The notes beneath the pieces were generated by a model. The model was not told the DNA's origin. It saw only the letters and a program-made list of their open reading frames with translations, and searched no databases. The translations under genes were made by a program, and so were the position numbers. This document shows, in pieces, positions 1-64,000 of a stretch of 64,000 nt of DNA. Source of the DNA: Spinacia oleracea. Taxonomy: Eukaryota > Streptophyta > Magnoliopsida > Caryophyllales > Amaranthaceae. The DNA lies in NCBI RefSeq assembly GCF_020520425.1, contig NC_079492.1:104133157-104197156 (forward strand). Direction: 5' to 3'. Numbering within the stretch: position 1 is the stretch's first letter; each line of letters begins with the position of its first letter.

Positions 1-2472
1 GGACAGGGTAGACATCGTAGAATTTTATGTAGTTTTTGTGGCATGATTTGGATTGGTTGACTCAATTCTTTTCCTTCGTTTACTTGGGTAAATTTCGCAC
101 TTTGGGAGGTACGGGCTAAGTATTTCATGGCTCTCTCTTTTCTCTCTCCCTTTTCTCTTTCTCTTTTTTCTTTTTTCTTGGGATTTCTCCCCTTTTTTTT
201 TATTTGGGCTAAAAGGTAGATGGTTGTGGTGTTTGAGTCACGAGGTGAGACTGAGTGAGCCTCGTTTGGTAGGCCTATAGTGGACCTTTAACTTTAGTAG
301 GCCTAGGGTGGACCTTTAGCTTTAGTAGGCCTAGGATGGACCTTTAAATTGTCTTACTTTGCAAGCGTATTTAGTCGTTTCTTAAAATGTGCAAATAACG
401 TAGATTCGAAATCTTGTTTTCACCTTATTGAAATTTAACGAAAGAATTACATCGAAGATAATTTTTTGTTTCTTTTCAGACTCCAGTTTCTGGGATTTAA
501 TTGGAAGTTGTGATTTAGACTCGTACTTTCATTAATCTTTCTGATTATAACCCGTGTATGAATACAAGGAGGTGGCCTAGACTCAAAATAATGACGTGGC
601 GTAAGCCTATAATACTTGACCAGGCAACTTTCAGACTTAGGCTAATTGGACCATAACTTTCGTTGGTTGACACTTTAGATTTTAACCCTTGGGTGTTCAT
701 TTGTCATGCGCCATTTTGCTTAATGTTGGCAAGGTAGTTAGTCGGGGAGATCGAATCTTCATTTTTGCAAGACTAGAATCATTAGTGCGGCTTCCCTCTT
801 AGTGTGTATTGCTTTACCCCAATGGTAGCTTTATGGCATGCCGATTTGGGGTATTTTCATGATTCGTTATGTTGCATTCATGGAAAATCTTTTAGTCGGT
901 ATTTAGGAGTATTTCAGGGAGCGAGTGGCTCGAGAGGACTATGATAGTCGTGAACCAATGTGATCAAAAGCCTTGAGGCCATTAATTTGTTTTTGTTGCC
1001 AATGGTATTGACACCTTAGGCTCACTTTGGGGGTTGTGCGACTATGGAGGAATGATTTTCAGAATGTGACTGTTTCCATTTTGCAAATACTTGAATTACA
1101 TAATATATTCTTTTTATTGGTGAGAGAGAGTATTGGGGCCGTTGATTCTTAGCAAGGGATGACAATTACATATGGGTGCTTATTGATTTAAATGTTAGGA
1201 AGAGAGACTCAATATGGTTTAACCTTTTAACTTGCAGAACGACACCAAGCATTAGGACCGATTCTATGGATAAGACAACTAAGACTTAGGATTTAGATTG
1301 TACTTTGGCATAGCCTAGTCTAGACTCGGATTTATTTTTTATTCGAACATTATTTTTTCCTTGAAGACTCTATTTGAACATTATTTTTTGAATACTTTGC
1401 CCATGTGACACTCAAGGTCATTTAATTAGCATGCTCGGTTTTGGTGCCGAGCATTGTCGTCATAGGAGGCCTAATGACGACACAAAGAGTTGTTTATTTT
1501 ATAAGTCGTTCTTAGAATTGAGTGCCTTTTCGTACGCCCTCGCAGCAATTTTCACGAAAAGTTTTTTTTTTGCTACGTATTTTTTATGCGCGGGCACCGA
1601 GGCTGCTGTGCCTGACCAAAAGGCCAGGCAGCAACTTCAGCGCCCAGGGAAGGGCGTGAGAAATATTGGCGCACAGCCAGGGGCGTTGAAAATGCGTCCC
1701 TGGCTGGCCCTCGTCTTCTGTTTGCGTATATCTTTTCGTTTATGCGACTTGATTTTGCGTGCTTGCCTAATAACGTCCTTTACGCGTTGCAGCGTTTGTG
1801 GGATTCGTTACGGGCCATCCCGAGCGTCGCTTATTTTTGTGGCGATCGTTCGGGTTTGCGGAACACGTATTTTGGTATAACTCTTTGGCCAATTGGTGTT
1901 TACGAATGTTTGGGCAATTTTTAAGGTCATTGGTTTTCTAGCATTATTTGTCACACACAATCACATAATTCGCTACACATAACTAACATTACATCATGAG
2001 GCAAAATAATAATATGTCATGTAGTTTATGATAGGCTTCTATGGGTAGTATTTGCGCCGGCTTGGTACCGCTTCTATCGCAGATCCGACACATGCCCCGG
2101 TCGAGGTAGTGCCTTCAACAGACGAATTTCGCCCAAGAGGCCAATCACGATGTAAGCCAAGGGGGGCATGCACCAATGAGAGGGACCTAGTGGGCGAGCG
2201 ATTGGGTTTGGGACGGGTGTACTACTAGCGAAAGTGCCGAGTGGACAACATTCGAAGCGTATGCACCCCCCGGTTGGCGATGGGTATCCTTAGTCCCAAC
2301 TCTCGAGATGAAACATCCCAAGGAGCCAAGATTCGTTATGCGGTTCTGTCCGTTCACATTAATATGCTGATTTTCAGGTCGTCCCAACTTGATGGGGAAA
2401 TAAACGCGGGGTAGGATCGTTTCACCCTTCGGCTATTTTGATTACCTACAAGCACGAGTATTTCCTTCACTA

Positions 2473-2490
2473 TCCCCAGTGGAGTCGCCA
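2473..2490 (-). other. Primer-binding site of H
   Basis: The minus-strand sequence TGGCGACTCCACTGGGGA lies one base inside the LTR end. This is the characteristic Tat/Ogre primer-binding site, usually assigned to tRNA-Arg; the tRNA identity is from memory of the family. The same site with one change occurs at 18369-18386. Confidence 0.8.
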
Positions 2491-2491
2491 C

Positions 2492-3964
2492 TGTGAGGGG
2501 GGTCGAAAAAGCACGAGGCTAATGCGTGACCTCGTCCCTCGTGGGTGTGACGTTTCTTTTGTCAAATCAAGTGTAATTGGATTTCCTGTGAGTTTACACC
2601 CAATTGACTAGTAATATAGGAGTCGCCATTCACTTTTTAACGACAATGAGAAAAACTGACAAAACCCGGTTATCGTGACATAAAGGGAGTGCAATTATGT
2701 TTGACCACGACGGCCATAGGTTCCCTTGTGATCCCTGGTGTGGGGATCTCTCAACATACACCCTCAAGGTAGAGATTGAGGGTTCGGGGGACTGTAACTA
2801 CCGAGAGGAGTACTCGCTCTTTGATAACTCCAGAGGCAGGATATCCTTACTAGCTCAGCATAAATAATTGAAGGGACATGCGTTAACTATTAAACTAATC
2901 TGAGTTGTTTTTAACAATATGCAACACATAATACTAGATTGATCACGATTATCTGATTTAGATTGATTTAAGGGACCTAGCATGATGGTTCAATTTCCCA
3001 AAATATTATCTTTATTAGGCGTGATAGAACAATTAGATTTAATAGTTTAACAATTTATAAAAGGGCGAGGAAAGAAATTAAATCATGCGAAGGGACACAT
3101 TACGACGCACCCTTGAGAGGTGCATCACAGTTCTCAGAAAACTAACCACTTTGGCTTTGCTATTTCTCATTTTATTTAACGAATCTCAAGTTTCCAGGCT
3201 TAATTCTTCAGCTACAAGGGACAGGATACGTTCTGTTCGATTTTTGGATCGATTGCGACAGAACGCGGGATCAATTTCGCAGCGTGAGTCTTAGGCTTAG
3301 GGTTGGAGTCAATACTCAGAATATGAATTGTGTGTTGTGCTTTTCACGTCGAATTTGGGGCTATATTTATATAAAAGAGTTAGCGGAAAGATAGAATTTT
3401 AGAGCTTTAATCCAAGAAGAATTAGGAGAGAATACGTACCCAGGTATTTTCAGCGCCCAGGGCTGGGCGCCGAAGATTTCGGCGCCCAGAGCCAGGCGTT
3501 GAAAATAGGGTCTGGGCCGTATTTCCTTGTCAGATTTGGACTCGTGGAATATGGAGTCTTTGAGACTTATCCGAGTCTTTTAGTGCGTATTAACTTTATG
3601 ACGGAATGCGTCTGGGCCCGCTACGAACTCTAGGCCGTTAGGATTTTAATTAATACTTAACTCTTATTTTCGAATTGTACTAGGAATAGGATTCCTCTTG
3701 CACGTTCTATCTCTTTTAGAATTTATGTTGGAGTGCAACACCTAATTCTGACAGGTTTCTATCTTTTATGTCTTGCCACTTTTAGCAACTACCCGTTACG
3801 GTAGTTACTATTTTTAGCAGGTTTCTATAAATAGTAGTTTTGGTTGAAATGAAAAGGGTGATTGAGATTCGTTATTTTATAGGAGATGCGTTGCCAAGTG
3901 GAGATTTATGTTCTCATCATCGAACCTTCCCTTTCGGGAATGGGGACAAAAGTAGGTGTCTACA
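2492..3964 (-). repeat. 5' LTR of Tat/Ogre-like element H
   Basis: On the minus strand it begins TGTAGACACCTAC and ends CTCACA, giving the expected TG...CA termini, 1473 bp long. Its 3' third (2500-2950) is recognisably related to 17880-18367, the 5' LTR of element I: both carry the phrases cccccgaaccctcaatc and caccagggatcacaaggg. A GC-rich patch at 3450-3530 repeats the word gcgcccag and its complement. The base following the LTR start on the plus strand (3965) rejoins the Athila LTR of element A. Confidence 0.88.
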
Positions 3965-5442
3965 GTTACATTAGATCATTCCATGGTTTTCAAGGAGAAA
4001 CGGCAGAAAAACAAGGTTGTGTACGCGCACAAGTGCTAGCTATGCGAGTGCATGAAGAAGGAATACTAGCAAGGCAGGAAACAGAGCTTGTGTGCGCGCT
4101 TGTAATTTTGTGCACGCGCACAAATCCCAAATTTTGGATCAGTAGCCTTTGGAAAATCCGTGCGAGCGCACATATCCATTTTGTGCGCGCTCACGGTCAT
4201 TTTGAGGCTCTTCAGCGCCTTTAGCAGCAACATTCAAGCACCTCGTCGACTCAAAGGCGTGCGCACCCACAGTTGCGGAGTTCTTGTTCTTCGCTTCGTG
4301 CGCACACACACCAGAGATTGTGCGCCCCCACATACCCTCAAGTGTGTGCCCGCACGTAATTTCTGTGCGTGCGCACAGCTACGCGGGATGGTTTTTCCTT
4401 TGTAATTTATGCTAATTTAGGAAAGCATATAAATAGATTTATTTTTCTAATTTTTAGGACATTCTAGTTCTAATTTCTAAGTTTTAAAAAGTTTTAGAGA
4501 GAGAAACACTTAGCTTAGTTCATTGCTTTTGGATTTCAACTTCAATTGTGGAACAATCTCAAGCTTTTAGTAAAAAAAATCTCCTTACTCTTGTCATTTT
4601 CATTATTGCTCTTCCTTTATTACTTTTAAATATTGTTCATTTGTTATTTCTCTTCATTCTTGAAATAAAGAAAACCATAAAAACATGTTTGTTTGATTAG
4701 TTGATTTTAATCTCGTTTTTGGATCAATTAGCATGATTAGTTGTTTGATGTCAACACTTAGCTTCATTTCAATTTCTATGGCTCTAGAGTAATTGATTGC
4801 TAGGGGTAGGGGTGAAGTTTGGGTAGTAATTGGGATATTTAGAGAGGAATTCATGATAATGTTGTGATTAAATTGTGAATTGGTAATTAGGATTTCCATG
4901 TCTTGCTAGATTAGTAGTTGCAAATGCTATTTCTAGTTGGTTGATGGGAATATCTCATGCTAGTTTGTCAAGAGATTGAGGATTAGCATAGGCATATGGG
5001 CTAAACTAATTGAAATTGTGAGTTTGTCTAGTCTTGTGGTTATGCGAAAACTCTCCATTGGGATTAGTGGACTAAGTGTGTTCTATCCGAAAGGTGGTGA
5101 ACACCATATGAGAGGTTTTACCCCCCTTTTTTTTTATCATCTCTTTGCATTGTTACATGAACCTTTCGCCTTATCCTAGTGAATCATAATCGAATCCCCA
5201 ATCCCCTAGTTATTTCCATTCTATATCTCTCGTCAATCTGTTGAAGTATTGCTAGCTTGTCACAAATCTATTTCCTTTTTCATTTCTAATCTAGCTTGAA
5301 TTTGTTGAACTCACTCTCACCGTTCTCTTGGGACGACCCCTACGCTTGCCACAATAATCAATATAGTTGGTGTGTTTAGGTTTTTTATAAATATTGTTTG
5401 ATTAGGTGGTTATCGTATAACGACGCGAAAATCCCCTTATCA
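3965..5442 (+). repeat. 5' LTR of A, truncated by insertion of H
   Basis: Aligns base for base with 8882-10381, with scattered substitutions and small indels; for example, the right copy has an extra segment near 9180-9200. It ends CCTTATCA just before the primer-binding site. A patch at 4020-4380 repeats the self-complementary word gtgcgcgcgcac in many variants, connected by unrelated sequence. Confidence 0.87.
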
Positions 5443-5445
5443 AAA

Positions 5446-5463
5446 TGACGTCGTTGTCGGGGA
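5446..5463 (+). other. Decayed primer-binding site of A
   Basis: Reads tgacgtcgttgtcgggga. The canonical Athila site, complementary to the tRNA-Asp 3' end, is intact at 55526-55543. The three differences are all C-to-T or G-to-A transitions, consistent with decay of methylated DNA. Confidence 0.7.
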
Positions 5464-5583
5464 ATGGCATCATTGTTTGATTTTTCATTCTGATTCACTA
5501 GTCTAGTTCGTTTTTTTATTTTCTTTTATCTTTCCTTTTAGAACAAAATTTTGAAAACCAAAAAAAAGGGCAACTAGCTTTGT

Positions 5584-6252
5584 TCCTCAAAATGATGAAT
5601 CGATTACACTTGATGATCTTCTCTATCTCCATGATAAGTTCTTAAGTTCTTTGAAAGATGAATCTACCAAATCATTGTGTGAGATGCTCCTTTTCATGAA
5701 ATATCTTGATTTACAAGAAGAACATAGAGTAGATTCTAGTTTGAAATCAATTGAGGATATGTCTTAAAGAGTTGTAAAAGGTTTTTTGGAATCTTTAACC
5801 ACATGCATGAATTTATTAAGGATATTAAACGGAGAAGAGAAGAGTTTGAGACTATATTGCCACCTACGATGCATGACATTGAGGAATGGAGTATTGGAGA
5901 GTTTATTCCTACTCGTTTCTCTTTGAGTGAATGCCTCGATGATGGTGACGAAAATCTCTTTGCTCCATTTTGCTTTGAAGTGCTTCATTCGATTCAAATT
6001 GAGGATGAAAGTGAATTTGCCAACCAAAAACAATTTCTTCAAGGTATTAAGGGGATTGAGGATGTGGAAGTCCCCTCTTGGATTGAAGGATCCTTGGTTG
6101 AGAGTTCTTATACTCTTTGTGATGTGAGTGAAGTTGTTTGTGAACTTTTGTTCCCATTCCCTTCCCTCATATCCCTTTTCGAATTAAGAAACTCAACATT
6201 ATCCTTCATTTCTCATATCTTTTCCCTATTTACCCCAACTCCCATCGCTTGA
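5584..6252 (+). pseudogene. Gag-region remnant of Athila-like element A
   Basis: An acidic frame reads from about 5584 to a TAA at 5765-5767. Another open frame of 149 residues (5803-6252) follows after a frame change. The protein is rich in Asp, Glu, Ser and Leu and carries phrases such as DDLLYLHDKF and FSLSECLDDGDEN. I see no zinc knuckle, protease or RT motif. Its position right after the primer-binding site and its style match the broken gag-like frame of element C (37572-38740). I infer it is a remnant of the first gene of a non-autonomous Athila family; its function is unknown. Confidence 0.5.
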
Positions 6253-8742
6253 GGATTCTTTTTCCTCTATTGATACTAATGATTCTTCTTCGCCAAAGAA
6301 GCAAGAAGAAGAGAGTATTTCTTTTGTTTTTCCTTTAGTTTTTAGTTTTGATTCTTCTTCTTATTTTCTCATTTTACCTTTTGATTTTTCTTCTTTTTGG
6401 CACCCCACCCCCCATAGGCATAGAGTTGCATTAAACTTTGTGCACGCTTCTCACTTGACTCTTGCCTATTTGATGTTCTTGAATATGTTTGCCAATGCAT
6501 TTGACAAACTATTGCGATCATTGTCGGGGTATTTACTAAAGGTAAAGGTCATCAAGCTAATGACGTAAAAGAAGCGCTTCTCGGGAGGCAACCCGTGGTT
6601 TTGGCCAAAGTTGTCTTTGTATACTAATTTTGTTTGTTTTGTTTTGAGTTTGTGTGCCTCACGCTTCCTTTATTTGGAAGTCATTTCATCCACCATTGTC
6701 GTGCTCGATAATTCTTATGGTGAGTTCGTTTGTTATTTCGGTTCTTTGCGGGACTTGCTCCCACGATACTTCCGGTAATATCATTCTAACTCTTTGCATC
6801 CTTTGGGGAATGGGCATATTTCATGTTGGGATATTGGTTGGATGGGTAGTTGTGCCTCCCCTTGTTTTGTTTTAGGCCTTGAGGAGATGACCTAATTCAA
6901 GCTTGGGAGGATGAGATTTGATTGTATGATTTCCATGATGACCTCCATGTGAAAGATTGCGTGATTTTGTGAATATTTCTTGTTGATTTCATTTGATTTT
7001 CTTTTATTTTCATTTTTATTTGCTTTATTTCTTTTTTCTTTGAAAATTCATCAAAAATCCAAAAATATTTTCCTTTTCCCTTTTAGTCAAGGCAAGTTTT
7101 TCTAGCTTTTTAGGCTTCGTTCTTCATTTGGGCATAATAAATGTGAAACTTGCATGCTTGAATGCTTTTATTCCTAGTTGGTAGAGGTGTGCACGGTCTT
7201 GGATGTCTAAGATCGAGCTTAGAATTTTCATACAAAAGGTAGCCGGTTAGAACTTTGGAGAACATGAATCTTAAACCTTAGGCTAGTGGTAAGACGGTGT
7301 CGCCCTCTCTAGTTATTTGAAGCATGGAAGGGATGGTATTTGCTACCCATGTGTGAGGATTATCGATTTTTTTAGCCTATCTCTCAAACACACATTGCAT
7401 TTAGTGTCTTGGATCCTTGGCATTGACTTTCTCCTATCTAGAACTTGACTATTTCCTACCCGAGATCGCGACCGGACTACTTTAGGGGAAGATAAAGGCA
7501 TTTCTTTCGCCGATTATTTTCTTTTTTTAGTTTTAGGACATCATTTTTTCTTTTTTTCTTGTATTTTGTTTGTATTTTCCCCTTGCTAGCCATTTGAGCC
7601 TTGTCCCTTCATTTCTTAATAGCTCATTACAAGCCGATAGCCATTGTTTTGTTTTTCACCCTTAGAAGTGATAGTGAAGCTTGGTGTTGTTGTGCCTATG
7701 TTGTGATTTTAGTTATGAATATTTGAAAAGAATGATGGAAAGAGTTTCAAATGGAAAGTATGGGAAAGTCCCTTGTATATGTTGAATAAAAGCAAAGCAA
7801 AAATATAGAAAAAGCCAAAAATAGAGAAAAATAAGGCAAATAGAAAAGTTTCCCTTGAAACACAAAAAAGAGAAAAAAAAAGGAAGCAAAGAAAAGTACA
7901 AAAAGATGTTTAGTTGGTTTTGTTTGTTGAATAAGCTTGGGGGAACCCCAAATAAGTGGTATAGTTTAGTTTTGGTCCTATTTGCTTGAGTCAAGTTCAC
8001 TTTTGATGCTTCACTTTAGGTTTTAGCTCCAAATCCCAAATTTTCTCCACACCCTTCACCCTAGCCTAACATTACACCCTAAAATTCCTTTTGACCTTAG
8101 AGAGTTGAGTCATTGTCGGTGGAGGGAGGAATAAGTCAATCCTAAGGAGCGAGTTAGTCATGCCAAGATTGTCGAGTAGCGTTCTTTTCTCCCTTGAAAT
8201 TCTATTTCTTTTTCGATACCTTCGTGGTGTCACGAGAAGCTATCCTTGAGGGTGGATTAGAATCTAGAGAGGGGACACGATAAGAATGGTTGTGTGGGGA
8301 TAGAGGAGTGTAAACTCCTTAAGTTCTCTACGCTTTGCATGCAAATCTTTCACTCGACCTTTGGACATCTATTAGCGTGTACTCGTTTATTGGCTTAGAA
8401 ATATTTGCATTCACTCTTGCTTGTTCCATAATAAAATCCCAATGCTAGAATTTTTGTAGGTTTTCTTTTGTTTGTTTGTTTTAGTTTTCTTTTCCTTTTA
8501 GATCTTGCCTTGCCCGTTTTTGGAGAGTTATGGGTCAATCTCTTAGAAAACCCTTGCGAGACCCCACTCACCCTCGTGAGCGATTGTGGGGTTCAAAGAG
8601 CTTTGCATGTGCTTAAATGCAACCGTGATTCCTACGATAGTGAGTTAGTGTATATTATTTTAGTTCTTGGTAGCCTATCTCTTAATAATAATCACATTCT
8701 CCTCCCATTCTCATGATTGGTTTGCTAGAGGACTAGCAAATG
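6253..8742 (+). other. Non-coding internal region of A, with conserved motif
   Basis: No convincing gene is present. At 6553-6593 there is a 41-base block (core aagcgctt and cgggaggcaacc) almost identical to 61144-61184 just after pol of element E. Around 6893 and 8750 lie polypurine-like runs (agcttgggagg and agcttgggggag). The stretch 8535-8670 matches the minus strand of 13380-13500 in element B, so A and B share a 3' internal region. Confidence 0.65.
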
Positions 8743-8758
8743 TTTAGCTTGGGGGAGT
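8743..8758 (+). other. Polypurine tract of A
   Basis: The purine-rich run agcttgggggagtt lies directly before the TG of the 3' LTR, where plus-strand DNA synthesis of an LTR element starts. Similar tracts occur at 63641 in E and 43290 in C. Confidence 0.75.
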
Positions 8759-10381
8759 TTGATGAGCGACATTTATGTCGCTCTTAGCTTAGGAATTCTT
8801 TCTCTTTTTCTTTGTTTTTGCTGAATTTAGCATACTTTTATATCCATTTATAAGCCTCTCACTAACTTTGAGCTTGCATAGGTTACATTAGATCATTCCA
8901 TGGTTTTCAAGGAGAAATAGTAGAAAAACAAGGTTATGCGCGCGCACAAGTGCTAGCTATGCGCGCGCACGAAGAAGGAATTCTAGCAAGGCAGGAAACA
9001 AAGCTTGTGCGCCCGCTCGTAATTTTGTGCGCGCGCAAAATTCCCAAATTTTGGATCAGTAGCCTCTGGCAAATCCGTGCGCGCGCACATATCCATTATG
9101 TGCACACTCACGGTCATTTTGAGGCTCTTCAGCGCCTTTAGCAACAACATTCAAGCCCCCGTCGACTCAAAGGCGTGCGCACGCACGAGAGTTTCGTTCG
9201 CACCCACAGCTGTGGAGTTCTTGTTCTTCGCTTCGTGCGCACGCACACCAGAGACTGTGTGCCCCCACATACCCTCAAGTGTGTGCCCGCACGTCATTTC
9301 AGTGCGCGCGCACAACTACGCGGAATGGTTTTTCCTTTGTAATTTATGCTAATTTAGGAAAGCATATAAATAGATTTATTTTTCTAATTTTTAGGACATT
9401 CTAATTCTAATTTTCTGAGTTCTAAAAAGTTTTAGAGAGAGAGAAACACTTAGCTTAGTTCATTGCTTTTGGATTTCAACTTCGATTGTGGAACAATCTC
9501 AAGCTTTTAGTAAAAAAAAATCTCCTTACTCTTGTCATTTTCATTATTTCTCTTCCTTTATTGCTTTTAAATGTTGTTCATTTGTTATTGCTCTTCATTC
9601 TTGAAATAAAGAAACCCATCAAAACATGTTTGTTTGATTAGTTGATTTTAATCTCATTTTTGGATCAATTAGCATGATTAGTTGTTTGATGTCAACACTT
9701 AGCTTCATTTCAATTTCTATGGCTCTAGAGTAATTGATTGCTAGGGGTAGGGGTGAAGTTTGGGTAGTAATTGGGATATTTAGAGAGGAATTCATGATAA
9801 TGTTGTGATTAAATTGTGAATTGGTAATTAGGATTTCCATGTCTTGCTAGATTAGTAGTTGCAAATGCTATTTCTAGTTAGTTGAACTGAATATCTCATG
9901 CTAGTTTGTCAAGAGATTGAGGATTAGCATAGGCATATGGGCTAAACTAATTGAAATTGTGAGTTTGTCTAGTCTTGTGGTTATGCGAAAGCTCTCCATT
10001 GGGATTAGTGGACTAAGTGTGTTCTATCCGAAAGGTGGTAAACACCATAGGAGAGGTTTTCCCCCTTTTATTTTATCATCTCTTTGCATTGTTACATGAA
10101 CCTTTCGCCTTATCCTATTGAATCCTAATCGAATCCCCAATCCCCTAGTTATTTCCATTCTATATCTCTCGTCAATTATTTGAAGTATTGTTAGCTTGTC
10201 ACGATTCTATTTTCTTTTCATTTCTAAGCTAGCTTGAATTTGTTGAACTCACTCTCATCGTTCTCTTGGGATGAACCCTACGCTTGCTACTATAATCAAT
10301 ATAGTTGGTTTGTCTATGTGTTTTACAAAATATTGTTTGATTAGGTGGTTATCATATAACGACGCGAAAATCCCCTTATCA
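8759..10381 (+). repeat. 3' LTR of A, complete
   Basis: 1623 bp with TG...CA ends (TGATGAGCGAC to CCTTATCA). It opens with a perfect inverted repeat, gagcgacat-tt-atgtcgctc, at 8763-8782. The patch 8936-9320 repeats gtgcgcgcgcac-like words. The base after it, 10382, starts non-element sequence. Confidence 0.87.
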
Positions 10382-10893
10382 TCGATGAAGCCATAGAACT
10401 CATTGGCCTTTGGTATTTATCTTTTCGGAGGGCTATTGGTTCTTTTGGATTTGGAAAATGACCTAGCGAAACATGCCATAAAGCCTTCCCAACTGCAGTT
10501 TAAGTAGAGAAAGATATCATGTGGCTTCTTGCCATGCTGATGTATGTTTGAGAAAAATATGCTTGATAAGCTAAAATTATTTAAATGATCAGCGCATTGG
10601 ATACGATTTGCAACAAAAGTTCTATCCAAAACAAGAAATTAGCTCATATGCAAGTGATCCTTTCTTTATTTATGCAATTATATATTATAAACGAACTGGA
10701 GGTGTTGTTTCTTGTTCCCTTTTGTCCAAAACATCAACAAGAGAAACTCAAAATTATAATTTCTGACATACCAACTTTTGACAAGATGGAGAGGATAGAA
10801 ATATTGTAACATCAGATGGATAATTGACAAAATTATAAACTTTACCTTCAGCAAATAAGCAACCAACAATGCAAAATATTTTTACCGGATGGT
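10382..10893. other. Possible older or host DNA between elements A and B
   Basis: This 512-bp stretch matches no other part of the window. It lies between the end of A's 3' LTR and the end of B's 3' LTR, so it may be an original flank of both. Short open frames exist, such as 70 residues on the minus strand at 10417-10629, but I recognise no protein and no splice-bounded exon. Confidence 0.4.
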
Positions 10894-13234
10894 TGATATG
10901 GGAAAACTAGGTCGTTACTAGTCTCTCCTAATCAAACAAATTACCTAAACTAATCACTAAACATACGTGAATCGATAAGTAAGGGTCGAAATTCACAAGG
11001 ACTAAGGTGCACTAGTATATGCTAATGGGAACGATAAGCTAGGTCGGGACGAGGTTTTAAAAAAGTCACTAATCGATTAAAACAAATTAAAATAAACTAA
11101 CTACCAAAGATAAACTTGTTAGAGAATGGGGATCAAAAGCCAACCAATCATGATACAAGCATAAGAGGATCAAAATTAGGGACGATAATGAATAAACAGT
11201 ACATGAGAGAGATGTTGGTTCAATTATGGATTGCAATCATCTCCCGATGTGAATCCTTTCTTAGAACGATAAAGATGCGAACTCCCATCCTACACTCTAT
11301 CACTCTCAGCCTCTTAGGTAAATTAAACATCAACCAACGAATAGTCAACACAAAGTCACAATTCCTTAATTTTTCAAGGTCGACTACCCCAATTTAAATG
11401 CTATACACAAGTGATCAATTCATATGCAACAAAGCTTGAGTACACTCAATCATGAAATAATTTAATCATGTAAAATCTCTAATTTCGAACTCAAATCCCC
11501 AAATCAATTATGGTTGAGTTTTCACCCAAACCCTAACCAATAAACTACTCCATAGTCCTAAAAATATGAAATTTAAAGAAATTAACAACTAAAAACATGA
11601 TTCTAAACATTAATCTAAGAAATAAAATAACTAATTAAATCATGAAAATAAACTAAACAAAAATAATTAAACTAATTAAAACGATAAATAAATAAAGTAA
11701 TAAATGAAGAGAGAGATAGAAATTGCTTATTGATTAATTGGTTGATCTTTTAATACAAGTTGTCACCCTTAAATTTCAAAAGCCCCACTTTTTCATTGAT
11801 TTCCCCTCACTTTCTCTCACTAAAAACTAAATAAAACCCTAAAAAATGGAATGAACTAACTAAGTATTTACATGGTTCTCAAAATTGTGCCACCCCAAAA
11901 AATGAGTAATATAGCTAATAAAAAAAAGAAAAGAAAAGAAAAAATAAACTAAAACTAATTAAAAGAAATAATTAAAAGGAGACAAGAAAACAAGGAAAAG
12001 GAAAATGGAAAGGATAGAGAAACCAAAAACCCACCCAAAGAAGATAAAAACAAACAGACCCCAATCATTTGTTTTGTCCTTCGTGCTTCCCCTTTGTTGC
12101 TTCTCCAAAATGGGGTTTTAATCCCCTTTCTCCATTTCTCAAACGATCATCCTCGTCCATCATCATCCATCATCATCCATCATCCATCAATCACAATCAT
12201 CACCGCGTTCATATTTAATCATCATCACGCATCATCCACAATCATCAATCATCCTCCACCATCAATGATCATCACCGTTTATCATCATCAACAACAAGTA
12301 ATCGCAACCCTCGATCAACATATCAAATCGTAACCATTGGAATTAATTAATTCCGTAGAATGACTTGACTGCCCAAATGTTCGGTCGAACCCGAAAACGG
12401 CTCAGGCAAACTTAATTGTTGTTCGGACGAACTCCTTGAGGTCCGATACCAAACAGAATGTTTCTCCAAATTTGGGTTCGGTCGAACTCAATTCGGGTTC
12501 GACCGAACCTATCTACTCTGTTTTTGCTCTAATTTTTGGGCGATTTTGGGTGCTTTGGCGGTTGGTGTTGGCTGCATGTTGTTGAGTAGGGGTGCGTGAT
12601 GGAGCTGTTGCGATGGGCGATGAGATGGTGTTACCGTAGTGAAGAGGTTGGATGCTGCGTGGTGTACGGTAGCTGGTGCAAGAATGACGTGTTAGTGTTG
12701 TTGTTGGTGAGGCGAGGCAGGGAAGATTGGTGGTGTGGTATTGTGGTGTAGGATAGGGATAATGTAGTGTAGGTTAGGAGGAGGTAGTGTTGAGGTTAAG
12801 ATGCTAGTGGAGGTGTTGGGGCTTTAAGCTTGTGCTTTTGACTTTGGAAATAGCTTTAATATGAGCCCTCAACAATTCAACTCCAAATCACGTACCTACA
12901 CATTAAATTACAAACACAAGAAGAGAAATCAAGATAAATAAAAATAAAATAAAGAGAAATGATATTATAATAATAATAATAATAATAAAAATAATCATAA
13001 TAAATAGAAATAAATGGAAATAAATAATGAGAACTAACTATAAAATTATCGAAATAAAGAAAAAAATAAATAAGAAAATAAGACCTAAAAGATAATAAAA
13101 ATTCTAATTGCGCTAAACTAAGCTATAAATAATCAAAATAAGAAATAAAGTAAAATAAAGACTAAAAATGCTAAAAATAAAATAAAATCGACTCAAATAA
13201 TACCTTACTTACTACCCTATGAGTGACATCATCA
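10894..13234 (-). repeat. 3' LTR of B
   Basis: Plus-strand ends are TGATATGGG and GACATCATCA, giving TG...CA termini over 2341 bp. The end carries the Athila LTR signature of a boundary rich in 'gattagg' just before the inside edge. It contains a CATC-rich microsatellite at about 12150-12300. A patch at 12379-12509 repeats gttcggtcgaac and gttcgaccgaac. At 12960-13020 there is an ATA-rich simple repeat. Confidence 0.72.
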
Positions 13235-13252
13235 AATGCCCCCAAACTTGAG
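13235..13252 (-). other. Polypurine tract of B
   Basis: The minus strand reads ctcaagtttgggggcatt, immediately before the LTR start TGATGATGTC. This fixes the element's orientation. Confidence 0.7.
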
Positions 13253-13746
13253 CTTTTTCTCGTCCATGAGAAACACAATGAAACATAAAGGGAAATAGGA
13301 TAGAGAATTTGAGCATAATGAGTTATTAAAAAGCTAATATAAGAAAATAAAGAAAATACACCGATGAAGAATATACACTAACTCACCGTCGTAGGAATCA
13401 CAGTTGCATTTAATCACATGCAACAAGCTCTTTAAACCCCAAGATCGCTCGGGAGGGCGAGTGAGATCTCGCAAGGGTTTCCCACAAGATTAACCCATAA
13501 CTCTTATTAAGCACATTTGATACAATCCGCCCAAAGTCATCTCATCAAGCATGGTTCACAAAACATGGTCGATTCAAATAAGCTTTCAAAGCATAACAAT
13601 CATCAAGATGCATCCATGAATTAGGAATATAGGGGATAGACCAATCTAAGGTGTAAGAGAATAAAAATCAAAGCATCGAATCATCAATTAGGTTCACTAA
13701 GGCATCGAAAAGTCATTGTTCTCAAATGGATAAATATGATCACGTC

Positions 13747-15801
13747 TGTAACGCCCTGATTTTTCGGTACCTTAATTATCAGTGATATACCTTACTTAAT
13801 TAATCATTAGCAACGAAATTAGCATAAAATAATCCTGGGAACTGTGGGTATGGGCCCACAAATAAAATAATCCTCAAATAACATTTCTTAAATAATACAA
13901 TATTTCCAAAATAAATATAATTCAAATCTCATATTCAACTCCAGAATAGATTTCCATAATAAATAATTTCTCATCTCGATATCTCTATAATAGAGTATTG
14001 ACTCCAGTAATAACCCTCCTTTGAGTAACTTAGCTCCTTAATCGAACATGTACATCATCATAAAAATAGAAAGCAGGAAAACACAAAAAAATCCAAAAAT
14101 GAGTGAAAAATTCGGTAATATTACTCCAGCCCATTAAAACGATTTTATTTTCAAAATCATTTGGCACATATCAATCATTAGCATTTATTTTTCGAAAACA
14201 ACTAACTTAATCTCATTATCTGGAAAACTGTGTCGGCAAGGAATCATTTCCTTTACAGCTCATTGGCAAGTAAAGGCTTTGGCGAGACTTTTCTTACATC
14301 ATTCAGGGGGGAACTGGTTCCCTTTAACTTTAACTTTAACATTAACATGGCCTCCACCTGTAACTCGCCCATTTACTAGTTCAGCTCACTTTTCAATGCC
14401 GACAAAAGCAACATCATATCGTCTTTCTTTAAAATAATATAAAAATCATAATTATTTCCGAACAATTAACATCATAAAATAGTAACATATTATCATAATC
14501 ATACGCATAATACTTTAAATCATATATCATGGTATCATCAGATAAATCACATAATAATCACATAAACACACATTTCACATACGGGCATAAAAATAAACAC
14601 CGGGCCTAAAAAATTACACTTTAAAACATTATACGGGCATGTAGGGTAAAATGTTAGACATAATAATTACCTCAATCAATAATCTTTATTGCTTAACTAA
14701 TCTCTCAATTTGTAACATACTCCTTAACTTGCATAACCATAACCTCAACAATAAATAAACATAGGAATTAATAATTATTACAAATTATGTAAAACAACCT
14801 TATTTAATTAAGAATACTTGCTTACCCCTTTTTTTCCCTTAACTTCCGATCAAAGCCCTTAATGTTTATGTTCCTTGATAAAATATATGGCCCCCTCAAA
14901 GATAAAACCCATAACAAGTTTGGTCATAGGAGCAGAAAGAAAACGGGAAGTAGAACAGACACAACAATGGTAGGACGAAGGTGCGCTCTAGCATTGGTCA
15001 CGACGGCGCGGAAGAAATCAACACTGGATTAAGGGCACCGTGGTTCGGCAACAACGGGAAGGACTCGTTGCAATAGGAGGGTGGTGCCACGGTGGTCGAA
15101 ACAGAGGAGGGAGAAAATGACTGAAAAATGGTAAGATGATTTGGGTTTTTGGGTTCATGAATTTCTGAGTTAAATTGGTGTTCTTTGTGGGTATTGTTGC
15201 GAAAAATTAGAAGCTCCAATTGACTGGAAATGGATTCCAATACCCACGAACAGAGGAGAAGAAACAATGAAATTTAATGAATCTCATAATTAATTTGAAG
15301 ATGGATTTTTGGGCGATGACTGAATTTTAATGGCTATTTATATAGATATTGACATGGGTGAGTCATGGAAGAAAAGAAGTTCATGAACATATGTCAAGAA
15401 TGCTCATTGACACGTAAAGAAAAAGAGAAGAAAAGACAAGTAAAAAAAAATATAAATGGAAAGTACTCCATATTACACGTATGGAGGAAATAGGAAAATG
15501 GAGAAGGAGAAGTCAAAGAACTTGCTTCCAATTACACGTATTAAGAAATGACAAATGAAGAAAAATGATACTTTGGTCTCCTTAAACAAATAAGGGCAAA
15601 TATGGAATTTCCAAACTTAAAAATGGAAATTAGTTTTATGAAAATAAAATAAAATTAGGCTCAATAATTGGTATTATGTCCGAATAAAAAGGTAGATATA
15701 ATAAGATAATTAGAACAATATCGGAAAAATTAAGGACGTAATTACGTTAATAATCGTAATTACATAATAATAAAAGAGGCTTGAAAATATGGAGTGTTAC
15801 A
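13747..15801 (-). mobile_element. Tekay-like Gypsy solo LTR S with 5-bp target duplication
   Basis: The 2055-bp unit starts TGTAACGCCC and ends GAGTGTTACA. It is flanked on both sides by ACGTC (13742-13746 and 15802-15806), a clean 5-bp target duplication. There is no internal region, so it is a solo LTR left by recombination between two LTRs. On the minus strand its start (TGTAACACTCCATATTTT) resembles the start of the Tekay-like LTR at 38741, which sets the strand. It interrupts the 3' internal region of element B. Confidence 0.85.
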
Positions 15802-15806
15802 ACGTC

Positions 15807-16774
15807 CACCTAAAATGCATATTGACTCCCCCAAACTTGACTTCTGCTAAGAGAATCTTGGATTGCGCAATTAAACCATTTGAATAATGGGTCTAGAGTC
15901 TTGATTTTTGAGCCGCAATGACATTAATCATCATTAGGGAAAACTTTACTTAATAAATCTTCAAGCTCTCACTCAATTATCTCAACTAACCCACTTTCTC
16001 AAGGACTTGTGGTAATTACCACTTATTGACTCTTTTTTTTTTTTTTTTGCAAATTTTAATTGGCTTATTATGCCTTGTGGGCTCATTGGCGCCACTTATT
16101 GACTTGGACATGACACTTAGGTTTTCCCCTTGGGGGCTCAAATGCACCACTTATTGGACTCAAGACATAAAGCACAATCTTTTTATTCTACAATCCATTT
16201 AACTCTTAGCATTGGTCTTACCTAAGGGAATGATGAAGTGTGCACCAAAGGGAATTAAGGTAGCAAATAATTTCCAAAAGATAACAAAATAAACTCTTTT
16301 CAAACCAAAGCTTATCATTTAGAATTATCAAAAACTTTTTCAAGTAGAGACTCAAGCAACAAATATTAAGCTATCCCTAATCACCCTAACTCACACATGC
16401 AAAAATTCAATGGATATACCTTTACTTAATTATCCAAGTGACAAGCAAGGGAATCCACATTAATAATCATCAAGATTCTTCCTTTGGACGAGCAAATAAT
16501 TTTTAGTGCTTTTATTCAATCACTTGAGACTGTTTTTGGATTTTCTAAACTTTTTTGGATTTTTTTTGTGATTATTTAACAAAATTTTGAAAGAAAAGAT
16601 AAATAAAAGGAAATAAATAAAGAAAATATTTTCGGATTTCAGTTTTTTTTTTTATAAAAAAAGTGAAAATAAAGAAACTAAAAGTGTGATGCCTCCTCCC
16701 AAGCTAGAGAAAAGTTATCTCCCAAGCTAGAATTAAGCAGTGTCCTCAATGCTTGAAGCAAAGACTTAAGGGAA
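15807..16774 (-). other. Internal non-coding region of B, right of solo LTR
   Basis: No gene is readable. On the minus strand it carries two polypurine-like runs, one at 15823-15836 (aagtttgggggagt) and one around 16695 (agcttgggaggagg), as in element A. A T17-18 tract lies at about 16031-16048. Confidence 0.55.
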
Positions 16775-16794
16775 GGGGGGGGGGGGGGGGGGGG
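16775..16794 (+). repeat. Poly-G tract, 20 bases
   Basis: An uninterrupted run of 20 G lies exactly between sequence assignable to element B and sequence assignable to the Tat LTR of element I. It may be a recombination or end-joining scar, or a slippage-expanded polypurine tract. Confidence 0.85.
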
Positions 16795-18367
16795 AGAAAA
16801 CACACATTCAACAAATATGCATAGGTTCCGTAAAATCACAATACATTAGAGAAAGAGATAGAATGTTAGCCCATTTCTTGGGCACAACACATGTGAATGT
16901 TAACCCAATTTACTTAAACATGCTCACGAGTGCATAGAATACACTCGTTAACTCGTTAGCAAATGATACATCCTTACAAAGTCAAATTTAGTCTTATAAA
17001 TTATGATTTGGATCATGCACATTATATGGTTGTCTAGGCCTTGGAATAAGCTTTCCATAGACTTATCATAAGCCCTAAATCCAATTTAAAACAAATAAGT
17101 TATAAAACATTTACTTGGGATTTTCAAAGCCCATTGATGCAAGACTAGTGGCATTGAAAAGCTGGATTCCGTAGCTTTCCAACAAGATATTATTTTCTAA
17201 AATCCGAGTTCTTATGAAGAAGTTATGGTCCTTTAAAGATCGAAGTTTTTGGAAAACGTGTAAGCGTACTAATCTGGCGCTGCACAAATCATTTTTTACG
17301 CCCCAATGAAGCTCCAATGATCAACGCAAGAATTTTCTTGCGCTTGTTACAGTATCGGACGCATACAAACGAGATTCAAATCTGGTTTAGCGATCCTAAT
17401 TCTATCAAAATTTTGCCAGTTTACACTACAAATACAACCCTTCTACTCTCCAATTATAATCACCAATTTAGTCTCGCTCCTCTGATATTCTGAATTCTCT
17501 ATTCCCTCTCTGGTATTCTAAATCTCCGTTAAAGTCCCATCGTGTATTCGTAATAGTTATGCCGTATTAACTCTTGTTAAGCAGAACTTTGTCCGTATAA
17601 GCATTCAAACCATCCCAATTACTTTAGCCTAAATCGAAGAATCTAAGGGGAAACTCTGCCGAAATTGAAGGAAGGATAAAGATCTAAAAGTCAGTACAAA
17701 GGTCGTTCTAAAGCTAAAATAGGCTCTGCTAAGGCGAGTGGTAAGTGTTCTTGAGAACCGCAATATTTTAACGTGCCATATTCTGTCTATTGCTTTCATC
17801 GATCACCATTATAAATTTGCTAACATAATTTGATTATTTATAACACCTAATAAGATATTCTTTGGACAATCCAGATTACTGCTATGCTCCTTAAATTAAT
17901 CTAAATCATCTTATCTACGCTTTTTAGTTAATATGTGTGCATTAAAATCAATCCAGATTAGTAATGTAGTTTAATGCATGTCCCATCATCGTTACATATA
18001 TTAAACTAGTAAGGACCCTCACATGGGATAATGATGGGCACTCCCCTTATTAGTAAATGTCCCCCGAACCCTCAATCACTACTCTGCGGATGTACGTTGA
18101 GCGATCTCCACACCAGGGATCACAAGGGATCCTATGACCGTTATGGTCAAATACGTGAGCCTGAGTTTCAACTGTTACTCTCGTATCACAATCACCGGGT
18201 TTTGTAAGTTTTCCTCATTGTCGTTGAAAACTGAATGGCGACTCCATGGTCTAGTAAACAGGAGGCTACGACCACCCAGTTAGTCCCCGTTTACTTAATA
18301 TTGATTGCCACGTCCGCGAGGGAAAGAATCAAGAGATGTTAAACACGTCTTTTCGGCCCCCCTAACA
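16795..18367 (+). repeat. 5' LTR of I, left edge uncertain
   Basis: It ends CCTAACA one base before the primer-binding site, and its last 500 bp resemble the LTR of H (2500-2950 reversed). The expected start, TGTAGACGCC as at 25970, is missing, so the left edge is truncated. Bases 16874-16960 match 26379-26458 in the 3' LTR. A perfect hairpin, cgcaagaa-tt-ttcttgcg, is at 17325-17342. Confidence 0.6.
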
Positions 18368-18368
18368 G

Positions 18369-18386
18369 TGGAGACTCCACTGGGGA
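18369..18386 (+). other. Primer-binding site of I
   Basis: tggagactccactgggga differs by one base from the site of H (2473-2490), and sits one base after the LTR end. Tat/Ogre-type. Confidence 0.78.
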
Positions 18387-20128
18387 GTATATTGAAATAG
18401 TTGTGCAAGTAGTAAGTGGACCTAGCCCAAGGGAAAAATCTAACGATGTGCCGCTTTATTTCCTTATTAAGTTGGGACCAACTTGAAATATCAATATAAT
18501 TGTTTGACCGGACAGAACCACACCCAATCTTGGCTTCCTTGGCATGTTTCATCTCGGAATTTGGGAATAAGGACACCTAATCGTCACGGGGGGTGTATAC
18601 GCTACGGATGTTGTCCACTCGGCACTTTCGCTATAGTCCACCTATACCAAACCAATCGCTTACCTCCAAGGTCCCTTCTTAGGTATACGTCACTCCAACG
18701 TATGTCAGATAGACTTTTTATGGTGCTTATGACATTGTCTACCTCGATCGAGGCCTGCTTAGGTTTGGTACCACCGGCAACCAGCCTATTAACCATAGAG
18801 ACTTTGCATAAACTAAGTGTGCAGATTTAAATTCAAAATCATGTTCGTTGTTAGTTTCGTGTAGAAATTACATGCTATGTGCGAATTAACTAACCATACG
18901 CAAAAGTTTAAAGTCAACGATATCATAAAAATAATAAAATTGCTTTTAAACGTTAAAGAATAAACAATTAGCTACGAAATGAAAAAAAGCAAACTACGTG
19001 TTCCGCAAACCTGGACGAGCGCAAGAACTTTTTAGCGCCTCCCAGGATGGCGTGAAAATATTCCAACGCGCAAGACAAAGCGCAAGATCATTCTCACGCA
19101 AGCACGCATGTTTCTTTTGTTTCTACTGTGAAAACGAAAAGTAAAAAAATTGCCCCTGAGCTCGAAAAATTACTCGCGCCGAGTAGGCAGGCGCAACAAA
19201 TCTCCTGCACACATACTTGTGCGCTAGATATTATTAACGCCCAATTGAGATGTTTGCAGAATAATTCCGTATGTTTTTAAAGTAAAAAAATATTATAATG
19301 TTCGTGCAATAAATCAAAAGACCAAAATGCATTCGTGCTAAATGATACATTGGTCTAGTTAAAAATATCCACAATAAAAAGTGCAAATAAAAAATTGCGC
19401 CCAAGGTAATTTTATGGAATTACGTTAATCGAACAAGTCATGAAACTAACCCAAAAGCGTTTACGAATTACCCCAAAGCCAGTACGTTCCCAAGTTATAA
19501 TTTGGTGCCGGGATGTTGAATGTTCGAGCGCATGTACGCTCAAACAAAGGGCCTAATCCTGTAAACATAAGCTACAGGAAAGTTAGAATGACCATAGAAA
19601 AACTTTATGAATAAGCGAAAAAAACTGGGCTACAGGCGGAAGAACTTTCCTGCGCCCCGCAGACCAGCGCGAAAAAATTCCTACGCACCTTTTCTGGGCG
19701 CAAGAAAATTGTCACGCCCTCCGCTCCTTTCGTTTAACTGAATTCTAAGACGTACGCGATAACAAAAAAATGATTCGCAAGTCGTTATTAGATTCCTAAT
19801 GACACTAATGTTCGGCCCAATACCGTTCATGTTAACAAAATAACTTTAACCTTCACAAAGCAAAAAGTTTCGAAAACTATTTCCAAAAAAGTATAATTCC
19901 GAGTCTAGACTAAGCTATGCCCAAATAAAATATGAAGTCCTAAATATAGCCCGTCTTATGCATATGGCTGGTTCTACTGCTTAGCGTCGTCCTGCAAACC
20001 AGCGACTAACGCGTCTCGAGTCTTCCACCCCAGTGCAAGAGTTAGTAACACCCATCTCAGTCCATTATTCTCCTTTTCCAGGATCTCCCTTCTTCCAACC
20101 TCAGTTCTCCCTTTCACCAACTTGAGAC
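18387..20128 (+). other. Untranslated leader of I
   Basis: No gene is visible in 1.7 kb; long leaders are usual in the Tat lineage. Two GC-rich patches (19015-19100 and 19640-19720) repeat gcgcaagaa and its complement, the same word seen in the LTR and in the 3' region. Segments 18470-18660 and 19890-19990 correspond to the leader of H. Confidence 0.6.
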
Positions 20129-20940
20129 ATGTCGCTCGAAGATATGCAAGCGCAACTAGCAAAGATGGACTCCAGTATGGAACAACTACGCCTAGAAAAT
20201 CGGTCCTATAAGTCCAAAATGATCTCGATAATGAAAAGAAGATCGAGAAAAGGGTCCTTCAACAAACCATGGGAAGAAAATACTTCTCGCTCGATCCAAA
20301 ACCCTTTTCTGGCAAACTACCAGAAAAGTTCAATTCATCGGACTTACCCAAGTTTAAGGTGATGGATAACCCCCGTAATCACCTCTTAAGCTTTTTAGAT
20401 GTCATGAACCTCAAGGGTGTGGACAAGTTAATGTACTTACCCACCTTCCCCATGCCCTTGGAACCAACTCCACTTCAGTGGTTTTATCACTAGGACCCCA
20501 AGACCTTCCCCGCCTGGGAGGATTTTATTAATGTCTTCATCAAGCAATATTCGTCTAACATGGACTTCCAAGTAACCATGCGCGAGTTATAATTTCTTTC
20601 CCACAAGAATAACGAAGGTTTTACAACCTACTTTGCTAGATGGAGAGACCAGACGACCCAGTTAATCCAAAGGCCTCCCAAATCTGAGTTAGTCCAAAGA
20701 TTCATTGAAAACTTGGACCCGGCATACAAATAGCAATTTAGGTACTTGGGCTTTGATTCCTACAAAATAATCTACGATATAGGTATCAAAATAGAGGATG
20801 ACCTCTTCAAAAGCACCCAATCTAACACCACTAAGCCACCTCGGCGCCTAGAAATAACACGTAGAAAAAGGGTGAATCTTCCCAAGTACACGAAGTTCAT
20901 GCCGTTGAGGATAATCCTCCTCAAAGAGTCAAAAGGTGAC
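20129..20940 (+). pseudogene. gag: Tat-lineage gag (capsid) pseudogene
   Basis: Gag forms the capsid that packages element RNA. A start at 20129 (MSLEDMQAQLAKMD) opens a coiled-coil-like N-terminus. After a frame change near 20265, the capsid core reads from about 20269 with LPKFKVMDNPRNHLLSF, FIKQYSSNMDF, YFARWRDQ and FIENLDPAYK, the block order of a retrotransposon gag. In-frame stops lie at 20491-20493, 20590-20592 and 20731-20733. Similarity fades after about 20930. No zinc knuckle is readable. I call Tat from the sequence style plus the primer-binding site and LTR type. Confidence 0.75.
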
Positions 20941-21146
20941 TAAAGATAGAAAGTTCGCCTCACTCGGGTCGACTCTCACTCAAGCCTATGAAGGACTAGT
21001 CTCCCAAGGCAAAATGGCTCCAACCGGGCCAACACGTGATCCCGTAGTCAAGAATAGATTTGGGTTGACTCCGCCTACTACAAATATCACAGGGAAATGG
21101 TGATAATGTCGAGGATTGTTGACATTTAAAGAACATAATCCGGGAT

Positions 21147-22220
21147 ATGATAGAGGACAAAATAATTCCTCTACCCAACGTTAACAAACCTAGAAACAAT
21201 AAGAGTCCACTAGGCTCTTGTCATATTTCTTTAGACCACCCTGAGAGCGCAACATTTGATCCTACGATCTACATAACGCCTCAAGGTGATCCTCTTGCCA
21301 AGTTACCAATGTTAGACTCTACTGGAAAAATATGCGGTATATGGGACAATGATGCCGAAGACGTTTACTTGTCTCAAACCACGGGCCAAGACTACTTCAC
21401 TCAAACCCGGCCCACGATGTCTCCCTTCAATTCTACTCCAAAAGAAACCGAGGTTGCTAACTTAACTTGGTCCAGACGATTATACCAATTGGACATCCAT
21501 CCACCACTCGTGAATGGTGTCCCTTCTGGACAGACTTCTAAGAATAAACGGCCCACCACCGTGGCTGAAGTTATAGAAAATCCACTCTTGAAGCAAGTCC
21601 AAAGGACCAAAGCGGAAATCACCATTTGGGACTTAATGTGTACTCCCTCCGTCTCGGAATACTTGACGTGTTTTCCTTATCGGGCCGTCCCTTAATACTT
21701 GACCTGTTTCTAAAAATGGAAATATTCTAACAATATTATATTATTTCTCACTCCACCCCTATTAACCCATCTACCCCCTACTCCATACAAAAAATAATTA
21801 AAAATTCAACCCCTACTCTCCCCCAACCCCACCTCTTAACCCACCTCTCACTAACTACATTAAAATAATACCCCACTATCAACTACTACCTATTAAATTA
21901 AATAAGTCAATTCAAGTCCCTTAAACTCTGTGCCGGTCAAACCGGGTCGAGTATTCCGGGACGGAGGGAGTACTTCAAAAGAGCATCGCAAAAAATTTAT
22001 TTTCTCCCTAGATCACATTTCAGTTCCCACGGACATCTCACCAGACTCGTTGGTGAACCAGGTGACCGACGATACAAAAGAACGGGCAATAATCTTTACT
22101 ACAAAAGACTTACCCAAAGAAGGGAGTGCCCACAATAAGGCACTCTACCTTAGCTCTATGACTTGGGAGGAGTGGCATCAACTCTTCACCAAATGGTTAA
22201 TCTTAACCATAACATTGTGA
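21147..22220 (+). pseudogene. Tat gag C-terminus/protease-region remnant, split by a MITE
   Basis: A 182-residue frame begins at 21147 and contains phrases typical of the region between gag and protease of Tat elements, such as TTVAEVIENPLLKQ and KAEITIWDLM. At 21641 it is cut by a Stowaway MITE. Coding similarity resumes after 21971 in another frame (LVNQVTDDTKERAI, then TKDLPKEGSAHNKALYLSSM), where a protease would follow. The protease active-site triad is not readable before the solo LTR at 22226. The real start is probably upstream of 21147, since the frame continues the gag polyprotein. Confidence 0.6.
21643..21970. mobile_element. Stowaway MITE (Tc1/mariner type)
   Basis: The 328-bp unit begins CTCCCTCCGTCTCGGAATAC and ends GTATTCCGGGACGGAGGGAG, near-perfect terminal inverted repeats. 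It is flanked by TA on both sides (21641-21642 and 21971-21972). The CTCCCTCCGT terminus and TA target are diagnostic for Stowaway. It has no coding capacity and splits the Tat remnant. Confidence 0.95.
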
Positions 22221-22225
22221 CTATG

Positions 22226-23642
22226 TGTTAGGTTATGACAAATATAAAACATATATTTCATGCGGAGAAACCATAAAGCCAGGAATCCAAATTAATTGCC
22301 ACATAGTCAATTAGCATAATTTAGGATACATACATGTGACGCGTGCCTTCCCTAGCTGCTCCCGAACCAAACAAGAACAAGTTTAGGACTCCAAATGTCG
22401 CCCCTCCGTAGATAGTCCACAGCACGTTCGGATCCGCCTTAGATTCAATTAACTAGAATATTATCTAAGGTTATATGTTTATTCGAAAGCTTAATTATAT
22501 TTTAGGCAAATTATTAAGTTAGTTTAAACTTAAACTATAAGAATACTTGTTGATGGTGATGTATAAATTGTGATTATGAATCACCTATTTATAGGGAGGA
22601 AATATCGGACTTAGATTTCCACTAGGATTCAATTTACTAATTCAATTAGAATTCTAGTTAAATTAATCCATTAGAATTTAATGTTTAATCAAACATTTAA
22701 TTCTTGTGGAATTAGGAAAACAATTAATCGAGCAATCCTAAACGACCAAAGATTCGTAGGATTGAACAAGCACAAACACACGCAGCCCATAAGGCCACGG
22801 TGCGCGGCTCGGCCCAAGGCAGGCTGGCAGCACGCGGCCCATCCTTGGGCGCTGCTGCTGGGCCTCGCTTGGCTCGCTTGCTGCGGGCTTGGCCATGCCT
22901 TGATCGCTGGTCGAGGGCCTCGCTGGCCTTGCTGTGCGCGGGCTTCGCTAGGCGCAGGCCAGGCTTCATGCTGGGCCTTGCGTCTAGCAAGCTCGTCGGA
23001 CGATCGTTTCGTACGTCGCGCTTCCGATTCGTTTTCCAATTCCGGAATTAATTTCTGTTTCGAACAATATCTAATATTTCCGATTCCGGAATTTATTTCC
23101 GTTTCGAACAAATATTTAATATTTTCGATTCCGACAATATTTCCGATTCCGGTAATATTTCCGTCTCCTGCAATATTTCCGATTCCGGCAATATTTCTAT
23201 TTCCAATAATATTTTCCGATACGTACCATGTTTCCGTTTCCGGCAACATCTACGACTTGGATAATATTTATATTTCCGTTACGATCCATATTTTTGTTTC
23301 CGGCAATATTATCGTTTTCGGAGTATTAATTTTTTGCCTTTTGACGATTTCAGCTCCCACTGGAACCGAGATCCGTCAATTCCGAATATTCATAATTAGA
23401 GTATTTAATTCACTTAAATACTTGATCCGTTCACGTACTATTTGTGTGACCCTACGGGTTCAGTCAAGAGTAAGATGTGGATTAATATTATTAATTCCAC
23501 TCGAACTGAAGCGGCCTCTAGCTAGACATTCAGCTCACTTGATCTCACTGAATTATTAACTTGTATAATTAATTAATATTGAACCGAATTTATTAGACTT
23601 AACATTGAATGCATACATGAACCAAGGGCATTATTTCCTTCA
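22226..23642 (-). mobile_element. Copia (Angela/Tork-like) solo LTR J with 5-bp target duplication
   Basis: 1417 bp, TG...CA ends, flanked by CTATG at 22221-22225 and 23643-23647. On the minus strand it starts TGAAGGAAATAATGCCCTTGG, like the LTR of element G. Its plus-strand start also shares the 'catgcgga...aaagccaggaa' layout with 46800-46860. GC-rich patch at 22780-23000, then 300 bp (23030-23330) of short TTCCG/CGGAA-type repeats. The 292-residue open frame across 22681-23559 is a by-product of these repeats, not a gene. Confidence 0.88.
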
Positions 23643-23647
23643 CTATG

Positions 23648-24430
23648 GCCATACACGCTCCCCCTTCGATGTCAGTTGCTCTATGATCGGAATGACCGAC
23701 ACTGAAAGGGACATGTAGGGGTTCCAAATGGACTAAATAGTCCAAGTCAATATGATCCAGCATTCCTGGACCTACATGTAGATCGGTTCATTTCGAACAT
23801 ACTACTATCTCAGGGCTACTTTCCGGGGATGCCACTAGGCCTAAGGGAGAAGGATTTGCTCTTATCTCCCCCTACCTAGCGTCTCTACTTCCTTTGGCTT
23901 GGGTTATAAGCCAACTGAAGACGATATAATTTGAAGTCTATCTCATGTACGTCTCAAAAATTCCAAAGCTTAAAAAGGACACGCAATTCTCTTGCCACCT
24001 TACCAATAGACTATAAACGGTATTTTTGCTCGCGAAGGAGAGAACCACCCTTGCTATAGCTTTCATGAACCGCTCATTCAGGACGACATACAAAAGCCAA
24101 GGTTTGAGATTTTCCATGAATGCGATATGTTGGATGAGGCACCTCACCTTACCAACACTAAATTTGACACCGAAGAAGCCTTGGATAAACAAGCTTTACG
24201 GTTACTATTCAATGAATTGAGGCCAATAGGAGATGAAGCCACTATCACCACCCTATTCATGTAAGACGAAGGATTGGATCCAACCCAACTAATCGTCCCG
24301 TCACCCACAACGGTGGAAGAAGTCAAGCATGGATGGTCCAAATTATTTCAATAGATCAACTCAAGAGGGATCAAGTTCAAGATGGCTACCGTAGAAGGAC
24401 CAAAATTCTTCGAGAACCAACCCAAAGTTT
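23648..24430 (+). pseudogene. Tat pol-region remnant without RT motifs
   Basis: Continues element I after the solo LTR. Short coding-like stretches are in different frames: 24026-24220 reads through FRTTYKSQGLRFSMN, and near 24160-24240 a frame rich in acidic residues precedes the expected RT start. I see no YxDD, RNase H or integrase motif, so most of pol is deleted. The identity rests mainly on position and is weak at the protein level. Confidence 0.4.
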
Positions 24431-25954
24431 GAGTTCAAGTCCAGGGTACCTAGCATATAAGACCTATTCCTTTATGTTTTCGCAATAATCCGGAAGTCAT
24501 CATCCGGAAATATTTTACTTCTTTTTTCGATGTAGTTTTTTTTAATATTAAATTCAATAAAACAAAGGCAACAATTCTAGTCCACACTATTTGCATAAAT
24601 TAACGATAATTTAAACATGCTTGCGAAGTAAGAAAAATAATCCACGGTCCACTATAGGCCAGCCAAACGGAGACTCACTCAGTCATACGAAGTGATTTAA
24701 GACAACAAAATAAACCTTATCATTGTTATTAGCTAAAAGAGCTAAGTAAAAGAAGCGAAGAAATCAAATAAAGAAAAAAGCAATAACTCTAACCTGTATC
24801 ATCCTTAAAGTACATAGGGAACCAAAACAACAAAGAGAAACAAAAAGGAAAGATCGGGATTACACCAACACAAAGTTAATACAAAGAGGCGATCAAAAGT
24901 TTTGGCCCACAAACATAAAAATACTTAACAGGCAGTGGGGCTAAAGGACAATACGCCTACCCGATACCTACACAAAGAAAACCATATCTTATCCTTAAAA
25001 ATTCCGCCACCGAAACTATCTTAAGTCACAAATAGAAAAATCAAATACGAACAATTGAGCATTTCACACTCAAGATCCGAAAGCTTCGCAAAGCACCTTA
25101 AAAACCGTTCAAACAGCTTATAAGTGCACGACCATTTACAAATTAAATTCAACAATTAAACACGAAAACGAACCAGGAACAATGCGAAATACCCAACCCA
25201 GCGCGAGAAAATTCTTGCGCTCAGCACCCAGGCGCGAGGAAGTTCTTGCGCTGGCCAGATAAGCGCAACAATTTCAATCATTTTTCATCAGGAATTCTTA
25301 TTTCTAAAAAATAAAATTCCTAAGTTATTTCCAAAAATCAAAATTTTCCGTTTTCTAAATAAAATGAGGGCTGAGTTTAAGAATTTCTGTTTTCTAAAAA
25401 AACGAGAGTTAAATTTAAAAAAATTCGTTTTCTAAAAAACGAGTGTCAAGTTTCCGTTTCTAGAAAACGAGAGTCAAGGCAAGTTTCTAAAAAACGAGAA
25501 TCAAGTTTCCGATTCTAAAAATTGAGAGTTAAGACAAGTTTTGCGTTTAGCGCGAGTTAAGTTGAGTTTTTCACATTTTCTCTAAAAAATAAGGTTGTAA
25601 GTTTGCCGCTTTCTTTCAAAAAGCAGGACAACCAAGTAAAGTTTTCCACTTTCTTTCAAAAAGCAGGACCGTCAAGTTTTCAATTCGTCTAAGTCTTCAA
25701 ACGTCCGTTTTCGAAAAGTTTCATCTATATGAACACCTTCAATGACATTGCGAGAAGGTATAAGTTCAGTTAGCAAATCTCCAATGACTCGCGAGGAGAG
25801 ATGTTGACGTTCCATGTGATGACCCTTAAGTCAAATGTTATCACTCAGCCGGGGGCTCGTGAGGCCCTCGCGCTCGAATCGGTTTCTCCAAACTAGATTC
25901 ACTAGACGCACTCTGTCCACAATACTTTAATCATCGTCTTAATCAGACTCAATC
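24431..25954 (+). other. 3' non-coding region of I
   Basis: No gene is visible in 1.5 kb. Bases 24540-24710 resemble the reverse of 240-460 in H. Two near-palindromes of the element's own word lie at 25201-25220 and 25232-25251 (gcgcgagaaaattcttgcgc type). From 25370 to 25700 there are loose repeats of 'ctaaaaaacgag...caagttt', a degenerate tandem array with a period of about 30-45 bases. Confidence 0.6.
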
Positions 25955-25969
25955 AAAGTGGGGGCTAAC
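25955..25969 (+). other. Polypurine tract of I
   Basis: aaagtgggggctaac lies immediately before the LTR start TGTAGACGCC. This is the usual Tat-type tract. Confidence 0.75.
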
Positions 25970-26465
25970 TGTAGACGCCTACATTTGACTCCTTGTCCCG
26001 TGCTGGAAGGTTCAATGATGAAACTATAACCCACTCGTCAACAATGCACTCTAGTTAGTTGAAGAACGACCCTCGTCTGAATAAAGAGACCATCTGGAGC
26101 AGAACCTGTTAAGTATAGTAACTTCCATAAATAGAAAGCATCCTAAAATAGGCAGGACACATACTTAGTCGCATTCGCACACCGTTACGGCTAAATATGT
26201 GGTTGCATTGATAGGAAGATAGAATATAATTGTCCGCGTTACAACACACCTGTACGCACCAGAATGATTCTTAGGTGTTTGCCTTCAGGCTCTAGAATAA
26301 CATAGCTTTAATTATAACACTTCTCGAACTCATATTTCTTGTAACATAGCTTTAATCATAACACTTCTCGAACTCATATTTCTTGGGCACACCACATGTA
26401 AATTTTAACTCATATTACTTAAACATGCTCACGAGTGCGTAGAATACGCTCGTTAGCACACGGGA
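25970..26465 (+). repeat. 3' LTR of I, truncated
   Basis: It starts TGTAGACGCCTAC, nearly the same as the LTR start of H. Similarity to the 5' LTR is clear at 26379-26458. The 3' portion (the 'caccagggatcac' region and the LTR end) is not found downstream, so the LTR is cut near 26465. Confidence 0.65.
26298..26385 (+). repeat. 44-bp tandem duplication
   Basis: The 44-base unit at 26298-26341 is repeated at 26342-26385 with a single T/C difference. It begins taacatagctttaat and ends catatttcttg. It is a recent local duplication inside the truncated LTR. Confidence 0.95.
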
Positions 26466-27410
26466 AAGCGCATGTTCTTCGTGTCGACCATAGGAGCATG
26501 GTTATAGTGTATGTTGACCTTCATTTCTATTTACCAAGTTGTCACCGTGGCCATCGGGAACCTAGGTAGAAAATCGGAAACACAATGCTAGATTCTTGAA
26601 CCACACAATGACCATCTGGTGGGAATGGTTTGTAATAGTGTAAAATGCTCCCTACATTAACTTTTAATTTTCCAAATGACCATGCTTGAGTACGTAGATT
26701 AGAGAGACCTTAACTTGCTATAGCTATACTAGGTGGAATCCCTCTTATATATTTGCACCCCTCGTTTGTACAATTAGTGACAACTGACAAGTTGTGCAAA
26801 CAACTCAACATTGATTGTTGTGACCAAGTAAAGTGTCTAGGGGTGCATGTCCCCGGCTAATGTAGTGTAGGGGCTGTTTTTATTCTCTTCTCGTATTATT
26901 ATATTTTGGATTTTGAATGTAAGTTTTAGGCCTTTGACGAATTCCGTTTAGAAATCGTCAAAAACCCAAACTTGGTCCGATTTATGAAACGCGTGACCAC
27001 TAGGTTTGACTTGATTTTTGGCAATCCCACCCTCATAGGGAGACAAGTTCTAGGGTCATACTAATGACGTTAATCGGGTTTGAACATTGAAAATCGAAAT
27101 TCAATTACTCCATATAAAAGTGCGTAATAACACCTACGGCTTAGGACGTTGAATTTCGGTGGAGTCTCCAACAAACTACTTTAAGGGCCCGGTTTGGAAA
27201 GACCATGACTCAGGATAAGGAATTAGGATTTGAAACCGAATATAGATTCGAGTTCGGGAACGAGACACTTATTTAGAAAGACTTACAAGCAAGGTTTATT
27301 CAAGACAAGGATCATTTTCGTGTACGAAGATCCTAATCATGACACTAATTTAGGCGGATTTTGGCATGCATTTTAGAACATTGAATTGTTAAATTGTACG
27401 TGATTGCTTC
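26466..27410. other. Unassigned repeat-like sequence
   Basis: No gene is visible. The minus strand near 27175-27160 reads ttggagactccacc, close to the core of the Tat primer-binding site, so this may be the leader/LTR edge of another Tat-type element on the minus strand. I found no LTR ends to confirm that. Confidence 0.3.
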
Positions 27411-28004
27411 TGTAACACTCCGTCAATTACAGACATGAGGCGTTAAAGGAAATACCGTTGAGATGGGTAATGTTACTCTAAAGGTCACTAAAACTTAACA
27501 GAATTATAATAGAAAATGCTGACATAAAAAATATTAAAATGGACTAATCCCAACCTAAATAAGCAATTGATAGAAGGCATTACAACCTTATAAATCCAAC
27601 AATCCCAAGTAAAGGTGAAATAAAATGATCAACTTAAAAACAACTAAATTTAGGACTCTCCGCTCTCATCCCAAAACTTAAGAGGAAAACTAACCTTCAC
27701 CTGCAAGAAACGTCTAAATTTCCACAGTCAATGGGGAGTAACTAGTAGTTATCCTATAACTATAGAAACACAATACTACGCATAGAAATAGGAAAGGAAT
27801 ACATACAACACGTATAACAAGTAGAGACAACACGATACACATACATAAATAAATCTTGTAAACCATGATTCATCATAATCAATACAAATAAAAAACATAA
27901 AGTCACGAAATCATGAACATAAACATGAATTTAATAAAGCATAACCAGGTCAATTAACCAATTGAATTCTATTACCCCATTATTAACTCGTCCTTTAACT
28001 TAAA
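27411..28004 (-). repeat. Fragment of a Tekay-like LTR
   Basis: It begins TGTAACACTCCGTC, matching the TGTAAC-type termini of S and D. It is A-rich on the plus strand like S, suggesting minus orientation. The other end (GTGTTACA) is not found before the Helitron-like sequence at 28005, so it is truncated. Confidence 0.45.
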
Positions 28005-28427
28005 CTAGTTGTTGGACCCGTTCAACGAACGGGCTTGTTATATATAGGTTTACCGGAATGTGTCAGTTTTGAAATAATTGGGACACTTTGACTTATGACA
28101 ATACTCAAAATTTTCAATTTGACTATCATTTGTGATTTATGGGTAAGGAAAATATGGTTGTGTTAATGTCTAAACATTTACATTGGCAAGCGTGAATAGG
28201 TAAAGTGTCATATTATTTCGAAACGGAGGAAGTACTAAAGAAGTAAAGATACTATCGTTAAAAATCAACTCCGTACAGAAGATTCATTTCCCAAGGATGG
28301 TTTTTGTCTTTTAGTTTGTGTTGTGTAATACTTCTACTTCAACCTCAAACTAAGCAAATAATTGTGAGATGTAAGGTTGATGGCCAACTAATGTATTCTT
28401 TCCTTACATCCTTTATTATAATATAGA
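28005..28427 (-). mobile_element. Short non-autonomous Helitron-like element
   Basis: On the minus strand it begins TCTATATTATAATAAAGG and ends with a hairpin (cccgttcgttgaacgggt) followed by CAACAACTAG. TC start, 3' hairpin and CTAG end are Helitron hallmarks. The left flank is A, as expected, but the base on the other side does not fit the A/T insertion rule, so the 5' edge may be off by a base or two. Confidence 0.5.
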
Positions 28428-29036
28428 ATTACAAATTTACAATGAGATAAAGATTATATTCTTTGATGTAAAAGCAAGAATAAAGTAAAGTATTTTGTTT
28501 TTCAATTTTCTTATTTTTGACTAATTACACAAATCAACAATGTAACATAACATTCACAATAGAAACAAATGAAGGGAGGTTCAAAATTAATCAAGAAAAA
28601 GATACATTCTAAATTGCAATTAGAAAAAAGTGAGTCAATATTTGCAGTCAATTTGGTACTTTGTATTTTACAACACAAAATATCTATGTGAAAGTAGATG
28701 TTGAAACAATAGAATCAGAAGGACGAACTTGCCTCTTTTGAGTTGTAACCATATAACTTATAATTTGGGAGCTTAAAATAATCATTTGACATTTTGGCCC
28801 ATCTTACAAAGTTCAAGATATATCTAGAATTCTAGATAAACCCATTGTGTTCGCATCTTTTCTTTGGTTTTTTTGTCAGTAGTTTGGTCCATTGTCTGGA
28901 AGCTCTATTGGGTCTTGATCAGTACTTGTGGCTTTGCTTGTTGTTGTTACTTCCTCTATTGTCGTAATGCTCCTGTTGAATATTAGTAACATGTTAGGAT
29001 ATTATTATATAAATAACACACACGTAGTATATAATA
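28428..29036. other. No gene recognised
   Basis: AT-rich, no convincing coding region, no match to other parts of the window. Possible host intergenic DNA. Confidence 0.4.
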
Positions 29037-29041
29037 AGTAC

Positions 29042-30031
29042 TAGGATTAATTGACCAGAATAATCCCAACTTTAGGTGGTTTGCTTTTAATAATCCCAAC
29101 TATAAGTTTTTTTTGTAATAATCCGAACTTTTACACTTATTGACTTTTAACGGGCCTAGCAGGTAAGTTACTTACTGTAGCAGGTAATGTATGGCGTGGC
29201 GCTGACATGGCAATAGAGAGTTAGTTTTTTTTTTCTTTAAATGCATTTATTCCCCCTTATTTATTTTCCTTAATAAATCTCCTTATAATCCTTGTTTCTC
29301 ATTTCGTCATTTTCTTTGATTCTCCACCCAAAATTTTAAATGTTTTCAAACCTCATATTTTAATGTGACATTTAATAGCTGAACGAAGTAAACCTCATAT
29401 GTTAGATCCACCGGGTCATTTTCGGGTTCAAGGGGGTGTATTCCTTTGGGTTTTTTTTAAAGGATACAGAATTCAATTTATTTAAATGGGTTACTACCAG
29501 TAACTTAATAGTAGTAACAAGGTTGATGACCTTTGATTTCAGTTATTTGAAAGAGATACAACCATAGCAGAAATGGTGGTTACCAAATGAAGCACGATGA
29601 AGATGATGTAGTATGATTTAAGTTTATTTACCTGCCAAATTAAACAAATAACACAAAGTAAAAACAAAAATGTCAAAATGAACCTCCTTTTACAATCAAA
29701 AAATTGTCAAATTACAATCTAAGGTTAAACATACGAGCATGGAAGGTGTTTGATTTTTGTTTTTATTTTATTTTACAGCAGATGAAAAACAAAAAGGGTT
29801 TAACTTTGGGTGAATGGATATTGAATGAATGACGTGTACCAAATTTTTTAGAGAGAAACTAAAAGCCCAAGTCCAAGTTTGCAAGTGTTTACCATTTTAA
29901 CAGGTTACCGGTTTTTGGGATTGTTAAAAGTCATTAGGGGTAAAAGTTTGGATTATTAAAAAAAAAACCATAATTGGGATTAATAAAAGTGAAACGTTCA
30001 AAGTTGGGATTTTTCCAGTCAATTATTCCTA
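29042..30031. mobile_element. Long-TIR DNA transposon, non-autonomous
   Basis: The ends are inverted repeats of about 110 bp. The left end starts taggattaattgacc and the reversed right end taggaataattgact. Both then read ...aatcccaactt..., a T-rich run, and aataatcc.aacttttac. AGTAC occurs at both flanks (29037-29041 and 30032-30036) and may be a 5-bp target duplication. However, AGTACT is itself palindromic and could belong to the TIRs. There is no transposase. Long TIRs suggest a Mutator-like or similar element, superfamily undecided. Confidence 0.65.
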
Positions 30032-30036
30032 AGTAC

Positions 30037-31034
30037 TATGTATTTGTTGTGTAGGTCAGTATGTGTATATTGCATTTGGGTATTGTCGTATTGATAATTA
30101 CCTATTCATTCATTGCTTTTGGTTTGGTTAGCCATCCCTTTTTAATTCTTTTGTTAGCTCAATACCTTGTCTTTTTGCTGTTAATTTTACTACAACACTC
30201 CCATAAAATTAATAATTTATGAATATGAGCATAAGGCATTAATATCTATCAGGTACGTAGAAGTCAGAGTCGTCCAACAACTTTAGGATGGTAGTCTATA
30301 CGTAGTACAAATTTAAGAAGGGATTACCATCTCTTAGGTACTCTGGATCACATGTATAATCTAATATTTAGAAGTTCATTCAAATCCAACACTTTAGATT
30401 GAAATTATTTGTCTAGGAATTGATTTGCAATGCATACTTTAACTAACCAATCAGCTTTTGTTAATTTACTGTTGTGAAACTACTAAGACTTGTTAATTTT
30501 GGTGATAAAAAATGGAGATCTTAAGATTATAAGAGATAGAGAAGTACAATTCCAAAAGTGGATGTTATGTTTAAGTAACTCCAGACCAATTAGGATGATA
30601 ATAATATTGGTGTGGGATAATGGTCAAATCAACTCCTTTTGTCTGTGCACAGATAAGAATTACAAATCCAGTAGCAGGAATGAAGAAGAAAGGAAACACC
30701 ATTTGTAGTATGAGCATTCTCTAAATTCCATCCTAAAGCATATAAGCCATAGACCAGTACATGTATTCTATAATACCTTCATCCATATAAATTTGTGTAA
30801 ATTTTTCCCTTAATAACTAAAATCACCCCATATATATTATGCCTTGGAAAATGATTGGGGCATGAGATCACTAAGGCTGAATAAAGAACATCCAATAACA
30901 TTAACATCTTTTGAACTTCAAAAATAATTTACGGACATGACATAAACACTCCCTTAGGTACAGGCGAGAAATACCCCCATGTCCCCAATCGACAAAGAAA
31001 CCCCAGCCATTAACTCGAACAACTCCCAACAGGA
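30037..31034. other. No gene recognised
   Basis: AT-rich sequence with only short open frames (30490-30708, 72 residues, no recognisable motif). The phrase ataacattaacatctttt at 30893 recurs at 31347, so some local repetition exists. Confidence 0.4.
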
Positions 31035-31329
31035 GACTACCACATTTTTTGACGGGGAATATCGAGAAATTTCAAACCCCTTGATTGGCATATCAAGTGG
31101 CATTTTCATGATTATAATGAAAAAAAATACAATCGAAAAATTGCAATGTACAGTATATTTGATATGTTAAAAAATAAAAATAAAAGAAAATAATTTTAAT
31201 ATAAAAAGATATTGTATATTTAAAAACGTTGATTGTATATTTTGACAATTTATTTATGAAAATACCCCTTGATATATTTTACTCGCCAATCATGGAGATT
31301 GACTGAGCGAAGCTCGGGACTACCACATT
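31035..31329. repeat. AT-rich insertion bounded by a 12-bp direct repeat
   Basis: gactaccacatt occurs at 31035-31046 and again at 31318-31329, enclosing about 271 bp. The enclosed DNA is AT-rich and ends gagcgaagctcggg, a short palindrome. A 12-bp duplication would suit a retroposon such as a SINE, but no tRNA-like promoter box or tail is clear. Identity unknown. Confidence 0.45.
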
Positions 31330-32081
31330 AACATCTTTAGAACATCAAATAACATTAACATCTTTTTGACATTTGTCTCAATCACGTGGAGAAATATTAC
31401 ATTTTAATTGTTGGAGATTAAAAAAAATAGTCACATTGAAAGCCCAAGATATCTCATTTCCTAACAATCTATCACCTTATTCGTTTAACAATGAAAAGTA
31501 AAGTTATGAGGGCTACTGATATCCAAAGAAAAGTAAAAAAAAAAAGTCGCATTAAAATTAAAATGCCAAAGAAATCCAAAATAGGAGACTAACCATATTT
31601 GTAAGCAAGCCCTCAAGCTTTCCCGTGGCTACCATCCTGCAAAAGTCAAACCCGCAAAAAGTCAGTAATCAAAACTGAAAAACACGATGGCAAAAAACAT
31701 AAATGAGACATGATCTGAGGGTGTTCGACAAATTGCCGCAATGAAAAAAGAGGGATTGGGGAGATAAACCTTGTAAAGATTGATCTTTGGTAATCTCATA
31801 AGAAACATTCTTCCAATGGGTTTTGTCCACGTGATATCCAAGCCCCCAGTTGAGCAACAACCGCGCAACTTCGAAGAAATTCTTGTTCTTCCTTTGCTTC
31901 GTATTTTTCAATGCTTTCATGAAATTGGGATTTGACGAACGAGGAGTCCTTAATTTGGAGGATTAAATGGGAGATTGACAACATGAATTGAAACTGATCT
32001 TGAAATCGAATTGAATGACATTGATGAAGAGGAGGATTGTGCGGAATAAACTGATAATGGGGAAGATAGAGGGAACAATAA
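31330..32081. other. No gene recognised
   Basis: Minus-strand open frames of 68-110 residues (31662-32128) overlap each other and show no known domain. On the minus strand the region is mildly coding-like (110 residues, 31796-32128), so a host exon cannot be excluded. Confidence 0.3.
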
Positions 32082-32385
32082 TCTATACTATATATTAAAA
32101 GGCGTTGATAACCAAGTCTATGTGCCATTTGGCACTTACATTAATCTCATTCAATGTTCTATGTCATACACAATTATTTAAAAATGATAAATATGTATGG
32201 TACAAGTCTTGAACCCATGACCTCTAATTTGTAAACCAAACAATTAACCACTAATCCAAATCAAATTATATGTCATCTTTTCATAACAAAATATAATAAA
32301 TGACAATTTAATAATTACGGAGTATTTATTCAAAAAATTTATCCGTGCATTAACCTGGGGCATCGTCCGGGCCCGCATACAAGTG
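32082..32385 (+). mobile_element. Possible Helitron-like or tRNA-related short element
   Basis: After an A at 32081 it starts TCTATACTATATATTAAAAG, the classic plant Helitron 5' end. It contains gaacccatgacctct, a phrase common in such elements. The 3' end is uncertain: 32342-32385 carries ccgggcccg, then acaagt where CTAGT would be expected. Confidence 0.4.
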
Positions 32386-34149
32386 AAAATACATTAGGCG
32401 TTGGTGTTAGTTTTGTTTTATTTTTTTTATTTTTATTTTATTTTAATGAACAGGAGAGGAATAGAGGAGAGTCTGGGGACACGTGTAGTAGTACAGATTT
32501 GTTGGACTTGGACACGTGTCTTCTTAGAAAGATTGGTTATCTTTGTTAAATACTAGGTATATCTTATTCTTTAATTATTACCCTAATAATAAACCTTAAC
32601 TTTAAATATTAAATAAAACTTTACTATTTATAAATCGAAAATATTATAAAATCATAAGATCTTCATAAGGAGTTGTGAGGAAGAATATAGAATATGAACG
32701 CCGGTGAATCCCGCAGCCCACCTCACAAGGTTTGTCAAGGCAAACCTCCAGACAATTCCACAACCGTCCGTGTCTAAGAATGGCCAAACTCCCAGTTCTA
32801 CTCGAATCACGTACTCCGAACTGTTCCAGACGACAACAATTAACCAGTGTAATTACTACCTGAATCCCGCAGCCCACGTAGTTGGCATGTTCCAATCATT
32901 GAATCCCGCAACCCAATGATTGTCTTACTCTCACAAATAGGGAAACACTTTCAAAATCTACTCAAATCATCAAAAATGAATTTAGGGATCACTCACCCTA
33001 AAAAAATTTGCAGAATCACATAGGGATCACTCACCCTTGATTCAAAACACTTTAAACACTTACTTTTCACAAAATCACTTAAACCTCATAATTTAGCTCA
33101 ATTACTTGCTTGCAAGTTATCTAGTTTATATATACTCAATATAATTTACCTAATTAAACTAATTAGACCACTAACTTATTTAATAAATCTAGACCCAATG
33201 TTTATTATTCAACTCAAAGTACTAGCCAATCAGTGATACTTATAGTTATTTCGTAATTACAACCTCTATCTTTTATTTAATACCCAAAGATGATACCCAA
33301 CCTTATACAATAGACAAGAATAATAAAATCGGTCTTTAAAGTATGCAATAATATACGAAGCTCTTTCTCATTCAAAAACTAACAAACTTTCTAAAGTCTA
33401 ATTGTCCACTTTAGTAGCATAAGCGTACATGAATAATGCAAGTCAAACAAGAAAGTAAATGTGGATAATATATGAGCATTAGGTTAACGGTTGATCTCCG
33501 GCAAGAACAAAATAACCCAAAAATCAGTTGTGTTCACACTCCTATCATGAACCATAAATTTACCTATTATCCCTAACTTGATACTAATTAAGTATTTTAG
33601 CAAGTTTCACACACAAAAGCACTCTGATTTACAACAACAACAACATGCCAGAACTTAACAAACTGGACAAAAAAATTGGATACTCCAAATAACGCCTTTT
33701 AATTAACAAAATAATTCTACAACTTAAACATGCTATAATTACAAGTATTTCTCAGCATGATAACACAATGTAAAGTATTAGTGAGGCCAAAGTTTGCCTT
33801 GATCTTATTGATGAAGGCCTACGGTAGTGTATGAGCAGCGGCAGCAGGTACTCAGGTAGTAGTATAAATAATACTCCATTACCGAGGGAAATTACCTACT
33901 CCAAACATAATTGTCCAACTCATTCTCAACACAAATCAAGTGCCAGCTATATTAGGTGATCTTACAAACATCATCAATTATATATAATTCTTTTTCCTTC
34001 CCATATATATACAACCTCTTTCTCAAACCATCGCAATATATGAAGTCAATTAAAATAAGGAGACTAGCTAGGAGTATGAAACTAACCTAATGACTAACAA
34101 TTATCTGTAAACGTAACCTCCTAATTAACACAATATTCCTAACTGAAAT
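32386..34149. other. No gene recognised; short dispersed words
   Basis: The phrase gaatcccgca(g/a)ccca occurs three times (about 32705, 32852 and 32901), and gggatcactcaccct twice (about 32986 and 33021). The repeated phrases suggest remnants of a repeat family. No coding region is convincing. Confidence 0.4.
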
Positions 34150-34500
34150 TAAATCTTACATATATACAATACAGTCTAACACTTATATTCGATTTTACAT
34201 ATTTTATCTTTTACAGTACAATCGTAGATATATAAGGTACAGTCTAACACTTACATTCAATTTAATATGTTTTATATTTTACAGTACAATGATATGTTTT
34301 ATATTTTACAGTAAAATAGTAGACATATACATTCTAGTCTAATGATTATTATATTTGATTTTATATATTTCTATTTTACAGTACAATTATAAACATATAC
34401 AATACAGTCTAACAATTAAATTAAATTTATAAAATATCAATTTTATATTACAAGCGTAGACATATACAGTACAGCCTAACAATTATATATAATAATTATA
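34150..34500 (+). repeat. Degenerate tandem repeat, period about 60-105 bp
   Basis: Five imperfect units each contain acatatacaatacagtctaac-like and attttacagtacaat-like phrases; the 'cagtctaac' word recurs at about 34172, 34240, 34346, 34408 and 34472. Unit length varies, so this is an old array. Confidence 0.6.
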
Positions 34501-34712
34501 TGTGACCATAGGGTTTCCCCCCTAGTTGTTTGTGGTTATTGCAACAGCCTTCCCGTTGTTGCAGCTCCTTTGGAGTCTTCCGCTAGACATTGTTGAAATG
34601 AATGTAGATCCCTCTTGTGTGAGAAGGGAGGGTCGGTATGGGATAGTGGCATTAACTAGCAGCGATGATGTCGGAAAAATAATTGATGCCTTTACTTTTA
34701 CGTTAATCGATT

Positions 34713-35436
34713 TACCTTCACATGCTTGGAATTGTGTATCGGGACTTAAAGCCTGAAAATATCCTGCTTCGAGAAGATGAGCATATTATGCTATCTGATT
34801 TTGACTTGTCTCTCAGATGTATTGTCAATCCAATGCTCTTCAAATTTTCTTTATCCATTATTGAGCCTGCAAAGATGATATCTTCAGCTTTGTGCTCTAA
34901 ATCTAGCTGCATTGATCCATTTTGCCTCCAAGCATTGCCACAACTTGTAGCAGAACCAATTGAAGCTCGCTCCAATTCCTTTGTCGGGACTCATGAATAC
35001 TTGGCTCCCAAGATTGTCAAAGGAGATGGTCATGGAAGTGCTGTCGATTGGTGGACATATGGGATTTTCTTATACGAGCTTTTATACGGTGAGACACCCT
35101 TCAAAGGATCAAGTAATGAAGAGACGTTAGCCCATATGGTATCACAACCCCTCAAATTCCCAGACACCCCTTTAGTTAGCTTCCATGCCAAGGATTTAAT
35201 TAGTGGGCTGTTTAAATAAACAAACACAAAACCGTATGGGATTTGTCAGAGGGGCTGCTGAAGTAAAGCAACACCCTTTTTTCGAGGGCTTAAACTGGGC
35301 TTTGATACGCTGTGTTGTACCAGCAGAACGACCTAGGTCCAGTGATGTTGGTAAGGTTCTATTTTCAAGCAAGAAAGATTCTAAAAAGTCTTTGGGAGTT
35401 GAGAGAAGCGACCTTGTCGAGTTTGAGCTATTTTAG
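34713..35436 (+). pseudogene. AGC-VIII (D6PK-like) protein kinase pseudogene fragment
   Basis: The frame from 34722 (165 residues) encodes the C-terminal lobe of a plant AGC group VIII kinase. It has YRDLKPEN (residues 6-13), DFD in place of DFG (26-28), the long insertion with Cys residues, then [29 protein letters not shown] and TPFKGS follow. The ATP-binding N-lobe is absent; a stop in the same frame lies just upstream. A TAA at 35217-35219 breaks the frame, and homology continues in another frame from about 35203 ([20 protein letters not shown]). The Glu of the APE motif is Lys. Living relatives (D6PK, PID, KIPK) phosphorylate PIN auxin carriers at the plasma membrane. This copy cannot make an active kinase. 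Confidence 0.88.
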
Positions 35437-35999
35437 CCATGCTGAAATATTATCACACAGTGAGGTAGTCATGTATCTCATAGATGTAACACATGCATTT
35501 CTCCTAATGTAAATGTAAGAAATTAGCTATATAATCTATGAATTGAAAAATCTTTCTTCTTTCATGCACATCAACAGATACAAAAAGCTCATCATATCGA
35601 TCAGCCGTCATACTCGAACATGTTTCTTTTATCATAAGTTATTAGGTGAATAAAATAATTATGGTAGGTAATTTAGGGGATATATCATAACAGTGACAGT
35701 ATAATTAGGAAAGGGATGAGAATCTCATGATGCAAGGCGTTGGGCAGCGTTAAAGCGTTCACAAAAAAAACAATACTTATAGTCAAGAATGGAAGCTTAA
35801 GGGGTGGTTTTGGAAGAATGGCCTTGCTTAATGCAAATGATGGCCGACAACACCTAACAACTAAAAGCTCAATGCCCAGACAACATCAGTTAACAACCTT
35901 AACTAAATCTCTACACAACAGGCAATCCCAAAAGACAAAGACAAACTAGGAAAAAGTCAATAGTGGTCAATTTTTGTCAAAAAAATGAACAAAGAAGCA
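35437..35999. other. No gene recognised
   Basis: AT-rich flank between the kinase remnant and element C. The short frame 35740-35949 has no known motif. Confidence 0.4.
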
Positions 36000-37430
36000 T
36001 GATATGTTCATATTTTATAGTGTTTTTACCCCCGTCCCTTAGTACTTTTTGATCTCAAATGAGCTCTCTAGAGTAATTTTTAGTACTAATGTGCTCCTTT
36101 TAGTGTGTTTGTATTTTCAGGTTCATCGTTGTAGGAATTAACATATTTTTTTTTGTATTTCCTACTCATTTGAACCAATACAAGAGATTATGTACTTTCG
36201 AGAGCACAAACATCGAGTTGGAAGAGTTTTCGAGCAAAGCGAATAGTGAAATCCGACACTAGTCTACTCTTTTGATCATAAATAAAGTTCTACAACTCCA
36301 AATGAAGTGATTCTAATTGGGTTGGATTCTAGACTTCTAGAGTTTTCCAAAGAGTGATCACTCACCTAATTTTGACGAATAACAAAGGAGATATGGAATT
36401 TTGAAGAGAGGGAATCGTGCAGTTTGTACGCGCGCCCGGTGGGCGAATGGCTGCCCGGCGGGCGCGTGTTGATAAAATTGAAATTGTGTAAATCAGCCCG
36501 GCGGGCGGACCTGTGCCCGGAGGGCGAGTTACAAGCTGCTCGCCCGGCGGGCGGATGTGTGCCCGACCGGGCGACGACAACCCAACGCGCGTTTCACTTA
36601 GTTATTTCAAGTTTTTCGCTTTGTTTTTTGGCAAGACTATAAATATAAGCCCTTAGCTTTTGTATTGAACATCTTATTTTCTAGTTTTAGAACCCTTAGT
36701 TTATTTTCATTACTTAGATTATTCTCTCAAATTGTTAAACACTTAGTTTTATTTTCAATTAAAGCTTCAATTTTTCATTCATTCTTCCGTTCTTCATTTA
36801 GGTATTAATTCTTACCTTGTTTTATGTTTTCAATAGTATTAATTGCCTTGTTTATTATTAATATGAGTGAGTAGGTTAATTTCTAGGGTTTAGGGGATCC
36901 ATAAATGTATGATTGGGGATTGTATTAGATATAAATTTCTGATTTTTAACTATAATTTCTATAGCTTGTTTTTGGCCGGACTATTTTGATTGAATTTGAT
37001 GAATCTTAGGTTATGCGCCGAGAGGTATAAATCTGATGTTCATGATCTGTGGCTATAGATACGATTTATTTCTAGTACATAGCAAGAGCCTGTTAGTTGT
37101 AATTTCCTAAGGAATCCATAAGATTCGAGAGATGCATGTTTTCCTAGCTATGGTTATTAATTGTTTATTATTGTCTGTCGTCAATCCCTAGTCTGCATTT
37201 GTGGTGAACCGTCTCCCTAGATTCTTTTAATATTGATATTTCCGTATTTTATTATTGTCGTAGCATTAATCAACCAAATCAATCCTTTTTGTTACTCCCA
37301 ATAGTCTAGACCTGTCGTTTAATAGTGGAAAGAACGTTGTTTTCCTGTTGGTTCGATCTTGACTTCCCTTGCTATTTAGCTAGTGATTTTAGGTTTATCT
37401 TTGATTAGGCGATACGACTTTAGCCTATCA
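36000..37430 (+). repeat. 5' LTR of C
   Basis: 1431 bp from TGATATGTTC to GCCTATCA. It contains six units of the word gcccggNgggcg between 36434 and 36573, in an otherwise AT-rich LTR. The end region ('ccctagac...gtcg...gattaggcgatacgac') is in the style of Athila LTRs. Confidence 0.85.
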
Positions 37431-37435
37431 AATTT

Positions 37436-37453
37436 TGGCGCCGTTGCCGGGAA
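37436..37453 (+). other. Primer-binding site of C (tRNA-Asp type)
   Basis: tggcgccgttgccgggaa lies five bases after the LTR end, and is nearly identical to the site of E. Confidence 0.85.
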
Positions 37454-37571
37454 ACGGTTTAATTTTCTGCTATTAATTTTGTGATCTAGATTATTTTCTT
37501 AAGTCTCAGAGAACTTCCAGTTCTTTGAGACCATGTATATATTTTCTTTTCTTTAGTTTTTCTTTGAAAAA

Positions 37572-38740
37572 ATGGATTATTATTCTTTCCCTCAATTTGT
37601 AAATGAGCCTTTTTGGGTGTATTTCGATAAACTAAATGATTTTATTGGTTACCACAATTTTAGTCTTTGGGATTCTTGTGGTTTTGCTTATGGTGGTTTA
37701 AATGAGTATACAAGGAAAGTGATAGAAAGTAGATTTAATGGTGATTTTCGAGTCTTATCTTTGGATGATATGTGGGATTACTATATGTGGTTTGCAAGGA
37801 TTCGTATGAGCGTGAAATTGACATTCATATTCCATGTGCTAATCCAAATTATGAGCATAATCTACATGTTTCTACCCCCTCTCCCTTGAATGCTTGTTAT
37901 AATGAGGTGCGTTCTAATGTTTATGATAATCATGCCTATTCTAATGAATTCTCTAACCCTTGCATGGATATCAATGTTTTTCCTCATGATTCCACTATTG
38001 CTTCTCCCGTGTATTATTGTGAACCCTTGCCCAATCCTGATCAACTCGAATCAGAAAGCAGAGATAGCTTCTTAGAGGAATTATGAAGATTAAACTCCAA
38101 GATTGAGATTCAGTGTACTAGATCTCAAGAGGCTACTAATGAGATTATTAAAGCTAGTAAGGCTACTCTTGAGAGATTTAGAAAAATTCAAGAAATTATT
38201 GAAAATAATTATTCGAGTTGTGTTGGGGATGAGGGTCAACTTAGTGAACCCATAGGTAACCAAGAGTGTGAGGAACTTATAACGGAGGTTGAGGATGTGT
38301 TGGAGGATGATGATGTGACTGTTGGATCAATGGATAAAGGATTTTTTGAAGATGAAAAGCCATATATTATAGAGCAAGTCCATGAAGAAATTGAAGTTGA
38401 TAAAACTCTTGTTGTTGTGTCAACCCCTACCCCTCATATTCCAAGTCCAAGAAGGGTTATTCTTAACCCCGTTTATACAGTCTCACTCCCCTTCTCTTTC
38501 CTCATAAAACCTTTTCTTGAGGACTTTCCTCCACCCCGTGAAAATAAAAAGCCCAATGACCCAATAGAGTTTGTTCCTCTTTGTGAATCTTTTACAGGTA
38601 CTTGCAATACTTACAAAGAAGATGTGGATGCTTTGCAGAGAGCTCTATATGGTGAAGATCTTGTCCACCATGAATGCCAAAACACAGAGAGAGCTATTTC
38701 ATTGATCATTGAGGTTGAAGAATCAATAGTCCGCAAAAAT
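37572..38740 (+). pseudogene. Gag-like gene of C, broken
   Basis: The ATG at 37572 opens MDYYSFPQFVNEPFWVYFDK. A block GLNEYTRKVIESRFNGDF followed by DDMWDYYMWFA resembles the gag capsid segment of Gypsy elements. A frame change near 37795 moves the coding stretch to the next frame. After a TGA at 38084-38086 the frame continues through an acidic, Glu-rich region (EDVLEDDDVTVGS). It is cut at 38740 by the LTR of D. No zinc knuckle, protease or RT is seen. This looks like the first gene of the same non-autonomous Athila type as element A. Confidence 0.6.
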
Positions 38741-41216
38741 TGTGATACTCCGTATTTTTATGTCGTTTTATTTTATATTTCAAGAAAATATACTACGTTT
38801 TATGTTTTAAATAATTAGAAATAAGGTTACGTTTTAAGCAAGGATATAAATATCATAAAGTTATTTTGGACTTAAATGTTTTATTTCAAGGAAACGAGTA
38901 GTTTACAAAGTTTTAAGAAGGAAAACCAAAAACAATTTGAAAAAGGATTTAAGTTAATATACCCTAATTATTTAAATTAAGAATATAATCAGATTTTGTT
39001 TTCAAAATAAAATACGGAACCCAAACCCTTGCTCTTCTTCTTCCTTACGTTCTACTGTCGTGCGCCGTTTTACTCTAACCTGTTCCCGCATCTCCGTGGT
39101 TGTTTTCCGTCTCCACCATCACGGTTCTTTCCTCTCCTCCTCTCTACTCTCTTCCCTCTAACTGTTGCCTATTATTGTTGTTGATTGTGATGATGGTGTC
39201 ACATAGTTGTATTGTGGGTAGAGATAGTGGTTGTCGAGGAGCGTCGCTGCTATTCAATTGTTGTTGTTCGTTAGTTTGAGTTTAATTCTGTGAGTGTTGC
39301 TGTTCTCATTCAATAATTACCGTTGACTTCTTTAAAACGCAACTATTCGTTGTTGGTGAGATGGTTCTTGATTAATGATAGGTTAAGAAATGTTTTTATT
39401 ATTAATAAAGATATACGGAAGTATCCCAACAATGTTAGATTATGCTTTTTGAATAAGAAGCAGATTGTTCAAGCCTAAAATAAATGATTTTAAAGCATAT
39501 TTATATTGTATATTAATTTACTCGTAGGTATTAGTTTGCAAACAAGGTAAATTGATCTCAAAAGTTGTAATTTGGTCATTCTTAAATAAAACTCAGTTTA
39601 TTTATGTCCGGATTATTTAAACGGTTTTTAAGATACCTAAATGAATATTGTGAATGAGTTTTATGATGTGATTGTGAGGCAAACAATAATAGTTTATTGT
39701 TTGTGTATCTGGAGCATTACGAGTCTAAAAATCAGATCATTAGGAAGTTATAAATACGATTTTTAGTACTTTAAATGTTGATTTATGTAATCACGAAACT
39801 GATTGTATTATTATACAATGTTTAGGTACCAAGTTCATAGAAGGAAGATTCTAGCTAGCTCGTTGCCCTTAAGCTGTTTTCGTACTTCAAAAGGTACGTA
39901 CTAGTCCTAGAATGTACTAGTTGTATTAGTAGCATGAGTAGGACTTAATGGTTTGTATTTCAATGAATGTGTTGTGATGCGTACACTTGGGAGTATGTTG
40001 TTGTTGTTGTTTATTTATTATAAGAAGCAAGCATGCTCTTTAATATTATTTCATGTGTCTTTACAAGTGTTACTATGGTCAATTAGACTAAATTCAAACA
40101 TAGTATGTTAGGAGGTTCCTCAAAACCTCCGAGCCAAGGACTAAAGGCTTAACAATGAGTGTCCTAATTGTTTGATCACTCGTCCTAAAGGAGTTAAAAG
40201 AGAAGTTGTGTTTCTTATATTGTATATATATTATGCATTTTTGTTTAATGTCTAAACAAATTAAACAACAAGGAAATTACTAAAGCACTCAAAGTGAAAG
40301 AAATGGCTTGTAAGCTCTCAGAGATATTCTCTCGAGTAGCAGTATGGGTAAAGGAACAATTTTCGTATTGGTATCCTGCACTCTTTATTATGCGCTAGGC
40401 GCTTTTACCTACAGAAATAGAGTTAACTAAGTAGTTAAACTTCCTAGAGAAGGTACGTCAAGGACTCTTCTCGGGGGTATGCATACTGATTCAAGGTTAG
40501 TTGTACTAGATGACGCTCTAGTAAGTTTAAAGTTACATATTCGAAGGCACGTCTAGGACTCTTCGACACTCTTATAGGATCGTTAGGTGCGGTCAAGGAT
40601 GGCCTACGATCAATCTTTTAAATTACAATGCCAATGCCAATTCTAATTCACATAAATCAAGGTTGCGTCGGTAAGTTTAAAGTTGTGTCCTGAGGTATAT
40701 TATTTAATAATGTCGTGTCTAGGGGGTTTGATATTAAATGATTATTGCCTTGGTACGTACTCAGCATTAGCTGACTTGATCTTTGTTGTTGTTTGGCCAC
40801 GTCTCATTATATGATGGCCCTGCGATGAACCATAATTTCACTTGGGATTACGGAGAGCAGTCAATTTACAGGTTTGCGAGTAAGGATGCATGGGAATAGA
40901 TTTTGAAGTACCATTTTCCTCTGAATATTGCATTGGTTTTATATTTTAATGTGTTGCAACTACTTAAGTTAATTTATAAATTGTTTTGGAATTTGGATTT
41001 AACAAAGGGGCCTATTAAGGTCTCCACATTGTATTTTGGATTAATTGTTTTAAGACTTCCGCTGTTTGTTTTCAAAGTTAGACTATAAAGGTTAAACCAG
41101 TTTTTAATTAATCATTTCATCAGCCTTATACGTTCCATCATGGAAGTAACACCCCTATGTTTCTCTATTCTCAAATATAAGGTGTTTTAAATAGGAAGGA
41201 CTATGGGGGTGTTACA
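38741..41216 (+). repeat. 5' LTR of D
   Basis: 2476 bp, TGTGATACTCCG to GGGTGTTACA. Start and end match those of solo LTR S when S is read on its minus strand. It contains a pyrimidine-rich leader-like stretch at 39020-39170, as S does at 14925-15120 in reverse. Confidence 0.78.
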
Positions 41217-41219
41217 AAA

Positions 41220-41232
41220 TGGTAGCCAGAGC
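41220..41232 (+). other. Primer-binding site of D
   Basis: tggtagccagagc, close to the tRNA-iMet complement TGGTATCAGAGC, a few bases after the LTR end. Confidence 0.6.
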
Positions 41233-41982
41233 TATTGGTTTTAGTCCTAAAAATATCATTATTTAAAATGACCTTATTTTCAAATTTTACATATATTTTA
41301 ACTAAAGGGGTAAGAAGGGATTACTGCATATAATTACAATTGCATGGTGAATTAGTAAATGATTGGGGTATCAAAGTGGATTGCGCATTTTTCTTGATCA
41401 TAGGCACTAAGTCTCATCTATTTGGTTGTCTAGATTACTTAATAGTTGATAGCATGGTCGTACAGTCTTGTTGATTTCGCCTCGTAGTTAATTGCGTGAA
41501 GCTAGCATGTTATTATTTTAGATGAGTAGTAGTGTGTGAAAGTGTAGCTCATTGACTTTGTAGTTGATTTACGATATGTCCAGCAGTATATTATACTTCA
41601 TAACATTATCGTTAATAAGAATTTAATATAGAAGAATTTGGTGGAATCTCGTAATTGTTAGCCATATAATACTAGTTACTTAGAATTAGCCTATTATCAT
41701 TGAGAATTAGTTTAGAATTAATATGCATGCCGGTGTTAGTGTTAATTTTTATCATGAAAGGGTTAGAATATGTTATACTAAGTAACGTATAGTCCGAGTA
41801 ACATGTACTCTTGCCTTAGTAGTAATAATGGATAGTTGTATGTGTACTGTGCCGACTTACGTCTAGATACGAGTTTAAACCTCCCCCTATTTATTCATAT
41901 GTGTAGATATGACTATTTTTATGAAGTCTTGACTTTGACAAGTTATCAAAGGTTTATTTATAAAATATGCGTCCGCCTACCG

Positions 41983-43136
41983 ATGCAGGAACTAATGGCT
42001 GGCCGTGGTAGACGAGTTGATATCGAAATCCAAGCTATGAGGGATACCTTAAGGCGATTGATCCAGGTTACGCAGAATCTGGCACAGGATAATCTTGGTC
42101 ATCTTCACCCACCCAACCAAGACGTAGCTGGTGAGCTGTACAAGAAAATAAGCATGAATAAGCCTACCTACTTCACCGGGAAGGGTGATCCAGCTGCACT
42201 GGAAGATTGGTTTCGTGAATTCGAGCGATTGTTTGAGACCCTTCACTGTCCGGAAAATTTGAAAGTACTTAGTGCGGTGTTCTACATCCGCGAAGAAGAT
42301 GACATGTGGTGGAATCGTGCTAAAGAGACCTTGCAACAACAAGCAAACTTTGGCTGGGAACAATTCAAGGTCGCAATACGTGCAAAGTTCCTACCTCCCC
42401 ATGTCAAAAAGCAGAAAAACCTGGAGTTCAACTCTCTGAAGATGGAAGGGACGAACATGACAGTTCATGAGTACCACCAGAAGTTTATTGATCTTATGAG
42501 GTTCGCACCTGAAACTGTCCCCACTGAGGAAATAAAAGCTCAAAAGTTTGAATTGGGACTATCTTACGAACTGCAAGAGAAATTGACTGGAGAAAACTTC
42601 ACTTGCATGGATGTTTGCTATGGAAAAGCTTCCTATCTGGAGGGCATAAAACAAGGAAAGAGGCAAGCTCTGCTGGGGATAAGAGAAAAGACGACCCGTT
42701 CAGAACCATCAACGTTTTGACAAGAAGCCCAAGTTCGGGAATAATTTCAATGGTGGCCGGTTCTCACAGCAATGGTAAGCAGCCGAATGGGAATCGCTTT
42801 GAAGGAAAAAATAATAGTGGTCAAGCTCAACGATACCACTACTGCAAAAACTACCCCAACAATCACCCAGGGAAAGATTGTAATGGGGAATTAGTGGAGT
42901 GCAACAAGTGTGGAAAGAAGGGTCACCGACGCTATGAATGTTGTTCCAATGTTAAGAACACCAATGGTAATGGGAACAACCAAACTCGTCCGGGAAATGG
43001 GGGAAATGGTAGTCACCAGTACAGGAATGGCAACGGGAATCAGCAATATACAAGAACGGAAATGGGAACAAAGGTTATAATTCTCAGCAAGCCAAGGATT
43101 CAAGGCGAACGGGAATGGAAATGGAGCCAATCCTAA
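41983..43136 (+). pseudogene. gag: Tekay-like gag (capsid/nucleocapsid) with frameshift
   Basis: The start is taken at 41983 (MQELMAGRGRRVD), in the style of chromovirus gags; an open frame extends upstream from 41836 but is leader. The capsid core shows PTYFTGKGDPAALEDW, FYIREEDDMWW, FLPPHVKKQKNLEF, YHQKFIDLMRFAPE and QKFELGLSYELQ. The first frame ends at 42720. The coding stretch continues in another frame from about 42640, with the double zinc-binding region ending in CNKCGKKGHRRYEC (CX2CX4HX4C). A Gly/Asn-rich tail ends at 43136. Gag would assemble the cytoplasmic particle in which reverse transcription occurs. One frameshift separates the two parts, so no full protein is made. Confidence 0.85.
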
Positions 43137-43185
43137 TGGTAACGGAAATGGAAGTGGGAATGCACCGGGGAAGCTCAATTTTAGA

Positions 43186-43640
43186 TATATTTGTTCCCTT
43201 CTTTCTACCCATGTTGTTGCCTGTGCCCTTCTATTTGGTGACTAACCACATTACAAGCCCATCAAGCCCCATTGGTTATTAGTCCCAAGCTTGGCTTGGG
43301 GGAGCTATTAGTGAGTGAGGTGAGGGAGTTGTAGTGTGCTTCATTTGAGCACAATTCGGGTATTGGAAAAAGAAAGGGAGTTCTTCTTATTCTTATGTGG
43401 TGATTAAAAAAAAATGAGCAGAAAGATAGGAAGAGTTGAGAATGTGAAGGTTCCCAAAAGGGAGAAAAAAAATTGAGCAAGAAGAAAAAAATCATTACTT
43501 TCAGAAAAATTCAAAGCATTGTTTCATTCAAGTATTACAATTCCTTATTCTTGTGAGTGATTGGTCTTATAGTTGAGAAAGGTGAAAACGTGTGGTGTGG
43601 TTCGTTTTTTGCATCCTCATGTGTTGAGTAGGAGTACTGT
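43186..43640 (+). other. 3' internal remnant of element C
   Basis: Resembles 63540-63660 of E: 'acccatgttgt.gcc', 'gtccc.ag', and the polypurine-like gcttgggggagct at 43294-43306. It is non-coding. F follows directly. Confidence 0.55.
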
Positions 43641-43644
43641 GGTG

Positions 43645-44955
43645 TTGTTCCTAGGTTTTGGTTGATGACACACACACACATATTGAAAACTTCCTGATTA
43701 TGGTTGCTAATGACTTTAGACAGGTAAGTGCCTGAGTTCCTAATAGGAGAGGAACTTGAAACAGATGCTGAAGTTCCTAATATGCACTTGGAACAGCTAC
43801 TGGAATTCCTGAGCTGGAAGCAGTACAAGATAGAGTTTCAAAATCACAAAAGGAGCAACACATATTACAAATCGAGTGTTCTTCATAATCACAAGAACAA
43901 AATGCAGACTCATGGCTACTAGTTCCTTTGTGAACATAAGAGGAACTCATCAATGTTCCTGAGCTGGAACAAGTAAAGCTTCAGAGTTGAATGCCTCATC
44001 AAAGGGAAGACATATATGTCTAGGTAGTCTACTTTACTTAGATTGTATGTAAAATATTAGCATGCTAGGCGATATATAAGGAAATGGAGGAACTTGGATT
44101 ACTTAGCTGTTTTTGTCTAAATATCTGGCAATGCGTTTTAAGGAAAATGTTTTCAAATAAAATATCTCTTTGTGTTTAATAAAAATCAGATTCTTATTAT
44201 ATTTTGTTAATTAAATAAAAACAGTTTTTATCTTCCTAAAACTTCTCCTAAATATCTTGATAAAATAAATAAACGTTTTTAAGAAAACAAAAGTGATTGA
44301 CTTAGTCTTAAACACGTCCAGCAGTTGAGGAAGTTGAGTGGGAAGTGGTCTTCCCTTGTTCCTCAAGTCTAGGGATGTGACAAACAAAGTGTCAGTTGTT
44401 GGCAGTTGAGTTTTTGAAGGAAACAAACCCTAAGGACAAAACTCTATATAAGGCCACGAAGTTTTCTGAAACAAGTACACAAACTTTCCTAGAGCTTTGC
44501 ATTTCCAAAAACGTTTTAAAGAGTTTTCTAAAAACGAGTTTGTGTCCTAGTTTAATCTAAGTTCCTAAAGGTCTTTATATATTTACTTAAGCTTATTAAT
44601 ATCCAGAGTTCTCGAAACAAAACTGTATTTCAGATTAGAAAGGATAGCGTTATCCTGTAAAGACTTAGAGTGTAAGTCTAAGAGAAAGAGAAGAAAAGTG
44701 AGTTGTAATCAGAGTAGGTTACTGTGAGGAACTCGAGTTTGAGAGAAACTCGAGTTAGAGAGTTATTGTAATCGAGGCATTACCATAATATAAAGGAATT
44801 CTCTTCTTGATTAGTGTCAAGAAGTTTTCTAAATCATTGCTTTTTACTTTCTTAATACTCAGTTCCTTTAATATTTCTAAGTTCCGCAAGAAACTCTCTT
44901 AAAATTCGAAATACAATTCACCCCCCCTCTTGTGTGTGTTCCTACTGGAATATCA
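43645..44955 (+). repeat. 5' LTR of F
   Basis: It ends ATATCA two bases before TGGTATCAGAGC. The exact left edge is uncertain: starts at 43645 or 43663 both begin with TG. It includes a short CA repeat near 43668-43680 and 15-16 copies of GGAAC or GTTCC. Confidence 0.75.
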
Positions 44956-44957
44956 AT

Positions 44958-44971
44958 TGGTATCAGAGCCA
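44958..44971 (+). other. Primer-binding site of F (tRNA-iMet)
   Basis: tggtatcagagcca is the standard Copia primer-binding site, two bases after the LTR end. Confidence 0.95.
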
Positions 44972-45021
44972 GTACTCACTAAAATCGCAGGAAACCCTGT
45001 TTGAGTCAAGTTCCTGATAGT

Positions 45022-46796
45022 ATGAACTCACAAGAGAAACTGGAAGAAGGTTACTCCACACAAAGGCCACCTATGTTCAATGGAAAGTTCTACTCATACT
45101 GGAAGAACAGGATGGAGATATTCATCAAAGCTGAAAACTACCAAGTGTGGCGTGTGATAGAAGTTGGAGACTTTGAGGTAACAAAAACCAATGCAGAAAA
45201 CAAGGTAGTTCCTAAACCAATGTCTGAATTTGCCAAAGAAGATTTTGAAAAATATGAGATAAATGCTATGGCTGTTAAAATCTTACATTGTGGACTTGGA
45301 CCCCAAGAACACAATAGGGTCATGGGGTGCAAGAACGCAAAACAGATTTGGGAACTACTACAAGTAACCCACGAAGGAACTAATGAAGTTAAGAGTTCCA
45401 AATTGATCTTTTGATGTCTAAATATGAAAGATTTGAAATGCTTCCAAAAGAAACTATTCAAGAGATGTTCACTAGATTTACTAACATAACTAATGAATTA
45501 GTTTCTCTTGGTAGAATCATTCCCACAGATGAACAGGTAAGAAAAATACTAAGGAGCATGCCACAAGATGATCGTTGGAGAACAAAGGTCACTGCACTAT
45601 TTGAGACCAAGGACTTCACAAAGTTTAACATTAACAACTTGCTGGTTCCTTGATGACACATGAATTACATCTTGGAGCTGCTGTTCCTGAGAGCTCCAGA
45701 AACCGAGGACTTGCTCTAAAAGCTGAGGAACTCGACGAATCTGAGCCAGATGAGGAAGAGGCTGCCATGCTGGTTAGAAAAATGTGAAAGATCTACAGGA
45801 ACTTCAAACCAGGAAACCAGAAAGGAAGGAACTTTGCAAGGAAAACTATCAGTTCCAAAACTGAGCAAGGTTGTTACAAATGTGGAGAAACTGATCATCA
45901 AATCCGTGAATGCCCTGTGTGGGAAAATGACAAAGCCAAAGGAAAAGGAAAGGAACAGGTCAAGGAACTCTACAATAAGTCTACCTTCAACAAGCCAAAC
46001 TTCAAAAAGGCTATGATAGCTGCATGGGGCGAAGCAACAGATTCAGAAGATGATGAGGAACAACCAAATGAAGAAACTGCAAATCTTTGCCTAATGGCAA
46101 GGACAGATGGAACTGAACAAGTTCCATCAGAAGAAGTAAGTTCCTCCACCCTTTAGTGTCTTTCAAAGTCAAAACTAATTGAACTGTTGTTAGAAACTCT
46201 AGATGATTATAAAAAGCTAAGTATATTAAAAGCCCAAAGAGATAGAGCCTTGGAACTTAGTAAAGACCATATGAGTTATCTAAACAATGTTAGATCTGAT
46301 GTTCAAAGTAGGTTCTTTGAATTGCTAGATAGGAATACCACCATAAATGAATCATTCGAGAAAGTTAGGAATGAAAACATCCTTCTTCAAGTGGAACTCA
46401 GTCAATACAAGATGTTTAACTTAAGTCTAGACCCCACAAAATCCTTAGAAATGAACATGGGAATTTTCAATGTCAACCTAGAAAGATTAAACAAAGACCT
46501 GATCACCACAAAGGAACAGAAAGATCAACTAGAAAGGGAACTAGCCATGGCCAGGGGCAAGAAACAACCACCTAAGGTTCCTCCCAAATGGATTGAGAAT
46601 GCTCAATCCAAGAGAACATAAGGTTTAGGTTTTAGCCACAAAACTAGTCATAAGAAACGATATGTGGAACTCCCTAGTGTAAAAGTCTGTTTCTCATGTG
46701 GAAGTGGAAATCATGTAAGTACTGAATGTTCCAAGATGAAGGAACGGGATCAAAAGAACATGAATTATGTTAAGAAAAAATGGGTTAAGAAGATAG
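45022..46796 (+). pseudogene. gag: SIRE-like gag, multiply broken and truncated
   Basis: The first ATG in the gag frame is 45022. The capsid N-terminus has PPMFNGKFYSYWKNRMEIFI. A frame change at about 45411 leads to MLPKETIQEMFTRFTNITN and LRSMPQDDRWRTKVTALFE, and a stop follows at 45651-45653. The first zinc knuckle, CYKCGETDHQIREC, is near 45873. A long, charged coiled-coil-like region runs from 46187 to 46620 (VRNENILLQVELSQYK). After a TAA at 46619-46621, a second knuckle CFSCGSGNHVSTEC lies near 46690. The Angela-like insertion cuts it at 46797. At least three frame breaks exist. Confidence 0.85.
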
Positions 46797-47798
46797 TGTA
46801 GGAATACAGTTAACCATAATAACATGTGCGGAAACAATCCCCAAAGCCAGGAACCATGTAAAGCACAGATTAAGCAAACTTACGTTAGAAGCGTGTTTTC
46901 CACAAATTGTCAACGAACACGAACTTAGAACTCCACTTGTCGTTCCTCTACTTGGTTCACCGACACGATCATATTCGTCTTGATTATCGTAGCTTAGACA
47001 ATCGATCAAGAGTTTTGCTTTTTGGGATGAACACACTTTGGAGGCACAGAGAGAATTAGGGTTCTCTGTGACTCTAGGGTTTTTGGTGTGACCGAATTGT
47101 TTTTGTGTTGGAAAACGGGTTAGAAGGTTATTAACATAACCTTACTAACCGACCAATCCATAAGGCAAGGCCGGCCAGCAAGCTCGCGCAAGATCACACG
47201 AGCACGCACAGCGAGCTGGGCCGTGGGCCGCGCTGCTGCTACTGTGTCGTTGCCTTGGCCCGCGCGCACACACACACGCAGCTGCTCGGCCATGGGCCAG
47301 CGCTGCTGTGTCGTGGCCTTGCTTGCGTGCCCAGCGGGCCCATGGGCCTTGAGTGCTTCGTGCACTCGGCTCGTGGGCCGCTCTTCGTATTCGCAATTAA
47401 TATATTTCCGATATATTATTTATCATTTCGTATACGACGAATCACCGTCTTACGATACGATTTATTCGTTTCGCCTAGCTTACGAATATTCGCGATACGA
47501 TATACGATTCCGATGCAAGGTCGTATCGTATAATACATTTTCCAACTAATTCCCGAAAAGCTATTAAATGAATTTCCGATTCATTTAATCCGGTGATCTG
47601 TTATGTGTCATTGGTGTGACCTTGTAGGTTCAGTCAAGAGTAAGCTGTGAGTTCAATATTCATTAGAACTCACTGATCGGAAGCATTGCTCCAGCTAGCT
47701 GTTCCGATCACTTGCTCTTACTGAATTAATTGTTCGCAATTAATCTGAACCTTGGTATTAGAATTAATGCACCTTGGGTGAAGGACATATTTCCTTCA
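46797..47798 (-). repeat. 3' LTR of G
   Basis: 1002 bp. On the minus strand it starts TGAAGGAAATATGTCCTTC and ends GTATTCCTACA. Like solo LTR J it has a GC-rich patch (47160-47395). A second patch (47398-47540) is dense in cgatacga and tcgtatcg. Confidence 0.85.
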
Positions 47799-47811
47799 GT
47801 CTCCCACTTGT
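47799..47811 (-). other. Polypurine tract of G
   Basis: The minus strand reads acaagtgggagac directly before the LTR start, as usual for Angela/Tork-type Copia elements. Confidence 0.78.
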
Positions 47812-48622
47812 CATTCAGACAAGTGTGCATTCACATTCCTTTGTCACTTAGTGTTACTTACTGAACATAAGGTAAGATCTAAGCCATCCTTTATAGAGCT
47901 CAACTGTTAAACTTTTGCAAAAGGTTAAGCCTTAACCATTCTGAGCACGGCCATGCATTTTACAGTATCTAACTCTCCGAGAGGCCTTGTTACACAACAA
48001 CACCATATCCTATCAAAGATAGGAGGACAATCCATTCTTGCAATCTATGAACACTCACTTTGATTCATAGTACGCCCAATAGCTGCTTTTATAGCCTCCT
48101 TTTACGGTGCAACATTTAGCTAGTATCAAGGCGAACTAATTCTCAAACGAGCAGACATAATCGCTCATGTTCTGAGGAACGGTTTCTAATCGCCATTAAT
48201 GAGAACTACCTATGACATGACTTTAATCTCTTAAAGTGTTCTCATGGTCAATTCGATACAAGATCCAATAAGTATCTATGCAAAAGATTCTGACATCCAG
48301 TCACTCTAGTTCAAGAAACAGAACTAAGTAATCTACTTGCAATCTAATCTTCATTAGTCATTGGTCGTCCACCTTTCAATGACCCGGATTAGGGATCCTT
48401 TTGTGACTTCAATATTCAAGTTCACTTATGGGTGTTTCTTTGTCAAAGAATCCATCTTGACATCCCATTTGAATGATTTGAATCACATGGACTTATCATT
48501 TAATACTAAACCACAATTAAATGAATATGAAATAATGAATTTCATAAATATGAAATGGTTAAACCAATTATTTTAAACATAGATCTAACAGATGTTCTAA
48601 AACAATAATTAGAAAATCAAAG
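47812..48622 (-). other. 3' non-coding region of G
   Basis: No gene is visible in 0.8 kb between the end of RNase H and the polypurine tract. Confidence 0.7.
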
Positions 48623-50690
48623 CTATTCTCCAACATGCTTGATTCCCATGGTTGCTACATGTGCGTTGTGTTTCGCTTGTGGCAACGGTTTAGTCAATGG
48701 ATCCGCGACGTTGTCGTCATTTCCAACCTTGCAAATCTCGATTTCCTTTCTTTCAACGATCTCTCGAAGTATATGAAATCGCCGCAGTACGTGCTTGGAC
48801 TTCTGGTGGCTCCTTTGCCTGGGCAATGGCTCCGCTATTGTCACAATACAAAGCCACTGGTCCTTTAATGAAGGGGACAACCCCAAGTTATTCGATGAAC
48901 TTTCGAATCCAAACAGCTTCCTTTGCTGCTTCTGAGGTAGCAATGTACTCGGCTTCAGTTGTAGAATCCGCAATAGTGTTTTGCTTAGCACTTTTCCAGC
49001 TTACTGCTCCACCGTTGAGGCAGAACACAAACCCAGACTGTGATCTGAAATCATCTCTGTCGGCTTGAAAGCTTGCGTCCGTATAGCCCTTAACAATCAA
49101 CTCATCTGTACCACCATAAACCAGAAACTGATCCTTAGTCCTTTTCAGGTACTTTAGGATATTCTTGGCAGCAGTCCAATGTGCCTCACCTGGTTCTGAC
49201 TGGTACCTGCTCGTTGCACTGAGTGCGAACGAAACATCCGGCCTTGTACAAATCATAGCATACATGATGGATCCAGTAGCCGAAGCGTATGGAATTCCAC
49301 TCATCTTTCTACGCTCATCAGATGTTTTGGGGCACTGATTCTTGCTTAGATATGTGCCATGTGACATGGGTAGATGGCCTCTCTTGGCTTCCATCATATT
49401 GAACCTAGCTAGCACTTTGTCAATGTAAGTGCTTTGTCTTAGTCCAATAATCCTCTTAGATCTATCCCTGTAGATCTTGATGCGCAATATGTAATGTGCC
49501 TCTCCTAAGTCCTTCATTGAGAAACACTTTCCAAGCCAAGTCTTTACAGACTCCAACATAGGAATGTCGTTTCCAATAAGCAGTATGTCATCAACATACA
49601 AGACTAGGAATGCAATTTTACTCCCACTGACCTTCTTGTATACACAAGATTTGTCATGATTCTTGATGAAGCAAAACTTATTGACTGCTTCATCAAATCG
49701 TTTTTTCCAACTCCTTGATGCCTGCTTTAGTCCGTAGATGGACTTCTTAAGCTTGCATACCTTTCCTTGGTTCTTTTGATCGACAAAACCCTCCGGCTGT
49801 GTCATAAACACAGTCTCTTCAAGAACACCATTCAAGAAGGCAGTTTTGACATCCATTTGCCATATTTCATAGTCATGAAAAGCGGCAATCGCAAGGATTA
49901 TCCGAATAGACTTAAGCATCACGACTGGAGAAAAGGTTTCATTGTAGTCAACGCCGTGAACTTGCCTGTAACCTTTTTCTACCAATCTAGCCTTGTATAT
50001 GTATACAATTTCATCCTTGTCTTTCTTCAACTTGAAGACCCATTTGCATCCGATAGGTGTGAACCCATCCGGCAAATCAACCAAATGCCATACTTGATTT
50101 TCAGACATGGAGTCTATTTCAGATTGCATGGCCTCTAACCATTTAGTGGAGCTTGGGCTCGTCATAGCTTGCTTGTAAGTCATAGGTTCATCACTATCCA
50201 ATATGATAACGTCTATGTTTTCAGTCAAGAGGACGCCTGTCCATCTGTCCGGCTGAAAAATAGTTCTACTTGACTTACGAGGGGCAACAACGTTTTGAGG
50301 AACTACTCCCAATGGCTCTTCTAAAGACCTTGGAGGTTCATCAACCTGAACTTCTTCTAAAGAGTTATGAGTTCGTTGTTTGTCGCGAATCTCTTCGAGG
50401 TCTATTATTCTCCCACTTGTCAATTTGGAAATATGATTTCTTTCCAAAAAGACACCGTCACGAGCAACGAAAACCTTGTTGTCTGACTTGTTGTAGAAAT
50501 AATACCCCATAGTTTCTTTTGGATACCCAACAAAGAAACATTTGTCAGATTTTGGTTGTAGCTTGTCCGAAATTAATCGCTTGACATATGCTTCGCAACC
50601 CCAAGTCGGGGCTACCCCGTCCCCATGGACAACGCAACAGTGTCCTGAGGGATCTTCAGAAAAGACAACTTTGGAAGTTTCCCAGTCCAT
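48623..50690 (-). pseudogene. pol: Copia integrase end, reverse transcriptase and RNase H
   Basis: The 600-residue frame (50690 to 48888) starts at the integrase C-terminus (WGCEAYVKRL, CFFVGYPKETMGYYFY). The RT fingers/palm follow (NQVWHLVDLP, CKWVFKLK, MDVKTAFLNG), then the catalytic LVLYVDDILLIG, and RNase H beginning at GYTDASFQ with STTEAEYIA. A TAA at 48888-48890 and a small deletion near 48800 break RNase H. Its end is in another frame down to 48623 (CKVGNDDNVADPLTK). The product would copy element RNA into DNA in the cytoplasmic particle. YVDD and the RNase H acidic residues are intact; the breaks make the whole inactive. Confidence 0.92.
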
Positions 50691-52621
50691 AATTCGTATG
50701 GAGTCTTTTCAACATCTTTTGACGGAGCACGATTCAGTGTGAGTGCTGCAGTTTGCAACGCATGTCCCCAGAACTGTAAAGGAAGTTCGGCCTGACCCAT
50801 CATTGACCTGACCATATCGAGTAAGGTCCTGTTTTTCCGTTCCGAGACTCCATTCCATTGAGGTGTCCCTGGAGCAGTCAATTCAAAAAGAATACTGCAT
50901 TCTTTTATATAGTCATCAAACTCGAGGCTAAGATATTCACCTCCTCGATCCGATCTTAGAGCTTTGATTTTCTTGCCATGTTGATTCTCTACTTCATTTT
51001 GAATTTCTCGGAATTTCTTAAACGATTCAGACTTGTGCTTCATTAAGTAAATATAGCCATATCTACTGACGTCGTCCGTAAACATTATGAAATAGCTGAA
51101 CTCACCTCTAGATTTCGTACTCATAGGCCCACATACGTCCGTATGTATTAGCCCTAGTAGTTTGCTTGCTCTTTCTCCCACCTTTGAGAAAGGTTGCTTT
51201 GTCATTTTGCCAAGTAAACAAGATTCGCATTGATCAATCTTCACTAAGTTGAATGATTCTAGAATTCCTTTCCGTTGAAGTAATTCCATGCGCTTTGTGT
51301 TTATATGGCCTAATCGACAATGCCACAGAAATGTGAGATCCGAATCACTAGTTTTAGCCTTTTTGGTATTTATGTTATAAATGTGTTTGCTCGTATCTAG
51401 CACATAAAGACCGTTTTCTTGTTGTGCTGAACCATAAAACATTCCATTCAAAGAAAAAGAACAACTATTGTCTTTAAATTGAAAACTAAAACCTTTAGAA
51501 TCCAAACTTGAAACGGAAATGATGTTTCTGGTGATACTAGGAACGTAGTAACAGTTTTCTAGTTTCAAAACAAAACCACTAGGCAAAGAAATAAAATAAG
51601 ATCCTACGGCTAATGCAGCATTCCGTGCTCCATTTCCCACGCGTAGATCCATATCGCCTTTATCAAGCTTTCTACTTCTCCTTAGTCCTTGCGAATTGGA
51701 ACATAAGTGTGAGCCACAACCAGTATCTAATACCCAAGAAGTAGAATTAGCAAGATTACAATGTATAACATATATACCTGAAGTAGAAGCAACGTTCCCG
51801 TTCTTCTCATCTTCCTTTCTCTTCAAGCAATCCCTCTTCCAATGCCCCTTCTTCTTGCAGTAGAAGCATTCAGAGTCGGCAGGAGAACGAGTCACCCTCT
51901 TCTGTTTACCAGAACTGGTGCCGTTAGACTTGGATGAGGGCGCAACCTTGCCCTTACCCTTCTTGCCTGATTTCTTGAAGTTCTTGCCCTTACGCACCAT
52001 AAGCATATCGTGCTTGTTCTCTTGCTTGAGCGTCTTTTCAGCGGTTTTTAGCATACCGTAAAGCTCAGTAAGAGATTTCTCCATGATGTTCATGTTGTAA
52101 TTCAACTTGAACTGATCATATCCATTATGAAGCGAATGGAGAATGATGTCAAAAGCCATTTCATTTGAGACGTCAGAATCTAGAGCTCTCATATTCTCAA
52201 AGAGTCCAATCATCTTAAGAACATGTGGGCTCACTGGTTCTCCTTTCTTGAGCTTAGTCTCAAGGATCAACCTCTGAGTCTCGAATCTTTCGATTCTGGC
52301 TTGGTCCTGAAACATGTTCTTCAACTCCGAGATGATTTGGTAAGCATCCGAGTTAATGAACGTTTTCTGAAGTTCAGTACTCATGGATGCAAGCATCACA
52401 CATTTGACATCCCTGTTGGCCTGAATCCAATGATTAAGGGCAGCTTGAGTTACCTCCGGCCCAGCCTCTTCCGGTAACTCTTCCTCAAGGACATATTCCT
52501 TTTCCTCATGCATAAGAACTACTTGTAAGTTCCTTTGCCAGTCGAGGAAATTTTTTCCATTCAACTTCTCTTTGTCGAGAATTGAACGCAGGTTGAAAGT
52601 ATTGTTATGGTTTGCGGCCAT
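50612..52621 (-). pseudogene. gag-pol: Copia gag, protease and integrase core
   Basis: The start is taken at 52621 (MAANHNNTFNLRSILD); an in-frame upstream extension to 52663 lacks family support. Gag (about residues 1-240) has LNGKNFLDWQRNLQVVL. A zinc knuckle CFYCKKKGHWKRDC is at residue 252. The protease active site D-T-G starts at Asp299, and the GAG-pre-integrase block is around LWHCRLGH. The integrase catalytic residues are Asp495, Asp558 and Glu594, with 35 residues between the last two, the textbook spacing. The frame shifts after residue ~655 because of a 47-base insertion (50604-50650). The gag sequence recalls the BARE/Angela lineage, so Angela or Tork. Confidence 0.92.
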
Positions 52622-53191
52622 TTTGATTAATACAATCGAAAAGAATTTGCAATAAATAACCATTCATAAACTTCAATAACTTTGAAATAAAAGCAAGCAT
52701 GCAATCATTAAAGCTATTAAAACATTTCATTCATGCAAAAGCAAAAACATGGTCCAAAATGAATGAAACGATTCCAAGACCCCAAAAGTCCTAAATCCTT
52801 AAGCAGCTTTAGCATGTCTCAAGTACTTTAAGATTTTAGGTAAGCAAAACCTATTGCTAGTAATCTCCAAATTACTCTTGGTTAATAAATTAATGCCATA
52901 ATTTATCCCATTGCCACAACATAATGCCATTGTTGTTTGAGTTGAAACCACAATCAACGTGCTCCTTTAGGACCTTACCACCTAAGTCAACTAAAATAGC
53001 ACCTCGCTTTAGAGTAAACCTACTACCTTAGATCCTTAGATTTTTGTAAGTGCTTGATTTGGAAGACAATTTTTAAACTCAATATTACTTTGGACCTAGT
53101 TGTTTCTATGTTGGTTCGATTATTTAGTGAACTTAATCTAATCGAGTCATATGAAACAAGCTATTCATGCAAAGCATACATACACTCATGC

Positions 53192-53194
<3 letters not shown>

Positions 53195-53256
<62 letters not shown>
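53195..53256. repeat. (AT)n microsatellite
   Basis: About 31 uninterrupted AT units directly abut the left arm of the inverted repeat at 53256. Confidence 0.97.
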
Positions 53257-53259
<3 letters not shown>

Positions 53260-53596
53260 GGATAGTTAAATACGGTCTGCGTACCGTTCTATCTTTGAAT
53301 GTAAAGTTTTAAATATGGTATGCGTACCATGAAATTTTGACGTAACTTATTATTTTCAAGTGTTTTTAAGTTTAGAACTTTAAGTTAGCATTTGAACGAA
53401 GATTCAAGACGATGCCAAGCTAACAAGGAGGTGATGAAGATTGGATGCTTCACGACAAGATGTTTTGGGCCATACTAGATCACCATTTATTTATGCAATA
53501 TATAAATTACATCAAAATTTCATGGTACGCAGACCATATTTAAAACTTTACATTCAAAGATAGAACGGTACGCATACCGTATTTAACTATCCTAAA
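53256..53596. mobile_element. Fold-back/MITE-like element with 85-bp inverted repeats
   Basis: Arms 53256-53340 and 53512-53596 are inverted copies 85 bases long (outer end tttaggatagttaaatac). They enclose a 171-base loop. I find only two mismatches between the arms. Each arm contains two smaller palindromes of the type acggt-ctgcgt-accgt and atggt-atgcgt-accat. There is no coding capacity. A TA or AT target duplication is possible but cannot be proven next to the AT microsatellite. Confidence 0.8.
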
Positions 53597-53978
53597 TGGC
53601 CATACTAGTCACTTGGAGTACCTGCATTACATAAAATATATATATTCTATGCATTCATCCATTCGTATGCTAAAACGAATGGCCCATGTAAATATGCAAG
53701 TATTTACGTGAATTAATTAAAATTCACATTCACATAAACGCGTCCTAAAAGATTAATCAATTTCTAAATTATTAAACCTTAGACTTTATTCTAATTAAAA
53801 TTGAATTTAATTAAAATAATGCGACCTACGAAAATAACTAAAATTAATTATTTCATTTTAATTTTATTTAGTGGCTCCCACTCAAACCAATTATTATTCC
53901 GGATAATTAATTATGAAATATTAAATTAAAACTCGCGGCCCGGCCCAAGCAAATAAAATATTAAATTAAATATCCCGT

Positions 53979-55519
53979 TGATGAGTCATATTTGTATAGG
54001 GTATCTTAGGCGCATTTAGGTTGCATTATTAGGCATTTATATCATTTTAGTTGCATTTAGGATCACATTTGCATAAGTTATCGTTGTCGTACTCTATTAC
54101 GCCCCGTTTGTGTTTTCTTAATGTTTCAGGTGATTTTACGGTCATTTGGATGCTTTCGGAGTGTTATGAGTTGATTTGGATGATGAACGGATGGAATCTT
54201 GACTCGAGGATCATTGCATATCTCTAGGGATAATTTTGAGTCAACAACGAAGCTAAACGCTATTTTTCTAAGCATCAAAACGGACAAGCGTTCACTCTTT
54301 TGATGATATCTCAAGTTCTACATGTCGGAATGAGGCGATTTTTATTGGCCTAGAAAGTAAACTTCAAGAGCTTTCCAACGACAGGTCACACGTCCTTATA
54401 GGCATTGTTGAACAAGAGTTATGACATAAACAAGATGGCTCGACTATCCGCTTCGCCCGAAGCCCAAAATGATGGCCCAATCTTCCCCTTGGGCGCGAAA
54501 ACCAGCGACCCACCAGCGGGCCCGCTGGTTTCTCCGCCCAGCTACTTCCACGCGGGTTCGTGGCGTCATTTCTCGTGATCGTTCAATTCAATGATAACTT
54601 ATGTAATTATTATTATTTTCCTTTTTTGTTTAGAATTTAGGAAACACTAAAATACCTCAAGGGAATTAATGTATTCCCTTATGCTTTTATTTTCTTTTAC
54701 GTTTAGAATTCCCTTAAAACGCTTTTCACGTTAGTTTTGCTTTTCATCCCTTTTTCCATTGTTGAACCCTAGCTTTTCAATTTTCAATTCATCAATCTAG
54801 AGGTAATTCAAGAATCGTTTTTTTTGCTTTAATTTATTATTATTGTTTTCGTTCCTTAGTTTAATTTTTCCTTTGATTATGAAATTCATGTTTATTATTT
54901 CTATCATGTTTGTTAATTCAATTATGAGCGAGTAGTCGTATTCTAGGGCTAAGTAAGGGAAGCCATGTTTATACCATGATTATTATGCATAAAGTTTGTT
55001 AATTTATAGACTATTGCTTGAGTATTTCGATTGATTTGTTTTAATTGTTGATTCATGTTATCGGCCAATTTCATGAATTGATTATCTAGCTAATAGGAAT
55101 TAGAATAGAAAGATCGTATTTTTAGAGGCTTAGTACAATTGGCAATTCTGATTATGTTAGTGACCATACTGCATATGTTGAATTGAAAGTGTTAAGACCC
55201 GACCGTAGGATTAACATGTACTTTAATTACTCGGCTTAGTTTATTCATTTCTGGATTGATTTGGGTTCTTGGATTGGTATAAGCATGGTGAACCGAATAG
55301 ACGCCCTAGACCTTTTAATTCATTGATAATTTCACATTTACATTATTGCTTTAGCTTCATTAGTTAATAATATCCAAAATCAACTTTCGTTGTTGAAATA
55401 GTTCGTATAATTGGGCAAAAACTAATAGAACTTGTCTCCCTGTGGGATCGACCCGTATTTGCTAAGTATCTGCTAACAACAGACACCGTGCACTTGCGGT
55501 ATCACTATTTAATTCATCA
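53979..55519 (+). repeat. 5' LTR of E
   Basis: 1541 bp from TGATGAGTCATATTTG to AATTCATCA. The word patch at 54440-54560 includes a perfect 18-base palindrome, accagcgggcccgctggt, at 54512-54529. Confidence 0.9.
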
Positions 55520-55525
55520 AGTTTT

Positions 55526-55543
55526 TGGCGCCGTTGCCGGGGA
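55526..55543 (+). other. Primer-binding site of E (tRNA-Asp)
   Basis: tggcgccgttgccgggga differs by one base from the complement of the conserved 3' end of plant tRNA-Asp as I recall it, and lies six bases after the LTR end. Standard for Athila. Confidence 0.92.
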
Positions 55544-55657
55544 GACGGCTAGATTCTATTAGTTTTAGTTTGATTATTTGAACTGTTTCCATTGTCTCAT
55601 TGGAACTCTCAGTTCCAATTGAGGCAAATCTCACTGCGTTTTCTTTCGTTGTTGTTT

Positions 55658-56821
55658 ATGCCCAGGTCTGCCAGAACGGGTACCTTGGTTCTTCCTGATC
55701 CCGATCTTGGAAAGACCCTTCGTCAACTAAAAAAGCAACAGAAAAAGAAGAAGCAGTCAGGGTCCCAAGACTCACAGACTCTACCGAGTCACACGATGTC
55801 TAAATCCCTGAAATCATATGGGGTTCCTTCCTCGAATAGTGTTCCGACTGGGCTTACAATGCCAACCATTGAGGCAATCAACTTTGAGATCAAGCCCGCT
55901 CTAATCTCCATTGTCTCACAAAATCAATATGGTGGCCATCCATCCGAGGAACCCACCAACCATTTGCAGAGGTTCAACCAACTGTGTGGTACTATCAAGC
56001 ATCAAGGGGTCACTCAAGACCAATTGAAAGTCATGTTGTTTGGTTTTAGCCTTCGTGATAAGGCTCAGACATGGTTGAATGATGTCAAGGAGACAGAGTG
56101 GAGTGCTATTTCACAGGGCTTTCTAGAAGAATTCTTTCCACCCACCAAGACTGTCGAAATAAGGCATAAGCTGACTACATTCACTCAAGAACCTGGTGAA
56201 TCATTTCGAGAAGCCTGGGATAGATTCAAGGCTTTGCAGCGGTCGTGTCCGCATCACAACATTGAAAAATGGTTCTTGGTTCAGATTTTCTACCATGGGT
56301 TGCAAGATGAAAGATAGAACACGGTTGATTCTGCTGCTGGGGGTGTTTTTCCTGACAAAGAAGTGGATGCAGGTTATGATTTTCTTGCCAATTTAGCAGC
56401 CAACCATTACAGCACCACCAGAACCACATCTAAGAAGGGAAAATTGGATGTCGATGCTTATGCTCTATTGTCCTCACAAGTGGCAGCCTTGAACCTGAAG
56501 ATCGATTCTTTAAAGGCTCCTCAGTCTGGTACTCCCCCAATGAGTATCAATGTTATGTCTAGTGTAGCTCTAGTGACAACTTCCTACTGCGAAGTATGTG
56601 GCATCCAAGGTCACTTTGGTCATGAGTGCTCTTATAGTTTGCAGGATACTACGCAATTGGAGCAAGTGAATGCTTTTCAACAGAGACAACCCAATGACCC
56701 ATATTCCAATTCATTTAATCCGGGTTGGAGGAATCATCCAAATTTCTCATATCGGGGCAACAATGTTCAGAATCCTCAGCCCCAGCAACAATGGTCGCAA
56801 ACACAGTTCCATCCACCTTAA
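55658..56821 (+). pseudogene. gag: Athila gag, with two in-frame stops
   Basis: The start is at 55658 (MPRSARTGTLVLPDPDLG); the frame is open upstream to 55592 but has no ATG there. The capsid core includes MPTIEAINFEIKPALISIV, HLQRFNQLCGTIK, WLNDVKETEW, FPPTKTVEIR and HHNIEKWFLVQIFYHGL. A TAG at 56315-56317 interrupts it, after which the same frame continues (AAGGVFPDKE). A single CX2CX4HX4C knuckle, CEVCGIQGHFGHEC, is at about 56588-56629. The frame ends at a TAA at 56819-56821 in a Gln/Pro-rich tail. It would form the particle shell. The stops are point changes, not frameshifts. Confidence 0.9.
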
Positions 56822-58486
56822 CCACATGTTGTTAGGCCTCCATTTCAACAAGGAGCCTCACACAATGCTCCCCCGGGGTTTAATATGCCCCCGCACCAAG
56901 GCTATCAACAACAATCCCCTGAGACCAGTGCTACTCCAGAGCCTAACATGGGTGATCTGTATAAGCTCATTGCAAATATGCAGAAGACCACAGAGATAGC
57001 CCAAAAGAACCATGATGAGAGCATCAAAGAGTTGAAGAATCAGAATAGAATGTTGGAGAACCAAGTTGCTCAACTTGCTGACACTCTATCTCAAAGGAAA
57101 CCGGGTACACTACCAGGGCAACCTACTCCGCCCCAGAATATAGAAAGTGCCAATGCTATCACTATTAGAAGTGGCACTAAATATGATGGACCCCCGATGC
57201 CCATTGATGATGCAACTCTTGCCGAGGAGAACACATATGGACCAGAGAAAGCAATTGATGCAGAGCCTCAAGTCCCGGAAGTTGATAATGCTGATGATGT
57301 TGGTGCAAACAAGGGGAAAGAGAAGATTTCTGATTCTCTCCCTATTGTGCCTAAGTTACCTTTCCCTCACCGGATGCAGAAAACTAAGGTCGATCAACAA
57401 CTTGGTAAGTTCTTGGCAATGGTCAAGAATCTTGAGGTAACGGTCCCTTTTACTGATTTAATATCTCAAGTTCCTGTTTATGCAAAATTTTTGAAAGAGA
57501 TGATCACTAAGAAAAGGGATTATGGTGGTGTGGAGAGAGTCGCTTTAACCGAAGAGTGTAGTGCCATATTGCAAAATAAGTCTCCACCCAAACTTAAGGA
57601 TTCGGGTAGTTTTTCCATCCCCTGTCATGTAGGTGCATTGTTCATTTATAAAGCATTATGTGATTTAGGTGCAAGTGTGTCTGTCATGCCCCTTTCTGTC
57701 TGTAATAGGTTGAATATGGGAAAACTTAGATGCACACAAATCACGTTGCAAATGGCAGATCGTTCTATAAAGTATCCCTTGGGTATTTTGGAGGATGTTC
57801 TTGTCCGGGTAGGGAAATTCTACATTCCTGTTGATTTTGTGGTGCTAGATATGGAGGAGGATTGTCAAATTCCCATAATTTTGGGTAGGCCATTTTTATG
57901 TACTGCGAGAACTGTTATTGATGTCAAGTCTGGGTCTCTTACTTTGAGTGTTGGTGATGATACTGTTACTTTTAATCTAACCAATGCTGTGAAGTCTCCT
58001 ATGCTTGAGAATACTTGTTGCAGGATTAACATTGTAGAAGAGATTTCTCTAGACAACATGCCTAGAATGTTGTATGATGATCTATTGCTGGCGACTCTCA
58101 CCTTGGAGGCCCGAAAAGGAGAAGGAGATTGTGAGATTGATTCCTTGATCTCGGATTTAGATGGAAGTGAAGCTGAGGTATTAGAAACTGTTTGCTCTAT
58201 TTCCGAGCCACAGGTAACGAAGGTAGAACTAAAACCATTACCATCTCACCTTAAATATGCATTTCTTGATGATAATGAGGATTTTCCTGTGATCGTTAAT
58301 GCTGCACTCGACGATAGCCAGCTTTCTAAGCTTCTGACCGTGCTCTGTATGCACAAAAAGGCAATCGGGTATAGCATTGACGATCTCAAGGGCATTAGTC
58401 CTAACTTTTGTATGCATAGAATCAATTTGGAAGCAGATCACCGCCCTCGCATCCAGCCACAACGTCGTTTGGATCTTAATATGTAA
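56822..58486 (+). pseudogene. pol: Athila gag tail and aspartic protease
   Basis: Same frame as gag. A helical linker (NQNRMLENQVAQLAD) precedes a conserved block PKLPFPHRMQ...DQQLGKFL, typical of Athila. The protease active site CDLGASVSVMP has its Asp at 57662-57664, and ILGRPFLCTARTVIDV completes the fold. Then follows a variable acidic linker and the start of RT (HRINLEADHRPRIQPQRRL). The stretch ends at a TAA, 58484-58486, with homology continuing in frame beyond it. The protease would cut the polyprotein inside the particle. D-L-G in place of D-T/S-G is common in plant Athila elements. Confidence 0.9.
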
Positions 58487-61126
58487 GATGTGGTGAGAAA
58501 AGAGGTAGTGAAACTACTTGACGCGGGCATCATCTATCCCATTTCAGATTCTAAATGGGTGAGTCCGGTGCAAGTCGTTCCCAAGAAGGGGGGGACAACG
58601 GTTGTTAAGAATGATAAGGATGAGCTTATCCCTACTCGTGTTGTTACAGGTTGGCGTATGTGTATAGATTATCGAATGTTGAATACGGCCACCTTGAAGG
58701 ATCACTTTCCCCTCCCCTTTATTGATCAGATGCTAGAAAGATTAGAAAAACACAACTTTTTCTGTTATTTGGATGGATATTCAGGTTTCCTTCAGATTCC
58801 CATTCACCCAGACGACCAGGAGAAGACGACGTTCACTTGTCCTTATGGAACTTTTGCATACCGCAGAATGCTGTTTGGTTTGTGCAACGCCCCTGCTACA
58901 TTTCAAAGGTGTATGATGGCCATTTTTTCTGACTTCATCGAGAATATCATGGAGGTATTTATGGATGATTTTAGTGTTTATGGTTCTGACTTTGATGTAT
59001 GTTTGCATAATCTTTCTAAAGTGCTTAAACGTTGTTCTGAAGTGAATTTGGTATTGAACTGGGAAAAATGCCACTTTATGGTCAATGAAGGAGTGGTACT
59101 TGGTCATCTTATTTCTGAGCGTGGCATCCAAGTTGACCGAGCAAAAATTGAGGTGATTGAGAAACTTCCCCCTCCCGTGAATGTCAAGGGAGTGAGGAGT
59201 TTTCTCGGTCATGCGGGTTTCTATCGTCGTTTCATAAAAGATTTTTCTAAAATTGCGAAACCCCTCACTCAATTATTGCTCAAGGATGCCACATTTGAGT
59301 TCACTGATGCTAGTTTGGAGTCTTTTGACAGGATTAAGAAAGCATTGATAACTGCTCCAATCATTCAGCCTTCGGATTGGGATTTGCAGTTCGAAATTAT
59401 GTGTGATGCGAGTGATTATGCTGTTGGAGAAGTGCTTGGCCAAAGAAAGAACAAGGTGTTATTGCATGCCATCTATTATGCAAGCAAAACCTTGGATGAA
59501 GCTCATATGAATTATGCCACTACTGAGAAAGAGCTCCTTGCGGTTGTTTATGCACTTGACAAATTTCGGACGTATCTTGTTGGTTCGAAAGTCATTATAC
59601 ACACTGATCATGCCGCTTTGAAGTATTTGTTGGCCAAGAAAGAGGCCAAACCGAGACTTATTCGATGGATCCTTCTTCTCCAGGAGTTTGATTTGGAGAT
59701 TCGGGATAAGAAGGGTGCTGAGAATGTTGTTGCAGATCATCTCTCTCGGTTGGAATTTCAATCTAGCACAGATGGGCCTATCAATGATTCATTTCCTGAC
59801 GATCATCTATTCTCTGTGTCTACTCAATCCCCATGGTATGCGGACTTTGCGAACTATTGTGTTGGTGGCTCCCATCCTCCGGAGTTGACATATCAACAAC
59901 GTAAGAGATTCTACCATGATGCTAAGCGGTATTTTTGGGATGACCCACATTTGTATCGAAAGTGTGCCGATGGTATGTTTCGTAGGTGTGTAGCGGATTG
60001 GGATACCCACGGGGTTCTTAAGCATTGCCACAGTTTACCTTCTAGTGGTCATCTTGGTGCTATTCCGACCGCCCATCGAACTCTACAAAGTGGTTTCTAT
60101 TGGCCTTCTATATTCAAGGATGCTCGTTTCTTTTGCAATGCATGTGACGAATGTCAACGAACGGGCAACGTTTCGAAAAGGCAAGAGCTACCACAGACCG
60201 GAATTCTTGAGGTTGAGCCATTTGATGTATGGGGCATTGATTTTATGGGACCATTCCCTTCTTCATGTGGGAATCGGTACATTTTGGTTGTTGTTGATTA
60301 TGTTACAAAGTGGGTGGAAGCTATTGCATCGCCAACCAACGACTCTAACATCGTAAAGAAGCTTTTCAAGAAAATCATCTTTCAGCACTTCGGAGTCCCA
60401 AGGGTCGTGATTAGTGATGGTGGTTCACATTTTCATCAACGGACTTTTAAAGCTCTTCTGAAGAAGCACGAAGTTACTCAAAAGGTTGGCATGGCTTATC
60501 ATCCTCAAACGAGTGGCCAAGTTGAAGTTTCTAATCAGCAGATCAAGATAATTCTCGAAAAAGTGGTCAACAAGTCTCGAAAAGATTGGTCGTTGAAGTT
60601 GGATGACACATCGTGGGCGTTACGCACGGCCTGCAAGACTCCGTTGGGGACAACTCCGTATAGGTTGGTGTATGGCAAAGCTTGTCATTTACCAGTTGAA
60701 TTGGAATATCTCTCTAATTGGGACGTCAAGGAGATCAATATGGATTTAGAAGCGGCCGGTGAAGCGAGACTTCTTCAATTGAATGAGCTAGATGAACTTC
60801 GGTTTGAAGCTTACGAGAATCATAGACTCTACAAGGAGCAAACGAAGAAGTTTCATGATAAGATGATCCAAAAACGAGAGTTCAACATCGGTGATAAGGT
60901 CTTGCTTTACAATTCACGATTACAGCTTTTTCCAGGAAAGCTTAAGTCTAGATGGTCCGGACCTTTTACTATCACCGAAGTCAAGGAACATGGAGATATT
61001 GAGGTTGCTAGTGAAAATGGCACCAAGTTCAAAGTGAACGGTCAACGTTTGAAGCTATACACTGAAGGAGCGTTTATTGGAAAATTGGAGACGATCTATC
61101 TCTCCGATCCACCCACCGACGCTTGA
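58487..61126 (+). pseudogene. pol: Athila reverse transcriptase, RNase H and integrase
   Basis: Same frame, open for 880 codons; counting from 58490, RT spans about residues 1-260 with the catalytic [10 protein letters not shown] at Asp159/160. RNase H follows ([39 protein letters not shown]). Integrase has an HHCC zinc domain ([12 protein letters not shown]...CNACDECQ) and catalytic Asp584, Asp643 and Glu679, spaced D-35-E. The C-terminus has [11 protein letters not shown] before the stop at 61124-61126. All catalytic residues I can identify are intact. The product would copy and integrate the element. It is separated from gag only by stop codons, so this copy is probably non-autonomous now. 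Confidence 0.95.
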
Positions 61127-61143
61127 CTATTAAGGTTTGGAGT

Positions 61144-61184
61144 CAAGCTAATGACTTAAAACAAGCGCTTATCGGGAGGCAACC
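61144..61184 (+). other. Conserved block after pol, shared with element A
   Basis: caagctaatgac, then aagcgctt and tcgggaggcaacc, nearly the same as 6553-6593 in A. In E it starts 17 bases after the pol stop. Its conservation outside coding sequence suggests a cis role, perhaps RNA processing or translation of a downstream gene. Confidence 0.6.
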
Positions 61185-62350
61185 TGATTTCTAACTCTTT
61201 TTCTTTTCAATTTTTTCATTTATTTCAATTTTTAATCTAATTTATTTTATTTATTTGGTTATTTTATTGAAAAAAAAAATTAGAAACAACAAAAGAACAA
61301 GATCATTTTATTTTGATTTCACTTGAATTCATATTTTTATTTTATTTTTAGATTAGTTTTTCGTTCGTCGTATTTATTTATTTATTTATTTTTGCGTGTT
61401 TTATTTTTACTAACGATTCTAACTTTTGAGTTTAGTGGTGCTTGAATTATTATTTTTTTCAGAATTATAGGTGCAAGATCAAGTTCATTCCGAAAATCCG
61501 ATGCATCAACAAGTTTTTGCAAGCCACAATAAGGCAGCGAGCAAGCACTCGAGCCCAGCAAGGGAGCTCGTTGTGCGCACATTTCCCAGCGCTGGCCCAG
61601 CGAGCCCGCTGGCCTATTTTGCCCAAATTGCTTCATTCTCTGCCTTGCCCGCTGGCAAACCAGCGAGGTCGCTGGATTTCCCGCCCCACCTGATTCAAAA
61701 TAAAAATAATAATACGAAGTCAGCCACCTGCTCGTTCTCTCGCCCAACCAACGCACCACCGCCCACCAGCCCGCCACTTTCTCTCGCCTAGTCCGACCAC
61801 CACCACCCGACCGGCAGTTACGCCGGCGTCGCACCACCAGCGTCGCCCCACCTCTCTCCATCGTGTCCTGTTCTCCCTCACCCACGACACCGCAGCCTAC
61901 ACCACCGAAGGACGGCGACGCACCAGAACCACCCTACCTCTCTCACCCGCGCAACAACCATCGCACCACCCCTGCGCACCCTCAAACACCACCCCCCGCG
62001 CAACCAGTTCGCGACCCAACCTTCTCCAACCTTGTTCCCTCTCCCTCCAGCCACCGCCGGCGTCGCACCTCCCTCCAGCCACCGCCACCGTCTCACCACC
62101 CTACGTCATCCACCACCAACCCGCCACATTCCCTCACCCACGAGACAACAGAAGCCGCCCTCCTTCGCACCGTTCCCCCTTCGAATTCCTTCCCTCCCGC
62201 GCACCACCAGGCCGTTCACCATCCATCATCACCGCCGCCGTCTTCCTGAACTACGGTGGTGGGCGCACCCCCGCACCACCAGCCCACCACCCACCACCTT
62301 CCCTTCTCTCCACCTCTCAAATCTCCCATATTCACCATTATCTTGTTCTT
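61185..62350 (+). other. Env position of E: no env gene, C-rich insert-like sequence
   Basis: Athila elements often carry an env-like gene here. I see none. Instead 61540-61690 repeats ccagcg/cgctgg words of the LTR, and 61730-62320 is extremely C/CCA-rich (Pro/Thr/Ser/His-rich in translation). The latter resembles a plant gene 5' untranslated exon more than element sequence. Overlapping open frames on both strands are composition artefacts. Confidence 0.5.
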
Positions 62351-64000
62351 GATTTTAAAACCTAACTTTTGAAATCAATTTGGGGGTTTTTATTTCTTTG
62401 TGGTCATTGGTAAATTGTGTAGTATTGTGGCTCGTTTGCGGAATTCACGTGAATTCGCAACTAAATTATGGTTTTCGTGGTGCATAAAAGATAGTAAAAT
62501 TTCATTTTTATTCTAAAGTTTATTCACTTGAATCACTTTTTGAAGAGAAAATTGGAATTTTGATGACAATATTGGTTGTTGAATTCACATGGTTGTCGTT
62601 GTTGTGAATATTATATGAATTATTTGTTGAGATTGGTTAACGTTCATTGGTTGTTGCATTTGAATTATTAGCATTGGGCGAATATTGTCATTGCTTGGAT
62701 TGCTTGTTGGGATTGTTCGTGGAATCTTGAATTATGCACCATCTTGGTTGATTGGAGTATTTTAAATCGTGGTTGTTGTATCATGAAAGCAACTAAACCA
62801 ACTAGCTATCACCCAAATCCACCACATTTATGGAGATTGGCTCTTTGCGTCGTCAGTTTGAAGCTTCTGGCCACACCGCTTCTACTATCGACAGTCCTAT
62901 CGAGTGATACTCGGCAAACGAGGCTCATCACGAGTGAGCACTTTCCATCTCTCTCTCTTGTTTGAGTTATATTGTTGCTATTTTCACAGTGAGGGCACTG
63001 TGTTTGTTTAGCTTCAGGGAGGGATATCTATCTTTATTGCTTTCTAGTATAGTTTTATTGCTTTTTTAGGTGTTGTACGCTTTGTACCATCCATTAGGGG
63101 TGGGAGTTTACGTGCAACGAAAAAAAATGTACTGCTTTCCTAGTGTTATTGTTCAATTTAGTTGCATTTTTACTTGCATTCATATGTCTATATACCCTGC
63201 ATTGTGCAATTGACTTTCAAACTATGTTCGGGCTTTATTTGACTCTCTTGAGCTTCTTTTGAACTTAGTTATGATTCTGAAATTCAGTCGGTCATGCTAT
63301 ACATTGATAACTGCTTGGCATTGTGTGAACCAATTGAATGGTTTGCGGTAAGATGTTGGTCTCGTGTCAAGAATAGCTAGCCAATTATCTTGTAGGTCAC
63401 CTTAGTATGTGTTTGTGTGATTGATGTGACTTGTTATCGTATGATTTTGGCTTGAGATTCATTAGTAGTTTAGTTGCAACTCACACATGCCGCGTATGAC
63501 AGAGGCCATTCTCTTAGGAAGCCTTCAGACGAATTTAGAAACAGCAGTTCCTGCATACCCATGTTGTAGCCTTGTCTGTTTATTGTTTTAACTCCACAAA
63601 ATTGAGCCCTATTAGCCTTGTTGGTTACTTGTCCCGAGTCTAGCTTGGGGGAGCTTCGGTGTTCGTAATGGTTTCATTGATGTTGATTGATTGGCACACT
63701 AAGCCAATAGTTCGTGGTTCGAGGCTACGTTTGGATTTGTGGTTCGGAAATGGTGTATATTATTGTTGGCACCCAAGCTTGTAACAGTTAGCATTAGATT
63801 TATTTATGTAGTTTCGATTTCATTATCTAGTTTCATTTTCATACCAAAATAAATAGAAAAAAAATATAGAAAAAAAAGAAGAAAAAAAATAAAAAAAAAG
63901 ATAGAAAAATAATAAAAAAATTATGTTTTTCGTTTTTGTATGTAGTCTGAAAGCTGGGAAAGGGGAATGAAGAAAGATCATTGACATTATATTATGTTTT
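62351..64000 (+). other. 3' non-coding region of E with polypurine-like run
   Basis: No gene is visible. At 63641-63653 is tagcttgggggag, as in A and C, but no LTR start follows it. The stretch 63540-63660 matches 43200-43310. The end of the window (63840-63920) is A-rich. Confidence 0.6.

Follow-up and report, generated by a model that had tools for sequence, protein, structure and literature searches.

The 64,000-nucleotide stretch of Spinacia oleracea DNA analysed here (the window) contains a Sirevirus copy on the forward strand. Its 5′ LTR was located at 43640..44956, with approximate ends set by alignment with the LTRs of loci L026, L027, L036 and L037. The 1330 bp preceding the primer site contained 16 occurrences of GGAAC or its reverse complement GTTCC (together, the word). 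Eight alternating half-sites (GTTCC..GGAAC) formed four dyads at 43736..43970, with 6-15 bp between the half-sites, upstream of TATATAA (44445..44451, + strand), the probable TATA box of the LTR. The LTR/internal junction with the primer-binding site, TTGGTATCAGAGC, was at 44957..44969 (+ strand); we take this site to be of the initiator Met-tRNA type. At the 3′ end of the LTR was a polyC-rich stretch on the same strand, TTCACCCCCCCTCTTG (44917..44932), as described for Sireviruses (PMC2829016). Sirevirus membership is indicated by this signal and the conserved junction, both present in 44917-44969, together with a copia-type gag-pol and a gag of family PF14223.

The gag region, also on the + strand, could be divided into a first open stretch with PF14223 (45022..45414, 4 words), a broken middle stretch readable in pieces only (45415..45787, 3 words), a zinc-knuckle stretch with PF00098 (45788..46156, 9 words), a C-terminal stretch with no Pfam family above its cut-off (46157..46621, 5 words), and a 3′ stretch reaching as far as a nested insertion (46622..46796, 3 words). 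The insertion, copia element G, lies outside the feature on the - strand at 46797..53977, up to a gypsy LTR at 53978. The other LTR copy of element G was found outside the window (L024:6259-7241, 94.6%), and the gypsy element is nested as well, with LTRs at 53978-55519 and L024:535-2075 (98%). Beyond element G, the Sirevirus copy continued outside the window at about L024:7241-8109, a segment with 13 words against 3.3 under codon permutation (z 7.0, rank 1). For the pol of loci L018-L020, we take the order to be protease, integrase, reverse transcriptase (RT), as read by eye from the translations. Env-like ORFs in L020 and L038 were assigned by position, and that of L020 had no Pfam match above the cut-off. 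A protein search returned 48 gag relatives, one of them from Beta vulgaris (70% identity), as protein matches only; the zinc-knuckle stretch returned two. DNA searches for relatives outside the genome gave none in viral contigs or plasmids and nothing usable in genome contigs (two bacterial records) or phages (one 1553-bp record).

The initial annotation had reported 21 GGAAC and 19 GTTCC in 43663-46796 (3134 bp, 36.6% GC), and our recount was identical, with 15 of the 40 words in the LTR and 25 downstream (one in the leader at 45010 and 24 in the gag region). The 7-mer AGGAACT/AGTTCCT, pointed out as a frequent context, made up 17 of them. The effect was larger than claimed and persisted in the Markov-corrected k-mer counts that had been proposed as a check. 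Shuffles preserving dinucleotides, 3-lets or 4-lets predicted 5.3, 11.1 and 23.9 words, respectively, and none of the 500 shuffles of each kind reached 40. For the LTR alone, 15 words were reached in 2 of 500 4-let shuffles. Word density was 12.8 per kb in 43663-46796 and 1.15 per kb elsewhere in the window (70 words in 60,866 bp). Apart from GGAAC/GTTCC, only CGCGC, CGCAC, ATATA and CCACC reached a Markov-1 z >10 in 3134-bp tiles of the whole window. The fall in density at element G was also correctly described: the excess ends there, G being a separate copia element nested in the Sirevirus copy, and it returns with that copy on the far side. GGAAC was not among the six top words in the ORFs of element G or the gypsy element. 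The excess of GGAAC/GTTCC in the Sirevirus copy is thus confirmed as real, and so is its element-wide spread over LTR and coding sequence in both orientations.

A pattern made of the Sirevirus LTR end and primer site was searched genome-wide (894-Mb assembly, 242 contigs) and matched 449 places, compared with 0 for the reversed control. Twelve of the 449 junctions (L026-L037), all in one genome, where the matches listed lay on C1 and C2, were sampled by their LTR tails, several of which themselves contain GTTCC. Words were counted against Markov-1 in 3.2 kb after the junction (interior) and in 1330 bp upstream of the primer site ("LTR", longer than the actual LTR in some families). An excess was observed in 12 of 12 LTRs and 11 of 12 interiors. 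Observed and expected interior counts were 40 vs 6.0 (L027) and 20 vs 5.0 (L026, partly another element) in family A, 35 vs 5.9 (L037) in family Y, 39 vs 6.4 (L030) and 34 vs 6.7 (L031) in F3, 36 vs 4.1 (L028) and 50 vs 3.9 (L029) in F2, 32 vs 4.0 (L032) and 32 vs 4.1 (L033) in F5, and 22 vs 7.4 (L034) and 22 vs 6.4 (L035) in B′. The single word in the interior of L036 (family X, 1 vs 5.1) is explained by another element following its primer site, and the third rank of GGAAC in the L026 interior by a nested element. In the 1330 bp before the junction, 7 to 23 words were counted where 1.3 to 2.4 were expected, with GGAAC ranking first in 7 of the 12 and within the top four in all. Family B was sampled through L018-L020, retrieved with a pattern built on the word, a choice biased towards words; of the 20 loci fetched, 3 showed a match to the window gag. 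The LTR stretch of L020 was weak (3 vs 2.3). Overall, word density was 4.1 to 14.8 per kb in the 12 junction loci and 1.46 in 18 comparison loci, i.e. fetched loci without a match to the window LTR or gag. Copies of the family lacking the word, which the initial annotation had considered, did not turn up; other copies and other families carry it. The word is a mark of the Sireviruses of the spinach genome and is present in every Sirevirus family sampled.

The initial annotation had also argued that a protein motif does not account for the words since they occur in several codon frames. In gag, GGAAC indeed occurred in all three frames, whereas GTTCC occurred in only two of three. The conclusion itself was borne out by permutation of synonymous codons within 409 window gag codons (three open stretches), which left 18 words against 6.9 expected; none of 2000 permutations reached the observed number, and GGAAC/GTTCC ranked first among 512 five-mer pairs (z 5.8). 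At the junction loci, where all open stretches of at least 60 codons were taken, some of them not gag, the counts were 20 vs 8.7 (L026), 32 vs 9.6 (L027), 31 vs 7.3 (L030), 29 vs 10.5 (L031), 33 vs 9.4 (L037), 20 vs 9.5 (L034) and 14 vs 6.7 (L035). The same test of L028, L029, L032, L033 and L036 provides no evidence because their open stretches are not gag. In family B gag, 16 vs 6.8, 14 vs 6.0 and 12 vs 5.2 words were found in L018, L019 and L020, respectively. The family B env-like ORFs showed no clear excess (4 vs 1.9 and 4 vs 3.1), GGAAC ranked only 4 and 11 in the pol of L019 and L020, and the integrase part of L018 had no excess (GGAAC 1 vs 2.0). In F3, the word also extended to RT (7 vs 3.1) and the env-like ORF (20 vs 8.7).

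Families F2 and F5 carry the word where homology is nearly absent. Neither had a gag ORF within the 3.2 kb read, and none of the four open stretches tested reached a Pfam cut-off. Apart from the LTR end and primer site, F2 shared with the coding families about 44 gag residues, 39 pol residues (E 0.006, a weak match at the end of L029) and DNA matches of 26-94 bp, and F5 shared one 26-bp match. Between F2 and F5, the shared DNA amounted to 114 and 50 bp, and internal repeats were limited to one 71-bp pair in L029. Nevertheless, the word counts of F2 and F5 equal or exceed those of the coding families, and F2 has the highest density of all. Descent of the surrounding sequence therefore cannot be the explanation in these families.

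The form of the word was examined in 246 pooled occurrences from five loci. Outside GGAAC, the only preferences were A/T before and T/A after the core, besides T being weakly avoided three bases past it. One-mismatch neighbours as a set were neither enriched nor depleted in the five loci (106 vs 103.9, 104 vs 100.4, 114 vs 115.8, 131 vs 126.4 and 122 vs 130.4); given this lack of a neighbour excess, a decayed longer motif was rejected. Single neighbours that stood out were GGATC (3.1-fold in L030) and GCAAC (2.6-fold in L029). The letter after the core was mostly T in the window (family A; T 10/A 6 in the LTR, T 17/A 5 inside) and mostly A in L018 (family B; A 6/T 1 in the LTR, A 22/T 8 inside), so that it differs between A and B, yet LTR and interior agree within each; a separate count of L018 LTR words gave A in 6 of 6. 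This held under codon control, with GGAACT at 14 vs 3.7 and GGAACA at 3 vs 2.0 in the window gag, and GGAACA at 22 vs 5.5 and GGAACT at 9 vs 4.6 in L018 gag and pol. The following letter was mixed in F3 LTRs; in F5, the LTR had T 4/A 3 but the interior A 18/T 10.

Both orientations were enriched, each relative to its own expectation. GGAAC and GTTCC numbered 30 vs 2.1 and 20 vs 1.8 in L029 (14-fold and 11-fold), and 23 vs 4.0 and 17 vs 2.0 in L027 (5.8-fold and 8.5-fold). LTRs behaved similarly, and GTTCC was least enriched in family B. The interiors of B were skewed to the sense strand (GGAAC:GTTCC 26:8, 17:3, 18:4 and 18:4), and in B gag only GGAAC was in excess, with GTTCC at 1 vs 0.9 in both L018 and L020. 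The corresponding interior ratios were 25:11 and 30:20 in F2, and 21:11 and 20:12 in F5. Interior spacing was random and unphased, by which even spacing and helical or codon phasing were rejected, and it reveals no dimer geometry favouring a particular protein. Tandem duplication was rejected as well, with hardly any internal duplication in self-comparisons of L027, L029, L030 and L033. The window LTR was weakly clustered (7 close gaps vs 4.0, P 0.047), and the words upstream of its TATA box pointed alternately in the two directions, with opposite orientations in 6 of 7 close neighbours. Opposite close neighbours were 6 of 9 in L026, 5 of 9 in L027, 7 of 12 in L037 and 4 of 8 in L036, all A-type LTRs; the alternating LTR pattern was not found in F2, F3, F5 or B. 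The resemblance of the half-sites to heat-shock elements, suggested in the initial annotation, did not hold up: the three-part form, nGAAnnTTCnnGAAn, was absent from all five sequences, and two-part forms stayed near shuffle level (1-5 vs 1.8-2.6).

Conservation provided a further line of evidence. L027 (A) and L030 (F3) were 78.5% identical over 3276 aligned positions, and 70 of their 87 word occurrences were conserved (35 shared, each counted twice, and 17 one-sided), whereas same-letter words reached 68 of 244 and all 5-mers 0.308. Five other pairs gave, for the word and same-letter words, 16/39 vs 26/160, 16/43 vs 24/199, 18/25 vs 24/51, 88/98 vs 112/160 and 40/47 vs 184/241 (not significant). 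The word was thus conserved beyond same-letter words in five of six pairs at p<0.05, with L030/L031 at p 0.13. In pooled counts, which combine non-independent pairs, 752 of 984 words were conserved at 74-89% identity (0.419 for all 5-mers, rank 3 of 474), 314 of 720 at 60-73% identity (0.189, rank 13 of 463), and 334 of 451 in LTRs alone (0.398, rank 15 of 365). Both orientations were retained between A and F3, with 22 shared and 6 one-sided for GGAAC, and 13 and 11 for GTTCC. At codons for the same residue, the third bases of L027 and L030 agreed in 35 of 39 cases where they fell within a word, compared with 258 of 474 elsewhere (p 5e-6), and four further pairs pointed in the same direction (p 1e-5 to 0.04). 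A different copia pair gave 6/15 vs 120/332. Between the gag of the window (A) and that of B, only 2 of 17 aligned window words were shared, meaning that positions turn over while density stays. Conservation beyond same-letter words, the kept synonymous bases and the lack of neighbour enrichment argue for selection on the exact word, and we are highly confident that GGAAC/GTTCC is a selected functional word.

In the mechanism that we propose, WGGAACW (core GGAAC/GTTCC) would act in cis as a recognition word dispersed through the Sirevirus DNA of the spinach genome. Natural selection would keep it in the LTRs, leader, gag, protease, RT, the F3 env-like ORF and the F2/F5 interiors. A putative trans-acting, sequence-specific protein would recognize the word in double-stranded form, either on the chromosomal copy or possibly on cDNA, and density, not fixed positions or spacing, would mark the element. 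Such a duplex-DNA reader in trans is suggested by selection on one exact word that occurs on both strands, without fixed positions, in coding and non-coding sequence of elements with little else in common; reading as double-stranded DNA is probable on these grounds. The most likely use would be holding off silencing or activating the element, as VANC does via short VANDAL motifs. We rank this use first because VANC proteins act through motif density, also in an unrelated element, and it may be correct, although we stop a little short of calling it probable. Likewise, the reading as a whole, from recognition word through reader to anti-silencing or activation, is in our view a serious possibility that just misses an even chance.

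The main rival places the word in the transcript, where GGAAC would be bound by the Gag nucleocapsid for packaging or by an export factor. The sense skew of family B supports it, as GGAAC exceeds GTTCC in interiors, strongly in B, and B gag has an excess in GGAAC only; an RNA-level word would be of use to families lacking a gag ORF as well. That both strands are similarly enriched outside B, and that GTTCC is conserved as well between A and F3, makes such a word unlikely. The consensus of CAR-E export elements contains AGUUCC. These elements were considered for the word, and the passages on them in PMC10732640 give no sequence. Another explanation invokes ordinary sites of a host transcription factor, e.g. 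a stress factor, as an enhancer spread through the element. The dyad cluster above the TATA box in the upstream LTR of family A would suit it, and so would the stress-related factor sites reported among Sirevirus LTR repeats (PMC2829016). We consider it improbable, given that three-part heat-shock elements are absent, that no candidate factor could be named and that the word runs through coding sequence and kilobases of interior, which is unusual for an enhancer.

A mutational or reverse-transcription bias creating GGAAC, raised in the initial annotation, might account for the different word positions in A and B gag. It is hard to reconcile with the conservation beyond same-letter words in five of six pairs, the synonymous bases kept, the one-letter neighbours at expected levels and the counts in the other copia pair, and is very unlikely. 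The same is true of RNA hairpins or dsRNA formed by GGAAC..GTTCC pairs. Palindromes in maize Sirevirus LTRs do form hairpins or dsRNA, and family A has its LTR dyads as well as close opposite gag pairs at 45376/45395 and 46109/46121; moreover, among 21 stretches of 150 nt in the window, three had folding values well below those of shuffles (z -3.2 to -4.4), and two of these three cover the gag pairs. Yet opposite neighbours showed no excess (4 of 9 close gaps in the window gag, 66 of 145 pairs within 40 bp in five loci) and mean folding z was only -0.26 to -1.24 in four loci, so the hairpin explanation appears highly improbable. Finally, inheritance by descent with protein and codon effects only would agree with close copies (≥90% identity) sharing 464 of 515 word occurrences. 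It conflicts with the excess under codon permutation and the scarcity of internal duplication, and it is refuted for F2, the densest family, and F5, whose interiors are nearly unrelated, unless homology is hidden; we give it almost no credence.

Returning to the recognition word, a broader version is that it serves as a genome-wide Sirevirus address: selection would write a 5-7 bp duplex signal into coding and non-coding sequence alike, and families with unrelated interiors, and without a gag ORF in the 3.2 kb read, would have acquired the same word for the same reader. We find this possible but rather doubtful. If true, LTR retrotransposons would have a system of identity and anti-silencing that works along the entire element, some families using dialects (..CT vs ..CA), and a parasite coding sequence would carry a second, protein-independent code on both strands. 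Two open questions are touched, namely by what means plant LTR retrotransposons evade silencing and how shared machinery recognizes partner elements. A shared selected word, seen even at synonymous positions, makes both testable and predicts a protein with this specificity. The initial annotation knew of no description of such a dispersed word, and none was found in our literature search, whose coverage was limited, making an earlier description possible; the accessible part of a paper on a beet copia element (PMC2669250) does not mention one.

Known systems share parts of this picture. hAT transposons have subterminal arrays of dense short words on both strands that are read by an element protein; the density and the two strands are alike, but hAT arrays are confined to the ends of a DNA transposon. 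VANDALs are DNA transposons too, whereas the word described here occurs in LTR retrotransposons, in both orientations, without tandem repeats and with coding sequence included, and its reader is only putative. As described in PMC5735166 and PMC10398659, the VANC-bound motifs of VANDAL21 and VANDAL6 are tandem repeats of the same orientation in non-coding regions. The likeness lies in a short dense word over long targets, family-specific variants, action on an unrelated element (AT9TSD1) and recognition by density (PMC5735166, PMC10398659). A dense word of this kind was found in every family sampled, and a family-specific letter in A and B, though not clearly in F3 and F5. Repeats in Sirevirus LTRs are themselves already known. 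The repeated motifs (RM) described in PMC2829016 are palindromic, 10-20 bp long and, in 12 of 13 cases, built around a CGG-CCG core; they occupy the LTR and linker, and a few lie at the env start. The RM core (CGG.{0,9}CCG) was absent from 11 of 12 of our LTR stretches and present once in L032. Like the RM, which have at least 8 copies ahead of the TATA box in the upper LTR of divergent members (PMC2829016), the words in the window LTR are short, repeated and, as four dyads, symmetric; this arrangement was clear in the window and less strict in other A-type LTRs. The GGAAC word differs from the RM in core and range: its core is non-palindromic, it occurs mostly as single half-sites, and it extends through gag, protease and RT.

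The Sirevirus copy is interrupted by copia element G, which runs from window position 46797 to position 7241 of L024, the fetched locus outside the window into which these elements continue, and whose LTRs form a pair 94.6% alike. A gypsy element (window 53978 to L024:2075; LTR pair 98% alike) apparently sits inside element G, and the Sirevirus is interrupted a second time close to L024:8110. We also observed a 96-bp inverted repeat at window positions 53255–53350 and 53502–53597, with arms 96% complementary and 151 nt between them.

An excess of CGGAA/TTCCG was observed in elements other than the Sirevirus, namely at window positions 20372–25073, where tiles held 22–25 occurrences against 6.8–7.1, and in the nested stretches of three Sirevirus junction loci, L026, L028 and L036 (44 against 14.1 in L036); a short repeated unit is perhaps its source. 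L030, a junction locus of family F3, carried 22 GGATC/GATCC, ~3 times the expectation, and F3 may thus have this as an additional word.

A copia gag relative (34% identity across 85% of the query) is encoded in GenBank OR847810.1, titled Listeria phage LM 4-11-1, which is probably a contaminating contig. Another fetched locus, L023, contained at 1393–1893 a small element whose GGTTCCGG-like arrays carry 19 GGAAC/GTTCC words in 500 bp; it gave no match when compared with the Sirevirus loci, and it resembles hAT-type transposons.
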